From assembly GCA_017524165.1 (NCBI GenBank), contig JAFWUH010000036.1, positions 1 through 50,007 of the forward strand: DNA of 50,007 bases. Reading direction: 5' to 3'. A program made the position numbers and the translations under genes. The DNA is from Clostridia bacterium. GTDB lineage: Bacteria > Bacillota > Clostridia > Oscillospirales > Acutalibacteraceae. The notes under the pieces were generated by a model. It was given only the letters and a program-made list of their open reading frames with translations. It searched no databases and was not told the DNA's origin. This document shows positions 1 to 50,007 of this stretch, piece by piece. Each line of letters starts with the position of its first letter. Within the stretch, counting starts at the first letter, position 1.

Positions 1-146
1 CAACAACAAAGAAATACAAGTTTCCGCATGCTGTTGCCGAGCGTGGTGGCGTAGCCTCTCTCGAGAGGCTCCATTACGAATTTGCCGTAAGTGCCGTCAG
101 CAGATAACTCCAGTGTTTCAATTCTGGGCTTTTCAATTTCGATCAT
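1..146 (-). CDS. rpoA: RNA polymerase alpha subunit, N-terminal fragment cut by the window edge
   Basis: Only the first 48 codons are present. The protein begins [14 protein letters not shown] and continues to [12 protein letters not shown], the typical start of the alpha N-terminal domain that dimerises and nucleates assembly of RNA polymerase. It follows rpsD as the distal part of the alpha operon, the normal place for rpoA. The last few residues before the edge (RKLVFLCC) do not match the family, where an RRxLLSSLPG-like segment is expected after LGNS. This may be an assembly error at a contig end or real divergence. Confidence 0.9.
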
Positions 147-224
147 TTAAAAGCTCCATTTCTCCGCATGTAAAATTTACGGCAGTGTATTTCAATGCGG
201 CAAATACAAGCCGTTGTTTCCTCA

Positions 225-851
225 TTATCTCGAGTAGTATTCGACAATGAGCTGTTCATCGACCGGAGCCTCAATCTGCTCGCGATTCGGCAGATTCAGC
301 ACTTTCACCGACAACTTTTCACGGTCAACATCCATCCATGCCGGAACCGGTTTTGCACCGTTCGCTTCAACAATTGCCTTGAATTTTTCGCTGCCGCGGC
401 TCTTTTCGCAAATCGAAACGACCTCGCCGGCTTTGAGCAAATACGAAGCAATGTCTACGCGCTTTCCGTTTACTTCAAAATGTCCGTGACCGACCAACTG
501 TCTGGCTTCGGCTCTGGAAGAAGCAAATCTTGCTCTGTAAACAACATTATCCAAACGGCTTTCGAGAATCTGCAACAGGTTATCACCTGTTACGCCCTGT
601 TTTCTCTCAGCAATTTCAAAATAATGATGGAACTGATTTTCCTGAACGCCATAAAAACGCCTTGCGGTCTGTTTTGCACGCAACTGCAAGCCGTATTCGG
701 ATGACTTCTTTCTACCCTGTCCGTGTTGGCCGGGCGCATAAGCGCGTACGCCGACAGAACATTTGTCAGAATAGCAACGCTCGCCCTTTAAGAACAACTT
801 TTGTCCTTCGCGGCGACACTGTCTGCAAACTGCACCGGTATATCTTGCCAT
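225..851 (-). CDS. rpsD: 30S ribosomal protein S4
   Basis: The 208-residue product starts [16 protein letters not shown], typical of S4, a primary 16S rRNA-binding protein that helps start assembly of the small subunit and acts in decoding accuracy. Four cysteines in the first 31 residues (C9, C12, C26, C31) form the zinc-binding C+ version of the N-terminal domain. The S4 RNA-binding region follows around residues 97-160 ([22 protein letters not shown], given here by its ends LESRLDN and SRAEARQLV). It lies between rpsK and rpoA in the alpha operon. In many bacteria S4 represses this operon; no such site was identified here. Confidence 0.98.
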
Positions 852-902
852 CTGTTACACCTCCAAATTTATTCTGCAATCATACAGTATTCAATAATCG
901 AA

Positions 903-1304
903 TTATACGCGTCTTCTCTTGGGAGGACGGCAGCCGTTATGCGGAATCGGGGTAACATCTTTGATCATGCTGACCTCAAGTCCTGCAGATTGTAAAGCAC
1001 GAATCGCAGCTTCGCGTCCTGCACCCGGCCCCTTCACATAAACCTCAACCGATTTTAAACCGTGTTCCATAGCAGCTTTAGCCGCAGTCTCCGCAGCATT
1101 CTGTGCCGCAAAGGGTGTGGATTTTCTGGAACCGCGGAATCCCAACTCACCGGCGGATGCCCAGGAAAGAGCATTGCCCTGTGTATCGGTGATCGTGACG
1201 ATGGTATTGTTGAAGGTAGACTGGATATGGGCGGCACCACGTTCGATATTCTTTTTCTCACGACGGCGGCGTGCGCCGGTCGTCTTCGCTTTTGCAGTAG
1301 CCAT
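903..1304 (-). CDS. rpsK: 30S ribosomal protein S11
   Basis: A 133-residue S11 of normal length. The N-terminus is basic ([15 protein letters not shown]), followed by the conserved [14 protein letters not shown] segment, and the C-terminus ends in the family signature [19 protein letters not shown]11 sits on the platform of the 30S subunit near the mRNA exit region. It is 15 bases downstream of rpsM and is followed by rpsD, the usual alpha-operon order. Confidence 0.98.
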
Positions 1305-1319
1305 ATTCTCTTCCTCCTA

Positions 1320-1688
1320 CTACTTCTTCTTGTTGGCTATGGTCTTCTTCGGACCTTTGCGGGTACGGGCATTCGTCTTGGAACGCTGACCTCTTACAGG
1401 CAGTCCCTTACGATGGCGCAAACCGCGATAGCTTCCGATTTCGATCAGATTTTTGATATTCATTGCGACTGCACGGCGACGGTCACCTTCTACCTGAAGG
1501 TTATGATCGATATACTCACGCAACTTTGAAATATCTTCTTCGGTTAAATCCTTGACACGGATGTCGGGGTTGATGCCGGTATCCGCAAGAATTTTCTTCG
1601 ATGTTGTAAGACCGATTCCGAAAATATAGGTCAGTCCGATTTCGACTCGCTTTTCATTCGGAAGGTCTACACCAGCAATACGTGCCAT
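1320..1688 (-). CDS. rpsM: 30S ribosomal protein S13
   Basis: A 122-residue S13 beginning [26 protein letters not shown]. It contains the conserved [24 protein letters not shown] stretch (seen as [13 protein letters not shown] then TNARTRKGP) that forms the flexible C-terminal tail reaching toward the P-site tRNA. S13 is in the head of the 30S subunit and takes part in bridges to the 50S subunit. It follows rpmJ and precedes rpsK. Confidence 0.98.
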
Positions 1689-1728
1689 TTTATCAAAGCA
1701 CCTCCATTTTGTTCATTTACGCGCAGGA

Positions 1729-1842
1729 TTAACCCTGACGCTGTTTATGCTTCGGGTTTTCACAAATCACCATGATTTTACCCTTGCGTTTAATGACTTT
1801 GCACTTTTCGCAAATTCTTTTTACAGAAGGTCTGACTTTCAT
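1729..1842 (-). CDS. rpmJ: 50S ribosomal protein L36 (zinc form)
   Basis: A short reading frame of 37 codons between infA and rpsM. The product begins [20 protein letters not shown] and ends NPKHKQRQG, an exact fit to L36 in length and pattern. Cys11, Cys14 and Cys27 with His32 are the zinc ligands, so this is the zinc-dependent form. A Shine-Dalgarno sequence (AAAGGAGGC) lies about eight bases upstream of the ATG. The infA-rpmJ-rpsM-rpsK-rpsD-rpoA order is standard. Confidence 0.97.
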
Positions 1843-1869
1843 AATGTTTTTGCCTCCTTTAAATGACTG

Positions 1870-2088
1870 TTACTTGGAACGCCAAGTAATGCGTCCCTTG
1901 GAAAGATCGTAGGGCGACATCTCCACCTTCACTTTATCGCCCGGCAAAATACGAATATAATTCATGCGTAATTTCCCGGAAATATGAGCCAAAATGGTGT
2001 GTCCGCCTTGAATCTCTACCTTGAACATTGCATTTGGCATTGCTTCAACAACGACGCCTTCTAATTCAATCATATCTGCTTTTGACAT
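1870..2088 (-). CDS. infA: Translation initiation factor IF-1
   Basis: A 72-residue single S1/OB-fold protein: [20 protein letters not shown], then [30 protein letters not shown] in pieces, ending [10 protein letters not shown]-1 binds the A site of the 30S subunit during initiation and works with IF-2 and IF-3. Its ATG overlaps by one base the TAA stop of the upstream KOW-domain gene (TAATG), so the two are probably translationally coupled. Confidence 0.97.
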
Positions 2089-2342
2089 TATTCATCCTCC
2101 TCCATAATTTCGGTGTGCCGGTAAATTGCCAGCGCACGCCGAAGTGCTCGATCGGTTAAGAACTGTTCGGGTTTCAAGCGGGTTCCGGTTTGTGACAAAT
2201 GTTTTGGATTTTTTCGTTTCGGTCGGGATAAAGGCCGTTCCTTTCCGTCTGCGACGAAAAGATACCTTTCCTCCTGACCGACCACCACCAAAAACTTTCC
2301 TTTGTCACGCCCTGCCCGTGCATACACAATCTGTCCAATCAT
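2088..2342 (-). CDS. KOW-domain RNA-binding protein (L14e-like), function unknown
   Basis: An 84-residue basic protein. The first 40 residues ([20 protein letters not shown], then [13 protein letters not shown]) match a KOW motif, the small RNA/protein-binding fold found in L24, L14e and NusG. The rest carries a lysine/arginine-rich stretch and an acidic end (EIMEEDE). Proteins of this type sit between map and infA in many Clostridia, so the position is conserved, but no defined role is known to me. A part in ribosome assembly or translation is inferred only from domain and place. The stop overlaps the infA start by one base. Confidence 0.8.
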
Positions 2343-2352
2343 GCCGCGTTCC

Positions 2353-3099
2353 TCAAACCACTGTCATGATTTGCGGCCCGTCGGGCGTGATCGCGATCGT
2401 ATGCTCAAAGTGGGCGGAGAGTGACCCGTCCTTGGTTATAACGGTCCAACCGTCCGGTAAGACTTTTACCTCCGGATTGCCGATGTTCACCATCGGTTCG
2501 ATGGCAATTGTCATACCGGGAAGAAGTCGAATTCCCCTACCGGGATTGCCAAAATTAGGTACTTCAGGCGCTTCATGCATCTGTGTGCCGATGCCGTGAC
2601 CGACAAATTGACGCACCACAGAATAACCGCGCGCTTCAACATACTGTTGTACGGCAAAACCGATATCTCCGATTCTGTTGCCTGCACGCGCCGCGTGAAT
2701 GCCTTCGTAAAGACTCTCGCGCGTGGCGTCCATCAGCCGCTTTGCCTCTTCGGAAATATCTCCGCAGGCAAAAGTGGCAGCATTATCGCCGTGATATCCG
2801 TTTATTTTTGCCCCTAAATCGACGCTGACAATATCGCCGGCGACGATTTTCCGGTTCCCCGGTATGCCGTGAATTACCTCGTTGTTGATGGATATACAGG
2901 CGGTTGCAGGATAGCCCTCGTAATTCTTAAAGTTCGGCTCGCCGCCCTCTTTACGAATATACGCTTCAGCCATCCTGTCCAGCTCGGCCGTCGTAACGCC
3001 CGGCTCAATCGCCTTGCCAATAACCTGTAATGCTCCTGCCGATATCCGGCAGGCTTCCTTCATGATCTTCAGCTCACGACCAGTTTTCAGCACTATCAT
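2353..3099 (-). CDS. map: Methionine aminopeptidase, type I
   Basis: A 248-residue M24-family enzyme that removes the initiator methionine from new proteins in the cytoplasm. The five metal ligands are in their usual settings: an Asp in VDLGAKINGYHGD, a second Asp in HGDNAATF, a His in GHGIGTQMHE, a Glu in AIEPM and a Glu in SAHFEHT. It starts IVLKTGRELKIMKEA, with no N-terminal zinc or SH3-like extension. It lies three bases after adk and ten bases before the KOW gene, in the secY-adk-map group common to Firmicutes. Confidence 0.97.
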   Translation of the reverse strand: MIVLKTGRELKIMKEACRISAGALQVIGKAIEPGVTTAELDRMAEAYIRKEGGEPNFKNYEGYPATACISINNEVIHGIPGNRKIVAGDIVSVDLGAKINGYHGDNAATFACGDISEEAKRLMDATRESLYEGIHAARAGNRIGDIGFAVQQYVEARGYSVVRQFVGHGIGTQMHEAPEVPNFGNPGRGIRLLPGMTIAIEPMVNIGNPEVKVLPDGWTVITKDGSLSAHFEHTIAITPDGPQIMTVV

Positions 3100-3102
3100 T
3101 AT

Positions 3103-3738
3103 TTAAATCTCCGAAAGTGCTTTGCGGACAAGGGCGGTTGTATCTTCAACCTTATCCTGTCCCTCCACGGTAATGAGTTTGCCCTGCGCCTGATAATAAT
3201 CTTTTAACGGCTCAGTTTGATCATGATATACCTTCAAACGGTTGAGAACGGTTTCGGGCTCATCATCCTTACGGATCATCAGTTGTTCCCCGCAAACATC
3301 GCAAACATTCTCGGTTTGAGGTTTCTTGAAAATAGTGTGGTAACTCGCACCGCATTTACTGCAAACGCGTCTGCCCGACATCCGGCGGACAATTTCCTCG
3401 TCTGCAACTTCAATGGAAAGCGCACAGTCAATGCCGACGCCCATTTGATCCAGTGCTTCAGCCTGCGGAATGGTACGCGGAAAACCGTCTAAAATGAAAC
3501 CGTTTTTGCAATCCTCCGCCGACAGACGCTCTTGGACGATGCCGATCACTACTTCATCGGGAACCAAAGCGCCCGAATCAATAAAGGATTTCGCCTTTAA
3601 GCCCATCTCGGTACCGTTTTTCAACGCCTCACGAATCATGTTGCCGGTCGAAACCGACGGGATGGCGTATTCTGCCGAAATAAATTCAGCCTGTGTGCCC
3701 TTTCCGGCACCCGGTGCTCCTAAAAGGATCAATTTCAT
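3103..3738 (-). CDS. adk: Adenylate kinase, zinc-LID form
   Basis: A 211-residue enzyme that interconverts ATP plus AMP with two ADP. The P-loop GAPGAGKGTQ is at residues 7-16, the NMP-binding region follows (STGNMIREAL), and FPRTIPQAEALD is the adenylate kinase signature. The long LID carries CSKCG and CDVCG, four cysteines that bind a structural zinc as in many Gram-positive bacteria. It is located 13 bases after secY and 3 bases before map, so it is surely cotranscribed with them. Confidence 0.98.
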   Translation of the reverse strand: MKLILLGAPGAGKGTQAEFISAEYAIPSVSTGNMIREALKNGTEMGLKAKSFIDSGALVPDEVVIGIVQERLSAEDCKNGFILDGFPRTIPQAEALDQMGVGIDCALSIEVADEEIVRRMSGRRVCSKCGASYHTIFKKPQTENVCDVCGEQLMIRKDDEPETVLNRLKVYHDQTEPLKDYYQAQGKLITVEGQDKVEDTTALVRKALSEI

Positions 3739-3751
3739 ACTGTTCTGCTCC

Positions 3752-5038
3752 TTAATCCAGGAATCCCTTATAATGACGCATCATCATTTGAGATTCGAGG
3801 TTCTGAACGGTATCAAGCGCAACGCCGACCATAATCAGCACCGAGGTACCGCCGAGCGAAATGTTGATGCCGCCGATACTGCCGATCAAAATCGGGAGAA
3901 TTGCGATCACACTGAGGAAAATAGCACCCATCAATGTGATTCTTGACAAAATCTTTGCAATAAAATCAGAGGTCGGTTTGCCCGGACGAATACCCGGTAC
4001 CGCGCCGCCGTTTTTACGGAGATTGTTTGCCATTTCAACCGGATTAAACTGGATGGTTGCATAGAAGTATGCAAATCCGATAATCAGGAGGAAATAAATC
4101 ACGGCGTAGAAGACGCCCTGAACGCTGAACAGACTTAAAAACTTGTACCACGATGAAGGCGGATTGCCCTGCTTCATGAACGACAAGATCATGGTCGGCA
4201 GCATCAAAATCGAGCTGGCGAAGATGATGGGCATAACGCCGGACATATTGACCTTGATCGGAATGTGGGAGTTTTGACCGCCGTACATCTTGTTGCCGAC
4301 CACGCGCTTAGCGTACTGCACGGGGATTCTGCGTTCGGCGTTGGTCATCCAGACGATAAAGCCGATGACAACGAGGAACAGCAGCAGAATACCGATAACG
4401 GCAACCTGTTTATCGAGCTTCCAATACTCAATAAGTTTGAAAAGTGCCTGCGGACCGCGGGAAAGAATACCGGCGAACAACAGCATGGAAATGCCGTTAC
4501 CGATGCCCTTTTCGTCGATCCGTTCACCCAACCACATCACCAATGCGGAGCCTGCCGTGAAGGCAAGAATGATAACGAATGCCGCAAAGACAACCGCACC
4601 GGACTTGTTGACGCTCAAATAGTTGCTGCCTTTTAAATAGAAGAAGTAGGCTGTACCCTGAATCAACGCCAAAATGACGGTTGCATAACGGGTGATCTGC
4701 GCCAGTTTCTTCTGACCTTCTTCCCCTTCTTTGGAAAGACGCTCCAAAGCGGGAATGGCAACGCAAAGCAACTGAATGATGATGGAGGAGTTGATGTACG
4801 GGGTAACCGACATCGCAAAGATGGCGCCGTACTCCAAACCGCCACCGGTCAGGATGGATAAATAACTGAAAAATTCATTGGTCGCGCCGCTTTCGCTGGC
4901 GGATTTCAATGCCGCAACATCAATGTACGGCACCGGGATGACCGAACCGATTCGGAAAATGATAATGATGAAGACAGTAAAAAGAATCTTATTGCGGATT
5001 TCCTTTACCTTCCACGCATTTCTCAAGGTTTCCAACAT
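3752..5038 (-). CDS. secY: Preprotein translocase subunit SecY
   Basis: A 428-residue membrane protein with about ten hydrophobic helices, the channel subunit of the Sec translocon. It has the usual family landmarks: FRIGSVIPVPYID near the N-terminus, the ITPYINSSIIIQLL-type segment of TM2 (seen as SVTPYINSSIIIQLL), and GLRKN-like FNPVEMANNLRKNGG with PGIRPGKPT in the cytosolic loop after TM8. It is two bases after rplO, so secretion is tied to ribosome supply as in most bacteria. Confidence 0.98.
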   Translation of the reverse strand: MLETLRNAWKVKEIRNKILFTVFIIIIFRIGSVIPVPYIDVAALKSASESGATNEFFSYLSILTGGGLEYGAIFAMSVTPYINSSIIIQLLCVAIPALERLSKEGEEGQKKLAQITRYATVILALIQGTAYFFYLKGSNYLSVNKSGAVVFAAFVIILAFTAGSALVMWLGERIDEKGIGNGISMLLFAGILSRGPQALFKLIEYWKLDKQVAVIGILLLFLVVIGFIVWMTNAERRIPVQYAKRVVGNKMYGGQNSHIPIKVNMSGVMPIIFASSILMLPTMILSFMKQGNPPSSWYKFLSLFSVQGVFYAVIYFLLIIGFAYFYATIQFNPVEMANNLRKNGGAVPGIRPGKPTSDFIAKILSRITLMGAIFLSVIAILPILIGSIGGINISLGGTSVLIMVGVALDTVQNLESQMMMRHYKGFLD

Positions 5039-5040
5039 AA

Positions 5041-5481
5041 TCAGATCACCTCGGCCTTTCCGCCTGCAGCATTAATTTTTTCTGTCGCAGAAGCGGAGAA
5101 AGCATTCAACCGGACAGTCAGCTTTTTGGTCAGCTTCCCGTTGCCGAGTACCTTCACCGGAAGTTCTGCCTTCTTTACAATGCCCTGTTGTGCCAGTGCA
5201 GTCGCATCGACGACGGCACCGTCTTCAAATACCTCAAGAGCGGAGACATTGATCGCAACCCACTCTTCGGCAAAAATGTTATTAAAGCCACGCTTCGGAA
5301 CGCGTCTTTGTAACGGCATCTGGCCGCCTTCAAAGCCCGGTCTCATGCCGTGACCGGCACGGGCCTTTTGTCCCTTGTGACCCTTTCCGGCTGTTTTACC
5401 GTTGCCGGAACCATGACCTCTACCGATACGCTTCGACTCTTTGGTAGAGCCGGCAGCCGGAGATAATTCATGCAATTTCAT
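5041..5481 (-). CDS. rplO: 50S ribosomal protein L15
   Basis: A 146-residue L15 beginning [18 protein letters not shown] with the glycine-rich [22 protein letters not shown] tail (ends GRGHGSGNG and GHKGQKAR) that penetrates the 50S core. The reading frame is open for three codons further up (GTG CGA ACG), but AAGGAGG sits eight bases before this ATG and matches the family start, so the ATG is chosen. Located between rpmD and secY. Confidence 0.97.
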
Positions 5482-5552
5482 CGTTCGCACCTCCTTGTGA
5501 TTGGCGAATTGTCGCCTTTTGCTGCGTTAAACCATACGCAGCCGGATGGAAA

Positions 5553-5753
5553 TCAGTTTTCCTCAAGAACCTCAACGAGGTGAGAAATCTTGTTGATTTT
5601 GCCGCGGGTCTGTGCATTGTCCGGTTGTACGCGGACATCGCCGACCTTGTGCAGACCAAGTGCTTCTGCTGTCGCAATCTGATCCTTTTTTGAACCGATT
5701 GTACTCTTCACGAGTTTTACCGAGAGGCTTGCAGCCTTATTCTTTGTCGCCAT
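5553..5753 (-). CDS. rpmD: 50S ribosomal protein L30
   Basis: A 66-residue L30: SVKLVKSTIGSKKDQIATAEALGL in two parts, then GKINKISHLVEVLEEN, with the standard one-domain ferredoxin-like length. The frame is open for 39 more codons upstream, but those overlap the end of rpsE and look like rpsE shadow sequence, while an AAGGAGGAG-like site is about seven bases before this ATG. It lies between rpsE and rplO as expected. Confidence 0.95.
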   Translation of the reverse strand: MATKNKAASLSVKLVKSTIGSKKDQIATAEALGLHKVGDVRVQPDNAQTRGKINKISHLVEVLEEN

Positions 5754-5767
5754 GTTGCTGCTCCTCC

Positions 5768-6271
5768 TTAACCTATAATCTCTTTCGCAGATTTGCCGCG
5801 AACCGCCGCAACCTGGTTGACATCGCGCAGCGATGCAAGACCCTGAACGGTAGCGCGAACCACATTGCACGGATTGTTGGAACGCAATGCCTTGGTACGG
5901 ATATCCTTGATGCCGACCGCTTCGACAACGGCACGAACGGCACCGCCGGCAATAACACCGGTACCGGGAGCAGCCGGTTTCATCAAAACGCGGCCTGCAC
6001 TGAACGCTCCGATTACCTCGTGGGGAATCGTGGTTCCCTTCAACGAGACTTTAATAAGATTCTTCTTCGCGTTTTCAATACCCTTGCGAATTGCGTCGGG
6101 TACTTCGCCTGCTTTACCCAAACCGTATCCGACGATACCGTTTCCGTCTCCGACGACAACGAGGGCTGCAAATTTCATAATGCGGCCGCCCTTTACGGTT
6201 TTCGATACACGGTTTATGGCAACGACACGCTCCTGAAGATCCAATGTTGATGCATCAATATTAGTAGCCAA
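5768..6271 (-). CDS. rpsE: 30S ribosomal protein S5
   Basis: A 167-residue S5. It has the N-terminal double-stranded RNA-binding fold ([19 protein letters not shown], then [20 protein letters not shown]) and the C-terminal S5 domain ([15 protein letters not shown]). The loop around VSKTVKGGR is the region where spectinomycin-resistance changes are known in other bacteria; the sequence here looks wild type. S5 acts in decoding accuracy and mRNA unwinding at the 30S entry site. It follows rplR. Confidence 0.98.
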
Positions 6272-6289
6272 AAGTATTCCTCCTCCTTT

Positions 6290-6649
6290 TTAGAACTTGA
6301 GGCCGCCCTCGCGGGCACCTTCGGCAAGCTCCTTCACGCGGCCGTGAAAGATATATCCGCCACGGTCGAAAACGACCTCGGAAATTCCCTTTGCGGCAGC
6401 GCGTTCAGCGATTAACTGTCCAACCTTGCGAGCACCCTCGCAATTTCCGCCGGATACACCGAAATCTTTTTCGTTGGAACCTGCGGCTGCAAGTGTAACG
6501 CCGTTTACATCGTCAATAAGCTGGGCGTAGATATGACAGTTGGAGCGGAATACATCGAGGCGAGGTCTTTGTGCTGTGCCGCTGACTTTTGAACGAACAC
6601 GGGCATGGCGCTTCAATCTTGCCTGATTGCTGTTCGGTTTTGTAACCAT
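6290..6649 (-). CDS. rplR: 50S ribosomal protein L18
   Basis: A 119-residue L18, the 5S rRNA-binding protein of the central protuberance. It begins with a basic arm ([20 protein letters not shown]) and continues [20 protein letters not shown], ending in the conserved [24 protein letters not shown] pattern ([18 protein letters not shown]). Placed between rplF and rpsE. Confidence 0.98.
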
Positions 6650-6667
6650 TATGATAACACTCCTTTA

Positions 6668-7216
6668 TTACTTCTTCGCACCCTTGGCGGCTTTTCCTTC
6701 TTTGCGGCGGATATGCTCTTCCGCGTACTTGATACCCTTGCCCTTATACGGCTCCGGCGGACGCTTCTTACGCACATCTGCGGCAAACTGACCGACCTTT
6801 TGCTTATCGGGACCGCTGATGATGATTTTGTTGTTGTCCGGAACTTCAATGGTGATTCCGTCGATTTCCGGAACGATGACCTGATGCGAATAACCCAGGT
6901 TCATCACAAGATTCTTTCCTTGCTTCTGTGCACGGTAACCGACACCGTTCACTTCCAACACGCGGGTGAAACCGTTGTTCACACCTTCTACCATGTTGGC
7001 GATCAAGGTACGGGTCAGCCCGTGTAGTGAGCGATGCTCCTGAACATCCGACGGACGGGTAACGATAATTTCGTTCCCCTCGACCGCAATGGACATATCA
7101 GCGGAAAAAGTTTCCTTTAACTCGCCCTTGGGACCCTTTACGGTAACTTCACTGCCGTTGACCTGAACCGTCACGCCGGCAGGAATCGCGATGGGCATTC
7201 TTCCGATTCTTGACAT
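6668..7216 (-). CDS. rplF: 50S ribosomal protein L6
   Basis: A 182-residue L6 with two repeated domains. It starts [15 protein letters not shown] and has the C-terminal signature [22 protein letters not shown], seen as PEPYKGKGI then [14 protein letters not shown]6 lies near the factor-binding site of the 50S subunit. Fourteen bases separate it from rpsH. Confidence 0.98.
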
Positions 7217-7230
7217 TCCAATGCACCCCC

Positions 7231-7629
7231 TTACCAGACGTATGCCAACACTTCGCCGCCAACATTGGCGACGCGTGCCTGCTTATCCGTCATGATACCT
7301 TTAGAGGTGGAAAGGATGGCAATGCCTAAGCCCTTCATAACTTTCGGCATATCCTCAACATTGGTATAAATCCGCAAACCCGGTTTCGAGATTCGACGAA
7401 TACCGGTAATGGTCTGCGCTCTGTTTGGGCCGTACTTCAATGTAATATGAATGACGCCCTGCTTTCCGTCTTCCACGACCTGAAAGCCACTGATATAACC
7501 TTCGTCAAGTAAAATCTGTGCAATTGACTTCTTTACGTTTGACGCAGGTACATCAACCGAATCATGTTTTGCCGCAGATGCGTTACGAATTCTCGTCAGC
7601 ATATCGGCTATTGTATCGGTGATTTGCAT
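7231..7629 (-). CDS. rpsH: 30S ribosomal protein S8
   Basis: A 132-residue S8 starting [18 protein letters not shown] and ending with the family motif [13 protein letters not shown] then [11 protein letters not shown]8 binds helix 21 of 16S rRNA and in enteric bacteria represses the spc operon by binding mRNA near rplE. Whether that control exists here cannot be judged by eye. Confidence 0.98.
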
Positions 7630-7657
7630 ACCGTCAACCTCCTTTAAAGCTTTACCC

Positions 7658-7843
7658 TTACCAGCTTGCCTTCTTCACACCCGGAATCTCGCCTTTGTAG
7701 GCTAATTCACGGAAGCAGATACGGCAGATACCGTACTTGCGAAGATAAGCGTGCGGGCGTCCACAGATCTTACATCTGTTATACTGTCTTGTTGAAAATT
7801 TAGCGGGACGAGCCTGCCGTACTTTCATCGATGTTTTCGCCAT
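7658..7843 (-). CDS. rpsN: 30S ribosomal protein S14, zinc form (type Z)
   Basis: A 61-residue short S14. The [20 protein letters not shown] segment supplies the four zinc cysteines (C24, C27, C40, C43), typical of the Gram-positive type Z protein rather than the longer zinc-free type. It keeps the normal place between rplE and rpsH. Confidence 0.98.
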
Positions 7844-7854
7844 AATCCTTCTCC

Positions 7855-8394
7855 TTACTTCGCAAACGGAGCGCCCATGAGTGTTAACAGTTCGCGGGCT
7901 TCTTCATCCGTCTTAGCGGTCGTAACAAAAATGATGTCCATGCCACGGACCTTATCAATTTTATCGTAATCAATTTCAGGGAAGATCAACTGCTCCTTGA
8001 CGCCCATGGCATAGTTCCCGCGTCCGTCAAAGGAGTTGGGGTTGATGCCGCGGAAGTCTCTTACGCGGGGCAGCGCCGTCTGGAAAAGACGTTCGACAAA
8101 TTCATACATTCTTTCGCCGCGAAGGGTAACCTTTGCGCCGATCGGCATACCGGTACGCAACTTAAAGTTTGCAACCGACTTTTTGGCATTGCAGGCAACG
8201 CCCTTTTGACCGGTGATCTTTGCAAGATCGGTCAAGATCGCGTCGATAACCTTAGCGTTATCCTTTGCCTCGCCTGCGCCTACGTTAATAATGACCTTTT
8301 CGAGCTTCGGAATCTGCATGACGCTCTTGTAGCCAAACTTGGTCATCAACGCAGGAGCAACCGAATTTTTATATTCGTTTCCTAAAGTTGACAT
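7855..8394 (-). CDS. rplE: 50S ribosomal protein L5
   Basis: A 179-residue L5, which binds 5S rRNA and contacts P-site tRNA in the central protuberance. Family sequence is clear: [18 protein letters not shown], then [26 protein letters not shown] and [17 protein letters not shown]. Located between rplX and rpsN with short spacers. Confidence 0.98.
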
Positions 8395-8412
8395 GTCACG
8401 TTCTCCTTACGC

Positions 8413-8736
8413 TTAAAAAGTCTCGCCGCACTTTTTGCAAACGCGGTCTTTTTTGCCGTCTTCGTAAATCTTGGTGCCGACGCGGGTCGCCTTGCCGCAC
8501 TTGGGGCAGACAAGCTGAACCTTGCAGGCGTAGATTGCGCTTTCGGTCTCAATGATTCCCGACGGATCGCCCGCCTTCTTGGGTTTCACATGCTTCTTAA
8601 CCTTGTTCAGTCCTTCTACAATGACCTTACCCTCTTTGGGGCTGACCTGAAGAACCTTGCCGGATTTCTTGCGATCTTTTGCGTCGCCGGTTAACAAAAC
8701 GACGGTATCGCCTGTTTTAATGTGAAGTTTGCTCAT
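8413..8736 (-). CDS. rplX: 50S ribosomal protein L24
   Basis: A 107-residue L24 with an N-terminal KOW motif (KTGDTVVLLTGDAKDRKKSG then VLQVSPKEGKVIVEGLN). The C-terminus bears two CxxC pairs (CPKCGK and CKKCGE), a zinc-ribbon-like end that is common in bacterial L24. L24 is an early assembly protein of the 50S subunit. It lies 15 bases after rplN. Confidence 0.97.
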   Translation of the reverse strand: MSKLHIKTGDTVVLLTGDAKDRKKSGKVLQVSPKEGKVIVEGLNKVKKHVKPKKAGDPSGIIETESAIYACKVQLVCPKCGKATRVGTKIYEDGKKDRVCKKCGETF

Positions 8737-8751
8737 ATTCCGATCCTCCCA

Positions 8752-9120
8752 TTAAAGCACTTCCGGAGCAAGCGAAAGGATCTTGGTGTAATCCTTTTCA
8801 CGCAGCTCACGGGCTACCGGCCCGAAAATACGGGTACCGCGCGGGTTTTTGTCATCACGAATGATAACCGCCGCATTTTCATCAAATCTGATATAAGTGC
8901 CATCATTACGGCGAAGACCTTTTGCGGAACGTACCACAACGGCCTTCACGACATCGCCCTTCTTTACCGTACCGCCGGGAACGGCTTTTTTGACGGAAGC
9001 AACGATGACATCGCCAATGTTGGCATACCTCCTTTTGGAACCGCCAAGTACACGGATGCACATGATTTCTTTTGCACCGGTATTGTCGGCTACCTTGAGG
9101 TAACTCTGTTGCTGTATCAC
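8752..9120 (-). CDS. rplN: 50S ribosomal protein L14
   Basis: A 122-residue L14: [20 protein letters not shown], the conserved [21 protein letters not shown] and the ending [17 protein letters not shown]14 forms part of the intersubunit bridge region and binds the ribosome silencing factor RsfS in many bacteria. Order rpsQ-rplN-rplX is standard. Confidence 0.98.
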
Positions 9121-9141
9121 AGTGGTTTCCTCCTTGTCGGC

Positions 9142-9399
9142 TTACTTCGCCTTTTCAATGATTTCGGCGACACGCCATCTCTTGTCCTTCGAGAGGGGTC
9201 TGGTTTCCATGATCAGAACACGGTCACCGATTCCGCAACTGTTGTTCTCGTCATGTGCCTTTAATCTGATGGTGTTTTTGATGATCTTCTTGTACAGGGG
9301 ATGCTTTACATTGTCTTCAATCGCGACGACAACGGTCTTATCCATTTTATCGCTGACAACACGGACTACCCTTGTTTTACGAAGGTTTCTTTCACTCAT
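9142..9399 (-). CDS. rpsQ: 30S ribosomal protein S17
   Basis: An 85-residue OB-fold protein: [19 protein letters not shown], the [19 protein letters not shown] region and [13 protein letters not shown] near the end. S17 is a primary 16S rRNA-binding protein. It starts 17 bases after rpmC. Confidence 0.98.
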
Positions 9400-9416
9400 T
9401 TCGGCTTACCTCCCTT

Positions 9417-9626
9417 TCAAGCATTCGCGCTGTCGTTCTTGAGTTCTTGCTCGCGGATGATGGTCTTTACGCGGGCAATGTCCTTCTTGACAGCAACGAT
9501 GCGCATGGGGTTTTCAAGCTGATTGATGGCAAGTTGAAAACGCAGATGGAACAATTCATCCTTCAACTTTGCCAGTTTTTCATTCAACTCAGGCAGCGTG
9601 TTTTCTCTGATTTCCTTTGCATTCAT
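9417..9626 (-). CDS. rpmC: 50S ribosomal protein L29
   Basis: A 69-residue helical protein: [20 protein letters not shown], then [19 protein letters not shown] and [17 protein letters not shown]29 sits at the polypeptide exit tunnel and is one of the docking places for SRP and trigger factor. Its ATG overlaps the rplP stop by one base (TAATG), consistent with translational coupling. Confidence 0.97.
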
Positions 9627-10051
9627 TACTGCTCACCACCCGTTTCCTGCTTGGTTACAAATTTGCACTTGATCGGCAATTTGTTCGCGGCGAGACGCAT
9701 CGCCTCGCGTGCCTGTTCCTCCGAAACTCCGCCGATTTCAAACATGACGCGGCCGGGTTTTACCACGGCTACCCAATATTCGGGAGAACCTTTACCGGAA
9801 CCCATTCGGGTTTCAGCCGGTTTCTCGGTAATCGGCTTATCGGGGAAAATTTTGATCCAAACCTGACCGCCACGCTTGATGTAACGCGTCATAGCGATAC
9901 GGGCAGCCTCAATCTGGTTGGAAGTGATCCATGCCGGCTCTAAAGCCTGCAGACCGAAATCACCGTGAGAGACGGTAATTCCGCGAGAAGCGGTACCGGT
10001 CAAGCGACCGCGCTGTACTCTGCGGTATTTTACGCGTTTCGGCATTAACAT
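9626..10051 (-). CDS. rplP: 50S ribosomal protein L16
   Basis: A 141-residue L16 starting [20 protein letters not shown], with [20 protein letters not shown], the [19 protein letters not shown] signature and the C-terminal [12 protein letters not shown]16 organises the A-site region of the 50S subunit. Its start codon overlaps the stop codon of rpsC by one base. Confidence 0.98.
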
Positions 10052-10794
10052 TAGCGAGCTCCCCCTTCCTTCTTCGGTGCGCGCTCTTTCCGCTCGCCGT
10101 TGTTGCGGCGACCGTCGCGACGGTTGTCGCGGGCAAATGTGTTGCGGCTTTCACGGCGGCGGTTCTCATCGAGAACCTCACCCTTGTATACCCAAACCTT
10201 TACGCCGATACGACCGTAGGTGGTGTTTGCCTCGGCAAAACCGTAGTCGATGTCGGCACGAAGGGTCTGCAGCGGGATGGTACCCTCATGATACTGTTCG
10301 CTTCTTGCAATTTCAGCGCCGCCCAAACGGCCGGAAACCTGCGTTTTGATACCCTTTACGCCCATGCGCATGGCTCTGCCGATCGACAGCTTCATAGCGC
10401 GGCGGAAAGAAATACGCTTTTCCAACTGTGTTGCGATATTTTCAGCAACAAGTTGCGCATTTGCATCGGGATTCTTGATCTCGACGATATTGATGATCAC
10501 CGGCTTTTTCAGCATCTGTTCGCAAGTAGTGCGGAGCTTTTCGATCTCAGCACCGTTGCGGCCGATAACCATACCCGGTTTTGCACAGTGGATGTGCAGT
10601 CTGACGCGCTTGTCGTCACGCTCAATTTCCACCTTGGCGATACCTGCTGTGTATAATGTTTTCTTCAGGTATTTACGGAGGTTATAATCCTCAACCAGTG
10701 TGTCGCCGAACTTATTGTCTGCAACAAACCAGCGGGAATCCCAGTCCTTGATAACGCCAACACGGAAACCGTGCGGATTTACTTTCTGACCCAT
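10051..10794 (-). CDS. rpsC: 30S ribosomal protein S3
   Basis: A 247-residue S3. [20 protein letters not shown] is the classical start; a KH domain follows ([19 protein letters not shown], with the GxxG loop IGRNG) and then the S3 C-terminal domain ([20 protein letters not shown]). The last 35 or so residues are a very basic tail rich in Arg, Asn and Lys, somewhat longer than the shortest S3 proteins; tails of this sort vary freely in the family. S3 lines the mRNA entry tunnel. Confidence 0.98.
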
Positions 10795-10811
10795 AACGAA
10801 ACCTCCTTACC

Positions 10812-11147
10812 TTAATTCTCGCGTTCTTTCAGAACGATTGTCATATGGCTGGTTCTTTTCAGAATGCGGTGTGCACGACCGTGATCCTTCGGGCGGATTC
10901 TCTTCAGAATCGGTCCCGGGCAGACGAGACACTCGGCAACATAAAGTCTTGCCATATCCATATTTTTGTTTTCTGCGTTAGCCATTGCAGATGCTAAAAG
11001 TTTCTCCAAGTATTCGCAAGCGGATTTCGGAGTAAACTTCAGAATAGCCATGGCCTTGTCTGCATCCTGATTGCGGATCAGATCCAAAACAATCTTCACC
11101 TTACGCGGCGAGATGCGGGCAAATTTCAAGGTAGCCCTTGCTTCCAT
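10812..11147 (-). CDS. rplV: 50S ribosomal protein L22
   Basis: A 111-residue L22. It begins EARATLKFARISPRKVKIVL and ends RAHRILKRTSHMTIVLKE; the beta-hairpin loop (CPGPILKRIRPKDHGRA) reaches into the exit tunnel near the macrolide site. No insertion or deletion that would suggest macrolide resistance is evident. Located between rpsS and rpsC. Confidence 0.97.
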   Translation of the reverse strand: MEARATLKFARISPRKVKIVLDLIRNQDADKAMAILKFTPKSACEYLEKLLASAMANAENKNMDMARLYVAECLVCPGPILKRIRPKDHGRAHRILKRTSHMTIVLKEREN

Positions 11148-11170
11148 CGTTAACTTCTCCTTTCGACCGC

Positions 11171-11446
11171 TTACTTACCGGAGGTTTTAGAACCGGCGTG
11201 GCCTTTAAATGTTCTTGTCGGTGCAAACTCACCGAGTTTATAGCCGACCATATCCTCTGTAACATAGACCGGAACGTGCTTGCGTCCGTCATGGACCGCA
11301 AAGGTGTGTCCGACGAAATCAGGGAATATGGTGGAAGAACGACTCCAGGTTTTCAGTACGCGTTTTTCTCCGGTTTCGTTCATTTGCAGAACCTTTTTGT
11401 ACAAGGATTCTTGTACATAAGGGCCCTTTTTAATACTTCTACCCAT
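11171..11446 (-). CDS. rpsS: 30S ribosomal protein S19
   Basis: A 91-residue S19: [20 protein letters not shown], then [20 protein letters not shown] with the [17 protein letters not shown] ending, all diagnostic. S19 is in the 30S head and works with S13. Order rplB-rpsS-rplV is standard. Confidence 0.98.
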
Positions 11447-11469
11447 AATGAATTCTCCTTTCGTCCGAC

Positions 11470-12297
11470 TTACTTACGGCGTGTGACGATAAACTTATCG
11501 CTGGCCTTATGCTTCTGACGGGTCTTATAACCCAAGGTCGGTTTACCCCATGGGGTAACAGGGCCGGGACGGCCGATGGGGGATTTACCCTCACCACCAC
11601 CGTGCGGGTGGTCGCAGGGGTTCATGACGGAACCGCGAACGGTCGGTCTCCAACCCATGTGGCGTTTGCGTCCGGCTTTACCGTAATTGACATTGGCGTG
11701 CTCCGGATTGGAGACAACACCGACGGTAGCCATACATTTATCCGGCACATTGCGCTGTTCGCCGGAAGGCAAACGCAGCAAAGCCATACCGTTTTCCTTT
11801 GCCATCAACTGAGCCGTGTTACCGGCGGAACGCGCCAACTGGGCGCCCTTGCCCGGATACAACTCAATGTTGTGCAGGAAGGTACCGACCGGAATGTTGG
11901 TCAACGGCAAAGCGTTGCCCGGCTTGATGTCCACATTCGGTCCGCTGACGACGGTATCGCCGACCTTCAGATCCTGCGGTGCGATAATGTAGCGCTTTTC
12001 GCCGTCTTCAAACTGAATCAGCGCGATAAATGCGGAACGGTTCGGATCATATTCCAAAGTCTTTACCGTTGCCGGTGCATCAAAACGATCGCGTTTGAAA
12101 TCAATGACTCTGTACTTTCTGCGGTTACCGCCGCCTCTGTGGCGAACGGTGATTCTGCCGTAACTGTTGCGTCCGGCATTCTTTTTAATCGGCTCAAGCA
12201 AACTTCTTTCGGGCGCAACTTTGGACAACTCGGAATAATCCATGGTTGTCATATTTCTGCGACCGTTTGTCGTCGGCTTGTAATGCTTAATAGCCAT
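11470..12297 (-). CDS. rplB: 50S ribosomal protein L2
   Basis: A 275-residue L2, needed for subunit association and peptidyl-transferase structure. It begins [18 protein letters not shown] and has the [19 protein letters not shown] and [20 protein letters not shown] signatures, including the conserved His in the latter. The frame is open for three more codons (a GTG), but the Shine-Dalgarno AGGAGAG would then touch that GTG, whereas it is eight bases from this ATG. The gap to rplW is unusually long for this cluster and contains two hairpins. Confidence 0.97.
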
Positions 12298-12325
12298 GTG
12301 TTTCACTCTCCTATTTTGGCTTAGC

Positions 12326-12374
12326 GAAGCCGTCCGGCGGCTTCATACATCACCGGAATCAATTCATTGATTCC
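12326..12374 (-). other. Two tandem hairpins in the rplW-rplB spacer
   Basis: In the 88-base gap between rplW and rplB, two inverted repeats stand side by side. One has 9-base arms (GGAATCAAT, 12355-12363, with ATTGATTCC, 12366-12374). The other has 7-base arms (GAAGCCG, 12326-12332, with CGGCTTC, 12338-12344). Neither is followed by a T run on the minus strand, so they are not classical terminators. They may be processing or mRNA-stability elements, or a leader controlling rplB. Confidence 0.55.
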
Positions 12375-12385
12375 CTGACGGAACC

Positions 12386-12679
12386 TTAAATCAAACCGTC
12401 AAAAAATTCAATCGGCTTGGAATCGCTCTTCAAGGTTACAATTGCCTTCTTCCAAGCAGCTGTATAGCCCTCATATCGACCCATGCGTCTTGCCTGTCCG
12501 CGCATATTGATGGTGTTGACCTTTGCAACTTCTACCTTGAACAACTTCTCAACAGCGTCGGCAATCTGATACTTGTTTGCATCTTTTGCAACCTTAAAGG
12601 TGTACTTCTTATCGGCAATGCCCGACATACTCTTTTCGGTAATGACCGGTGCCAAAATAATGTCCTGTGCGGTTTTCAT
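12386..12679 (-). CDS. rplW: 50S ribosomal protein L23
   Basis: A 97-residue L23: AQDIILAPVITEKSMSGIAD, then KYTFKVAKDANKYQIADAVE and VNTINMRGQARRMGR. L23 lies at the tunnel exit and binds trigger factor and SRP. The start overlaps the stop of rplD by one base. Confidence 0.98.
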   Translation of the reverse strand: MKTAQDIILAPVITEKSMSGIADKKYTFKVAKDANKYQIADAVEKLFKVEVAKVNTINMRGQARRMGRYEGYTAAWKKAIVTLKSDSKPIEFFDGLI

Positions 12680-13302
12680 TACGCGTACACCTCCTGAATT
12701 TTTTCTACTGCACCCTTGACCATCACAACGGTATCCGCATGGATGATGTCATAAGTGTTGAGGGTGTTGAACTGGGTAGCTTTCGCGCCTTTGATATTGG
12801 CAATACTCTTGACGGCAAAAGCGTTATTATCTGCTAAAACCACAAGCGTCTTTTTGCCGGCACCGATGGCTTGCAAACAAGCAACAACCGTCTTGGTGCT
12901 GAAGGTGTCCAGCTTTAATTCCTCTAATACGATCATGTTGCCGGCAGCAACCTTATCCGACAAAGCGGATTTCAGTGCCAAACGGCGCACCTTCTTGTTG
13001 AGAGCATACGAATAATCTCTCGGCTTCGGTGCATGAACGATTCCGCCGTGTCTCCACTGGGGAGCGCGTGTCGAACCCTGACGGGCGTGTCCGGTTCCCT
13101 TTTGACGCCATGGCTTTTTGCCGCCGCCGGAAACCTCGGTACGGGTCAGAGTGGACTGTGTACCCTGACGCTGATTGGCGAGGTAATTGACCACAGCCAT
13201 ATGCATTACTACTGCGTTGGGTTTGATTCCGAAGATGGCATCGCTTAACATCATTTCACCGACGCTTTTGCCTGCCATATCGACTACTGTAATATTCGGC
13301 AT
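12679..13302 (-). CDS. rplD: 50S ribosomal protein L4
   Basis: A 207-residue L4 with the long tunnel-reaching loop (RTEVSGGGKKPWRQKGTGHA then RQGSTRAPQWRHGG) and the globular domain after it. In enteric bacteria L4 also represses its own S10 operon by binding the leader; Bacillota use different devices, so a role of L4 on the long leader seen upstream of rpsJ is only a possibility. Confidence 0.98.
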   Translation of the reverse strand: MPNITVVDMAGKSVGEMMLSDAIFGIKPNAVVMHMAVVNYLANQRQGTQSTLTRTEVSGGGKKPWRQKGTGHARQGSTRAPQWRHGGIVHAPKPRDYSYALNKKVRRLALKSALSDKVAAGNMIVLEELKLDTFSTKTVVACLQAIGAGKKTLVVLADNNAFAVKSIANIKGAKATQFNTLNTYDIIHADTVVMVKGAVEKIQEVYA

Positions 13303-13321
13303 AACTCAAACACTCCTTCCC

Positions 13322-13954
13322 TTAAGCTTTCACGCTGTCAAAGAGCACCACAATGCCGCCCTTGGGTCCCGGAACGGCACCCTTTACGGCGATGATGTTC
13401 TTTTCGGCGTCCACTTTCACTACGGTCAGGTTCTGAACGGTTACACGCTCATGGCCCAAATGACCGGCCATCTTTTTACCTTTAAATACGCGAGAGGGAC
13501 TGGAGCAAGCGCCCAAAGAACCGCCGTGACGGGCAACAGGACCCGAATCGTGGCTTTCTTTCAAACGGTGGAAATTCCAGCGCTTGATGGTGCCGGCATA
13601 TCCTTTACCTTTTGAAGTTCCTCTGACATCGACCGAGTCACCCTCGGCAAAAGTGTCGGCTTTGATGATGTCGCCGACATTAAGTGCGCTGCAATCTTCC
13701 AAACGGAACTCACGGAGTACCTTTTTGGGCGCAACATCACCCTTCTTGAAATGTCCCTGCATGGGTTTGTTGACCTTGCCGGCTTTCAAATCGCCGTAGC
13801 CGATCTGAACTGCCTCATAACCGTCGTTTTCAGCGGTCTTCTTCTGCGAAACAACGCAGGGACCTGCTTCGATCACGGTTACCGGAACAACATTTCCGTT
13901 TGCGTCAAAAAGTTGGGTCATACCCAATTTCTTTCCGACAATACCTTTTTTCAT
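13322..13954 (-). CDS. rplC: 50S ribosomal protein L3
   Basis: A 210-residue L3 beginning [20 protein letters not shown], with the conserved [17 protein letters not shown] loop and [20 protein letters not shown] that reach the peptidyl-transferase centre. The glutamine methylated by PrmB in some Proteobacteria is not discussed in this lineage. The spacer to rpsJ (86 bases) holds a small hairpin. Confidence 0.98.
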
Positions 13955-13978
13955 TTTCTTTCCTCCTATTGGTTATTG

Positions 13979-13994
13979 GTCAGCACAGGCTGAC
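13979..13994 (-). other. Small hairpin between rpsJ and rplC
   Basis: The arms GTCAGC and GCTGAC enclose the four-base loop ACAG in the 86-base spacer between the rpsJ stop and the rplC start. There is no T run after it, so a role as terminator is unlikely; it may be an mRNA processing site or simply chance. Confidence 0.4.
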
Positions 13995-14040
13995 ATGACC
14001 ACGCCGTACAAAACGAAATGCAATGATATCGCGCTGGCGA

Positions 14041-14352
14041 TCATAACTTGATTTCGATTTCCACTCCGGCGGGAAGCTCAAGACCGGTCAGGGCTTCCAC
14101 AGTTTTGTTGGAAGGTCTGATCACATCGATAAGCCTTTTGTGGGTCCGCATTTCAAACTGCTCACGGCTGTCCTTATACTTATGAACAGCGCGCAGAATG
14201 GTCACGATTTCCTTTTCGGTCGGGAGCGGTACGGGACCGGATACCCTAGCACCTGTACGTTTAGCGGTTTCCACAATCTTTTCTGCGGACTGGTCTACAA
14301 GCGCGTGATCGTAACCCTTGATACGAATACGGATTTTTTCTTTCACTGCCAT
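14041..14352 (-). CDS. rpsJ: 30S ribosomal protein S10
   Basis: A 103-residue S10, which also acts as NusE in antitermination. It begins [20 protein letters not shown] and contains [20 protein letters not shown] and [19 protein letters not shown]. The frame is open for 23 more codons upstream, but AAGGAGG stands a suitable distance before this ATG and the upstream residues do not belong to the family. It is the first gene of the ribosomal cluster; tuf and fusA, which often precede it, are not here. Confidence 0.97.
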
Positions 14353-14628
14353 GTGAATTTTCGCCTCCTTGTTGAGTTGGCGGGCAAAACTTACATCGTG
14401 CCGGGTGTTTCTTTCCGACACAATATAAAACCGGCATTGCTGGGGTCACAGACAATTCCGGAACAGCGACTCGCATCGCCGTTGCACAACAGATTCGCAA
14501 GTATCTCTTGTGCCTCCAAAGTTCTTTCGCCCGGTTTAAAATCGGACATACTCCGCGGAAATTTCCCGACTCGGCGGTCGGCCACCTCCCGCATCAACGC
14601 ATGTTTTACGCTGCTTTTTCACAGCGTG
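14353..14628 (-). promoter_or_regulatory. Long 5' leader of the S10 ribosomal operon
   Basis: About 275 bases lie between the predicted transcription start and rpsJ. The very 5' end folds into a hairpin (arms ACGCTG and CAGCGT, 14608-14627), and further GC-rich inverted segments follow (for example CCGAC with GTCGG). A 68-codon open frame (14391-14597) lacks a sound Shine-Dalgarno site and resembles nothing known to me, so it is not called a gene. The length and structure suggest an autoregulatory or processing leader; this is an inference and no known leader family was recognised. Confidence 0.45.
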
Positions 14629-14635
14629 CACGATG

Positions 14636-14664
14636 ATTTTACCATATCAGCCAAAAAATTGCAA
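14636..14664 (-). promoter_or_regulatory. Promoter of the S10 operon
   Basis: On the minus strand, TTGCAA (14664-14659) and TAAAAT (14641-14636) are separated by exactly 17 bases, a good vegetative sigma-A type promoter. It lies just after the terminator of the preceding dockerin gene and upstream of rpsJ, with transcription expected to start near 14628. Confidence 0.7.
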
Positions 14665-14721
14665 GAATTTTCTAAAAAAATACCTTATAACATTTCACAA
14701 AGTTTTTGCATTTTTTTGTGC

Positions 14722-14765
14722 AAAAAACACAACGGTCTGTCCTGCTGTTTACAGAACAGACCGTT
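14722..14765 (-). terminator. Intrinsic terminator of the transglutaminase-dockerin gene
   Basis: A perfect 10-base-pair stem (AACGGTCTGT, 14731-14740, with ACAGACCGTT, 14756-14765) with a 15-base loop is followed on the minus strand by GTGTTTTTTG. It begins 14 bases after the stop codon and separates the surface-protein genes from the ribosomal operon. Confidence 0.85.
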
Positions 14766-14779
14766 GAAATATAGCACTA

Positions 14780-16369
14780 CTAAAATGAGTCAATGTCCCC
14801 CGCCACACATTTTTTCATGTGGATCAGATCGGTAATATCAATCGAATAGTCGCCGGTCACATCAAAAAAGTCCGGATGGGTATTGCCAACCGTTCCGACC
14901 AAAAGATAAACCCGAAGACCGACCAAATCACTCGCCGTGACCTGTTCATCTCCGTTTGCATCGCCGATTTCGGGCATAGAGTATTCATATTCCAAACCGT
15001 TTTCATCGTTAATGCCGTCCCGCGATTTCGTACAATACTGAATGACGCCTTTGCCGGCATACAGACATCCGTACATCTGATCACTATGAGAACGCGGAAT
15101 CGTTTGAACGGTGTGATCGGTCACGGAATAGGACCAAAGCTGATTGGAGCAGTTTAAATACAGTCGATTGCCCACTGCAAAGAATCCGCTGTAGAAATTG
15201 TCCCAAATACTGTTATTCGAGGGTGCACGCCATGCCGGTGAACTGACCGTTGTCACCAAGGACGCACTCATCCAGCCGGAATTGAGCCGATTAATTTCAG
15301 CCTTTCGATAGGATGCGGTGGTTATTGAGGAATCGTCTCCCGTATCCACCAGCATATAGCCTACTCCATTGCAGATCGCGATCGGATAATCGCTTTCGTG
15401 CCACGGTGCATTTTCAAAAGTATTGCTGTTACAAACAACATTATCTAAACCGGCGACCTGCCAGCACGGTTCATCGCCGGTCCACAGCAACATATTCTCA
15501 CCCTCGGGATCGGCAGGATCCGGATATTCCACTTCGCCGAAATAATCAATATGATGTTCCATAATCCTACTGTCGGTGGTCAACAATAATTCGTGCCTGC
15601 TCGGCACCATGCCGTAACCGTCGGGCGAAGGATCGTCATTCGTACAGTCCACATGATAATAGTTTGAACCGATTTTTACTATATTCCATGCATGAGCGTG
15701 AATATTGTCTGTGACTACATAAGAAACGATGCCCAACCGTTGCATCACCGCAAAAAAAGCATTGGTATACGCCGAACAAACGCCCTTTTTCTCCCGGAAA
15801 AATGTTACCGCATCATAAATCAAATAGTCCAGATCATATTCATAGTGCGCCACAAAGTAATCATGCACCGCAATAATTTTTTGTGTATCCGTCAAGCCTT
15901 TCCCGGAAACATAATTAACAATTTTCCGCAATTCCTTTTTATATTGTGCCAAGTAAAGTTCAGCCTGCGCTTGACTGCAGGTATAGGTGATATTATAAAC
16001 CGAGGTCACTTCCACTTTGCCGCTGACCGTCCTATACCGCATTCTGTAGGTTGAAAAAAAATCGACCGAGAATAGTTCCGGTACATAAAAATATAAATAA
16101 TCACAAAGAAGTTGTAACGCCTCGCTGATTTCATCTGCGTTATTGAATCTAAGATGATAATCACTCATTGATATTGTTGTTTGGTGCAGACGCATTCCTT
16201 CATACAACGCATTGGCAAATGCCTTCATGGTCGAATTATCCAATAACGAATAAACCTTTTCTAATTCAGGATGAATTTCGAGCGTATCGTCCTGCGCCGC
16301 AGTCGGTATACAAAAGAACCCTGTCAAAAGGACCAGCGATAATATCGCAGCAACGATCCGTTTGCTCAT
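14780..16369 (-). CDS. Secreted transglutaminase-like protein with C-terminal dockerin
   Basis: The 529-residue product has a signal peptide (about residues 1-25, ending in PTAAQ). Residues about 160-245 match the transglutaminase-like fold: Cys198 in KKGVCSAYTNAF, His226 in HAHAWNIV and Asp241 in YYHVDCTND form the expected triad. Such domains cleave or cross-link peptides; the substrate here is unknown. Residues 469-525 form a type I dockerin with two calcium-binding repeats (GDANGDEQVTASDLVGLR and DVTGDYSIDITDLIHMKK), so the protein should dock on a cohesin. Residues about 280-465 have no fold I recognise. The gene lies 34 bases downstream of a surface cohesin gene and is probably cotranscribed with it; it ends at a clear terminator. 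The Shine-Dalgarno AAAGGAG is 11 bases from the ATG, slightly long. Confidence 0.88.
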   Translation of the reverse strand: MSKRIVAAILSLVLLTGFFCIPTAAQDDTLEIHPELEKVYSLLDNSTMKAFANALYEGMRLHQTTISMSDYHLRFNNADEISEALQLLCDYLYFYVPELFSVDFFSTYRMRYRTVSGKVEVTSVYNITYTCSQAQAELYLAQYKKELRKIVNYVSGKGLTDTQKIIAVHDYFVAHYEYDLDYLIYDAVTFFREKKGVCSAYTNAFFAVMQRLGIVSYVVTDNIHAHAWNIVKIGSNYYHVDCTNDDPSPDGYGMVPSRHELLLTTDSRIMEHHIDYFGEVEYPDPADPEGENMLLWTGDEPCWQVAGLDNVVCNSNTFENAPWHESDYPIAICNGVGYMLVDTGDDSSITTASYRKAEINRLNSGWMSASLVTTVSSPAWRAPSNNSIWDNFYSGFFAVGNRLYLNCSNQLWSYSVTDHTVQTIPRSHSDQMYGCLYAGKGVIQYCTKSRDGINDENGLEYEYSMPEIGDANGDEQVTASDLVGLRVYLLVGTVGNTHPDFFDVTGDYSIDITDLIHMKKCVAGDIDSF

Positions 16370-16403
16370 CAGCGATCACACTCCTTTCCGATTTATAATA
16401 TAA

Positions 16404-17549
16404 TTACCATCCGAGAAACAGAACCGAGAGGATCGGCAAAATTAATTTCATACGAAGCTGATCCATCACCGTTCGTACGCCTTCACGCAGTACCGCCATC
16501 AAACCGCCGTCTCCATGTGCCCCGACAAAATACTGTACGGTACGGTCAATAAATCCCAAATCGGCAGTTTTTTCTTGTTCAATCAACTGTTCGGCAGACA
16601 TGGGTTCTTGCAGTTTTGGATCTTCTTCCGATGTTGGTTTCTCTTCCGGATCCGTCTGCTGCGGTTCATCTTCTTCTGCCGTATTCGGCGAATGTTCCTG
16701 TTGCTGTTTTATTTCTAACAGCAGTTGCCAGGTCTCCGGCTGGATCGCGTCATCTTTTTTATTGGAAAAATCATGCGTCGCCGAATCTAACAGCGAAAAG
16801 GTCACCGCGTCCGCTGTTTTATCGCATCGAATGCAATGCCGACTCATGATACCGTCTTGTTCAGAGGTTGCCGGACGGTCAACGATCCACTCCGATGTAA
16901 ACTCATGTCCGACCGGATCGGTTTCCCGGTTTTCATTATGCCCACATATACTGCAGACCCTCGTTTGCATACCGCCTTTAGTGCATTTTGCTTCGACCGT
17001 ATCGGTCCATTTACCGTAACGGTGTTTGCAGTTTTTGCCGTTATACTTGATTTCTACCCCGCCGGCAACCACCGTCGGCGTGATCTTGGTGCCTTCCCAA
17101 CAAGCAAAACAACCCGTCAAATTATCTGCTCTTTGACCGGGCCAGATGTTTTTGATTGTAATCGGATAAAAACCGACCTGCGCATCTTCCTTGACCTTAA
17201 ATTCCAAGGTCACCAGCGTCCCGTTTTCAGTACGGTTTTCCGACTCACAGTTTACGAAGCTGACATACCCGTTATGATCCTGCAACAAATAGTCCCGTAA
17301 AAATCCCGCATGAAATTTGGTATATTCCAACACATTCGGATCGTAGTGAAAGGTGACCGTGATTGCCATTAACGCCGTATTGTCGCTGATATCAATATTG
17401 ATCAGCACAGAATCTCCCGGCGCGGCAGTAACCGTATCCACCGTAACAGTAGGGTTGTAATCGGCGCGAACGAACAGTATATTTCCGAACAGCGCCGCTG
17501 TTAAGACTGTGCAAAGCAGAATTGCCGTTAAACTTTTCAACCGTGTCAA
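16404..17549 (-). CDS. Cell-surface single-cohesin protein with cysteine-rich module and C-terminal membrane anchor
   Basis: A 381-residue protein. A signal peptide covers about residues 1-29. A cohesin domain (about 33-170) is shown by VTVDTVTAAPGDSVLINIDI, FHYDPNVLEYTKF, GTLVTLEFKVKEDAQVGFYPI and a final GGVEIKY. Next comes a Cys/His-rich module (HRYGKWTDTVEAKC, CSICGHNENRETDPVGHEF, CIRCDK) of a kind repeated in clostridial surface proteins, then an acidic Glu/Pro/Gln-rich linker and a terminal hydrophobic helix (LILPILSVLFLGW) without an LPXTG-like motif. The start is TTG at 17549: AAAGGAG is nine bases before it, whereas the longer frame from 17591 would begin inside the promoter. Its role is likely to display one dockerin protein, the best candidate being the next gene. 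Confidence 0.85.
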   Translation of the reverse strand: MTRLKSLTAILLCTVLTAALFGNILFVRADYNPTVTVDTVTAAPGDSVLINIDISDNTALMAITVTFHYDPNVLEYTKFHAGFLRDYLLQDHNGYVSFVNCESENRTENGTLVTLEFKVKEDAQVGFYPITIKNIWPGQRADNLTGCFACWEGTKITPTVVAGGVEIKYNGKNCKHRYGKWTDTVEAKCTKGGMQTRVCSICGHNENRETDPVGHEFTSEWIVDRPATSEQDGIMSRHCIRCDKTADAVTFSLLDSATHDFSNKKDDAIQPETWQLLLEIKQQQEHSPNTAEEDEPQQTDPEEKPTSEEDPKLQEPMSAEQLIEQEKTADLGFIDRTVQYFVGAHGDGGLMAVLREGVRTVMDQLRMKLILPILSVLFLGW

Positions 17550-17581
17550 AATGACCGTCTCCTTTTCTTTCTCCAGAAAAA

Positions 17582-17610
17582 AATATACCATACCCCACTT
17601 TTTTTGTCAA
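17582..17610 (-). promoter_or_regulatory. Promoter of the cohesin-dockerin gene pair
   Basis: TTGACA (17610-17605) and TATATT (17587-17582) with a 17-base spacer on the minus strand. Transcription should begin near 17575, giving a leader of about 26 bases to the TTG start codon. The -35 box follows directly on the T run of the preceding terminator. Confidence 0.8.
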
Positions 17611-17653
17611 CAAAAAAGCGCATTTCGGAACCAAAGTGCCAAAATGTGCTTTT
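17611..17653 (-). terminator. Intrinsic terminator after the small cohesin gene
   Basis: A 14-base imperfect stem (AAAGCACATTTTGG on the RNA, pairing with CCGAAATGCGCTTT; one mismatch and one wobble) with a ten-base loop, followed by TTTTTTG on the minus strand. It ends the transcription unit that starts at the glycosylphosphotransferase gene. Confidence 0.75.
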
Positions 17654-17659
17654 CATCAT

Positions 17660-18244
17660 TTAACGGACCTTCACAAATCCCGTCGAGATTTTCGGTAACA
17701 CCGTGTTCTCGTCTATATCGGCAAACATGCTGTTATCCGTAAGTTCAATCGGATATTCGCCCTTTGCCGCATCTTTTTTAATAGAAAACTGCAAAATCAA
17801 CAGCGTGCCGTTTGCGGTGACATTTTTGGAAATATCGCTTTCCGAAATAATGCAACCGACCTTTCCGCCGGCGCCCTCCACCGTATATTCATCAAACAGA
17901 TCGCCTTCCTCATAGCCTTCGTAGACCAAAGCGGTGTCATCGTATTGGAAGTAAAGCTGTGCTGCCGCAATACCCGGGTTATCATTCAGATTGATCGGAA
18001 CGGAAACCTTATCCTCCGCTTTGCCTTCTGCCGGTTTAATCTTTACGGTACCTTTTTCGATTACCTGAGTCACCGGCGTATCGGAAGAACCGCCTGCCTG
18101 TGCAGAAGATTCTATATTCCCATTGTTTGATCCTCCGCCTTTTTTGACGGTAAACAACCCGGTCGAAAAACCGATCATGACCGTAACGGCGATCCCTAAC
18201 ACAACTACACCGGCAATAATACCAATTAACAGTTTCTTATTCAT
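17660..18244 (-). CDS. Membrane-anchored single-cohesin protein
   Basis: A 194-residue protein with an N-terminal transmembrane helix (LLIGIIAGVVVLGIAVTVMI), a Gly/Ser/Asn-rich spacer and one cohesin domain from about residue 60 to the end: DKVSVPINLNDNPGIAAAQL, FQYDDTALVYEGYEEGDLF, NGTLLILQFSIKKDAAKGEY and a final ISTGFVKV. It should hold a dockerin protein at the outer face of the membrane. Two ATGs are possible; the second (18244) is chosen because AAGGAG is seven bases from it and only one base from the first. The gene starts 11 bases after the nucleotidyltransferase stop, so it is read with the polysaccharide genes, which is an unusual partnership. Confidence 0.85.
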   Translation of the reverse strand: MNKKLLIGIIAGVVVLGIAVTVMIGFSTGLFTVKKGGGSNNGNIESSAQAGGSSDTPVTQVIEKGTVKIKPAEGKAEDKVSVPINLNDNPGIAAAQLYFQYDDTALVYEGYEEGDLFDEYTVEGAGGKVGCIISESDISKNVTANGTLLILQFSIKKDAAKGEYPIELTDNSMFADIDENTVLPKISTGFVKVR

Positions 18245-18255
18245 TTTCATACTCC

Positions 18256-19134
18256 TTACAAACCTTCGTATTCGCCGGCTTCGACCTTCGCTTTGATCGC
18301 GGCGACGACGCTGTCTTTATCTTCTTTATAGGTAACGCCGTACCATTTGTCTTCCGCCACCATTACCGCAACTTCTTTGGTGCCGTTGGCAATTTGATTG
18401 GCAACCACACTCGGCAGATAAAATTCCGATTTCGGCACGGTGATCTTTTCATCCAAAAATGCACAGAGGTCTTTTTCGATCTCGTCAAAAACATCGGGTG
18501 TAAAGCCCCACATATTCATTGAAACAACGGTATCCGCCGGCAATTCCACCCAATGAATGTCATCTTCGGTGTATTTGCAGTCGACAATCTTGGTACGCTC
18601 AACAATTTCTTTGAGCTTTCCGTCTTCGATGGTGCATACACCGCGGGAAACCGAGCCGTTTTCGGTCAATGTGTTTGCCAAACGGAAGCCAACCATGCAG
18701 TAATCAGACTTTTGTTCCGCCAAATGATTGTAAATCTGCTTCAAAGCGGTTTTCCCGTAATAGTCATCGGCATTGATGACGGCAAACGGTGTTTTTACCG
18801 TGTTACGACAACAATAGATAGCATGTCCGGTACCCCACGGTTTCTTGCGATCCGCAGGACAGGTATACCCTGCCGGCAGCTCGTCCAATTCCTGAAACAC
18901 ATATTCCACATCAATTTTTTTCTCGATGCGTTGACCGACTAATTCTTTAAATTCTTTCTCGATCTCATGTTTAATGACAAAAACGACCTTATTGAATCCC
19001 GCTGCTTTGGCATCGTAAACCGAGAAATCCAAAATGGCCTCTCCCTTCGGTCCGATCGGTTCCACCTGTTTCAGTCCGCCGAACCGACTACCCATTCCTG
19101 CCGCCATGACGACTAATGTTGCATCAAAACTCAT
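18256..19134 (-). CDS. Sugar-phosphate nucleotidyltransferase family protein
   Basis: A 292-residue Rossmann-like nucleotidyltransferase. The N-terminal nucleotide-binding motif is MAAGMGSRFGGLKQVEPIGP, and NADDYYG supplies the metal-binding Asp of the family. Such enzymes activate sugar phosphates to NDP-sugars; the exact sugar and nucleotide cannot be told from sequence by eye. Its ATG overlaps by four bases (ATGA) the stop of the glycosylphosphotransferase gene, so the two are coupled and it probably feeds an activated sugar into the same surface polysaccharide. Confidence 0.8.
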   Translation of the reverse strand: MSFDATLVVMAAGMGSRFGGLKQVEPIGPKGEAILDFSVYDAKAAGFNKVVFVIKHEIEKEFKELVGQRIEKKIDVEYVFQELDELPAGYTCPADRKKPWGTGHAIYCCRNTVKTPFAVINADDYYGKTALKQIYNHLAEQKSDYCMVGFRLANTLTENGSVSRGVCTIEDGKLKEIVERTKIVDCKYTEDDIHWVELPADTVVSMNMWGFTPDVFDEIEKDLCAFLDEKITVPKSEFYLPSVVANQIANGTKEVAVMVAEDKWYGVTYKEDKDSVVAAIKAKVEAGEYEGL

Positions 19135-20513
19135 TTTCTTTCATCCTTTCTCACCGAACGGGATGCCCGAACATTTTTATTCGCACTTTCGTCAAACCCT
19201 TCGGTACTTTCCTTCATAAATAATATTTTTACTGTAAGGATCAGCAATTTAATATCCGACAGCACAGAATAGGTTTCAATATAAAACAAATCCATGTGCA
19301 GCTTGTCCGCCGGCGAGGTGTTGTACTTCCCGTACAACTGTGCATAGCCCGTCAAACCGGTCTTGACCCGGTGACGCAATTCAAAATCAGGGTATTTTGC
19401 CGCATATTCATAGACATTTTCGATCCGTTCCGGTCGCGGTCCTACCATCGACATGTCCCCGCGCAACACATTAAAAAACTGCGGCAGCTCGTCCATGCGG
19501 CAAGCGCGGATGAATTTCCCGACCCGGGTGATCCGTTTATCGTCCTCTACCGCTTTTTTGGCACCGTCTTTATCGGCATCGACAACCATTGAACGAAACT
19601 TTATAATATTAAAAATTTTTCCGCCCTTCGTAATCCGGTTCTGGCGAAAGAAAACCGGACCGCCGTCGTCCAATTTAATGGCAATAGCGCAACCCAACAT
19701 GATCGGGCTGGTCAGCACAATGGCAACCAAAGACAGCAAAATATCAAAAAACCGCTTGATGATTTCCTGCTCCACCGTCAAACCTCTGTTTCGACTGACC
19801 AAAACCGGCGTATCGCTGATCTGCATTTCAAAACTGTTATTTAAAACGATATCGGTGATATCCGGCAACAAATAGGTTCGCTTTTGCTTGGTATAGCAAT
19901 ACGCAAAAAGCTCTTTTTGCTTGGATTTATCCATATCGCAGAGAATGACCGCCTCATATTTATCAATGTGCCGCTTGATCCCTTCCATCCCGACGCGTTC
20001 GACATTCAGCCCGCATTCGATGCGGAACCGTTCGGAAATTTTACTCATTTTCCGAATCAATTCAAATCCCTCGGCATCATTGCTAAAAATGGCAATCATT
20101 TTCCGCGCTTTGTAAAGCCGAAAATAAAACACATTAGCACAACAACTACCCAAAACGATCACAAAAAACTGATATACGCATCCTCTGAGCATCGGCAAAA
20201 CGGGAATTAACTGTCGGGCAATCAAACTAAGTTCCATATACATGATTGCATTGGTAAAAACAATGGCCAATGCAAAACTGTAAATCACTTCATGCACCCG
20301 CTGTACCCCGATATGAAAAGCACCGTACAGGGTAGAAAATGTTGCAAAAAGTAAGATAAACGACAAAATAACCAAATAGTTTCCCTTTTGACTGAAAAGG
20401 GTGGTAATGTAGTTGGAGGTCCAAGTTTGAATAAAGCCGAGCGTGACCGCCGTCACTAAGGTTGCTTTCACAAAAAGCATGACGGATTTTCTGAATTTTA
20501 CTACTTCTTTCAT
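19131..20513 (-). CDS. Polyprenyl-phosphate sugar phosphotransferase (exopolysaccharide initiation)
   Basis: A 460-residue membrane protein of the WbaP/WcaJ type, which transfers a sugar-1-phosphate from an NDP-sugar to undecaprenyl phosphate as the first step of surface polysaccharide synthesis. Four hydrophobic helices lie in the first 140 residues, then a cytosolic CoA-binding-like middle region, then a fifth helix and the catalytic domain: GGPVFFRQNRITKGGKIFNI, KFRSM, RACRMDELPQFFNVLRGDMS, VGPRPE and GLTGYAQLYGKY. The longer frame (to 20561) would start within the promoter; the ATG at 20513 has GGGAG eight bases upstream. Followed by an overlapping nucleotidyltransferase gene. Confidence 0.92.
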   Translation of the reverse strand: MKEVVKFRKSVMLFVKATLVTAVTLGFIQTWTSNYITTLFSQKGNYLVILSFILLFATFSTLYGAFHIGVQRVHEVIYSFALAIVFTNAIMYMELSLIARQLIPVLPMLRGCVYQFFVIVLGSCCANVFYFRLYKARKMIAIFSNDAEGFELIRKMSKISERFRIECGLNVERVGMEGIKRHIDKYEAVILCDMDKSKQKELFAYCYTKQKRTYLLPDITDIVLNNSFEMQISDTPVLVSRNRGLTVEQEIIKRFFDILLSLVAIVLTSPIMLGCAIAIKLDDGGPVFFRQNRITKGGKIFNIIKFRSMVVDADKDGAKKAVEDDKRITRVGKFIRACRMDELPQFFNVLRGDMSMVGPRPERIENVYEYAAKYPDFELRHRVKTGLTGYAQLYGKYNTSPADKLHMDLFYIETYSVLSDIKLLILTVKILFMKESTEGFDESANKNVRASRSVRKDERK

Positions 20514-20544
20514 AAAAAATGCTCCCGCCCTTTGTATCGAATAT

Positions 20545-20573
20545 AGTATACCATACTCCACACCGGTTTACAA
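20545..20573 (-). promoter_or_regulatory. Promoter of the glycosylphosphotransferase operon
   Basis: TTGTAA (20573-20568) and TATACT (20550-20545) with a 17-base spacer on the minus strand, and a predicted start near 20537, 24 bases before the ATG. It lies in the short gap after spoIIID, where no terminator was seen, so some readthrough from spoIIID is possible. Confidence 0.75.
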
Positions 20574-20615
20574 GAAGCACTTTTAGAAAAATCAGACGAA
20601 GAATAGAATTTAAGC

Positions 20616-20867
20616 TCATTCTTCCCCTTTGTATTTTCGGCGGGTCGCCATTCCTCCGCGGATGTGGCGTTCTTTTTTGTTATGTTCCAGTACCTGCTTC
20701 ACCTCGCGGAAAAGCTGTGGGTTATCCCGGCAAAGTCGATCAGTCACATCTTTATATACCGTCGATTTGCTGACCTTAAAAACTTTTGCCGCCGCACGCA
20801 CCGTTGCCCCCGTTTCCAAAATGTATTCGCCCAAAACAACGGCTCGACCTTCTGTTGCATCTTTCAT
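20616..20867 (-). CDS. spoIIID: Sporulation transcription factor SpoIIID
   Basis: An 83-residue DNA-binding protein. The helix-turn-helix AAAKVFKVSKSTVYKDVTDR is typical, and the basic C-terminus KERHIRGGMATRRKYKGEE is the second DNA-binding part of SpoIIID. In Bacillus and Clostridia it switches gene expression in the mother cell during sporulation, acting with sigma-E and sigma-K. The frame is open for 11 codons further, but the Shine-Dalgarno GGAG lies in that stretch, eight bases before this ATG. This single gene is strong evidence that the organism has a sporulation programme. Confidence 0.95.
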   Translation of the reverse strand: MKDATEGRAVVLGEYILETGATVRAAAKVFKVSKSTVYKDVTDRLCRDNPQLFREVKQVLEHNKKERHIRGGMATRRKYKGEE

Positions 20868-20895
20868 CACATCAACTCCTAAAAAGGACTGTTCT

Positions 20896-20926
20896 ATCAT
20901 ATGATGAAAAACCGAAAAAAATAACC
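20896..20926 (-). promoter_or_regulatory. Candidate sigma-E type promoter of spoIIID
   Basis: On the minus strand, CATATGAT (20903-20896) resembles the sigma-E -10 consensus CATACAAT, with a GGTTATTTT stretch about 14 bases upstream that could serve as -35. In Bacillus subtilis spoIIID is read by sigma-E, which fits. The match is partial. Confidence 0.35.
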
Positions 20927-20963
20927 GCTTTCCCCGACCTGCACCGCGGACGAAAAGAAATAT

Positions 20964-20992
20964 TTGATTTTCCGTTGTTGCTATGATACAAT
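20964..20992 (+). promoter_or_regulatory. Promoter of the glycosyltransferase-flippase pair
   Basis: TTGATT (20964-20969) and TACAAT (20987-20992) with a 17-base spacer; transcription should begin near 20999. It is divergent from spoIIID. Confidence 0.65.
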
Positions 20993-21024
20993 AATAAATA
21001 AATATATCATGGGTGGAATTTGTA

Positions 21025-22074
21025 GTGCATACATCAGATCATACGCCGTTTTTCTCCATTATTACACCGGTATATAACCGAAAGCAGTGTGTTCAAAATG
21101 CCATTGACAGTATTTTGAAACAGGACTTCTCGGATTGGGAATATCTTATCGTCGATGACGGTTCCACCGACGGAACCGCCGAGGTGATTGATCAAGCCAC
21201 GGCAAAGGATTCCCGCATCAATGCCCTGCACCTGCCGTACAACCAAGGCGTCTCAGCCGCCAGAAACCGTGGCATTCAAACCGCCAAAGGAAAATATTTG
21301 CTCTTTTTAGATTCGGATGATGAATTTAAAAACGGTGCTTTTTCCTTTTTGGTACATGCTTTGACCGAACATCCTGCGGTAGATACCGTTGTTTTTTCTA
21401 TTGACCGTTTTGATAACTCTGTCGATACCGCTGTTACCGACACGCAAAAAAATTATCAGCTTTTGAATTATTCGGCAATTCGTTTTCCTTTTCTTGCCGG
21501 TATGCTTGGAACTTGTCCCCTTGAAAAGAAACATATCTATCGACCGATCGTCTGGAACAAATGCATTCGACGAACTGTTTTCTCCGAGAACAGCATTTTG
21601 TTTGATGTGCAAAAAGTCACTTGGGAAGACCGTGAAGTTTGCATCAAGGTTTTGGACGGTTGCCAACAGATTCTAACTACCGATATCGCCATGATAATGG
21701 ATCGAACCTCCGAAGTAGGCGACCATCTTTCGATGAAATATTACCCGGACGGCGCTAAAAATGTTTTGTCACAATATAAGTGGGCGTTACAAAAATTCGG
21801 CAGTGAGTTTGATTTTCATTCTGACTATGCCGTCAATTGGATCTATCAAAATATTCAGCTGTGGCTGGAACGCATTATGGCGAAGGACAAAAACCGTCGC
21901 TTGCTGATGCAGGAGATCCTGACCGACGCTGATTTTATTAACATCGTTACCTCACGCACACCCGACGGTTTCTTTCAAAAAGCCGTCTGTCGTGCATTGT
22001 CTAAGAAAAAATACCGCCGTGCTTATCGAATTTATTGGTTGCAAAACCTTTTGAACCGCGGAAGGTGCTACTAA
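21025..22074 (+). CDS. Family 2 glycosyltransferase (GT-A fold)
   Basis: A 349-residue protein. The first 110 residues are a classic GT2 domain: FFSIITPVYNRKQCVQNAID, LIVDDGSTDGTAEVID, GVSAARNRGIQTAKGKYLLF and the metal-binding LDSDDE. It should add a sugar from an NDP-sugar to a lipid-linked glycan on the cytoplasmic face. No transmembrane helix is evident; the C-terminus is basic. The start is given as GTG at 21025, which has GGGTGG eight bases upstream; an in-frame GTG at 21013 lacks a site. It is 28 bases upstream of the flippase gene, suggesting that both act on one surface polysaccharide together with the minus-strand initiation genes. Confidence 0.88.
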   Translation: MHTSDHTPFFSIITPVYNRKQCVQNAIDSILKQDFSDWEYLIVDDGSTDGTAEVIDQATAKDSRINALHLPYNQGVSAARNRGIQTAKGKYLLFLDSDDEFKNGAFSFLVHALTEHPAVDTVVFSIDRFDNSVDTAVTDTQKNYQLLNYSAIRFPFLAGMLGTCPLEKKHIYRPIVWNKCIRRTVFSENSILFDVQKVTWEDREVCIKVLDGCQQILTTDIAMIMDRTSEVGDHLSMKYYPDGAKNVLSQYKWALQKFGSEFDFHSDYAVNWIYQNIQLWLERIMAKDKNRRLLMQEILTDADFINIVTSRTPDGFFQKAVCRALSKKKYRRAYRIYWLQNLLNRGRCY

Positions 22075-22102
22075 ACCACAAAGAAAACAGAAGGAATCGT
22101 TC

Positions 22103-23632
22103 ATGAATAAAAACAGAAGTGAAATAAAAACCGGTATCATCCTGTCTTATGTTTACATTGCCGTCTCGATGATTGCCGGGCTGATTTATGTGCCGCGCAT
22201 GGTTTCCATGCTTGGCGAAAGTGAATACGGACTGTACGGATTGGCAAAGTCCACCATCGAATATCTTTCGATCATGGGGCTGGGACTTCAAAGTGCTCTG
22301 GTTCGTTTTACCTCCAAATACATTGCCACAGGAGAAAAAGATAAAGAGCAACGCCTCGGCGGCATGTTCTTGGTCATCTATTCCGTCATTGCCGTTGTCG
22401 TGATGATCGCCGGCGTCATTTTGTCTCAAAATCTCGGATTTTTAGATACCAAGTTGACTGCAGAAGAAAGCTCCCGATTAAGTATTTTAGTGATCATCTT
22501 GGCATTCAACCTTGCGATCGGGTTTCCAATGGGCGTTTTCGGCGGCGTCATTACGGCGCACGAAAGATTCACCTTCCGAAACGGCATTTCGGTCATTCGC
22601 GAAATTTCTATGCCGATCGTCACCCTCCTCTTTTTATCCTTCGGCTACCGTTCGGTCGGCATGGTTATGATTCAAACTGTATTCAGTTTGATCACCATGT
22701 GCGCCGATTTGATTTACACCAGAAAAGTTTTAAACTACCACCCGGTATTTGCCGGTTTTGACGGCGGTGTGATCAAAGAGATCATCTCTTATACCGTTTT
22801 CATTTTTATCGGAGAGGTCACCGACCGGATCAGTAATGCCACCAACAGCACTATCCTGGCGGCTGTTTCGGGGACAGCCGCTATTGCCGTTTTCAGCATC
22901 GGTGCCCAATTGTATGCTTATTACTTGAATTTTTCCGCTTCGATCGGCAGTTTCTTTCTGCCGCGCATCGTCAAAATGACCGTCTCCAAAGCATCCGATC
23001 AAGAGCTATCGGATTTGTTTATCAAGGTGGGACGCATCCAACTGTATGTGGTTGCCTTGATTTTCAGCGGATTTATTGCTTTCGGTCAAGATTTTATCCA
23101 TTTATGGGTCGGCGATACCTATGCTCCCGCCTATTGGATTGCCGTATTTTGCATGGCGCCGACCTTGATCGGTCGAAGTCAATCCCTCGGCGTGCAAATC
23201 TTGTTAGCAAGGAACAAGCATCAATTCCGTGCGATATTTTATTTCTTTATCACCCTGCTGGACATTGCCATCAGTATCCCGTTGGGCAAGCTGTACGCCG
23301 GCGTCGGCGTCGCGATCGGCACCATGATTGCGCAGTTTATCGGTCCGGTCATTACTATGAATATCTACTATGCCAAAAAAATGCACTTGGATATTAAAGG
23401 TTACTGGAAGAGAACGCTTCCGATTATTTTTGTGATCGGTGTGTTGACGACGGTTGCAAAAGTTGTCAATTGGTATTTCCCGGCGGACAATTGGTTGAAG
23501 TTGGCGCTTCAAATCGTTCTATATTTTGTGATTTATGCGATGTTTGTCTACAAAGTTCTCTTTAACGAGTACGAGCGCGATTTGGTCGGCGGTTTATTAG
23601 GGAAATTTATAAAAAAGAAAGCTAACGACTAA
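22103..23632 (+). CDS. Wzx-like polysaccharide flippase (MATE/MOP superfamily)
   Basis: A 509-residue membrane protein with about 12-14 hydrophobic helices. The start (IKTGIILSYVYIAVSMIAGL, then YVPRMVSMLGESEYGLYGLA) matches the polysaccharide biosynthesis/flippase family that moves undecaprenyl-linked repeat units across the membrane. GAAGGA lies seven bases before the ATG. It ends at a strong hairpin terminator. No polymerase (Wzy) gene is in this window, so the pathway must be completed elsewhere or the pair acts on short oligosaccharides. Confidence 0.9.
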   Translation: MNKNRSEIKTGIILSYVYIAVSMIAGLIYVPRMVSMLGESEYGLYGLAKSTIEYLSIMGLGLQSALVRFTSKYIATGEKDKEQRLGGMFLVIYSVIAVVVMIAGVILSQNLGFLDTKLTAEESSRLSILVIILAFNLAIGFPMGVFGGVITAHERFTFRNGISVIREISMPIVTLLFLSFGYRSVGMVMIQTVFSLITMCADLIYTRKVLNYHPVFAGFDGGVIKEIISYTVFIFIGEVTDRISNATNSTILAAVSGTAAIAVFSIGAQLYAYYLNFSASIGSFFLPRIVKMTVSKASDQELSDLFIKVGRIQLYVVALIFSGFIAFGQDFIHLWVGDTYAPAYWIAVFCMAPTLIGRSQSLGVQILLARNKHQFRAIFYFFITLLDIAISIPLGKLYAGVGVAIGTMIAQFIGPVITMNIYYAKKMHLDIKGYWKRTLPIIFVIGVLTTVAKVVNWYFPADNWLKLALQIVLYFVIYAMFVYKVLFNEYERDLVGGLLGKFIKKKAND

Positions 23633-23656
23633 TCGCTTAAGTTTTCCCGATTAGAA

Positions 23657-23698
23657 AATCCTTGCTTTCGGCGTTGATGCCGAAAGCAAGGATTTTTT
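23657..23698 (+). terminator. Intrinsic terminator after the flippase gene
   Basis: A perfect 16-base-pair stem (AATCCTTGCTTTCGGC with GCCGAAAGCAAGGATT) and a six-base loop, with TTTTTT at 23693-23698. On the minus strand the hairpin also follows the stop of the 23711-24178 gene, though with only a short T run, so it may work in both directions. Confidence 0.92.
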
Positions 23699-23710
23699 GT
23701 AATAACTTAA

Positions 23711-24178
23711 TCAGGAAAAGAACAGGGCGCCGGCACCGTATGTAACAAATGCCACGATCGCGCCGGCTCCTAAAACACCGAGCACGATGGCGGGAAAGGC
23801 TTTCGACAGCTTCATGTCTAACATCGCCGCGACCAGCGCACCAGTCCATGCGCCGGTACCGGGAAGCGGAATGGCCACCAAGACAAACAATCCCCAAAAG
23901 GCATATTTTTGAACCACATCCGACTTCTTTTCCGCACGCTTTTCAAAAGCGGTTACCAAACCGTCTAATTTACTGCTGATTTTTCGCATCCACGCAAAAA
24001 TCTTCTTGATAAAAATAATGATAAACGGTACCGGCAGCAGATTCCCGATAATCGAAATGCCAATAGCGACCCCTAACGGCAGTCCGTATCCGACCCCAAT
24101 CGGAATCGCCCCGCGCAGTTCGATCACCGGCACCATAGAAATCAAAAAAGTCAATCCGATCTTTTGCAAATAGCTCAC
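23711..24178 (-). CDS. Small multidrug-export family membrane protein
   Basis: A 155-residue hydrophobic protein with about four or five helices. VIELRGAIPIGVGYGLPLGV near the start and AIPLPGTGAWTGALVAAML in the second half are the two repeat-like signatures of this family (COG2426 / Sm_multidrug_ex). Despite the family name, transport of drugs is not established and the substrate is unknown. The start is GTG with GGGGGGAT a few bases upstream; it begins three bases after the stop of the preceding gene, so it is the last gene of a five-gene operon. Confidence 0.85.
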   Translation of the reverse strand: MSYLQKIGLTFLISMVPVIELRGAIPIGVGYGLPLGVAIGISIIGNLLPVPFIIIFIKKIFAWMRKISSKLDGLVTAFEKRAEKKSDVVQKYAFWGLFVLVAIPLPGTGAWTGALVAAMLDMKLSKAFPAIVLGVLGAGAIVAFVTYGAGALFFS

Positions 24179-24181
24179 AGG

Positions 24182-25279
24182 TCAATCCCCCCAAAAGAAA
24201 ACAAACAACTGTTTGGTATCTGCCGAGAAAATCGTTCGGAAATATTCCGCCAATCCCATTCCGTCACGCAACGGCACATAGATCAACAAATAGGCTAACG
24301 CCGATAGGATAACCAATAATACAATGACCAAAACCAAAATCGGCACCCGAAAGAAAGACGACCCTTTCGGTTGTTCCATGCCGCCCTTTCCGCAGAAGAA
24401 GTCGCCTTCCTGTTCTGAAAGCTCGCCCTCATAATAACTGCCTTTAGGTTCTTTTTTCCTTTTCTGCTTTTGATGAATCTCAAAAGTTTGATTCAGCAGT
24501 TCCTCACCGTCTTGGAAACATTCGGTCGATTGTTCAGCGGAAAGATCCGCTTCCTGCTCCTGTTTGGGCAGTTTTTCCGACGGTGTTTTCTCCGCAGTCT
24601 GTTCTTCTGCATCCGACTGTTCATTGATCCCGGATGTTTCATCCTCCGACGGTAGTTCGTCTGCATTTTTTTCCGTTACTTCTTGTGCGCCGTTCGTACC
24701 CGTTTCATCGACTTTCTCGTCATCGGAGACCGCCGTTTCTTCGGGATCGACTTCCGTCTCATCTTGAACCGATTCCGGTTCCTGTGTCATATTTTCCTGC
24801 TGTTCAGGCTCTTTTTCGGCAATCAAACTTAGTTCTCCGATATAGGAGTGGATCAAATTTTCCATGATGGATTTCCGGATATTCTTGTTTTCGGTCAAGA
24901 GGATAATGGTTTGCGGACCGCTTTCGATAATACAACCGCCGAAAAGCCCCTCGGGCGATACCAACGGCGTGGCGCCGTCTAAAATTTTAATTTCGGCATT
25001 ACTGTCAATACCGTAAGTTTTCGCGTCGATCGGTGTTAATTCCTTACCAACCGACCGTGCGACCACGGACAGAATACCATCCTCACCAAACAACGCACCG
25101 CAAATAAGAATCACCCGGCTCCGGGAGACCGCGCGGGCAAGCGCATGAACCAAATTTTTGCGATCGGTAGTTTTTTCGGTCAATAAACGCATCCGACAGC
25201 ATCCGCAAAGATTAAATTCCATTTCAAAATCCGTATTGATTTGATAGTAAATGATATCGACTTTTACATTTTGAAACAT
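24182..25279 (-). CDS. Membrane protein with degenerate CinA/MoaB-like domain and long acidic linker
   Basis: A 365-residue protein of unknown function. Residues about 5-150 recall the molybdopterin-binding-like domain at the N-terminus of CinA: SRSRVILICGALFGEDGI stands where CinA has a GGLGPTEDD-like motif, and LDGATPLVSPEGLFGGCIIE and PQTIILL match the later strands. Key TxDD-type residues are missing, so catalysis is doubtful. Residues about 155-260 are very rich in Glu, Asp, Thr and Ser, a probably unstructured linker. One transmembrane helix follows (VPILVLVIVLLVILSALAYL), then about 30 residues outside. It has no signal peptide, so the CinA-like part should be cytosolic. It lies 26 bases after the sortase gene. 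The homology is inferred from pattern and needs a profile search. Confidence 0.6.
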   Translation of the reverse strand: MFQNVKVDIIYYQINTDFEMEFNLCGCCRMRLLTEKTTDRKNLVHALARAVSRSRVILICGALFGEDGILSVVARSVGKELTPIDAKTYGIDSNAEIKILDGATPLVSPEGLFGGCIIESGPQTIILLTENKNIRKSIMENLIHSYIGELSLIAEKEPEQQENMTQEPESVQDETEVDPEETAVSDDEKVDETGTNGAQEVTEKNADELPSEDETSGINEQSDAEEQTAEKTPSEKLPKQEQEADLSAEQSTECFQDGEELLNQTFEIHQKQKRKKEPKGSYYEGELSEQEGDFFCGKGGMEQPKGSSFFRVPILVLVIVLLVILSALAYLLIYVPLRDGMGLAEYFRTIFSADTKQLFVFFWGD

Positions 25280-25305
25280 TTTATAAATCCTTTCCGTTCA
25301 ATATT

Positions 25306-26427
25306 TTAGGGTGCGAAACCGTTTGGCTCCTCCGACGAACCCGTTGAACCGCTTGCCGCCTCTGCGGAGGGCGCCTGATTACTTCCGTTTTCAGCGGGAC
25401 CCGGCGGTTGCTCGCCGACCGGTTCCGAAGACCCGGAAAGCTCGCTTGACGCCGACGGTACATCCTGAACGCTGATGCCTTCCGCCGCATAAGGATACTC
25501 TTTCTTCTTGACCTCATACCATTTTTTCGGGAACCGCGCCGATTTGTTTTCGCGTGCCGATGCGGTATCAACGGTTGGATCTTCGCCATCCCGTACCCGG
25601 CGCGCCATCACAACCAAACGCGCATTCTCAAAATCGTAACAGCAGGTCACCAACGAAAGAATTTCATCTTCGGGTACAACATCCACCGTGGTATTGATCA
25701 AACTACGCTGTCGAGCTTCTGCCAGCCAGGCGTCGAACGCCTCGGCGGTCGAAAAATAATCAGTTGTGATGTTGTAAATTCGCCCGTTATCGTCTTCCGT
25801 CGTTGCGTTCAAGACCATGATCGCATAAATTTTATAAATCACATCCTCATACCGCGTGGAAAGATTGATCACGGGATTTTGTTGATAAAACCCAAGTCTG
25901 CGTAAGTAGTGTAGGGTGCCAAACATACTGCCGTCTGTAGTATCATGCCCGTAAATCACCAAATTTTTATCACTGCGTTCCTGATCGATCGTATCTAAAC
26001 AACTCAAAAAGACGGCGCCGTATTTTGATTTTTCTTTTAACTGATTATGGGTTAAATAAAAATCGTCATCATTACACTGATAAAACGGGTTGTCGATTTT
26101 CGTCCCACTCACCGTGATCCATCCGCGAAAATCCGGATTTTCAGCGATCATGGCGGCAAATTTTTCCTCGGTCTTCACCGTTTGATCGTGCCAGATCTTG
26201 CGGCTGTGATCTACGACCTTTCGTTGGCTTGCCGATTCCACGCTGAAAAAAAACAGATAAATCAAGGATACGATCAGCGCCGCCAGACAAAGTAACATCC
26301 CGCATTTCAGAAGAATTTGCCGCAAAGGATCCTTTTTTTGCGGAATCAAAAAGAGATACAGACGGTACGCGCATTTTTTGATTACCGTCGAGACGCTTTG
26401 AGCGCATGTTTTCAACCGATCGGTCAT
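25306..26427 (-). CDS. srtB: Class B sortase with long C-terminal tail
   Basis: A 373-residue membrane-anchored transpeptidase. A cytosolic N-terminus of about 40 residues precedes one transmembrane helix (about 41-61). The sortase B domain spans about 70-280: RGWITVSGTKIDNPFYQCND, then NLVIYGHDTTDGSMFG with catalytic His161, and SLVTCCYDFENARLVV with catalytic Cys262 and Arg270. After the domain comes an unusual tail of about 90 residues rich in Ser, Glu, Pro and Gly. Sortases fix proteins to the cell wall or build pili; no protein in this window carries a clear sorting signal, so the substrate lies elsewhere. Its ATG overlaps the thiI stop by four bases. Confidence 0.92.
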   Translation of the reverse strand: MTDRLKTCAQSVSTVIKKCAYRLYLFLIPQKKDPLRQILLKCGMLLCLAALIVSLIYLFFFSVESASQRKVVDHSRKIWHDQTVKTEEKFAAMIAENPDFRGWITVSGTKIDNPFYQCNDDDFYLTHNQLKEKSKYGAVFLSCLDTIDQERSDKNLVIYGHDTTDGSMFGTLHYLRRLGFYQQNPVINLSTRYEDVIYKIYAIMVLNATTEDDNGRIYNITTDYFSTAEAFDAWLAEARQRSLINTTVDVVPEDEILSLVTCCYDFENARLVVMARRVRDGEDPTVDTASARENKSARFPKKWYEVKKKEYPYAAEGISVQDVPSASSELSGSSEPVGEQPPGPAENGSNQAPSAEAASGSTGSSEEPNGFAP

Positions 26428-27620
26428 GGATCAGTCTCACCTTTCACAAATGGATCAATATACGAATAAACCGTTCCGGCGATTGCGCGTTCGATCAGCG
26501 GTTCCATATCCAAACCTTCCTCAGCGGCTTCGCACTGACCGGGCTTCGGTCGGGTATGCGGATGCCGCGGGGTAAAGACGGTGCAACAGTCTTCATAGGG
26601 CAAAATCGAGATATCGAAGGTATCAATCTTACGGGATATCGCGACGATTTCCTCCTTATCGTTGCCGATCAACGGCCGCAAAACCGGCAGGGTGGAAACG
26701 GCGTCTGTCGCGGCAATGGCGGGGAGGGTTTGGCTTGCCACCTGACCGAGACTTTCCCCGGTAATCAGCGCCAAACAGCCGTGCTGTGCGGCAATACGCG
26801 AGCTGATCCGCATCATCATCCGGCGCATCACCAGGGTGAAATATTCCTCCGGACAATGCTCGCCGATCTGTTCCTGAATTTCGGTAAAGGGAACCACCGC
26901 CAAACGGATGACGCCGCTATACTGCGAAACCTTTCCCAATAGATCGCGTACCTTCTGTTCGGCACGCGGTCCGGTGTAAGGCGGACTGGCGAAATGAATC
27001 GCGTCCAACATCAATCCGCGTTTTGCCATCGTCCATGCCGCAACCGGACTGTCTATACCGCCTGAGATCAAGACGGCGGCATGACCGGAAGTCCCCACCG
27101 GCAGTCCGCCGGCGCCGCGGATCTGTCCGCCGCGGATATAGGCGGCATAATCGCGCACTTCAACCGTAATTATTTCGTCGGGATGATGCACATCGACCGA
27201 AAGATGCGGAAAGGCGTTCAACAGCGCCTCGCCGACCTGTGCACAAATTTCAGGCGACTTCAATGGAAACCGTTTGTCGGCGCGTTTTGCCTCCACTTTG
27301 AAGGTGCGAATGCTTTCCATTGTCTCTTTTAAATATACGGGTGCTTTCGCCAAAATATCCGTAATATCTTTTTCACAGACACATGCCCGACTGAAGGCCG
27401 CAATGCCGAAAATTTTCTTCATTCGGTTGAGTGCTTCTTCAAAATCATAATCTTCCTGTTTGGGTTCGATGTATAATGTCGACTGTGCCTTGCGGATCTC
27501 CACTTCGCCGAGCGGTTTTAACCGACGGCGGATACTGCCCGCCAACGCCGATTCAAAATTACAACGGTTAAGTCCTTTTAATGCAATTTCACCGTCTTTG
27601 ATCAAAATAATTTCTTTCAT
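26424..27620 (-). CDS. thiI: tRNA 4-thiouridine synthetase / thiamine sulfur carrier ThiI
   Basis: A 398-residue enzyme with an N-terminal ferredoxin-like and THUMP region (to about 165) and a PP-loop ATPase domain (SGGIDSP, 186-192). It lacks the C-terminal rhodanese domain found in enteric ThiI, as in Bacillus. It activates uridine 8 of tRNA with ATP and inserts sulfur, and may also serve thiazole synthesis. The frame is open more than 100 codons further, but those overlap the desulfurase gene in another frame; this ATG overlaps the desulfurase stop (ATGA) and starts the family sequence MKEIILIKDGEIALKG. The desulfurase next door is the likely sulfur donor. Confidence 0.95.
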   Translation of the reverse strand: MKEIILIKDGEIALKGLNRCNFESALAGSIRRRLKPLGEVEIRKAQSTLYIEPKQEDYDFEEALNRMKKIFGIAAFSRACVCEKDITDILAKAPVYLKETMESIRTFKVEAKRADKRFPLKSPEICAQVGEALLNAFPHLSVDVHHPDEIITVEVRDYAAYIRGGQIRGAGGLPVGTSGHAAVLISGGIDSPVAAWTMAKRGLMLDAIHFASPPYTGPRAEQKVRDLLGKVSQYSGVIRLAVVPFTEIQEQIGEHCPEEYFTLVMRRMMMRISSRIAAQHGCLALITGESLGQVASQTLPAIAATDAVSTLPVLRPLIGNDKEEIVAISRKIDTFDISILPYEDCCTVFTPRHPHTRPKPGQCEAAEEGLDMEPLIERAIAGTVYSYIDPFVKGETDP

Positions 27621-28762
27621 TTGGTGTAAGCCTTTCTCATCGTTTTGATGATTTCTCCCAACGCATCCGCCGTGCGGTCGATTTCTTCCTTTGTAGTCTC
27701 GCGACTGAAGCTGAGTCGCAGTGCGCTGTCGACCCGCCGCGGCAAAAGTCCGCTTTCCAATAAAACGGTACTGCCCTTTCCTTTGGCGCAAGCACTGCCC
27801 GACGACACGCAGATCCCATATTGATCCAACGCATTTAACAGGGTTTCCGAGCGGTAACCCATCACCGACATATTGAATATATAGGGCAAACAGCCTTCCG
27901 GGGAGTTCATTTCCACACCCGGCAAAGCCGTAAAACGATCCCGAGCGTAATACCACAGTTCCTGCATCCGCGGCAACTGATTTTTTTCCTCAGGCAGTTC
28001 TTTTAGCGCACCGTAGAGTGATGCAATACCGGGCATCGGTTCCGTCCCCGATCGCCTGCCGGATTCCTGCCCGCCGCCGACCAGATAGGCCGGAATTTGC
28101 ACCCCTTTACGAAGATACAGAAAGCCGATCCCTTTCACGGCATGAATTTTATGACCGCTTGCCGTCAGGAGATCCACCCCCAGCTTTTCCACCGCAATCG
28201 GCATTTTTCCGAAAGCCTGAACGGCGTCGCAATGCAGTAATGCCGGCGCACCGCTCTGCCGGATCGCGTCCGCCGCGGCACGAACCGGTTGGATTGCTCC
28301 CGTTTCATTATTCACCAGCATGACACTGACCAAAACGGTCTCGGGTGTCACCGCCGAAAAGAACTGTTCCGGCGAAATACTGCCGTTTTTTTCGGGTTTC
28401 AGCCGAATGACCTCAAACCCTTGCTGTTCTAAACGATCCATCGCCACGGCGACCGAAGGATGCTCGATCGCGGTGGTGACAATTCGGTTGCCGCGTTTTC
28501 TTCCCTTCATTGCCGCGCCAAAGACGGCGGTATTGTTGCCTTCTGTCCCGCCGGCGGTAAAGATAATTTCTTCCTCGCGACAATGCAGTCTTGCCGCGAC
28601 CGCCTGCCGCGCCTCGCGTAAAAACCGTTCGCTTTCCAAGCCGAGACGATGTCGGGAGGAAGGGTTCCCCCAAGCCGATGAAAGGACGCGGTTCAGGTAC
28701 GCTATCGCTGTTTCGCAGGGTTTTGTTGTCGCGCTGTTATCTAAATAAATCAATGGCTCCAA
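27617..28762 (-). CDS. Cysteine desulfurase (NifS/IscS family), probable sulfur donor for ThiI
   Basis: An about 381-residue PLP enzyme that takes sulfur from cysteine to form a persulfide. Family marks are IYLDNSATTKPCETAI, FTAGGTEGNNTAV, the PLP lysine in ASGHKIHAVKG and the sulfur-carrying Cys in SSGSACAKGKGS. Adjacent desulfurase and thiI genes occur in Bacillus subtilis (NifZ with ThiI), which supports the same role. The start is uncertain: TTG at 28762 has GGGAAG seven bases upstream, and TTG codons at 28777 and 28753 are alternatives (the last would give MIYLDNSATT, the commonest family start). First gene of the five-gene operon. Confidence 0.92.
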   Translation of the reverse strand: MEPLIYLDNSATTKPCETAIAYLNRVLSSAWGNPSSRHRLGLESERFLREARQAVAARLHCREEEIIFTAGGTEGNNTAVFGAAMKGRKRGNRIVTTAIEHPSVAVAMDRLEQQGFEVIRLKPEKNGSISPEQFFSAVTPETVLVSVMLVNNETGAIQPVRAAADAIRQSGAPALLHCDAVQAFGKMPIAVEKLGVDLLTASGHKIHAVKGIGFLYLRKGVQIPAYLVGGGQESGRRSGTEPMPGIASLYGALKELPEEKNQLPRMQELWYYARDRFTALPGVEMNSPEGCLPYIFNMSVMGYRSETLLNALDQYGICVSSGSACAKGKGSTVLLESGLLPRRVDSALRLSFSRETTKEEIDRTADALGEIIKTMRKAYTK

Positions 28763-28803
28763 GCCGACACTTCCCAAAATACAATAAAAATAATATATAA
28801 TTT

Positions 28804-28832
28804 ATTATAACTTATCTTTTTTTAAAATACAA
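28804..28832 (-). promoter_or_regulatory. Promoter of the desulfurase-thiI-sortase operon
   Basis: TTGTAT (28832-28827) and TATAAT (28809-28804) with a 17-base spacer on the minus strand, predicted start near 28797, about 35 bases before the TTG start codon. It is divergent from the aminopeptidase promoter and the region between is very AT-rich. Confidence 0.7.
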
Positions 28833-28859
28833 TAAAAATTTTTAACCTCCTGTCCATCC

Positions 28860-28888
28860 TTGCGATACGGTACAGATTGTGGTATACT
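28860..28888 (+). promoter_or_regulatory. Promoter of the M24 aminopeptidase gene
   Basis: TTGCGA (28860-28865) and TATACT (28883-28888) with a 17-base spacer; the expected start near 28895 is about 22 bases from the ATG at 28917. Confidence 0.75.
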
Positions 28889-28916
28889 ACCGAAAGAAAC
28901 GAAAGGAAGGATCCCC

Positions 28917-29987
28917 ATGTTCAACGACCGCATTCAACAACTGATTCACCGTTTGCCGCCGCATACCGCGGCTCTGGTTACTTCGGGCGCCTCCCGGCGC
29001 TATTTGACCGGATTTCCGTCTTCCGCCGGCGCCGTGTTGATCACCGAGCAAGGCGCGTGGTTTTTGATCGACTTCCGATATATTGAAAAAGCGCGGGAAA
29101 CGGTCACCTCCTGTCAGGTTGCGGAAGCTTTGTCGACAAAGGATCAAATCGCCGAATACTTAACAAAAGTCGGCGCAACGGAATTATGGATCGAAACCCG
29201 AAATCTTTCGCTCGCGGCGTATCGCGATTGGCAAAAGTCTCTGCCTGAAGTCAGGGTGTCCGACTGTCCTTTATTGGACGATTGGCTTGCCGCCATGCGC
29301 GCCGTCAAAAGTCCCGACGAGTTATCCGCCATCCGGGCGGCTGGACAGATCACCGACGCCGCTTTTGCCCATATTCTTTCCTGTCTTCGTCCAGGCATGA
29401 CCGAGCGTGAGGTTGCTCTGGAATTGGAATTTTTCATGCGAAAAAACGGCAGCGAGGGCGTTGCCTTTGATACTGTTGCGGTATCGGGTAAAAACAGCTC
29501 TTTGCCGCACGGCGTCCCCACCGATAAGCCCTTAGGAAAGGGCGATTTTCTAACCATGGATTTCGGCGCCGTCCAACACGGCTACTGCTTTGATATGACC
29601 CGTACCGTTGCCATCGGTTCGGTTTCAGAGGAACAAAAACGCGTTTATAAAACGGTTCTCGCGGCACAAAACGCCGCCTTTGGGGTACTTCGTGCCGGTG
29701 TTCCCGGAAAAACCGTCGACCGCGCCGCCCGAGATGTCATTGAAAATGCCGGATATCACGGCGCTTTCGGACATAGCTTGGGACATAGCGTCGGTTTGGA
29801 GATCCACGAAGATCCTACTGCTGCACCGCGGAGTGAAGCCCTGCTCCCTGCCGGCACCGTGATCACGGTCGAACCCGGTATTTATTTAGCCGGAAGATTC
29901 GGCGTACGGATCGAAGATACGGTTTTCGTAACGGCTGACGGCTACGAAAATCTGACGCATAGTCCGAAAGAGCTGATCATCTGCTAA
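28917..29987 (+). CDS. M24 family aminopeptidase (Xaa-Pro aminopeptidase type)
   Basis: A 356-residue metallopeptidase. An N-terminal creatinase-like domain (to about 125; TSGASRRYLTGFPSSAGAVL) is followed by the pita-bread catalytic domain. Metal ligands are seen as Asp in MDFGAVQHGYCFD and its second Asp in CFDMTRT, His in GHSLGHSVGLEIHE, Glu in VEPGIYL and Glu in RIEDTVF. Such enzymes release an N-terminal residue before proline. The longer frame back to 28860 lies in the promoter; GGAAGG is six bases from this ATG. No terminator is seen before the next promoter 25 bases downstream. Confidence 0.92.
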   Translation: MFNDRIQQLIHRLPPHTAALVTSGASRRYLTGFPSSAGAVLITEQGAWFLIDFRYIEKARETVTSCQVAEALSTKDQIAEYLTKVGATELWIETRNLSLAAYRDWQKSLPEVRVSDCPLLDDWLAAMRAVKSPDELSAIRAAGQITDAAFAHILSCLRPGMTEREVALELEFFMRKNGSEGVAFDTVAVSGKNSSLPHGVPTDKPLGKGDFLTMDFGAVQHGYCFDMTRTVAIGSVSEEQKRVYKTVLAAQNAAFGVLRAGVPGKTVDRAARDVIENAGYHGAFGHSLGHSVGLEIHEDPTAAPRSEALLPAGTVITVEPGIYLAGRFGVRIEDTVFVTADGYENLTHSPKELIIC

Positions 29988-30011
29988 TTTATGGAATTTA
30001 AGCGAAATCAC

Positions 30012-30040
30012 TTGACAAAAAAACCGCGGAAATGTATAAT
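30012..30040 (+). promoter_or_regulatory. Consensus promoter of the citrate-synthesis operon
   Basis: TTGACA (30012-30017) and TATAAT (30035-30040) with exactly 17 bases between, a perfect match to the sigma-A consensus. Transcription should begin near 30047, so the palindrome and repeats that follow overlap the start site. Confidence 0.92.
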
Positions 30041-30072
30041 TGTATACAAAAATACATATATACATTTATACA
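30033..30072 (+). promoter_or_regulatory. Probable GntR-type operator: palindrome plus four ATACA repeats
   Basis: TTGTATACAA (30040-30049) is a perfect palindrome. ATACA occurs at 30044, 30052, 30060 and 30068, exactly 8 bases apart, and TGTAT in the opposite sense at 30033 and 30041. GTATAC-centred palindromes are frequent operators of FadR-subfamily GntR proteins, and a GntR/FCD regulator is encoded in this operon. Binding here would block the -10 and start site of the promoter, so repression is inferred. Confidence 0.65.
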
Positions 30073-30117
30073 CAAATAAAATACCTTTGTGCATTTCAAA
30101 AAAAGTGAGGCGTTATT

Positions 30118-31509
30118 ATGCTGGAATTATCCGGGAAAACCAATTTATTAGAGCAGGACAACTACCGATACTCCCTGCAGGATGTTGCCGAGCCGAATCT
30201 GTACCGCGATTTTTACAGTTATTCCGATGTCCCGGTGGTAGCCTTTAACCATCGCCGGGTGCCGATGGGTATGCCGCGGGATATTTGGATCACCGACACT
30301 TCCCTGCGTGACGGTCAACAGTCGGTGGAGCCCTATACGGTAGAACAGATCGTTCAGATTTATAAGTACCTTTCCCGATTAAGCGGACCGTACGGGATCG
30401 TCCGTCAAACCGAATTTTTTGTTTACAGCAAAAAAGACCGTACCGCGTTGGAAAAATGTCAGGAGCTTGGCTTAAAATTTCCCGAGATCACGACCTGGAT
30501 CCGTGCCAACCGGGAAGATTTTAAACTGGTCAAAGATCTTGGCGTGCGCGAAACGGGGATTCTGGTTTCGTGCAGCGACTACCATATTTTCAAAAAGCTG
30601 AAATTGACCCGCAGACAGGCGATGGATCGCTATTTGGCGGCGGTGAGCGACGCGTTTGAAGCCGGTGTGATGCCGCGGTGCCATTTAGAGGATATCACCC
30701 GTGCCGATTTCTACGGTTTTGTGGTGCCGTTTGTCAATGAATTGATGAAGCTTTCCAAAAACGCCGGTATCCCGGTGCGAATTCGCGCCTGTGATACCAT
30801 GGGTTACGGCGTCCCCTATGCGGAGGTCGCCCTGCCACGCAGTGTGCCGGGCATCATCTACGGGTTACAGCATTATTCCGATGTGCCGAGCGAAATGCTG
30901 GAATGGCACGGACATAATGATTTTTATCATGCTGTTTCCAACGCCTCCACGGCATGGTTGTACGGTGCTTCGGGGGTAAACTGTTCTCTGCTGGGTATCG
31001 GCGAGAGAACCGGCAATGTTCCGCTGGAAGCCATGGTCATGGAATATGCCTCGTTGCGCGGTTCATTAGACGGCATGGACACCAGGGTCATTACCGAAAT
31101 CGCCGAATACTTCCAAAAGGAAATCGGCTATAAAATTCCGCCGATGACCCCCTTTGTCGGTCGGAACTTTAATGTTACCCGCGCCGGGATCCACGCCGAC
31201 GGATTGCTCAAAGACGAAGAAATCTATAATATTTTCAATACCGAAAAAATTCTTAACCGTCCGGTTTCCGTCCTGCTGGGCAAAAATTCCGGTTTAGCCG
31301 GGATTGCCTACTGGATCAACCAAAACTACCGGTTGACCGGCGACCAAACGGTTGATAAGCGCGATCCGTTGGTTCTTGCGCTGAAAGAATGGATTGATCT
31401 TTCTTACGAAGACGGTCGCCAAACCACCCTTTCCACCTCAGAGATTGAGCATAAAATCAACGAGCTGACCGGTGGAAAATATCAGAGAGAAGGTGACCTG
31501 CATGATTGA
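30118..31509 (+). CDS. Re-citrate synthase-like enzyme (DRE-TIM metallolyase superfamily)
   Basis: A 463-residue protein of the isopropylmalate/homocitrate synthase superfamily. DTSLRDGQQS (about residue 60) is the metal-binding DxSLRDGxQ motif, HGHNDFYHAV gives the HxHxD metal site, and GASGVNCSLLGIGERTGN the G-rich strand. It is longer than HMG-CoA lyase and lacks the C-terminal leucine-binding regulatory domain of isopropylmalate synthase. Directly downstream are aconitase and isocitrate dehydrogenase, so it most likely makes citrate from oxaloacetate and acetyl-CoA, as the Re-stereospecific citrate synthase known from Clostridium kluyveri does. No classical citrate synthase gene is in this window. 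An alternative as homocitrate or isopropylmalate synthase cannot be excluded by eye. GTGAGG lies a few bases before the ATG. Confidence 0.8.
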   Translation: MLELSGKTNLLEQDNYRYSLQDVAEPNLYRDFYSYSDVPVVAFNHRRVPMGMPRDIWITDTSLRDGQQSVEPYTVEQIVQIYKYLSRLSGPYGIVRQTEFFVYSKKDRTALEKCQELGLKFPEITTWIRANREDFKLVKDLGVRETGILVSCSDYHIFKKLKLTRRQAMDRYLAAVSDAFEAGVMPRCHLEDITRADFYGFVVPFVNELMKLSKNAGIPVRIRACDTMGYGVPYAEVALPRSVPGIIYGLQHYSDVPSEMLEWHGHNDFYHAVSNASTAWLYGASGVNCSLLGIGERTGNVPLEAMVMEYASLRGSLDGMDTRVITEIAEYFQKEIGYKIPPMTPFVGRNFNVTRAGIHADGLLKDEEIYNIFNTEKILNRPVSVLLGKNSGLAGIAYWINQNYRLTGDQTVDKRDPLVLALKEWIDLSYEDGRQTTLSTSEIEHKINELTGGKYQREGDLHD

Positions 31510-32149
31510 GCATAAGCATAAAACCATATCCTTGGCAGATCAGGTCTTCGAGCAGTTGGAATATGATATTTTAAGCGGGAAATACACCCGCGGCGACCTG
31601 TTGACCGAAAGCAAACTCGGTGCCGCGTTAGGCGTCAGCCGCACGCCGATTCGCGAAGCATTGCGCCATCTGGCGCAGGAACACCTGATCGAAGAAACCG
31701 CCAAAGGCAGTATTGTCATCGGCATCACCGAAGACGATCTGCGCGATATCTTTCTGTTGCGTGAAAATATTGAGGGATTGGCGGCACGCCGTGCCGCCGA
31801 AAATGACAATCCGGAGGGATTAGCGCAATTAAAGGAGATCGTGGAATTACAGGCTTTTTATCTGACAAAACGCGACGCCGACAAAATCAAAGAAATGGAT
31901 AACCGCTTTCACGATTGCATTTACCGGCTTTCGGGCAGCATGACCTTCTTCGACTGTTTGAAACCGTTGCATAAAAAAGTACAGCAATACCGCCGCGCCG
32001 CTGTAGAGAACACTTCTCGTGCTACGGCGTCGGTAGAAGAACATCAAGCCATCTACGAAGCCATTGCCGCGCATGACGGAGACCTTGCCGCCCAACGCAT
32101 GACCGAACACATTCAAAACGCCTATCGGCATATTGCAAGAAAGGATTAA
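31502..32149 (+). CDS. GntR family transcriptional regulator (FCD/FadR subfamily)
   Basis: A 215-residue regulator. A winged helix-turn-helix occupies about residues 10-75 (ADQVFEQLEYDILSGKYTRG, LGVSRTPIREALRHLAQEHL). The FCD effector domain follows with the metal-binding pattern Asp-x3-His in MDNRFHDCIY, His in EEHQAIYEAI and His in TEHIQNAYRH. FCD members usually sense small carboxylic acids, so citrate, 2-oxoglutarate or a related acid is a reasonable ligand; this is inference. The start at 31502 has GAAGG eight bases upstream; it overlaps the synthase end by eight bases. Probably controls its own operon through the repeats at 30033-30072. Confidence 0.9.
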   Translation: MIEHKHKTISLADQVFEQLEYDILSGKYTRGDLLTESKLGAALGVSRTPIREALRHLAQEHLIEETAKGSIVIGITEDDLRDIFLLRENIEGLAARRAAENDNPEGLAQLKEIVELQAFYLTKRDADKIKEMDNRFHDCIYRLSGSMTFFDCLKPLHKKVQQYRRAAVENTSRATASVEEHQAIYEAIAAHDGDLAAQRMTEHIQNAYRHIARKD

Positions 32150-32153
32150 GAAA

Positions 32154-34082
32154 ATGGGCTATACACTTGCACAAAAGATCATAAAAAATCATTTGGTGAG
32201 CGGGGAAATGATTCCCGGCACCGAAATCTCGTTAAAAATTGACCAAACCCTGACGCAGGACGCTACGGGCACCATGGCATATCTTGAATTTGAGACCATG
32301 GGTCTGCCGCGGGTGAAAACCGAACGGAGTGTGGCGTACATTGATCACAACACCCTCCAATCCGGCTTTGAGAACGCCGATGACCATCGGTATATCCAAT
32401 CGGTCGCCGAAAAATACGGGATCTATTTTTCCCGTCCGGGCAACGGAATCTGCCATCAGGTGCATTTGGAGCGGTTCGGCAAACCGGGCAAGACCCTCAT
32501 CGGCTCTGACAGCCACACCCCAACCGGCGGCGGTATCGGTATGCTCGCCATGGGCGCGGGCGGCTTGGATGTTGCCGTAGCTATGGGCGGCGGCGCTTAT
32601 TATATCACCTGTCCAAAGATGTATAAGGTAGAATTAAAGGGTCGCTTAAAGCCCTTTGTTACCGCCAAAGATATCAGTTTGGAAATTTTGCGGATTTTAT
32701 CGGTAAAGGGCGGCGTGGGTGCCATTATTGAATGGGGCGGCGAAGGGATTGCCTCCCTTTCGGTGCCCGAGCGCGCCACCATCACCAATATGGGTACCGA
32801 GTTGGGTGCCACCACCTCGATCTTCCCGTCGGATGAGGTTACCAAAGCCTTTTTAGAAGCCGAAGGCCGCGGCGAGGATTACCTTCCGCTTTCTGCCGAC
32901 CCCGACGCTGTTTATGATAAGGTTATCACCATTGATTTAGACGCCCTGGAGCCCTTGATCGCCTGCCCGCACAGTCCGGATAATGTCGTGACCGTTGCTT
33001 CCTTAAAAGGTACCAAGGTGGATCAGGTCTGTATCGGTTCCTGTACCAACTCTTCGTTGTTTGATATGTTGAAAGTCGCCGCGCTGTTAAAGGGAAAAAC
33101 CATTTCTCCGTCGGTCAGTCTATCCATCTCGCCCGGATCGAAGCAGGTCTTGACCATGCTGTCGGACTGCGGCGCTTTAAGCGATATTCTCGCCTCGGGC
33201 GCGCGCCTGTTGGAATGTGCCTGCGGACCGTGTATCGGTATGGGATTTTCGCCCAATTCAGCCGGTATTTCTCTGCGCACCTTCAACCGCAATTTTGAAG
33301 GACGAAGCGGTACCGCCGATGCCGGTGTTTATCTCGTTTCTCCCGAAACGGCTGTTGCGGCGGCGTTGACCGGCGAAATTACCGACCCGCGTTTGCTGGG
33401 CGAAATGCCGACCGTCACCATGCCGGAACACTTTGTCATTAATGATACCGCAGTGATTCCGCCCGCGTCTCCCGAAACCGCCGACAGCGTAGCGATCCTG
33501 CGCGGACCGAACATAAAGCCTTTCCCGACAGCGCATGCCCAAGAGGACGCTTTGTCGGCAACTTTGGCCTTAAAAGTCGGCGACAACATCACGACCGACC
33601 ACATCATGCCGGCAGGTGCGAAAATTTTGCCCTACCGCTCCAATATCCCGCATTTATCTCAATTCTGTTTCGGGGTATGCGATAAAACCTTCCCGGAACG
33701 CGCGAAAGCGCTCGGCAAGAGCATTGTTGTCGGCGGCAGTAACTACGGACAAGGTTCTTCCCGCGAACATGCCGCACTGGTGCCGATGTATTTAGGGGTT
33801 CGCGTCGTGATCGCCAAATCCTTTGCGCGCATCCATGTGGCAAATCTTATCAACGCAGGCATTATGCCGCTGACCTTCAAAAACCCGGATGATTACGATA
33901 AACTGAATCAATCCGATCTGCTCACCCTGACCGGTATTTTTAACGGCATGGATCAAGGAGAAATCGTGTTGAAAGACGAAACAACCGGCGAGAGCATTCC
34001 TCTCTGCTGTTCCTTCACCGAACGGCAAAAAGCAATTTTAAAAGCAGGCGGACTGCTTGCATACACCAAGGAGGGCAAATAA
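32154..34082 (+). CDS. Aconitate hydratase (short form)
   Basis: A 642-residue aconitase that interconverts citrate and isocitrate. The three cysteines for the 4Fe-4S cluster are in GSCTNSS and in CACGPCIGMG. Substrate-binding marks are GSDSHTPTGGGIGMLAMGAG, NITTDHIMPAG, GGSNYGQGSSREHAAL and the swivel-domain ending IVIAKSFARIHVANLINAG (VVIAKSFARIHVANL here). The length is that of the compact form found in Clostridia and other anaerobes, shorter than the 900-residue AcnA. AAAGGA is eight bases before this ATG, four bases after the regulator stop. It links the synthase to the dehydrogenase. Confidence 0.95.
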   Translation: MGYTLAQKIIKNHLVSGEMIPGTEISLKIDQTLTQDATGTMAYLEFETMGLPRVKTERSVAYIDHNTLQSGFENADDHRYIQSVAEKYGIYFSRPGNGICHQVHLERFGKPGKTLIGSDSHTPTGGGIGMLAMGAGGLDVAVAMGGGAYYITCPKMYKVELKGRLKPFVTAKDISLEILRILSVKGGVGAIIEWGGEGIASLSVPERATITNMGTELGATTSIFPSDEVTKAFLEAEGRGEDYLPLSADPDAVYDKVITIDLDALEPLIACPHSPDNVVTVASLKGTKVDQVCIGSCTNSSLFDMLKVAALLKGKTISPSVSLSISPGSKQVLTMLSDCGALSDILASGARLLECACGPCIGMGFSPNSAGISLRTFNRNFEGRSGTADAGVYLVSPETAVAAALTGEITDPRLLGEMPTVTMPEHFVINDTAVIPPASPETADSVAILRGPNIKPFPTAHAQEDALSATLALKVGDNITTDHIMPAGAKILPYRSNIPHLSQFCFGVCDKTFPERAKALGKSIVVGGSNYGQGSSREHAALVPMYLGVRVVIAKSFARIHVANLINAGIMPLTFKNPDDYDKLNQSDLLTLTGIFNGMDQGEIVLKDETTGESIPLCCSFTERQKAILKAGGLLAYTKEGK

Positions 34083-34083
34083 T

Positions 34084-35232
34084 ATGGAACAGTATATTCA
34101 TCAAGCGGTAGAACAATTCCGCACTATTTTGACCGAACAGATCGCGCGTCAGCGCAAAATGGAGCAAGATAAGCGCTACACCGACTATACAAAACTTGAT
34201 AAAATCATTATCGGCATCTGCGGCGGCGACGGCATCGGACCGATCATTTCCGCCGAAAGCGAGCGGCTTTTGCAGTTCCTTTGCAAGGAGGAGATTGCGG
34301 CGGGTAAAATTGAGTTGCGAACCATCGAAGGGTTGACCATTGAAAACCGTATCGCCCATAACAAAGCCATCCCCGACGATGTTTTAGCCGAAATCAAAGC
34401 CTGCAATGTAATCTTAAAAGCCCCGACTACCACCCTGAAAGGCGGCACGCTGGAAAGCGCCAATGTCGCCATGCGCAGAGAATTAGACCTGTATGCCAAT
34501 GTCCGTCCGGTCTCGGTGCCCGAGCTCGGCATCGACTGGACCTTCTTCCGCGAGAACACCGAGGGCGAATATGTGTTAGGCAGTCGCGGCGTCGAAATTC
34601 CGGATACCCTGGCGTTTGATTTCAAGGTGACCACCAATGAAGGAACACGCCGGATCGCCAGAGCCGCGTTTGAGTACGCCAAAAAGAACGGCAAAACCAA
34701 TGTTGCCATCGTCACCAAAGCGAATATCATGAAAAAGACCGACGGAAAATTTTCGGAACTCTGTCACGAGGTCGCAAAGGACTATCCCGGCATTGAAGCG
34801 GAAGACTGGTATATTGATATCATGACCGCCAATCTGGTCAACGAGCGCACCAGAAGCCGTTTCCAGGTATTTGTACTTCCGAATCTCTACGGTGATATCA
34901 TCACCGATGAAGCGGCGCAGATCCAAGGCGGCGTCGGCACTGCGGGCAGTGCAAATATCGGCGATGTCTACGCCATGTTTGAAGCCATTCACGGCTCGGC
35001 TCCCCGCATGATCGAAACGGGCAGAGGGCAGTTTGCCAACCCGACCAGTATGTTCAAGGCAACCGAAATGATGCTTCGTCACATCGGTTACACCGAAAAG
35101 GCGGATAAACTGAACCGTGCTATGATTTATTGTACCGAAACTGCGCCGAATGTGGTGATCACCGGTCAAAAAGACGGCGCGACCTGTCGCGAATTCGGCG
35201 ATTACCTGATGGAAACCATTGCAAAACTTTAA
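34084..35232 (+). CDS. NAD(P)-dependent isocitrate dehydrogenase family protein
   Basis: A 382-residue beta-decarboxylating dehydrogenase. GGTLESANVAMRRELDLYAN then VRPV gives the SxN-x4-R-x9-R substrate site; the Ser-x-Asn pair is that of isocitrate dehydrogenase, not of isopropylmalate dehydrogenase. NLYGDIITDEAAQIQGGVG carries the metal Asp residues and EAIHGSAPRM the start of the nucleotide-binding loop. The reaction turns isocitrate into 2-oxoglutarate and CO2. The cofactor cannot be fixed by eye. AAGGAGG is nine bases before this ATG, one base after the aconitase stop. Completes the three-step route to 2-oxoglutarate, hence to glutamate. Confidence 0.92.
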   Translation: MEQYIHQAVEQFRTILTEQIARQRKMEQDKRYTDYTKLDKIIIGICGGDGIGPIISAESERLLQFLCKEEIAAGKIELRTIEGLTIENRIAHNKAIPDDVLAEIKACNVILKAPTTTLKGGTLESANVAMRRELDLYANVRPVSVPELGIDWTFFRENTEGEYVLGSRGVEIPDTLAFDFKVTTNEGTRRIARAAFEYAKKNGKTNVAIVTKANIMKKTDGKFSELCHEVAKDYPGIEAEDWYIDIMTANLVNERTRSRFQVFVLPNLYGDIITDEAAQIQGGVGTAGSANIGDVYAMFEAIHGSAPRMIETGRGQFANPTSMFKATEMMLRHIGYTEKADKLNRAMIYCTETAPNVVITGQKDGATCREFGDYLMETIAKL

Positions 35233-35250
35233 GAAGCCAAACAACAAAAA

Positions 35251-35284
35251 ACGCCTTTGCGTACGCATGCGCAAAGGTGTTTTT
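35251..35284 (+). terminator. Bidirectional terminator between isocitrate dehydrogenase and manA
   Basis: An 11-base stem with one G-U pair (ACGCCTTTGCG with CGCAAAGGTGT), an eight-base loop, TTTTT after it on the plus strand and TTTTTT after it on the minus strand. It lies between the two convergent genes and should stop both transcripts. Confidence 0.9.
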
Positions 35285-35295
35285 GTTATGATTAT

Positions 35296-36252
35296 TTACA
35301 CGCGAGAACACAAAATTTCTGCTTCGCCTGAAACCGTCACCGTAACACGGGCGGGAATGAAAAGAGAACTTCCTTTTTTCAGCGTCAGTTTTTCTTCTCC
35401 GTAGCAGACCGTTGCGTCACCGCTTAACACCAACAAGCTTTCAAACGAATCGTCTTGACCTAATTTGGTCGTACCGTTTAAAGTCAGCAATTCGGTTTTG
35501 AAATACGGACAATTCGCTAATGCACGAACACTGCCGAAATCATGCGCGGTCACCTCGCCCACCGCACCGTAGGGATAGGCCGGCGGCGCCGTCACGGTTA
35601 CCTCTACCGCCTGTTTTATATGAAGCGCACGCGGTTTTCCGTCGGCGCCCAACCGACCGTAATCCGACACACGGTAGGTCGTGTTCGAGTTTTGCTGTAC
35701 CTCGGCAATCAAAATACCTTTCCCAATGGCATGCATTGTACCCGATTCAATAAAGAACAAATCTCCTTTTTTGACCGGAACTTGATTGCATACCTCTTCT
35801 AAGGTATTGTTTTGAATGCGTTCGGCAAATTCTTCCCGCGAAATTTCACGGGTGAAACCGTAAATTAGTTTAGCGTCCGGCTCACAGTCCACCACATACC
35901 ACATCTCGGTTTTGCCGTATTCGCCCTCATTTTTCAGCGCATAGGTATCGTCCGGGTGAACCTGCACCGAAAGGCGGTCTTTCGCGTCGATCAATTTAAT
36001 GAGGATCGGAAAATAGGCAAATCGCTCGGCATTTTTCCCCAATGCCTCTTTTCCCCAATCCGATAACACTTCGGTCAGCGTTTTTCCACTGCAACTGCCG
36101 TTTTCGATGATACTCTGTCCGTCTTTATGACAGGAAAGGACCCACGCCTCGGCGGCTTTTTCGGTATCGGTCTCAAAACCGTATTCTTCTATCAGTTTTC
36201 TGCCGCCCCAAAGATAATCCTTGATCGGCGCTTTCAGTAATAACGGATACAT
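35296..36252 (-). CDS. manA: Mannose-6-phosphate isomerase, type I
   Basis: A 318-residue cupin enzyme that interconverts fructose-6-phosphate and mannose-6-phosphate. LKAPIKDYLWGGRKLIEEYG is the family start; the zinc ligands are in LSVQVHPDD, KTEMWYV and ESGTMHAIGKG, and EVQQNSNTTYRVSDYGR is the active-site stretch with the catalytic Arg. It feeds mannose into glycolysis or supplies mannose-6-phosphate for surface glycans. GGGGA is seven bases upstream of the ATG. It begins 22 bases after the dockerin gene stop and may be read with it. Confidence 0.95.
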   Translation of the reverse strand: MYPLLLKAPIKDYLWGGRKLIEEYGFETDTEKAAEAWVLSCHKDGQSIIENGSCSGKTLTEVLSDWGKEALGKNAERFAYFPILIKLIDAKDRLSVQVHPDDTYALKNEGEYGKTEMWYVVDCEPDAKLIYGFTREISREEFAERIQNNTLEEVCNQVPVKKGDLFFIESGTMHAIGKGILIAEVQQNSNTTYRVSDYGRLGADGKPRALHIKQAVEVTVTAPPAYPYGAVGEVTAHDFGSVRALANCPYFKTELLTLNGTTKLGQDDSFESLLVLSGDATVCYGEEKLTLKKGSSLFIPARVTVTVSGEAEILCSRV

Positions 36253-36274
36253 AAAAATTTCCCCTTTTTAATGC

Positions 36275-36613
36275 CTAAAAAATAATGATAATGTTGTCAT
36301 CATTCAGCGCGTCAAAAGCTGACGAATCCCCCATCAAATATTTACGGATTGCCACCAAATCTTCCGCCGAAATATGGCGAACATCGGTATTTGCATCAAT
36401 CACATCATAATCTACTGTGCCGTTTTGTTGTAAAGAAATTAAATACTTCTTTAAATGAACCAAATCACGAATATCTACCGTGCTGTCATCGTTATAATCC
36501 CCGTTCATTTGTGGTGCGGTTTGCGCACAAACCGTTTGGACACCCAAAGCCGTAAAAACAGAAATTGTTATCGCCAATGCCACAAGCACGGTTTTTAGTC
36601 TTTTTACAAACAC
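36275..36613 (-). CDS. Small secreted dockerin protein
   Basis: A 112-residue product: a basic N-terminus, a signal peptide (TVLVALAITISVFTALGVQT, cleavage near VCAQT) and then little besides a type I dockerin with two repeats (DYNDDSTVDIRDLVHLKKYL and DANTDVRHISAEDLVAIRKY). The second repeat is less regular at the calcium positions. There is no catalytic module, so it may act as a competitor, cap or adaptor on cohesins. The start is GTG at 36613 with AGGAG nine bases upstream; an ATG seven codons earlier has the Shine-Dalgarno site inside its frame. Confidence 0.82.
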   Translation of the reverse strand: MFVKRLKTVLVALAITISVFTALGVQTVCAQTAPQMNGDYNDDSTVDIRDLVHLKKYLISLQQNGTVDYDVIDANTDVRHISAEDLVAIRKYLMGDSSAFDALNDDNIIIIF

Positions 36614-36636
36614 TTGCGTCCACTCCTTTGGCATTA

Positions 36637-36665
36637 TTTAGATCACGATCATTTCATTCCGTCAA
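36637..36665 (-). promoter_or_regulatory. Possible promoter of the dockerin-manA pair
   Basis: TTGACG (36665-36660) overlaps the lipoprotein stop codon, and TCTAAA (36642-36637) lies 17 bases downstream on the minus strand. The -10 match is only four of six, so this is a weak call. Confidence 0.35.
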
Positions 36666-37015
36666 CGCAACGGTTCCCAGTCATTCAGTTCGGGAGAGGC
36701 CGTTTTTTCCCCATCCGCCGAATCGGAAGAAGTTGCAGCATCGGTTTTGCCGGAAGAACTTTCTTTTGATGATGCCGTTTTATCTTTGTTTGGATCGGCA
36801 ATGACCTTTCCGGTCTCCAAATCAATCTCAATTGCCTCTTCTTCTATGTTCCCGGCATCAATGGTATTGATGCCCTCTTCCCGCTCCGGTGCGGAGGATT
36901 GCTCTGTGGCGGTATTTGAACCGCCTTTTTGAGCGCCCTCGGTTTTCTTTTTCCCGCAAGCCGACAGACAGAGTAAGAGCATCGAAATCAATACAATTGC
37001 CATAGCCTTTTTCAT
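36662..37015 (-). CDS. Small lipoprotein of unknown function
   Basis: A 117-residue protein with a lipoprotein signal (AIVLISMLLLCLSACGKKKT, lipobox LSAC with the modified Cys at residue 20). The remainder is low in complexity, rich in Glu, Ser, Lys, Asp and Thr, with no domain I recognise; it ends LNDWEPLR. The central stretch IDLETGKVIADPNKDKT is the only ordered-looking part. It is placed between a secreted protein gene and the dockerin gene and would sit on the outer face of the membrane. AAAGGAG lies upstream of the ATG. Confidence 0.75.
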   Translation of the reverse strand: MKKAMAIVLISMLLLCLSACGKKKTEGAQKGGSNTATEQSSAPEREEGINTIDAGNIEEEAIEIDLETGKVIADPNKDKTASSKESSSGKTDAATSSDSADGEKTASPELNDWEPLR

Positions 37016-37095
37016 GCGATCATCTCCTTTAAGAATGGTGCGATAATCCCAACCAATTTTGACGGCCGGATTTTTCGTCCTGCTTCAGGTATGAG

Positions 37096-37129
37096 ATTAC
37101 CCGATAAAACGATGGCTTTATCGGGTAAT
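37096..37129. repeat. Perfect 13-base inverted repeat without T run
   Basis: ATTACCCGATAAA (37096-37108) and TTTATCGGGTAAT (37117-37129) enclose an eight-base loop, downstream of the secreted-protein gene and upstream of the lipoprotein gene. Neither side has a T run, so it may be a factor-binding palindrome or a weak terminator. Confidence 0.5.
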
Positions 37130-37173
37130 TGAAATTAGTAATTTATGGTACTGTAATGTTGATAAGAGCGTTT

Positions 37174-38337
37174 TTACGAAACCGCAACAGATTCAAACGA
37201 TTTAGACAAAAAGGATTCTGAGAAAGCATAGTTCCCACCGTCATTTATATATGCGACAGCGGTATACAAGTCGGCATCCTGAATATTATAAACACGGAGC
37301 GCAAACTGAATCGGACCGTTTGAAGCATCCGATTGCCACATATGCTCGGTACAAGGAATGCGTGCAAAATAAATATTTTCTGTCGCATTGCCGTTATTGG
37401 GATTTTCAAACGGCGAAGTATACCATTTTGAGTCAGCCTGAATCTGCGTGGCAACCGTTTCAAACATTTCCGTTTTCGTTTTGCCTTTTGCTTGACAAAA
37501 TGCATCAATATCGCCCTTAAACACCAATGTTCCGAGGTTTTGTGTTTTATTCAAGCCGTAAGAAGCAAATTGAATCGCATTGCCGCGGTCATACGAGTTG
37601 ACCGCAAACTGATTTCCCTTTTTGCGGCTGGCTGAGAAGGTGGTAACATTACCCGGCTTTTTAAAAGCGGTGTAAGTATATGTTTTCGCGGAATTTAAAG
37701 TAAAACTGCCATCAGTATTCTTTGAGGGATAGATATACTTCCCGCCTTCCTGATAGTAAATCGCACCGTAGGGCAGGAAGCAGTTTTCCGGCAATTCACT
37801 CTCGCTAATACTGGATGCAGAAGACTTCGTAGCAGAATATTTTCCGATGACCAAATCACCGTCTCCTAAGGTATAGTTTGCCGCCGCAATTAATGTTTCG
37901 GCATCAGAAGCCAATTTGACCGTAATCGGCAAAGTATAGTCCCCAACCGTATTGCAGGTCAAGGTGATGGTTGCCTCCAAATCCGTTACCGGATGAATCA
38001 CGAATGCCGAGACAATTCGAATCGTCTGAGCGGCTAATGTATAGTTATTATTTTCCGTCAGGGTAATCGCGTTTGAACCGTTGTTTTCAAACTCTCCGGA
38101 AAGAGCGGTAAAGGTTACGCCGGCAGGCGCGGTAACGGTTAAATCCATTCCCTTGACCGTGCTCAAATTTTTAGCCGTTAAGGTCAACTGAACCGTACCC
38201 GCGGCAACAGGATTTTCACGGGTGCCGGACACACGAATTTCCGGTTTCGGTGCATCCGCAAAGGTCATCACGGATAATCCGAAAACCATAATTACAGCGA
38301 GAAGTAATGCAAAGGATTTTTTTGCAATGATTTTCAT
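37174..38337 (-). CDS. Secreted protein with possible cohesin-like beta-sandwich domain, function unknown
   Basis: A 387-residue protein with a signal peptide (FALLLAVIMVFGLSVMTFAD, cleaved near TFADA). Residues about 30-165 look like a beta-sandwich of the cohesin/CBM type: VAAGTVQLTLTAKNLSTVKG, MDLTVTAPAGVTF, TITLTCNTVGDYTLPITVKL and a closing GDLVIGK; the match to cohesin is partial. Residues about 170-387 are rich in Asn, Thr, Ser and aromatic residues and are not recognised. No membrane anchor or sorting signal is present. It has its own perfect consensus promoter and a 100-base leader, so it may be abundant. Location next to a lipoprotein and dockerin gene suggests a part in the same surface system. 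Confidence 0.6.
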   Translation of the reverse strand: MKIIAKKSFALLLAVIMVFGLSVMTFADAPKPEIRVSGTRENPVAAGTVQLTLTAKNLSTVKGMDLTVTAPAGVTFTALSGEFENNGSNAITLTENNNYTLAAQTIRIVSAFVIHPVTDLEATITLTCNTVGDYTLPITVKLASDAETLIAAANYTLGDGDLVIGKYSATKSSASSISESELPENCFLPYGAIYYQEGGKYIYPSKNTDGSFTLNSAKTYTYTAFKKPGNVTTFSASRKKGNQFAVNSYDRGNAIQFASYGLNKTQNLGTLVFKGDIDAFCQAKGKTKTEMFETVATQIQADSKWYTSPFENPNNGNATENIYFARIPCTEHMWQSDASNGPIQFALRVYNIQDADLYTAVAYINDGGNYAFSESFLSKSFESVAVS

Positions 38338-38446
38338 AGTAATGCTCCTTTTTCATTCTATTTTCAACAGCAAATAAACTGTTTCTTACGCCAAGACTGA
38401 AAACAAGGTTCCTTCGTCATGAGAGAAAATAATACATCTTTTGTTC

Positions 38447-38475
38447 ATTATATCAATCCTAAAAGAATATGTCAA
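38447..38475 (-). promoter_or_regulatory. Perfect consensus promoter of the secreted-protein gene
   Basis: TTGACA (38475-38470) and TATAAT (38452-38447) with a 17-base spacer on the minus strand. Transcription should begin near 38440, leaving about 100 bases of leader to the ATG at 38337. Confidence 0.88.
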
Positions 38476-38521
38476 TACTTTGAATCCTGCCTCTTTGCCA
38501 AAATTTCAACCTGTTTTTTGT

Positions 38522-38995
38522 TCAAATGTGCATAATAATCGGTAAAATTCCATTAGGTTCCAGATCAATGACGGCATAGGAATTTCCGCCGTCACGCGAT
38601 TCCGCACAGGAACCGGGATTCACCAAATAAATACCGTCTTCATAGGATATATGAGGGCAATGTGTATGCCCGAACAACGCAATCTGACAGTTTCGCGCGA
38701 CGGCAAGCTCATGCAATCGGCTCAATCCGTATTTGACGCCGTAGGTATGACCGTGCGTATAAAAAATGCGGATACCGTCCACTACGGCAATATCAGCACG
38801 AGGATAGAAGGAGTCGATATCGCAGTTTCCCGAAACAATATGAAAGTTTTTTTGCGGAAAAATACGCGGACACTCTTCTATATCGCTTGTCACATCACCG
38901 AGAAAAAAGATTTCCTTCGCCGTCGGTTGCGCTTCGATAATTTGACGCACCGTACCGCTTCGCCTATGGGAATCCGAAAGAACCAAAATTCGCAT
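38522..38995 (-). CDS. YfcE/MJ0936-type metallophosphoesterase
   Basis: A 157-residue calcineurin-like phosphodiesterase. Metal ligands are in the classical blocks: LSDSHRR (Asp, His), FFLGDV (Asp), VSGNCD (Asn), YTHGHTYG (His) and FGHTHCP (GHTH). The protein is compact and cytosolic, of the family that hydrolyses simple phosphodiesters in vitro. In Firmicutes such genes often lie after rdgB/rph, but here it stands alone, divergent from the three small genes. Confidence 0.92.
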   Translation of the reverse strand: MRILVLSDSHRRSGTVRQIIEAQPTAKEIFFLGDVTSDIEECPRIFPQKNFHIVSGNCDIDSFYPRADIAVVDGIRIFYTHGHTYGVKYGLSRLHELAVARNCQIALFGHTHCPHISYEDGIYLVNPGSCAESRDGGNSYAVIDLEPNGILPIIMHI

Positions 38996-39054
38996 GGGAA
39001 CACCTCATAAAAACACAGAATACTTCATATCATTTAACGAACGGGGGAATCAAA

Positions 39055-39312
39055 ATGAACGAAAACTCAATTGATAAAAAGCGCTTATCCGACGCTATTA
39101 TCGCTTCGTCCGGCGGAAAAATCAATGCCGATGCATTGGGTGCCGCACAGCAGGGCGACCTTTCCAAAATCGCCGCGGCTTTGCCGCCGGAGGACCGTCA
39201 AAAGCTGTTGGCGGCACTGAGCGATAAAAGCGCCCTGAAAAAGTTGCTTGCAGGCAACGATGCCAAAAAAATTCTGCAATCTTTCCTTTCCGGCGGCAAG
39301 AAAAATGGATGA
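39055..39312 (+). CDS. Small helical protein of unknown function, first of a trio
   Basis: An 85-residue protein with an alanine- and leucine-rich, probably all-helical sequence: KRLSDAIIASSGGKINADAL, LSKIAAALPPEDRQKLLAAL, KKLLAGNDAKKILQSFLSGG. No catalytic motif. GGGGGA lies six bases before the ATG. It overlaps the next gene by eight bases. I recall comparable small-gene groups in clostridial genomes, but assign no function. Confidence 0.8.
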   Translation: MNENSIDKKRLSDAIIASSGGKINADALGAAQQGDLSKIAAALPPEDRQKLLAALSDKSALKKLLAGNDAKKILQSFLSGGKKNG

Positions 39313-39670
39313 TTTCAGTGAAAAATTAGCCGAAATACTCAATAACCCGCAACAAATGGAACAGGTACGGCAGATGGCGGAGCAGTTGCTCGGCTCCGCC
39401 GGAGATCAACCGTCTGTTGACAACCCGCCGCCTGCTGTATCATCAGGGAATACTGTTTCAGACGGACTGGATTCCATAGATGTCGGGCGTATCATGCGAC
39501 TGCTGACGCAATTTCGTTCAACCGGTCAAGATGACCGTACGCGGCTGCTGTTGGCGTTGAAACCGCATTTAAGCGAACCGCGGCGGGAAAAAATTGATAC
39601 GGCTGTCAAGCTGTTGCGCCTGGTAGAGCTTTTACCGCTTTTACGGGAAAGCGGACTTTTGAATTTCTAA
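39305..39670 (+). CDS. Small helical protein of unknown function, second of a trio
   Basis: A 121-residue protein. The N-terminus (MDDFSEKLAEILNNPQQMEQ) and the C-terminus (DDRTRLLLALKPHLSEPRRE, then AVKLLRLVELLPLLRESGLL) are predicted helices, joined by a Pro/Ser/Gly linker. The ending looks like a protein-protein contact region. Its start overlaps the first gene by eight bases, so the two are translated together. No enzyme motif or signal peptide is evident. Confidence 0.8.
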   Translation: MDDFSEKLAEILNNPQQMEQVRQMAEQLLGSAGDQPSVDNPPPAVSSGNTVSDGLDSIDVGRIMRLLTQFRSTGQDDRTRLLLALKPHLSEPRREKIDTAVKLLRLVELLPLLRESGLLNF

Positions 39671-39705
39671 GATATGTGCAAGCCAACTTAAGGGGATGAT
39701 GACGG

Positions 39706-40152
39706 ATGGCGTCTAACGAAGAATCTTTTTTCTCGGCACAGCAACAAGCCATTGAACGAATGAAAGAAATGAGCAGTCGCGCAACGATCAACGAAACAAG
39801 CCATCCCACGCCGCCCATGCCGTCCTTTGTCCGCCTGAACCAACAGCCGCGTTCTACTGCGGCGGCGTCTTCCACCACACAATTGGACAGTCTGTTTGCC
39901 GATTCCCCTCACCCGGATTCGGTGCCAAAAGAAGCCCATCCCCCGACGCCGACACAAAACCCGCCCGGCGGCGCGCTGTTTTCTTCTGCCAAAGACGCGC
40001 TCTCGGGCGTTTTGGACAGCCTTCATTTACCCTTTTTGAGCAAGGCAAAGGGTGACCGCGATTTACTCCTGATCCTTGGTCTCGGATACCTGCTTTGGAA
40101 CGATTCCTCCGACTGGCTTTTGTTGTTGGCTTTGCTTTATATCTTGCTCTGA
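39706..40152 (+). CDS. Small membrane-tail protein of unknown function, third of a trio
   Basis: A 148-residue protein. A short helix at the start (FFSAQQQAIERMKEMSSR) is followed by a Pro/Ser/Thr-rich stretch of about 60 residues and a final region (residues about 120-148) of two hydrophobic segments broken by WNDSSD: LLLILGLGYLLW and WLLLLALLYILL. This resembles a re-entrant or tail-anchored membrane part. AGGGG is ten bases before the ATG. It could anchor the two helical partners at the membrane; that is inference. Confidence 0.75.
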   Translation: MASNEESFFSAQQQAIERMKEMSSRATINETSHPTPPMPSFVRLNQQPRSTAAASSTTQLDSLFADSPHPDSVPKEAHPPTPTQNPPGGALFSSAKDALSGVLDSLHLPFLSKAKGDRDLLLILGLGYLLWNDSSDWLLLLALLYILL

Positions 40153-40421
40153 ATTTTTTGCATAAATTTGGTTGTTCAAAGTGCAAAAAATGTCATTATG
40201 TAAACTTGGACAACCTGCTTTTTTATTCGACTTATCCACCGACGCTTGCACCGTTTTAGCAACTTTCTGCCATTTTATCCCATAATCAAGACAAAACCCG
40301 GTGGATAACCGTGTTGACAAGTTGCATAATACAATCCAAAACAATAAAATGAATAAAGAATTATGTCAATTATTTGTCTCCCGAAAAGAGCAAAAAAATT
40401 TGTTAAATTCTCTAAAAAAAC
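40153..40421. other. Non-coding spacer with two inverted DnaA-box-like 9-mers
   Basis: No gene is seen between the trio and the plsC terminator. It contains TTATCCACC (40232-40240) and, inverted, GGTGGATAA (40300-40308); with one more base each they form a perfect ten-base inverted repeat 57 bases apart. The 9-mer differs in one base from the DnaA box TTATCCACA. The stretch is otherwise AT-rich without a clear promoter. Confidence 0.4.
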
Positions 40422-40464
40422 AACAGTCGGACGCCCAATTTTTCTCTCTGTACGACCGACTGTT
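40411..40464 (-). terminator. Intrinsic terminator after plsC
   Basis: Arms AACAGTCGG (40422-40430) and CCGACTGTT (40456-40464) with a 25-base loop are followed on the minus strand by GTTTTTTTAG. The hairpin lies nine bases after the plsC stop. A shorter T run on the other side (TTTTG) may also help to stop plus-strand transcripts. Confidence 0.8.
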
Positions 40465-40473
40465 TTGTACTCT

Positions 40474-41289
40474 TTATTTCGTTGATCTTCTTGCTAAATT
40501 TTCCCGCATCAGCCGTTCTGCTTTTTCCCCGATTTCCGCCGTTGATTCCTGACTGTCCAAAACCGCCAAGACATCCAACTGTAAAACCGTTTTCTTGCGG
40601 AACATACGCTGATAGACCACCTTTGTATCCCAAAGCGTGCACACCACAACCGGCACCCCGGCTTTAGAGGCGATCTTAAAACATCCGTTGCGGAACGGCA
40701 ACAGTATGTCTTGGGTCAAATTGGTATATCCTTCCGGGAAGATCCCGACCGAAACGCGGTCTTCTTTCAGCATCTCCGACGCCGCAACGATCGTTTTGAT
40801 TGCCGCACGGTTGTTTTCACGGTCGATCGGCAACCCGCTCAAGCGGTGCATTGCCCGCGCGACAAACGGCATATCGGTATAGATTTCTTTTTTGCCGATA
40901 AATGCCAGCTCCGCATTCGGCAACGCAGACATGAGAAATGCCGGATCTAATTGAGTACGATGGTTGCATACCAGCAAAAATCGCTGATCTTGGGGAATCT
41001 TTTCCGCCCCATCAACCTCTATTTTAACGCGTGCTAACCGAAGGACTTCGTCCAAGGTCCAGCCTGAAAACCGCCGAAACAACGCGTTATCTTTGGTAAC
41101 CGGTTTTTCCAACGAAGTAGAGCAGACCCACAGCACAAAAACGATGCTGTGCAGTAAAATCCACACCAAAAGAAGTCCCGCCAGCAAGACCGGCACCAAC
41201 CACCAGGAATAGCCCTGCCCGAAAATCGGGAAAAATCCGTTGGCTATTAATATCATAACCACAGAAACAACAGTATAAAATGCAAGCAT
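40474..41289 (-). CDS. plsC: 1-acyl-sn-glycerol-3-phosphate acyltransferase
   Basis: A 271-residue membrane-associated acyltransferase. Two hydrophobic N-terminal helices (to about 60) precede the catalytic domain with the HX4D motif in NHRTQLDP and the FPEG motif in FPEGYTN. It converts lysophosphatidic acid to phosphatidic acid in phospholipid synthesis. GGAG stands six bases before the ATG. It is the last gene of the LCP-DUF6472-plsC series. Confidence 0.9.
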   Translation of the reverse strand: MLAFYTVVSVVMILIANGFFPIFGQGYSWWLVPVLLAGLLLVWILLHSIVFVLWVCSTSLEKPVTKDNALFRRFSGWTLDEVLRLARVKIEVDGAEKIPQDQRFLLVCNHRTQLDPAFLMSALPNAELAFIGKKEIYTDMPFVARAMHRLSGLPIDRENNRAAIKTIVAASEMLKEDRVSVGIFPEGYTNLTQDILLPFRNGCFKIASKAGVPVVVCTLWDTKVVYQRMFRKKTVLQLDVLAVLDSQESTAEIGEKAERLMRENLARRSTK

Positions 41290-41298
41290 TATGTTCTC

Positions 41299-41481
41299 CT
41301 AATTCTGTTTTCGCACGATGGCGTATTCATCATCAAAGGAATAATACGGACAGGAAGCTGTATGTCCTACCAAAAAGGCACCCATTTCATCCTCGTCCAA
41401 ATCGACCGCACAGCAATAGGTTGCACTTTCTTCCTCATAAACATAATTGGAACAGGATTCACAGTTGTCCATTTGTTTCAT
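41299..41481 (-). CDS. DUF6472-like small cysteine-rich protein
   Basis: A 60-residue protein: MDNCESCSNYVYEEESATYC, CAVDLDEDEMGAFLVG, SCPYYSFDDEYAIVRKQN. Four or five cysteines (CxxC near the start, CC in the middle, C near the end) suggest a metal site. The pattern agrees with the small clostridial family DUF6472, of unknown role. The frame is open far upstream but those codons overlap the LCP gene in another frame. GGAGG is close to this ATG; the next ATG (residue 4) is an alternative start. It begins 13 bases after the LCP stop. Confidence 0.75.
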   Translation of the reverse strand: MKQMDNCESCSNYVYEEESATYCCAVDLDEDEMGAFLVGHTASCPYYSFDDEYAIVRKQN

Positions 41482-41494
41482 ATCCTCCTGTCGT

Positions 41495-43063
41495 TTAATC
41501 CGTCGTTTCTTGTCCGGAAGAGGTTTCGTTTGATTGATCCGACGATGTATTTGCAGAGGAAGTATTTTCCTCCGGTTTGGACGCTTCTTTTTCGGTGGAT
41601 TCTGTTTTTTCCGAAGCGCCGGACAGATCGGTCTCCGGTTTGGAAACAATCGGTTGATTTTCTCGCGACGAGTCGGCTTCGGAAACTGTCGAAGAAGACC
41701 CTTTCGCATCTATGCCGGAAGTTGTCCCGGAAGATGTTCCGGAATGCTGTGAAGCGTTCCCGCCCGAAGAGGCGCCGCCGGACAGTTTTCTGTACCAGTC
41801 ATTTTTTGAAATTCCGTTGGCGGCAACATACTCGTCAAAGGTCACTTCTTCGTAGATATACTGATGAATTAAGGTCTTGGCAAAATCCAAATCAAAATAG
41901 ACGCAGGATCCCACACCCTTGATCGTCGGCGGCGTCATTAAATAATCGTTTTGCGGTATTCTGGTCTGTTGGAACGAGGGTGATTGTAATAATATATTCA
42001 CCGCCAGGGATAAAATATCACTGTAGGAAAGCGAGGTCTCGGTGCAGGGGATCAACGCCTTTGCCAACTTGACATAATCGCTCTTTTTCAGCGTGACCGC
42101 TTTGTTGAACAACTGCTCCATGACATAGCGTTGACGATCGGTTCTGCCGTAGTCATTATTGGTTCCCCAAATATTCGGCACATACCGGATCCGCGAGTAC
42201 GCCACCGCCTGAATGCCGTTCAAATGCTGTTCTCCCGCCTTTTTCACATAATAATCATTGGGATTATACCCCAAGTAACCGCAAATTTCGGCAATCATAT
42301 CGTTAATGCCGTGATTATTGTTGCCGCGCGCGGTCACTTCGCGCTCGGTGATGGTGGCGTCAATACCGCCGACCGCATCAATAATATCGGACATGCCGTA
42401 AAAATTCACCGTTGCATATTCTTTGATATCCAATCCGAAATTTTGATTCAGCGTTTTAATGGCAAGCTCCGGTCCGCCTTTAGCATAAGCCGAATTAATT
42501 TTATTGCAATACTTTTTGCCGTTCTCGTCAATCTGCACCAATGTATCGCGCATAAAGGAAATGATTTTTACCGTCTTGGTTTGCGTGTTCAGGCTTAACA
42601 GCATAATACTGTCGGAAAGTCCGGTAAAGGAGGTTTTATCACGGGTATCAATCCCGAATAACGCTACATTGACAATCTTTTTATCCAATACCGTCGAAAT
42701 GCCAAGATCATCGGGATTGGTTGTAATTCTTCGATAATTATACCGAAAGGTAATAAAGAACCACGACAAGAAAATGGCAATAACCAAAAACAGCGAGATG
42801 CCTGCTGTCCATAATCCCTTTTGCCATCCCTTTAACCGTTTCCATCCGTCCGAGACAGACTGAAAAAAGCCGGCAATGCCGTGCTTTTTCTTACGATATT
42901 TTTGATCTGACGGATACAAACCTACCGAAGAGTGGTTTGATGCATGCTGATGCGAATCGGAAACGATATCCTCATATTCTTCCTGAAAAGAATCAGAACG
43001 AGAAGAAATATCCATTCCCGCTTCCTCATTAACGGTAAAACCGAATCCTTGATTTTTATCCAT
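41495..43063 (-). CDS. LytR-CpsA-Psr (LCP) family cell-wall glycopolymer ligase
   Basis: A 522-residue protein. A cytosolic N-terminus of about 80 residues, one transmembrane helix (LWTAGISLFLVIAIFLSWFF) and the LCP domain (about 130-350): FGIDTRDKTSFTGLSDSIML, ISFMRDTLVQI, NKINSAYAKGGPELAIKTLN, GGIDATI and ARGNNN/YSRIRYV with YGRTDRQRYVM. LCP enzymes attach teichoic acids or capsule from undecaprenyl carriers to peptidoglycan. About 110 residues at the end are a low-complexity Ser/Thr/Gly/Glu tail. ATG at 43063 is chosen over a GTG two codons earlier. It would be a natural partner for the polysaccharide genes of 18-24 kb. Confidence 0.9.
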   Translation of the reverse strand: MDKNQGFGFTVNEEAGMDISSRSDSFQEEYEDIVSDSHQHASNHSSVGLYPSDQKYRKKKHGIAGFFQSVSDGWKRLKGWQKGLWTAGISLFLVIAIFLSWFFITFRYNYRRITTNPDDLGISTVLDKKIVNVALFGIDTRDKTSFTGLSDSIMLLSLNTQTKTVKIISFMRDTLVQIDENGKKYCNKINSAYAKGGPELAIKTLNQNFGLDIKEYATVNFYGMSDIIDAVGGIDATITEREVTARGNNNHGINDMIAEICGYLGYNPNDYYVKKAGEQHLNGIQAVAYSRIRYVPNIWGTNNDYGRTDRQRYVMEQLFNKAVTLKKSDYVKLAKALIPCTETSLSYSDILSLAVNILLQSPSFQQTRIPQNDYLMTPPTIKGVGSCVYFDLDFAKTLIHQYIYEEVTFDEYVAANGISKNDWYRKLSGGASSGGNASQHSGTSSGTTSGIDAKGSSSTVSEADSSRENQPIVSKPETDLSGASEKTESTEKEASKPEENTSSANTSSDQSNETSSGQETTD

Positions 43064-43091
43064 ATTCACACCCGTTTATTTTTTCCTTACT

Positions 43092-43097
43092 ATTATA
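43092..43097 (-). promoter_or_regulatory. Possible -10 box of the LCP operon
   Basis: A TATAAT (43097-43092) lies about 30 bases before the LCP start, in the short gap after rsmI. No good -35 box is found at the right distance, so it could be an activator-dependent promoter or chance. Confidence 0.3.
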
Positions 43098-43127
43098 TAC
43101 ACGAAACCGGAAAAGAAAAGCGCCAAA

Positions 43128-43967
43128 TTATGAATTTTCTGCAACTTCCATCATTTTCCGATAAATATCTCCTTTTTTCAAGCCGGTCTTTCCTGCCGCC
43201 GTTTTGGCGGCCGTCGAAGCCGACGCACCCTGCCGCACCTCTTGCCGCGCCAGTTCCAGCGCGTCCTCTAAAGTGTAAACTGTCGGCGTAGGTTCCTGTG
43301 CCCCGCTGATGATCAGCACATATTCCCCGCGCGGAGTATTTTCACGATAAAATGCTTCCGCCTCTTTCAGGGTGGTTTGTACCACCGTTTCGTGAATTTT
43401 GGTCAATTCCCGCACGATAGCCATCGGACGGTCACCGAACGCCTGCAAAAAATCGCTCAGACTTGCCGAAAGCTTATGCGGCGCCTCGTAAAAAATCATC
43501 GTGCGCGTTTCGTTGACCAATTCTGCCAAATGTTTTTTTCGACCGACTTTATTCGTGGTCAAAAAGCCCTCAAAGCAAAACCGCCCCGACGGCATACCGG
43601 AAATAGCCAAAGCGGTCACCAGCGCACTCGGTCCCGGCACCGATTCGACCGCGATTCCGCTTCGGTGTGCCTCGCGCACCAAATCCTCCCCCGGATCGGA
43701 TATCGCCGGCATGCCGGCATCCGAGACCAGCGCGGCATTTTCCCCTGCAGCAATCCGCGCTAAAATCCGTGCGCCTTTATCTGTTTTGTTATGTTCATAA
43801 TAAGAAATCAATTCTTTTTTAATGGAAAAATAATTCAGTAATTTTGCGGTCACGCGGGTATCCTCAGCGGCAATAAAATCCACCGTCTGCAGTATCGAAA
43901 CCGCTCTCGGACTGAAATCGCCCAGATTACCGATTGGCGTTCCCACTACATAGAGTTTTCCCGACAC
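43128..43967 (-). CDS. rsmI: 16S rRNA 2'-O-ribose C1402 methyltransferase
   Basis: A 279-residue tetrapyrrole-methylase-fold enzyme. LYVVGTPIGNLGDFSPRAV and AAEDTRVTAKLLNYF are the N-terminal signature, ALVSDAGMPAISDPGEDLV and VPGPSALVTALAISGMP the SAM-binding parts, and the C-terminal helical region ends KTGLKKGDIYRKMMEV. It methylates C1402 in the decoding centre. The start is GTG at 43967 with AAGGAGG ten bases upstream; the frame further up overlaps the methyltransferase gene. The two genes overlap by 22 bases and so are coupled. Confidence 0.95.
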   Translation of the reverse strand: MSGKLYVVGTPIGNLGDFSPRAVSILQTVDFIAAEDTRVTAKLLNYFSIKKELISYYEHNKTDKGARILARIAAGENAALVSDAGMPAISDPGEDLVREAHRSGIAVESVPGPSALVTALAISGMPSGRFCFEGFLTTNKVGRKKHLAELVNETRTMIFYEAPHKLSASLSDFLQAFGDRPMAIVRELTKIHETVVQTTLKEAEAFYRENTPRGEYVLIISGAQEPTPTVYTLEDALELARQEVRQGASASTAAKTAAGKTGLKKGDIYRKMMEVAENS

Positions 43968-44707
43968 GATTCGTGTTCCTCCTTGTAGCAACCGTATATT
44001 GCTTTCATTTCGGCAGAAAGCGCGCCGTTTTCTTCGATATACAAAGTCGGCTCGATGCGCAATCCCGTTTTGCCGCACCGTCGACCCTCAACCAAAACAA
44101 GCCACGGCGCTTCGCCAAGACGCTGGCAAACTAACCGTAACCGTTTGGGCGCAATGTCATAATCGGTCATCACCGCCATCAATTCCGCCAACCGTTCGGG
44201 ACGGTGACAACAACAAAACCGCCCGGACGGCCGCAGTAACCGCGCCGCAACCGAAACAATATCTTCCAAAGTGCAAAAAATCTCATGCCGGGCGGCGGCT
44301 ACCGTTAAATCGGCATTTTGGATCCCGCCGGTCGGCGCTTTATAGGGCGGATTACAGGTCACCAGGGTGTGCTCCCCAAAGACAACCTTGCCCTTTAGCT
44401 CGTTTAAATCGCTTTCCACAAAGGTCAAATTCTCAAAGCCGTTTTCCGCCGCCGACTGTTTCGCCAAACGAATGGCTTCGGGACTGATATCCACCCCGAC
44501 GGCATTTTGGGTCAAACCGTCGCGCAGCAACAACAGCGGAATGATGCCACAGCCTGTCCCCAAATCGACCAAACGGTCTTTTTGCCGCGCGGCTGAAAAA
44601 TGTGCCAACAACACCGCGTCGGTACCAAAGGTATGATGCGGTGAAACGCGGACAAAAACCCCTTTGCCCAACGGCTGACGGTTCTTTTCGGTCAGGCGCG
44701 CGTCCAT
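43946..44707 (-). CDS. TrmN6-like tRNA adenine methyltransferase
   Basis: A 253-residue class I SAM methyltransferase of the YfiC/YabB type. The family start GVFVRVSPHHTFGTDAVLLA is followed by the SAM loop LVDLGTGCGIIPLLLL and the catalytic NPPY motif (TCNPPYKAP). Relatives methylate N6 of A37 in tRNA1(Val); the tRNA target here is inferred. The gene order with rsmI, as in yabB-yazA-rsmI of Bacillus, supports an RNA-modifying role. It overlaps the cysS end by 16 bases. Confidence 0.88.
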   Translation of the reverse strand: MDARLTEKNRQPLGKGVFVRVSPHHTFGTDAVLLAHFSAARQKDRLVDLGTGCGIIPLLLLRDGLTQNAVGVDISPEAIRLAKQSAAENGFENLTFVESDLNELKGKVVFGEHTLVTCNPPYKAPTGGIQNADLTVAAARHEIFCTLEDIVSVAARLLRPSGRFCCCHRPERLAELMAVMTDYDIAPKRLRLVCQRLGEAPWLVLVEGRRCGKTGLRIEPTLYIEENGALSAEMKAIYGCYKEEHESCRENSM

Positions 44708-46071
44708 TTTACGCCCTGCGGGGTATCTTCCAAAAGGATTCCCTGTGCCTTTAACTGATCCCGGATTTCATCCGCGCGCTTAAAATCTTTGTTTTTCCGC
44801 GCCGCGGTTCTTTCTTCGATCAAGGCTTCAATCTCGCTGTCCAGTCCTTCGGTTTTGCGATTGTAAACCAATCCCAAAACCCCTGTCAGTTCATCAAATA
44901 GCGCCGCGCAGGCGGTCAAGGTATCCTTGCCGGCACCCTCGGCAACCGTTGTGTTGATATCGCGAACCAATTGGAACAGTACCCCGATCGCATCGGCTGT
45001 ATTAAGGTCATCCTCCATCGCGTCGATAAATTTCTGACGGTGTTCGGCGAGATACGCCGGTGCCTCCCCGCCGTCGACGGCGTTTTTCAAAGCAAAATCC
45101 AAATTGTCACGGCAGGTATACAAACGCTCTAACGCGTTTTTCCCCTGCTCGATAATGTCGACCGAATAGTTAATCGGACTGCGGTACTGCGATGAAATCA
45201 TCAGGTATCGAATCGGCTCATAGCCGTATTTCTCGGCGACATCCCGTACCGTAAAGAAATTGTTGAGCGACTTCGACATTTTATGATTGTCAACATTGAT
45301 AAAGCCGTTATGCATCCAGTAATGTGCGAATTCACAGCCGTTGGCACATTCGCTTTGGGCGATTTCGTTTTCATGGTGCGGGAAAATCAAATCCAAACCG
45401 CCGCAATGGATATCAATGGTTTTGCCGAGATAGCGCCCCGCCATCGCCGAACACTCGATATGCCAGCCGGGACGACCGTCACCCCAGGGAGACGACCAAA
45501 ACGGCTCGCCGGGTTTGGCGCCCTTCCACAGACAGAAATCCATCGGGTCTTCCTTGATTTCAGCCACATCAATCCGCGCACCCGCCTCCAAATCTTCCAG
45601 CGGCTGATGCGACAGTTTGCCGTATTCGTCAAATTTCTTGGCGCGGAAATACACATCTCCGCCCGATTTATAGGCAAAGCCTTTTTCCATCAAGGCGGCA
45701 ATGATCCCCTGAATCTGCTCGATATTCTCGGTGGCACGCGGATGCACCGTAGCCTCCTGAATATTCATTCCGTGTGCGTCGACCCAAAATTCTTTAATAT
45801 ACCGCTCCGCCACCTGCGGCACCGTAATGCCCTCTTCGTTGGCTTTTTTGATCAGTTTATCATCAATATCGGTGAAATTCTGCACAAAAGTGACCTTGTA
45901 TCCGCGCCAGGTAAAATAACGGCGCAACACATCAAACACGCAGAGCGGGCGCGCGTTGCCGATATGAATATAGTTATACACGGTCGGACCGCAGGCGTAG
46001 ATTTTGACCTCCCCTTCGGTGATCGGTACAAATTCATCCTTTTGTCTTGTCAGCGTATTAAAGATTTTCAT
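44692..46071 (-). CDS. cysS: Cysteinyl-tRNA synthetase
   Basis: A 459-residue class I synthetase. HIGH is seen as [14 protein letters not shown] as HKMSKSLNN, and the zinc-binding residues as CGPTVYN, IECSAMA and HHENEIAQS. The C-terminal DALR-like domain ends [15 protein letters not shown]. The gene begins four bases into the end of cysE (ATGA), a neighbourhood known from Bacillus subtilis (gltX-cysE-cysS) that links cysteine synthesis with its charging on tRNA. Confidence 0.97.
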
Positions 46072-46715
46072 GCTTTATCATCCTTTATCGTTTCAAGTTG
46101 TTGCTTGAGCTCGGCTATTTTTGTTTCAATGCGTTCTAATTCCTGTTGCACCGGGTCGGAAATATGAATCTGATCCAGCGGCTGTCGCTCGACCTTTTTG
46201 CCGTCCTGACGAACCACCTTTGCCGGAACGCCGACCACCGTGGCGTTTGGCGGAACCTCTTCCAACACAACGGCGCCTGCCGCCACACGGGAATTATCGC
46301 CGATTTTAAACGGTCCCAATACCTTTGCTCCGGCGCTGATCATAACATTGTTGCCGATGGTCGGATGGCGTTTGCCGACATCCTTGCCGGTGCCGCCCAG
46401 CGTAACGCCCTGATAAATCAGCACATCATCTCCGATTTCCGCCGTTTCGCCGATCACGATCCCGGTTCCGTGATCAATGACCAGTCTTCTGCCGATGGTG
46501 GCGCCGGGATGGATCTCGATCCCGGTTTTCCGTGCCGCCCGCTGGGACACATACCGCGCCAAAAAGTACCAGTGATGCTGATAATAAAAATGGGCGCGGC
46601 GATGCATCCGAATGGCTTTTACCCCCGGATACAATAAAAATATTTCTAAAGAACTGCGTGCGGCAGGATCCCGATCCTTCACCGCTTGAATATCCTCGCG
46701 AATCCGATCAAACAA
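46068..46715 (-). CDS. cysE: Serine O-acetyltransferase
   Basis: A 215-residue left-handed beta-helix acetyltransferase, the first committed step of cysteine synthesis. FDRIREDIQAVKDRDPAARS is the N-terminal family signature, HPGATIGRRLVIDHGTGIVI and GVTLGGTGKDVGKRHPTIGN hold the active-site His/Asp, and the C-terminus is a charged helix. The start is TTG at 46715: AGGGG is eight bases upstream, it begins the family sequence exactly, and the ATG at 46769 would overlap pgsA. No T-box was seen, as the gene lies within an operon. Confidence 0.93.
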   Translation of the reverse strand: MFDRIREDIQAVKDRDPAARSSLEIFLLYPGVKAIRMHRRAHFYYQHHWYFLARYVSQRAARKTGIEIHPGATIGRRLVIDHGTGIVIGETAEIGDDVLIYQGVTLGGTGKDVGKRHPTIGNNVMISAGAKVLGPFKIGDNSRVAAGAVVLEEVPPNATVVGVPAKVVRQDGKKVERQPLDQIHISDPVQQELERIETKIAELKQQLETIKDDKA

Positions 46716-46734
46716 AACTTCATCCCCTAAAAAA

Positions 46735-47325
46735 CTACTTGGACGGATCAATGTATTCTTTGCAGGCAACCAGATAGATCGCGCCCGAAATCACACAAAG
46801 CACCGCAGAAATCCATAAAACAATACTGTTCAACACATAGAAAGCCGTTGTCAGTATGTCATTGTTTATGCCGAAATCCTCCATAACAACATACGCAAAC
46901 AATACCAAAATGATACCCACCATCTGCGTAACGGTTTTCAATTTTCCCCAAATGTTGGCGGCAACGACCTTACCGCCGCTCGACACGGTGACCAACCGCA
47001 GGGAGGAAATCAAGAATTCCCGGAAAAGCACAATAAACACGATCCAGGTGATTTGCCAGCAAACGCCGCCCATGGCGATAAAGCCGAGAAATGCGGCAGT
47101 CGTCAGCATTTTATCCGCCAACGGATCTAAAAATTTGCCGAAATCGGTGATCAAATCGTGTTTTCGCGCCATTTTGCCGTCAATCATGTCGGTCAGAGAG
47201 GCGGCGATGAACAAGAACATGGAAACCGTAAAGTGATACGGAAACTCAATCAGCAATGTCGCCATAAAAACCGGTGTGGCAATAATGCGGGCAATCGTCA
47301 GTTTATTCGGGGTATTCATACTCAT
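46735..47325 (-). CDS. pgsA: CDP-diacylglycerol-glycerol-3-phosphate 3-phosphatidyltransferase
   Basis: A 196-residue membrane enzyme that makes phosphatidylglycerol phosphate. NKLTIARIIATPVFMATLLI is the family start and LTDMIDGKMARKHDLITDFG with KFLDPLADK is the CDP-alcohol phosphotransferase motif (DxxDGxxARxxxxxxxxGxxxDxxxD). Four or five membrane helices follow. GGAGAG is eight bases before the ATG, which overlaps the rimO stop by four bases. The position beside rimO and recA is common in Firmicutes. Confidence 0.95.
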   Translation of the reverse strand: MSMNTPNKLTIARIIATPVFMATLLIEFPYHFTVSMFLFIAASLTDMIDGKMARKHDLITDFGKFLDPLADKMLTTAAFLGFIAMGGVCWQITWIVFIVLFREFLISSLRLVTVSSGGKVVAANIWGKLKTVTQMVGIILVLFAYVVMEDFGINNDILTTAFYVLNSIVLWISAVLCVISGAIYLVACKEYIDPSK

Positions 47326-48647
47326 TTTTTCAACTCTCCCAGCAAATCATAATCCAAGGTATCGTTAATATGCACGGTCACGAAATCACCAATCACCAAC
47401 GGTCTGTCGGAAAGGAAGAAAACCTTTCCGTCCACCTCGGGTGCGTCGGCGGGGGAACGACCGAAATAACACTTGATGTAATCGTCCCATCCCTCGATCA
47501 GTACCACGGTATTGGTATCCAACCGCTCGGCGTTCTTTTCGCCGGCAATCGTCAACTGCCGTTCCATAATGTGCTCGGCGCGGTCTATGCGTACCTGCTC
47601 CGGAATTTGATCTGGATACTCCGCCGCCACGGTTTCCTCCTCTGGTGAGTAGGCAAAACATCCTAACCGGTCAAACCGCGTTTCGGCGACAAAACGGTCT
47701 AATTCGGCAAACTGTTCCTCGGTTTCTCCGGGAAAGCCGGTAATGAGGGTGGTGCGAAGTACTACGCCCGGAATTTTTGCCCGAATCTTTTCTATCAGAG
47801 CAGTCAAGCTTTCTTGATCGCCCTTTCGGTTCATTCGTTTCAGGATCTCCCCGTTGCAATGCTGAATCGGAATATCCAAGTAAGGCACCAGCTTTTCTTC
47901 CGCCGCAATCGTTTCCAACAGCTCGTCGGTGATCCGGTCGGGATAGGTATAGAGCGTACGGATCCACACCAATCCGTCGATTTTGCAGAGCGCACGCAAC
48001 AGTTCGACCAGCATCGGTCTGCCGTAAAGATCGGTGCCGTAATCGGTCGTATCCTGCGCGACGACAATCAATTCTTTTACCCCGCCGTTCGCTAACTTTT
48101 GCGCTTCGGCGACACAGTCTTCGATGCTGCGGCTTCGCATTCTGCCGCGAATTTTCGGAATGGCGCAGTAGGTGCATCCGTTATCGCATCCGTCGGCAAT
48201 TTTCAAATAGGTACTGAACGGATATCCGCCCAAAATACGGTCACCGTTTAAATCCAAATCACACTTTTCGGCAAAGCGATTTTGACGGTTGCCGTCCATT
48301 GCTTCGCGCACAATTTCGGCAATGCGGCCGTTCGCGCCGATGCCGACGCAAACATCCACTTCCGGAATGTCCTCGGTCACATCATTTTGATACCGTTCCG
48401 CCAAACATCCCGTGACGATGAGCGCCTTACACCGGCCCTCGGTTTTATAGGACGCCGCCTCTAAAATATTCTCAATCGCCTCTTTTTTGGCATCCTCGAT
48501 AAATCCGCAGGTATTGATAATAATGACATCGGCATCGGCTTCCTCCGCTCCGATTTCATAACCTGCATTTTTCAAGGTCGCCAGCATGCGCTCGGCATCC
48601 ACCTGATTTTTCGGACAACCGAGGGACACCATACTGATTTTTTCCAT
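47322..48647 (-). CDS. rimO: Ribosomal protein S12 methylthiotransferase
   Basis: A 441-residue radical SAM enzyme. The N-terminal cluster domain has SLGCPKNQVDAERML and further cysteines in INTCGFI and VTGCLAERY; the radical SAM motif is CDNGCTYCAIP; a TRAM domain closes the protein (VVLIEGWDDYIKCYFGRSPA). The SLGCPKNxVD start and the RIRGRMRSR-type sequence distinguish RimO from MiaB. It adds a methylthio group to an Asp of S12. Located between recX and pgsA. Confidence 0.95.
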   Translation of the reverse strand: MEKISMVSLGCPKNQVDAERMLATLKNAGYEIGAEEADADVIIINTCGFIEDAKKEAIENILEAASYKTEGRCKALIVTGCLAERYQNDVTEDIPEVDVCVGIGANGRIAEIVREAMDGNRQNRFAEKCDLDLNGDRILGGYPFSTYLKIADGCDNGCTYCAIPKIRGRMRSRSIEDCVAEAQKLANGGVKELIVVAQDTTDYGTDLYGRPMLVELLRALCKIDGLVWIRTLYTYPDRITDELLETIAAEEKLVPYLDIPIQHCNGEILKRMNRKGDQESLTALIEKIRAKIPGVVLRTTLITGFPGETEEQFAELDRFVAETRFDRLGCFAYSPEEETVAAEYPDQIPEQVRIDRAEHIMERQLTIAGEKNAERLDTNTVVLIEGWDDYIKCYFGRSPADAPEVDGKVFFLSDRPLVIGDFVTVHINDTLDYDLLGELKK

Positions 48648-48651
48648 GTGT

Positions 48652-49275
48652 TTATTCCTCGCTGTATTCTAATTCTTCGGCATAGGCTTTCATCACCGAC
48701 CGCACGGCACCGTAAGAAAAACCCTTGCGCATTAATGCGGCATATACCTTCTGCACCGACGCGGAGTCGGTCATTGTTTTGGCGTATTTTTTTTCCAGCC
48801 AGACTCGAATCTGCTCTTCTTCGTTGACCGGTTGTTCGTTCAAGACCTGTTCGATCAAATCTCTCGGCACACCCTTTTGCATCATCTTGGCAAAGGTTGC
48901 CCGTTTGGAGAGATGCCGTTCGGCACAAAGCCGGGCAAAACGCTCGGCATAGCGCGCGTCATCCACCATGCCGTATTCCTGCAAAAAAGCCAGGACTTTT
49001 TCCCCGGCTTCCGGCGGGAATCCGGCACGCTTTAATTTTTCCAACAAGCCGCGTTCGGTCAAATCGCCGCGGTCTAAATACCACAGCGCCCGTTCTTTAG
49101 CGCGGACAAAATCCGATTGCTCAGAAAGCTGCGACAGTCTTTCCTCCGAAAGAACCGTCCCCACCCGAAGTCCCGCTTCCTTGACCACGCTTTGATCCAA
49201 GTCGACCGTCCGACCGTCCTCCAGGGTCAGCCGGGACAGATGTTTCTTCTCTTTGGTAACGGATAAAACGGTCAT
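48652..49275 (-). CDS. recX: Regulatory protein RecX
   Basis: A 207-residue protein with the three-helix repeats of RecX (ALWYLDRGDLTERGLLEKL, DDARYAERFARLCAERHLSK, VQKVYAALMRKGFSYGAVRS). RecX inhibits or modulates RecA filaments. Its ATG shares one base with the recA stop (TGATG), so the two are translated in a coupled way, and it ends four bases before rimO. Confidence 0.93.
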   Translation of the reverse strand: MTVLSVTKEKKHLSRLTLEDGRTVDLDQSVVKEAGLRVGTVLSEERLSQLSEQSDFVRAKERALWYLDRGDLTERGLLEKLKRAGFPPEAGEKVLAFLQEYGMVDDARYAERFARLCAERHLSKRATFAKMMQKGVPRDLIEQVLNEQPVNEEEQIRVWLEKKYAKTMTDSASVQKVYAALMRKGFSYGAVRSVMKAYAEELEYSEE

Positions 49276-50007
49276 CAGTCATCCACGGCAATGTCGATAT
49301 TGACACGGGCATGGCTGACAGGCGGTTCGGCGTCGACCGGCATTAAAACCGGCTCGTTATCCACCGTTTTATCGGATTTCGGCGTGGTAGCTTCACGATA
49401 GCATGCCATAATTTTTTCTTCTATTTCCTGTGCCAGCTCTTTGTTTTCTTCCAACAACAGCTTCACATTGTCACGACCCTGCCCAAGCCGTTCTTCGCCG
49501 TAATAGAACCATGCACCCGAGCGTTTCAAAACCTCAAATTTCAGACCCAAGTCAACCAGCTCGCCGGTATGGGAAATGCCCTTGCCGTACATGACATCAA
49601 ATTCCGCTTCCCGGAAGGGCGGCGCCACCTTATTCTTGACAATTTTGGCGCGGGTACGGGATCCAACCATCTCACCGTTATTTTTCAGCGTTTCGATCTT
49701 GCGGATATCAATGCGCACGCTGGCGTAGAACTTCAGCGCACGGCCACCGGTCGTGGTTTCACTGCTGCCATACAGAACGCCGATTTTATCGCGCAGCTGA
49801 TTAATAAAGATCGCCGAGCAGTTTGCCCGCGAAAGCGCCGCGGTCAGCTTACGCATTGCCTGTGACATCAAGCGCGCCAGCTGGCCGACATGGGAATCGC
49901 CCATTTCTCCCTCAATTTCAGCTTTAGTCACCAGCGCGGCAACCGAGTCGATGACGATGATATCCACCGCGCCCGATCGCACCAATGCCTCGGCAATTTC
50001 CAACGCC
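49275..50007 (-). CDS. recA: Recombinase RecA, C-terminal part cut by the window edge
   Basis: The last 243 codons of Rec[21 protein letters not shown] (read as [18 protein letters not shown]) carries the Walker B strand, [19 protein letters not shown] the L1-region helix, [20 protein letters not shown] the L2 loop and [14 protein letters not shown] the conserved follow-up. The P-loop lies outside the window. The tail is acidic (ending [12 protein letters not shown]), as usual. The residues LYGSS before ETTTGG replace the more common MFGNP. RecA performs strand exchange and triggers the SOS response; no LexA site can be checked because the promoter is not here. Confidence 0.96.

What the first reader, a model, noticed from the sequence alone, without database searches (positions are those of the whole stretch)
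14780..18250. Compact cohesin-dockerin surface module built around a transglutaminase-like protein
Two single-cohesin proteins with opposite membrane anchors (C-terminal helix; N-terminal helix) stand beside a secreted dockerin protein whose only recognisable catalytic part is transglutaminase-like rather than a glycoside hydrolase. This may be a non-cellulosomal use of cohesin-dockerin pairing, for example display of a peptidase or cross-linking enzyme on the cell surface.
Basis: partly seen in the sequence, partly recalled or inferred. Interest (0 to 1): 0.72.

Follow-up and report, generated by a model that had tools for sequence, protein, structure and literature searches.

The report
Surface docking pair for transglutaminase-like enzyme
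A gut bacterium in which no cellulosome scaffold was found encodes a secreted cysteine enzyme of the transglutaminase-like kind whose docking plug is made beside its own socket protein, which suggests that the cellulosome's plug-and-socket may be used here to hold single enzymes at the cell surface.

Summary
On the minus strand Pfam finds a secreted transglutaminase-like (TG) protein with a C-terminal dockerin (triad Cys198/His226/Asp241, invariant in 25 of 25 aligned proteins) and two single-cohesin proteins. CohB's N-terminal membrane helix is clear; CohA's C-terminal one is marginal. The genes form two likely units: glycosyltransferase–nucleotidyltransferase–CohB, then a terminator-like hairpin and promoter match, then CohA–TG.

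TG-dockerin and cohesin genes are adjacent or fused in nine genomes, the window's included. In the best 80 named loci, 7 of 30 TG proteins with a dockerin have a linked cohesin, against 0 of 56 without; linkage is still the minority state. This genome has 18 dockerin matches, no protein found with two cohesins, and no GH9 match. I read it as one-cohesin-per-anchor display of single enzymes.

TG-dockerin proteins and membrane single-cohesin proteins are known; the dedicated pair looks like a new variant. In passing: a SagB-like glucosaminidase-dockerin gene lies beside a membrane cohesin-like gene in 20 of 20 further genus loci fetched.

The parts
14780..16369 (-). Secreted transglutaminase-like protein with C-terminal type I dockerin (529 aa; N-terminal signal peptide)
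   Evidence: Pfam PF01841 E 1.7e-12 and PF00404 E 2.6e-8; signal peptide read by eye from the sequence
15644..15925 (-). Transglutaminase-like core, residues 149-242, with Cys198 (15776-15778), His226 (15692-15694), Asp241 (15647-15649)
   Evidence: Pfam; triad invariant in 11/11 and 25/25; aligns with PDB 9crn_A, E 7.4e-5
14810..14965 (-). Type I dockerin: loops DANGDEQVTASD (helix LRV) and DVTGDYSIDITD (helix MKK)
14730..14766 (-). Terminator-like hairpin after the TG gene, 16-bp stem and T run
   Evidence: fold -26.9 kcal/mol, z -7.1
16404..17549 (-). CohA: signal peptide, one cohesin, cysteine-rich HxYGxW...CxxCG...RHCxxCD module, acidic linker, C-terminal helices; probable TTG start at 17549 (longest ORF to 17591)
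   Evidence: PF00963 E 7.5e-15; start inferred
17148..17450 (-). Cohesin domain of CohA
16413..16457 (-). C-terminal 15-residue hydrophobic segment of CohA, a marginal membrane helix
   Evidence: mean hydropathy 1.99 over 15 residues, 1.53 over 19
17582..17610 (-). Promoter-like site TTGACA-17-TATATT before CohA-TG
   Evidence: 11 of 12 consensus positions; the scan found 21 sites where shuffles give 11.8
17613..17654 (-). Terminator-like hairpin with T run between CohB and CohA
   Evidence: -18.2 kcal/mol, z -4.5; sequence; not among the sites listed by the scan
17660..18250 (-). CohB: N-terminal membrane helix (about 18173-18229) and one cohesin (17666-18049)
   Evidence: PF00963 E 5.6e-17; mean hydropathy 2.88 over 19 residues
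18256..19134 (-). Sugar-phosphate nucleotidyltransferase-like gene, upstream neighbour of CohB
   Evidence: PF00483 E 2.4e-11; order kept in 10 of 19 CohB-type loci
19131..20561 (-). Polyprenyl-phosphate sugar phosphotransferase, first gene of the CohB unit
   Evidence: PF02397 E 7.2e-67; TIGR03025 over cut-off
36275..36634 (-). Second dockerin protein of the window: secreted, 119 aa, nearly dockerin only (36335-36502)

Best explanation
CohA and the TG-dockerin protein are a dedicated socket-plug pair, probably made from one bicistronic mRNA. The TG-like cysteine enzyme (Cys-His-Asp) is secreted and held at the cell envelope by calcium-dependent docking of its type I dockerin onto a single-cohesin surface protein: its operon partner CohA and/or the membrane-anchored CohB. 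There it acts on protein or peptide bonds at the cell surface, more likely as a peptidase/amidase than as a net cross-linker. No multi-enzyme scaffold is built; each anchor holds one client. Shown by computation: the domains, the conserved triad and calcium loops, the CohB membrane helix, the two-unit layout (as consensus and folding matches), and recurrent adjacency or fusion with a cohesin. Inferred: that docking occurs, which cohesin is used, CohA's anchoring, and the enzyme's reaction and substrate.
For: Domains over curated cut-offs. Triad invariant in 25 of 25 aligned proteins. CohA and TG genes 34 bp apart, with a promoter match before and a strong terminator-like hairpin after. Same-strand cohesin gene 8-19 bp upstream of a TG-dockerin gene in G026, G025, G029, RGIG975 and SIG710, and cohesin + TG + dockerin in one chain in RGIG5957, RGIG3526 and RGIG3116. 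Linked cohesin in 7 of 30 dockerin-bearing TG proteins against 0 of 56 without a dockerin in the named set; one-sided Fisher 3.8e-4, relatedness not corrected. The linked state needs 5 changes on the TG tree and well-supported branches force at least 2. The anchor varies while the link stays: three S-layer domains in two of the fusions, two in the SIG710 neighbour, and by eye a C-terminal helix with basic tail in RGIG975. Own genome: no frame with two cohesins, no GH9, no S-layer domain match. The TG dockerin has the same split helix code as 15 other dockerins of the genome.
Against: Linkage is the minority state: 11 of 14 TG-dockerin loci among the fetched relatives and 23 of 30 TG-dockerin proteins in the named set have no cohesin on the fetched stretch, and 16 of 20 CohA-type loci have no TG gene on theirs. 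One CohA-type gene (G019, L136) is flanked by two other dockerin genes that are not TG. In G043 a TG protein without a dockerin lies near cohesin genes: 2.1 kb away by my profile, nearer (about 1.1 kb) by a Pfam match. G029's cohesin is found only by CohA-based searches, not by Pfam; RGIG5957's scores 21.7 against a 24.1 cut-off. CohA's C-terminal segment is weakly hydrophobic and three TG-linked relatives lack it. In the fusions the dockerin is not needed to bring the enzyme to its own cohesin. I have no binding or activity data.
Confidence: 0.6

Rival explanations
1. A reduced cellulosome- or mucinolysome-like degradative system in which the TG-like protein is an accessory peptidase among glycan-degrading clients.
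For: 18 dockerin matches, 16 over the cut-off. Among the clients: a SASA esterase, a match to 3-keto-disaccharide hydrolase under its cut-off (22.4 against 26.8 bits) and a SagB-like glucosaminidase. TG-like and peptidase dockerin proteins occur in the R. flavefaciens cellulosome (PMC2930009, passages), and Limousia mucinolysomes contain dockerin peptidases (PMC12997984, passages).
Against: No frame with more than one cohesin, no GH9, no cellulase or hemicellulase Pfam family at E <= 0.001 in the 17 of 18 dockerin proteins scanned (two were cut at a locus edge). GH48 was not found, but that search's controls were silent, so it says nothing. Several large clients have no catalytic family hit and could hide unlisted hydrolases.
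Confidence: 0.2
2. CohA and the TG protein are not each other's partner: the TG dockerin docks only on CohB, the general socket for the genome's common dockerin class, and CohA serves something else.
For: The TG dockerin shares the split Arg17/Lys17 helix code with 15 other dockerins, so its socket should serve many clients. CohB has the only clear membrane anchor here and is kept with its operon in 10 of 19 genus loci. CohA is mostly away from TG genes.
Against: Recurrent tight adjacency and fusion of TG-dockerin with a cohesin and the probable bicistronic layout.
Confidence: 0.35
3. The TG domain is a cross-linker that covalently fixes docked proteins, or their anchors, at the surface.
For: Complete Cys-His-Asp triad; cohesin, TG core and dockerin share one chain in three genomes, so the enzyme could sit inside the docking complex.
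Against: Nothing in the sequence separates hydrolysis from transamidation. My recollection, from no call, is that many bacterial members of this superfamily are thought to act as proteases.
Confidence: 0.15

Closest known systems
Ruminococcus flavefaciens FD-1 TG-like dockerin proteins (group 4b, ORF01263-01266; PMC2930009, passages)
   Same: Signal peptide - TG-like domain - dockerin, in a gene cluster; the passages seen assign no function
   Different: There TG-like genes and an LRR-dockerin gene sit together, in an organism with 17 cohesin proteins and 223 dockerin proteins (PMC4081043, passages); here one TG gene is paired with a single-cohesin gene, and the genome shows no multi-cohesin protein and no GH9
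Single-cohesin membrane proteins of Lachnoclostridium sp. MSJ-17 and 'nonSLH-anchoring scaffoldins' (PMC11557425, passages)
   Same: Single cohesins with a membrane helix, many dockerin proteins, presumed non-cellulolytic host
   Different: MSJ-17 also has a two-cohesin scaffoldin, and its helices are C-terminal; the passages seen mention no dedicated partner gene. Here CohB has an N-terminal helix and a recurrent operon, and CohA is gene-linked to a TG-dockerin
Protease or peptidase dockerins: C. thermocellum S8 double dockerin preferring ScaD (PMC12484212, passages); R. flavefaciens NlpC/P60-like X-dockerin binding ScaE (PMC3573020, passages)
   Same: A non-carbohydrate enzyme tied to a surface cohesin through a dockerin
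   Different: There the surface cohesin belongs to a cellulosome; here no multi-cohesin scaffold was found
R. albus 7 and SY3: one cohesin protein, 90 and 58 dockerin proteins (PMC4081043, passages)
   Same: Many dockerins, very few cohesins, role unclear
   Different: The R. albus cohesin is a cohesin-dockerin adaptor in a cellulolytic host; here two strong and two weak single-cohesin proteins, one of the weak ones also with a dockerin
R. bromii amylosome (PMC9112005, passages)
   Same: Few cohesins (six) and 27 dockerin proteins, only five of them GH13 enzymes
   Different: Starch-binding scaffoldins, two with sortase signals and one with two cohesins; no TG pair mentioned in the passages seen

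Membership tests
Cohesin (Pfam PF00963, type I-like) | Cohesin domain over curated cut-off | tested here: met
   CohA 55.8 and CohB 62.7 bits against 24.1; best solved relatives of the CohB profile are scaffoldin cohesins 2vn5 and 1g1k, E about 4e-15 (that these are type I is recalled)
Dockerin type I (PF00404) | Two calcium-binding loop-helix repeats | tested here: met
   34.3 bits against 22.9; both loops fit the pattern
Cellulosome | Scaffoldin with several cohesins | tested here: not met
   Five cohesin matches at E <= 1 in five separate frames; a draft genome, 98.6% complete
Cellulosome | Dockerin-bearing cellulases (GH9, GH48 and the like) | tested here: not met
   GH9 absent with working controls; no cellulase Pfam family in 17 of 18 dockerin proteins, two of them cut short. 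GH48 inconclusive (controls silent)
Transglutaminase-like superfamily (PF01841) | Core domain with Cys-His-Asp triad | tested here: met
   48 bits against 23; triad invariant in 25 of 25; aligns with solved TG-like protein 9crn
Transglutaminase-like superfamily (PF01841) | Triad residues brought together in the fold | not testable with these tools
Transglutaminase (enzyme activity) | Acyl transfer from glutamine to an amine | not testable with these tools
   Needs purified enzyme
Non-SLH anchoring scaffoldin | Cohesin plus a membrane or wall anchor | tested here: inconclusive
   CohB N-terminal 2.88, CohA C-terminal 1.53 mean hydropathy over 19 residues: met for CohB, marginal for CohA. No dedicated topology predictor was run
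R. flavefaciens group 4b dockerins | First calcium loop possibly extended to 15 residues by an Asp at position 16 | not tested
   Group 4b sequences were not fetched

The most novel reading that the evidence does not exclude
In this genus cohesin-dockerin pairing is a general tether for envelope enzymes, one enzyme per anchor, rather than a scaffold for polymer-degrading complexes. The widespread pair ties a SagB-like peptidoglycan glucosaminidase to a membrane cohesin, doing by plug-and-socket what SagB-SpdC does in S. aureus; the window's CohA-TG pair is a second, patchily distributed pair of the same design.
Probability: 0.45. Interest if true: 0.75.

Novelty: new variant of a known kind. 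Interest (0 to 1): 0.52.

Why it matters
Some genomes hold dozens of dockerins and almost no cohesins, and what those dockerins do is called an open question (PMC4081043, passages). A cohesin gene dedicated to a TG-dockerin gene, with whole-protein fusions in relatives, turns that into named pairs that can be tested for binding and activity. If confirmed, it would show cohesin-dockerin pairing as a modular anchoring system for single surface enzymes, outside polysaccharide breakdown.

Tried and rejected
Rejected: (a) the fifth cohesin match (G000:C41, E 0.044) lies in a protein that reads like a histidine-biosynthesis HisZ/HisG fusion (recognised from memory), so I dropped it as a cohesin. (b) A frameshift at CohA's C-terminus: similar short hydrophobic ends occur in L134, L139 and L141, so the tail is probably real. 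(c) The trio as one operon: rejected for the hairpin and promoter match between CohB and CohA. (d) A classical or S-layer-bound scaffold: no multi-cohesin frame and no S-layer domain. Two sortases exist; I saw no sorting motif in CohA or CohB by eye and made no search for one.

Led nowhere: papers for PDB entry 9crn (none) and for TG-like enzymes of gut Clostridia (nothing relevant in the listing); the 2009 review of non-cellulosomal cohesins is not held. The first dockerin repeat count in relatives ignored strand and was replaced, where two of the 30 rows (L242, L248) still parsed badly. Loci were picked from hit tables, not at random. Rows dropped: four TG rows duplicated between sets were left out of the tree, and 65 of the 103 remaining TG rows entered it. 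In that tree L150 and L156 were labelled as lacking a dockerin because of a database-size-dependent E-value; Pfam finds one in both.
Full report
WHAT IS THERE. The window is a whole contig (C16) of a 1.53-Mb draft genome, 98.6% complete with 2.1% contamination. Related public records are labelled Oscillospiraceae bacterium SIG600, Ruminococcaceae bacterium UBA1741 and others; I could not name the organism itself. Three minus-strand genes make up the finding: a TG-like protein with a C-terminal dockerin (14780-16369), CohA (16404-17591 as longest ORF) and CohB (17660-18250). Pfam places all four domains over their cut-offs. The TG triad is Cys198, His226, Asp241, invariant in 11 of 11 and 25 of 25 aligned proteins, and the stretch aligns with the solved TG-like protein 9crn. 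Both dockerin loops fit the pattern. A match to some part of the TG protein occurs in 43 of 60 related genomes and a cohesin in 46 of 60, the window's own counted.

TWO UNITS. Between CohB and CohA lies a hairpin followed by a T run (-18.2 kcal/mol, z -4.5; the scan did not list it), then a promoter match of 11 of 12 positions that overlaps the ATG of CohA; a TTG at 17549 with a GGAG 9 nt upstream is the likelier start. After the TG gene comes a strong terminator-like hairpin (z -7.1). These are consensus and folding results, not transcript data; the scan found 21 promoter-like sites against 11.8 in shuffles and 12 terminator-like sites against 6.9.

COMPARISON. Of 19 CohB-type loci from the genus, 10 keep the order glycosyltransferase, nucleotidyltransferase, CohB; one more has the glycosyltransferase directly upstream and one the nucleotidyltransferase only. 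Of 20 CohA-type loci fetched, three have a TG-dockerin gene directly beside them (G026, G025, G029), one (G043) has a dockerin-less TG gene nearby, and 16 have no TG gene on stretches of about 3 to 7 kb; one of these (G019) is flanked by two other dockerin genes.

LINKAGE. Seven of the 30 have a cohesin on the same locus: four on the same strand 13-19 bp upstream and three in the same polypeptide. None of the 56 without a dockerin has one (one-sided Fisher 3.8e-4; relatedness not corrected). Among the separately fetched relatives it is 3 of 14 with a dockerin and 1 of 6 without; two of those three are also in the named set. Pfam finds cohesin, TG core and dockerin in one chain over all cut-offs for RGIG3526 and RGIG3116; in RGIG5957 the cohesin is just under its cut-off. 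RGIG5957 and RGIG3526 also carry three S-layer domains, as does the cohesin protein near the TG gene of G043; the SIG710 neighbour carries two. With duplicates removed (L147 is G025, L164 is G029, judged by equal contig lengths) and the window included, nine genomes show the link. On the TG tree the linked state needs five changes and well-supported branches force at least two; the tree has long branches, the window's among them.

ANCHORS. CohB has a clear N-terminal helix (2.88), and the 19 CohB-type relatives reach 2.58-3.47. CohA's C-terminal best is 1.53; three TG-linked relatives reach 0.89-1.03 and end instead in an amphipathic stretch that looks conserved, while five CohA-type proteins not beside a TG gene end in a membrane helix with a basic tail, as does, by eye, the TG-linked RGIG975 protein.

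GENOME CONTEXT. Five cohesin matches at E <= 1, one of them rejected, no two in one frame. Eighteen dockerin matches, 16 over cut-off; at that loose threshold 9 of 14 control genomes also ring (2 over cut-off), so the weakest two may be chance. Seventeen of the 18 dockerin proteins were scanned with Pfam (the window's second one was not; two were cut at a locus edge); 13 of the 17 pass the dockerin cut-off on that scan. Over cut-off beside the dockerin: LRR, C-type lectin, SASA esterase, SH3, carboxypeptidase-regulatory-like domains, TG and a few others; no cellulase or hemicellulase family. Under cut-off: a 3-keto-disaccharide hydrolase match and an F5/8C match. One client is a SagB-like glucosaminidase by NCBIfam. 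No GH9, no S-layer domain, two sortases. GH48 gave nothing, but its controls were silent.

DOCKERIN CODE. In 16 of the 18 dockerins one repeat has Arg and the other Lys at position 17; the order is Arg-Lys in eight (the TG protein among them) and Lys-Arg in eight. The exceptions are C67 (Arg-Arg) and C74 (Glu-Arg). In six relatives, 10 of 30 dockerin loci examined (of 55 matches; two rows parsed badly) show one of each, so this is not genus-wide. It suggests a shared socket met in two flipped orientations; that is inference.

MECHANISM. I favour calcium-dependent docking of the secreted TG-like enzyme on a single-cohesin surface protein, acting locally on peptide or amide bonds. Whether CohA, CohB or both receive it is open: adjacency and fusion argue for CohA, the shared dockerin code and clear anchor argue for CohB.

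WHAT IS KNOWN. TG-like dockerin proteins are reported in R. flavefaciens (ten TG modules; ORF01263-01266 listed with expression changes of 3.0-4.1; PMC2930009, passages). Membrane single-cohesin proteins with many dockerins in a presumed non-cellulolytic host are reported for Lachnoclostridium sp. MSJ-17 (PMC11557425, passages). Surface-tethered protease dockerins are reported (PMC12484212; PMC3573020; passages). R. albus (PMC4081043; PMC4300822), the R. bromii amylosome (PMC9112005), and Limousia mucinolysomes and the single-cohesin proteins of C. perfringens (PMC12997984) were also seen in passages. A search for transglutaminase with cohesin and dockerin (15 titles listed, three of them read in passages) showed no dedicated cohesin-TG pair. 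The library is open-licence only, so absence there is weak evidence.

A SECOND PAIR NOTICED. On contig C67 of the same genome a SagB-like glucosaminidase (NCBIfam NF052642 E 8.6e-17, far below that model's cut-off) with a dockerin of two near-identical repeats lies near a cohesin-like, cadherin-like, membrane-anchored protein (Pfam cohesin 23.8 bits against 24.1), with one gene between. In 20 of 20 further genus loci fetched (18 chosen by the cohesin-like hit, two by the dockerin hit) relatives of the two genes are direct neighbours; my cohesin profile sees the cohesin in 18 of the 20. A near full-length match to the membrane protein occurs in 32 of 37 genus genomes, counting one cut at a contig end, and in one of 23 genomes of other families. 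The two dockerin repeats are on average 80% identical within a species and 51% between species, although the recognition positions 10, 11 and 16-18 are all identical in only 7 of 21; dockerin and cohesin distances correlate beyond the rest of the two proteins (partial r 0.27; 51 of 5000 permutations as high). In S. aureus SagB works in complex with the membrane protein SpdC (PMC10581084, passages). Two searches listed no paper whose title or abstract start names a SagB-like dockerin protein.

Noticed in passing
G000:C67 (L027:3432-7843, minus strand); L261-L280: SagB-like glucosaminidase with a two-fold repeated dockerin next to a cohesin-like, cadherin-like, membrane-anchored protein: direct neighbours in 20 of 20 further genus loci fetched (in the window's genome one gene lies between), membrane protein in 32 of 37 genus genomes. 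It looks like a widespread, non-cellulosomal cohesin-dockerin pair, comparable to SagB-SpdC.
   Followed up: partly
18 dockerins of the genome, e.g. window 14810-14965 and 36335-36502: 16 of 18 dockerins have one Arg17 and one Lys17 repeat, eight in each order, which suggests one asymmetric socket met in two flipped orientations; only 10 of 30 in six relatives show it.
   Followed up: partly
window 36275-36634, minus strand: Secreted 119-aa protein that is little more than a dockerin, next to a mannose-6-phosphate isomerase-like gene; what it would bring to a cohesin is unclear.
   Followed up: no
window 18256-20561 and genus loci L110, L115, L118, L119, L121-L126: A recurrent unit glycosyltransferase-nucleotidyltransferase-CohB links a membrane cohesin to sugar-transfer genes; reason unknown.
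   Followed up: partly
window 16404-17591, residues about 180-260, and CohA relatives: Cysteine-rich HxYGxW..C..CxxCG..RHCxxCD module without a Pfam family hit, visible in 19 of 21 aligned CohA-type rows.
   Followed up: no
window 25306-26427, minus strand: A sortase gene (PF04203 E 3.8e-11), one of two found in the genome; substrates not sought.
   Followed up: no
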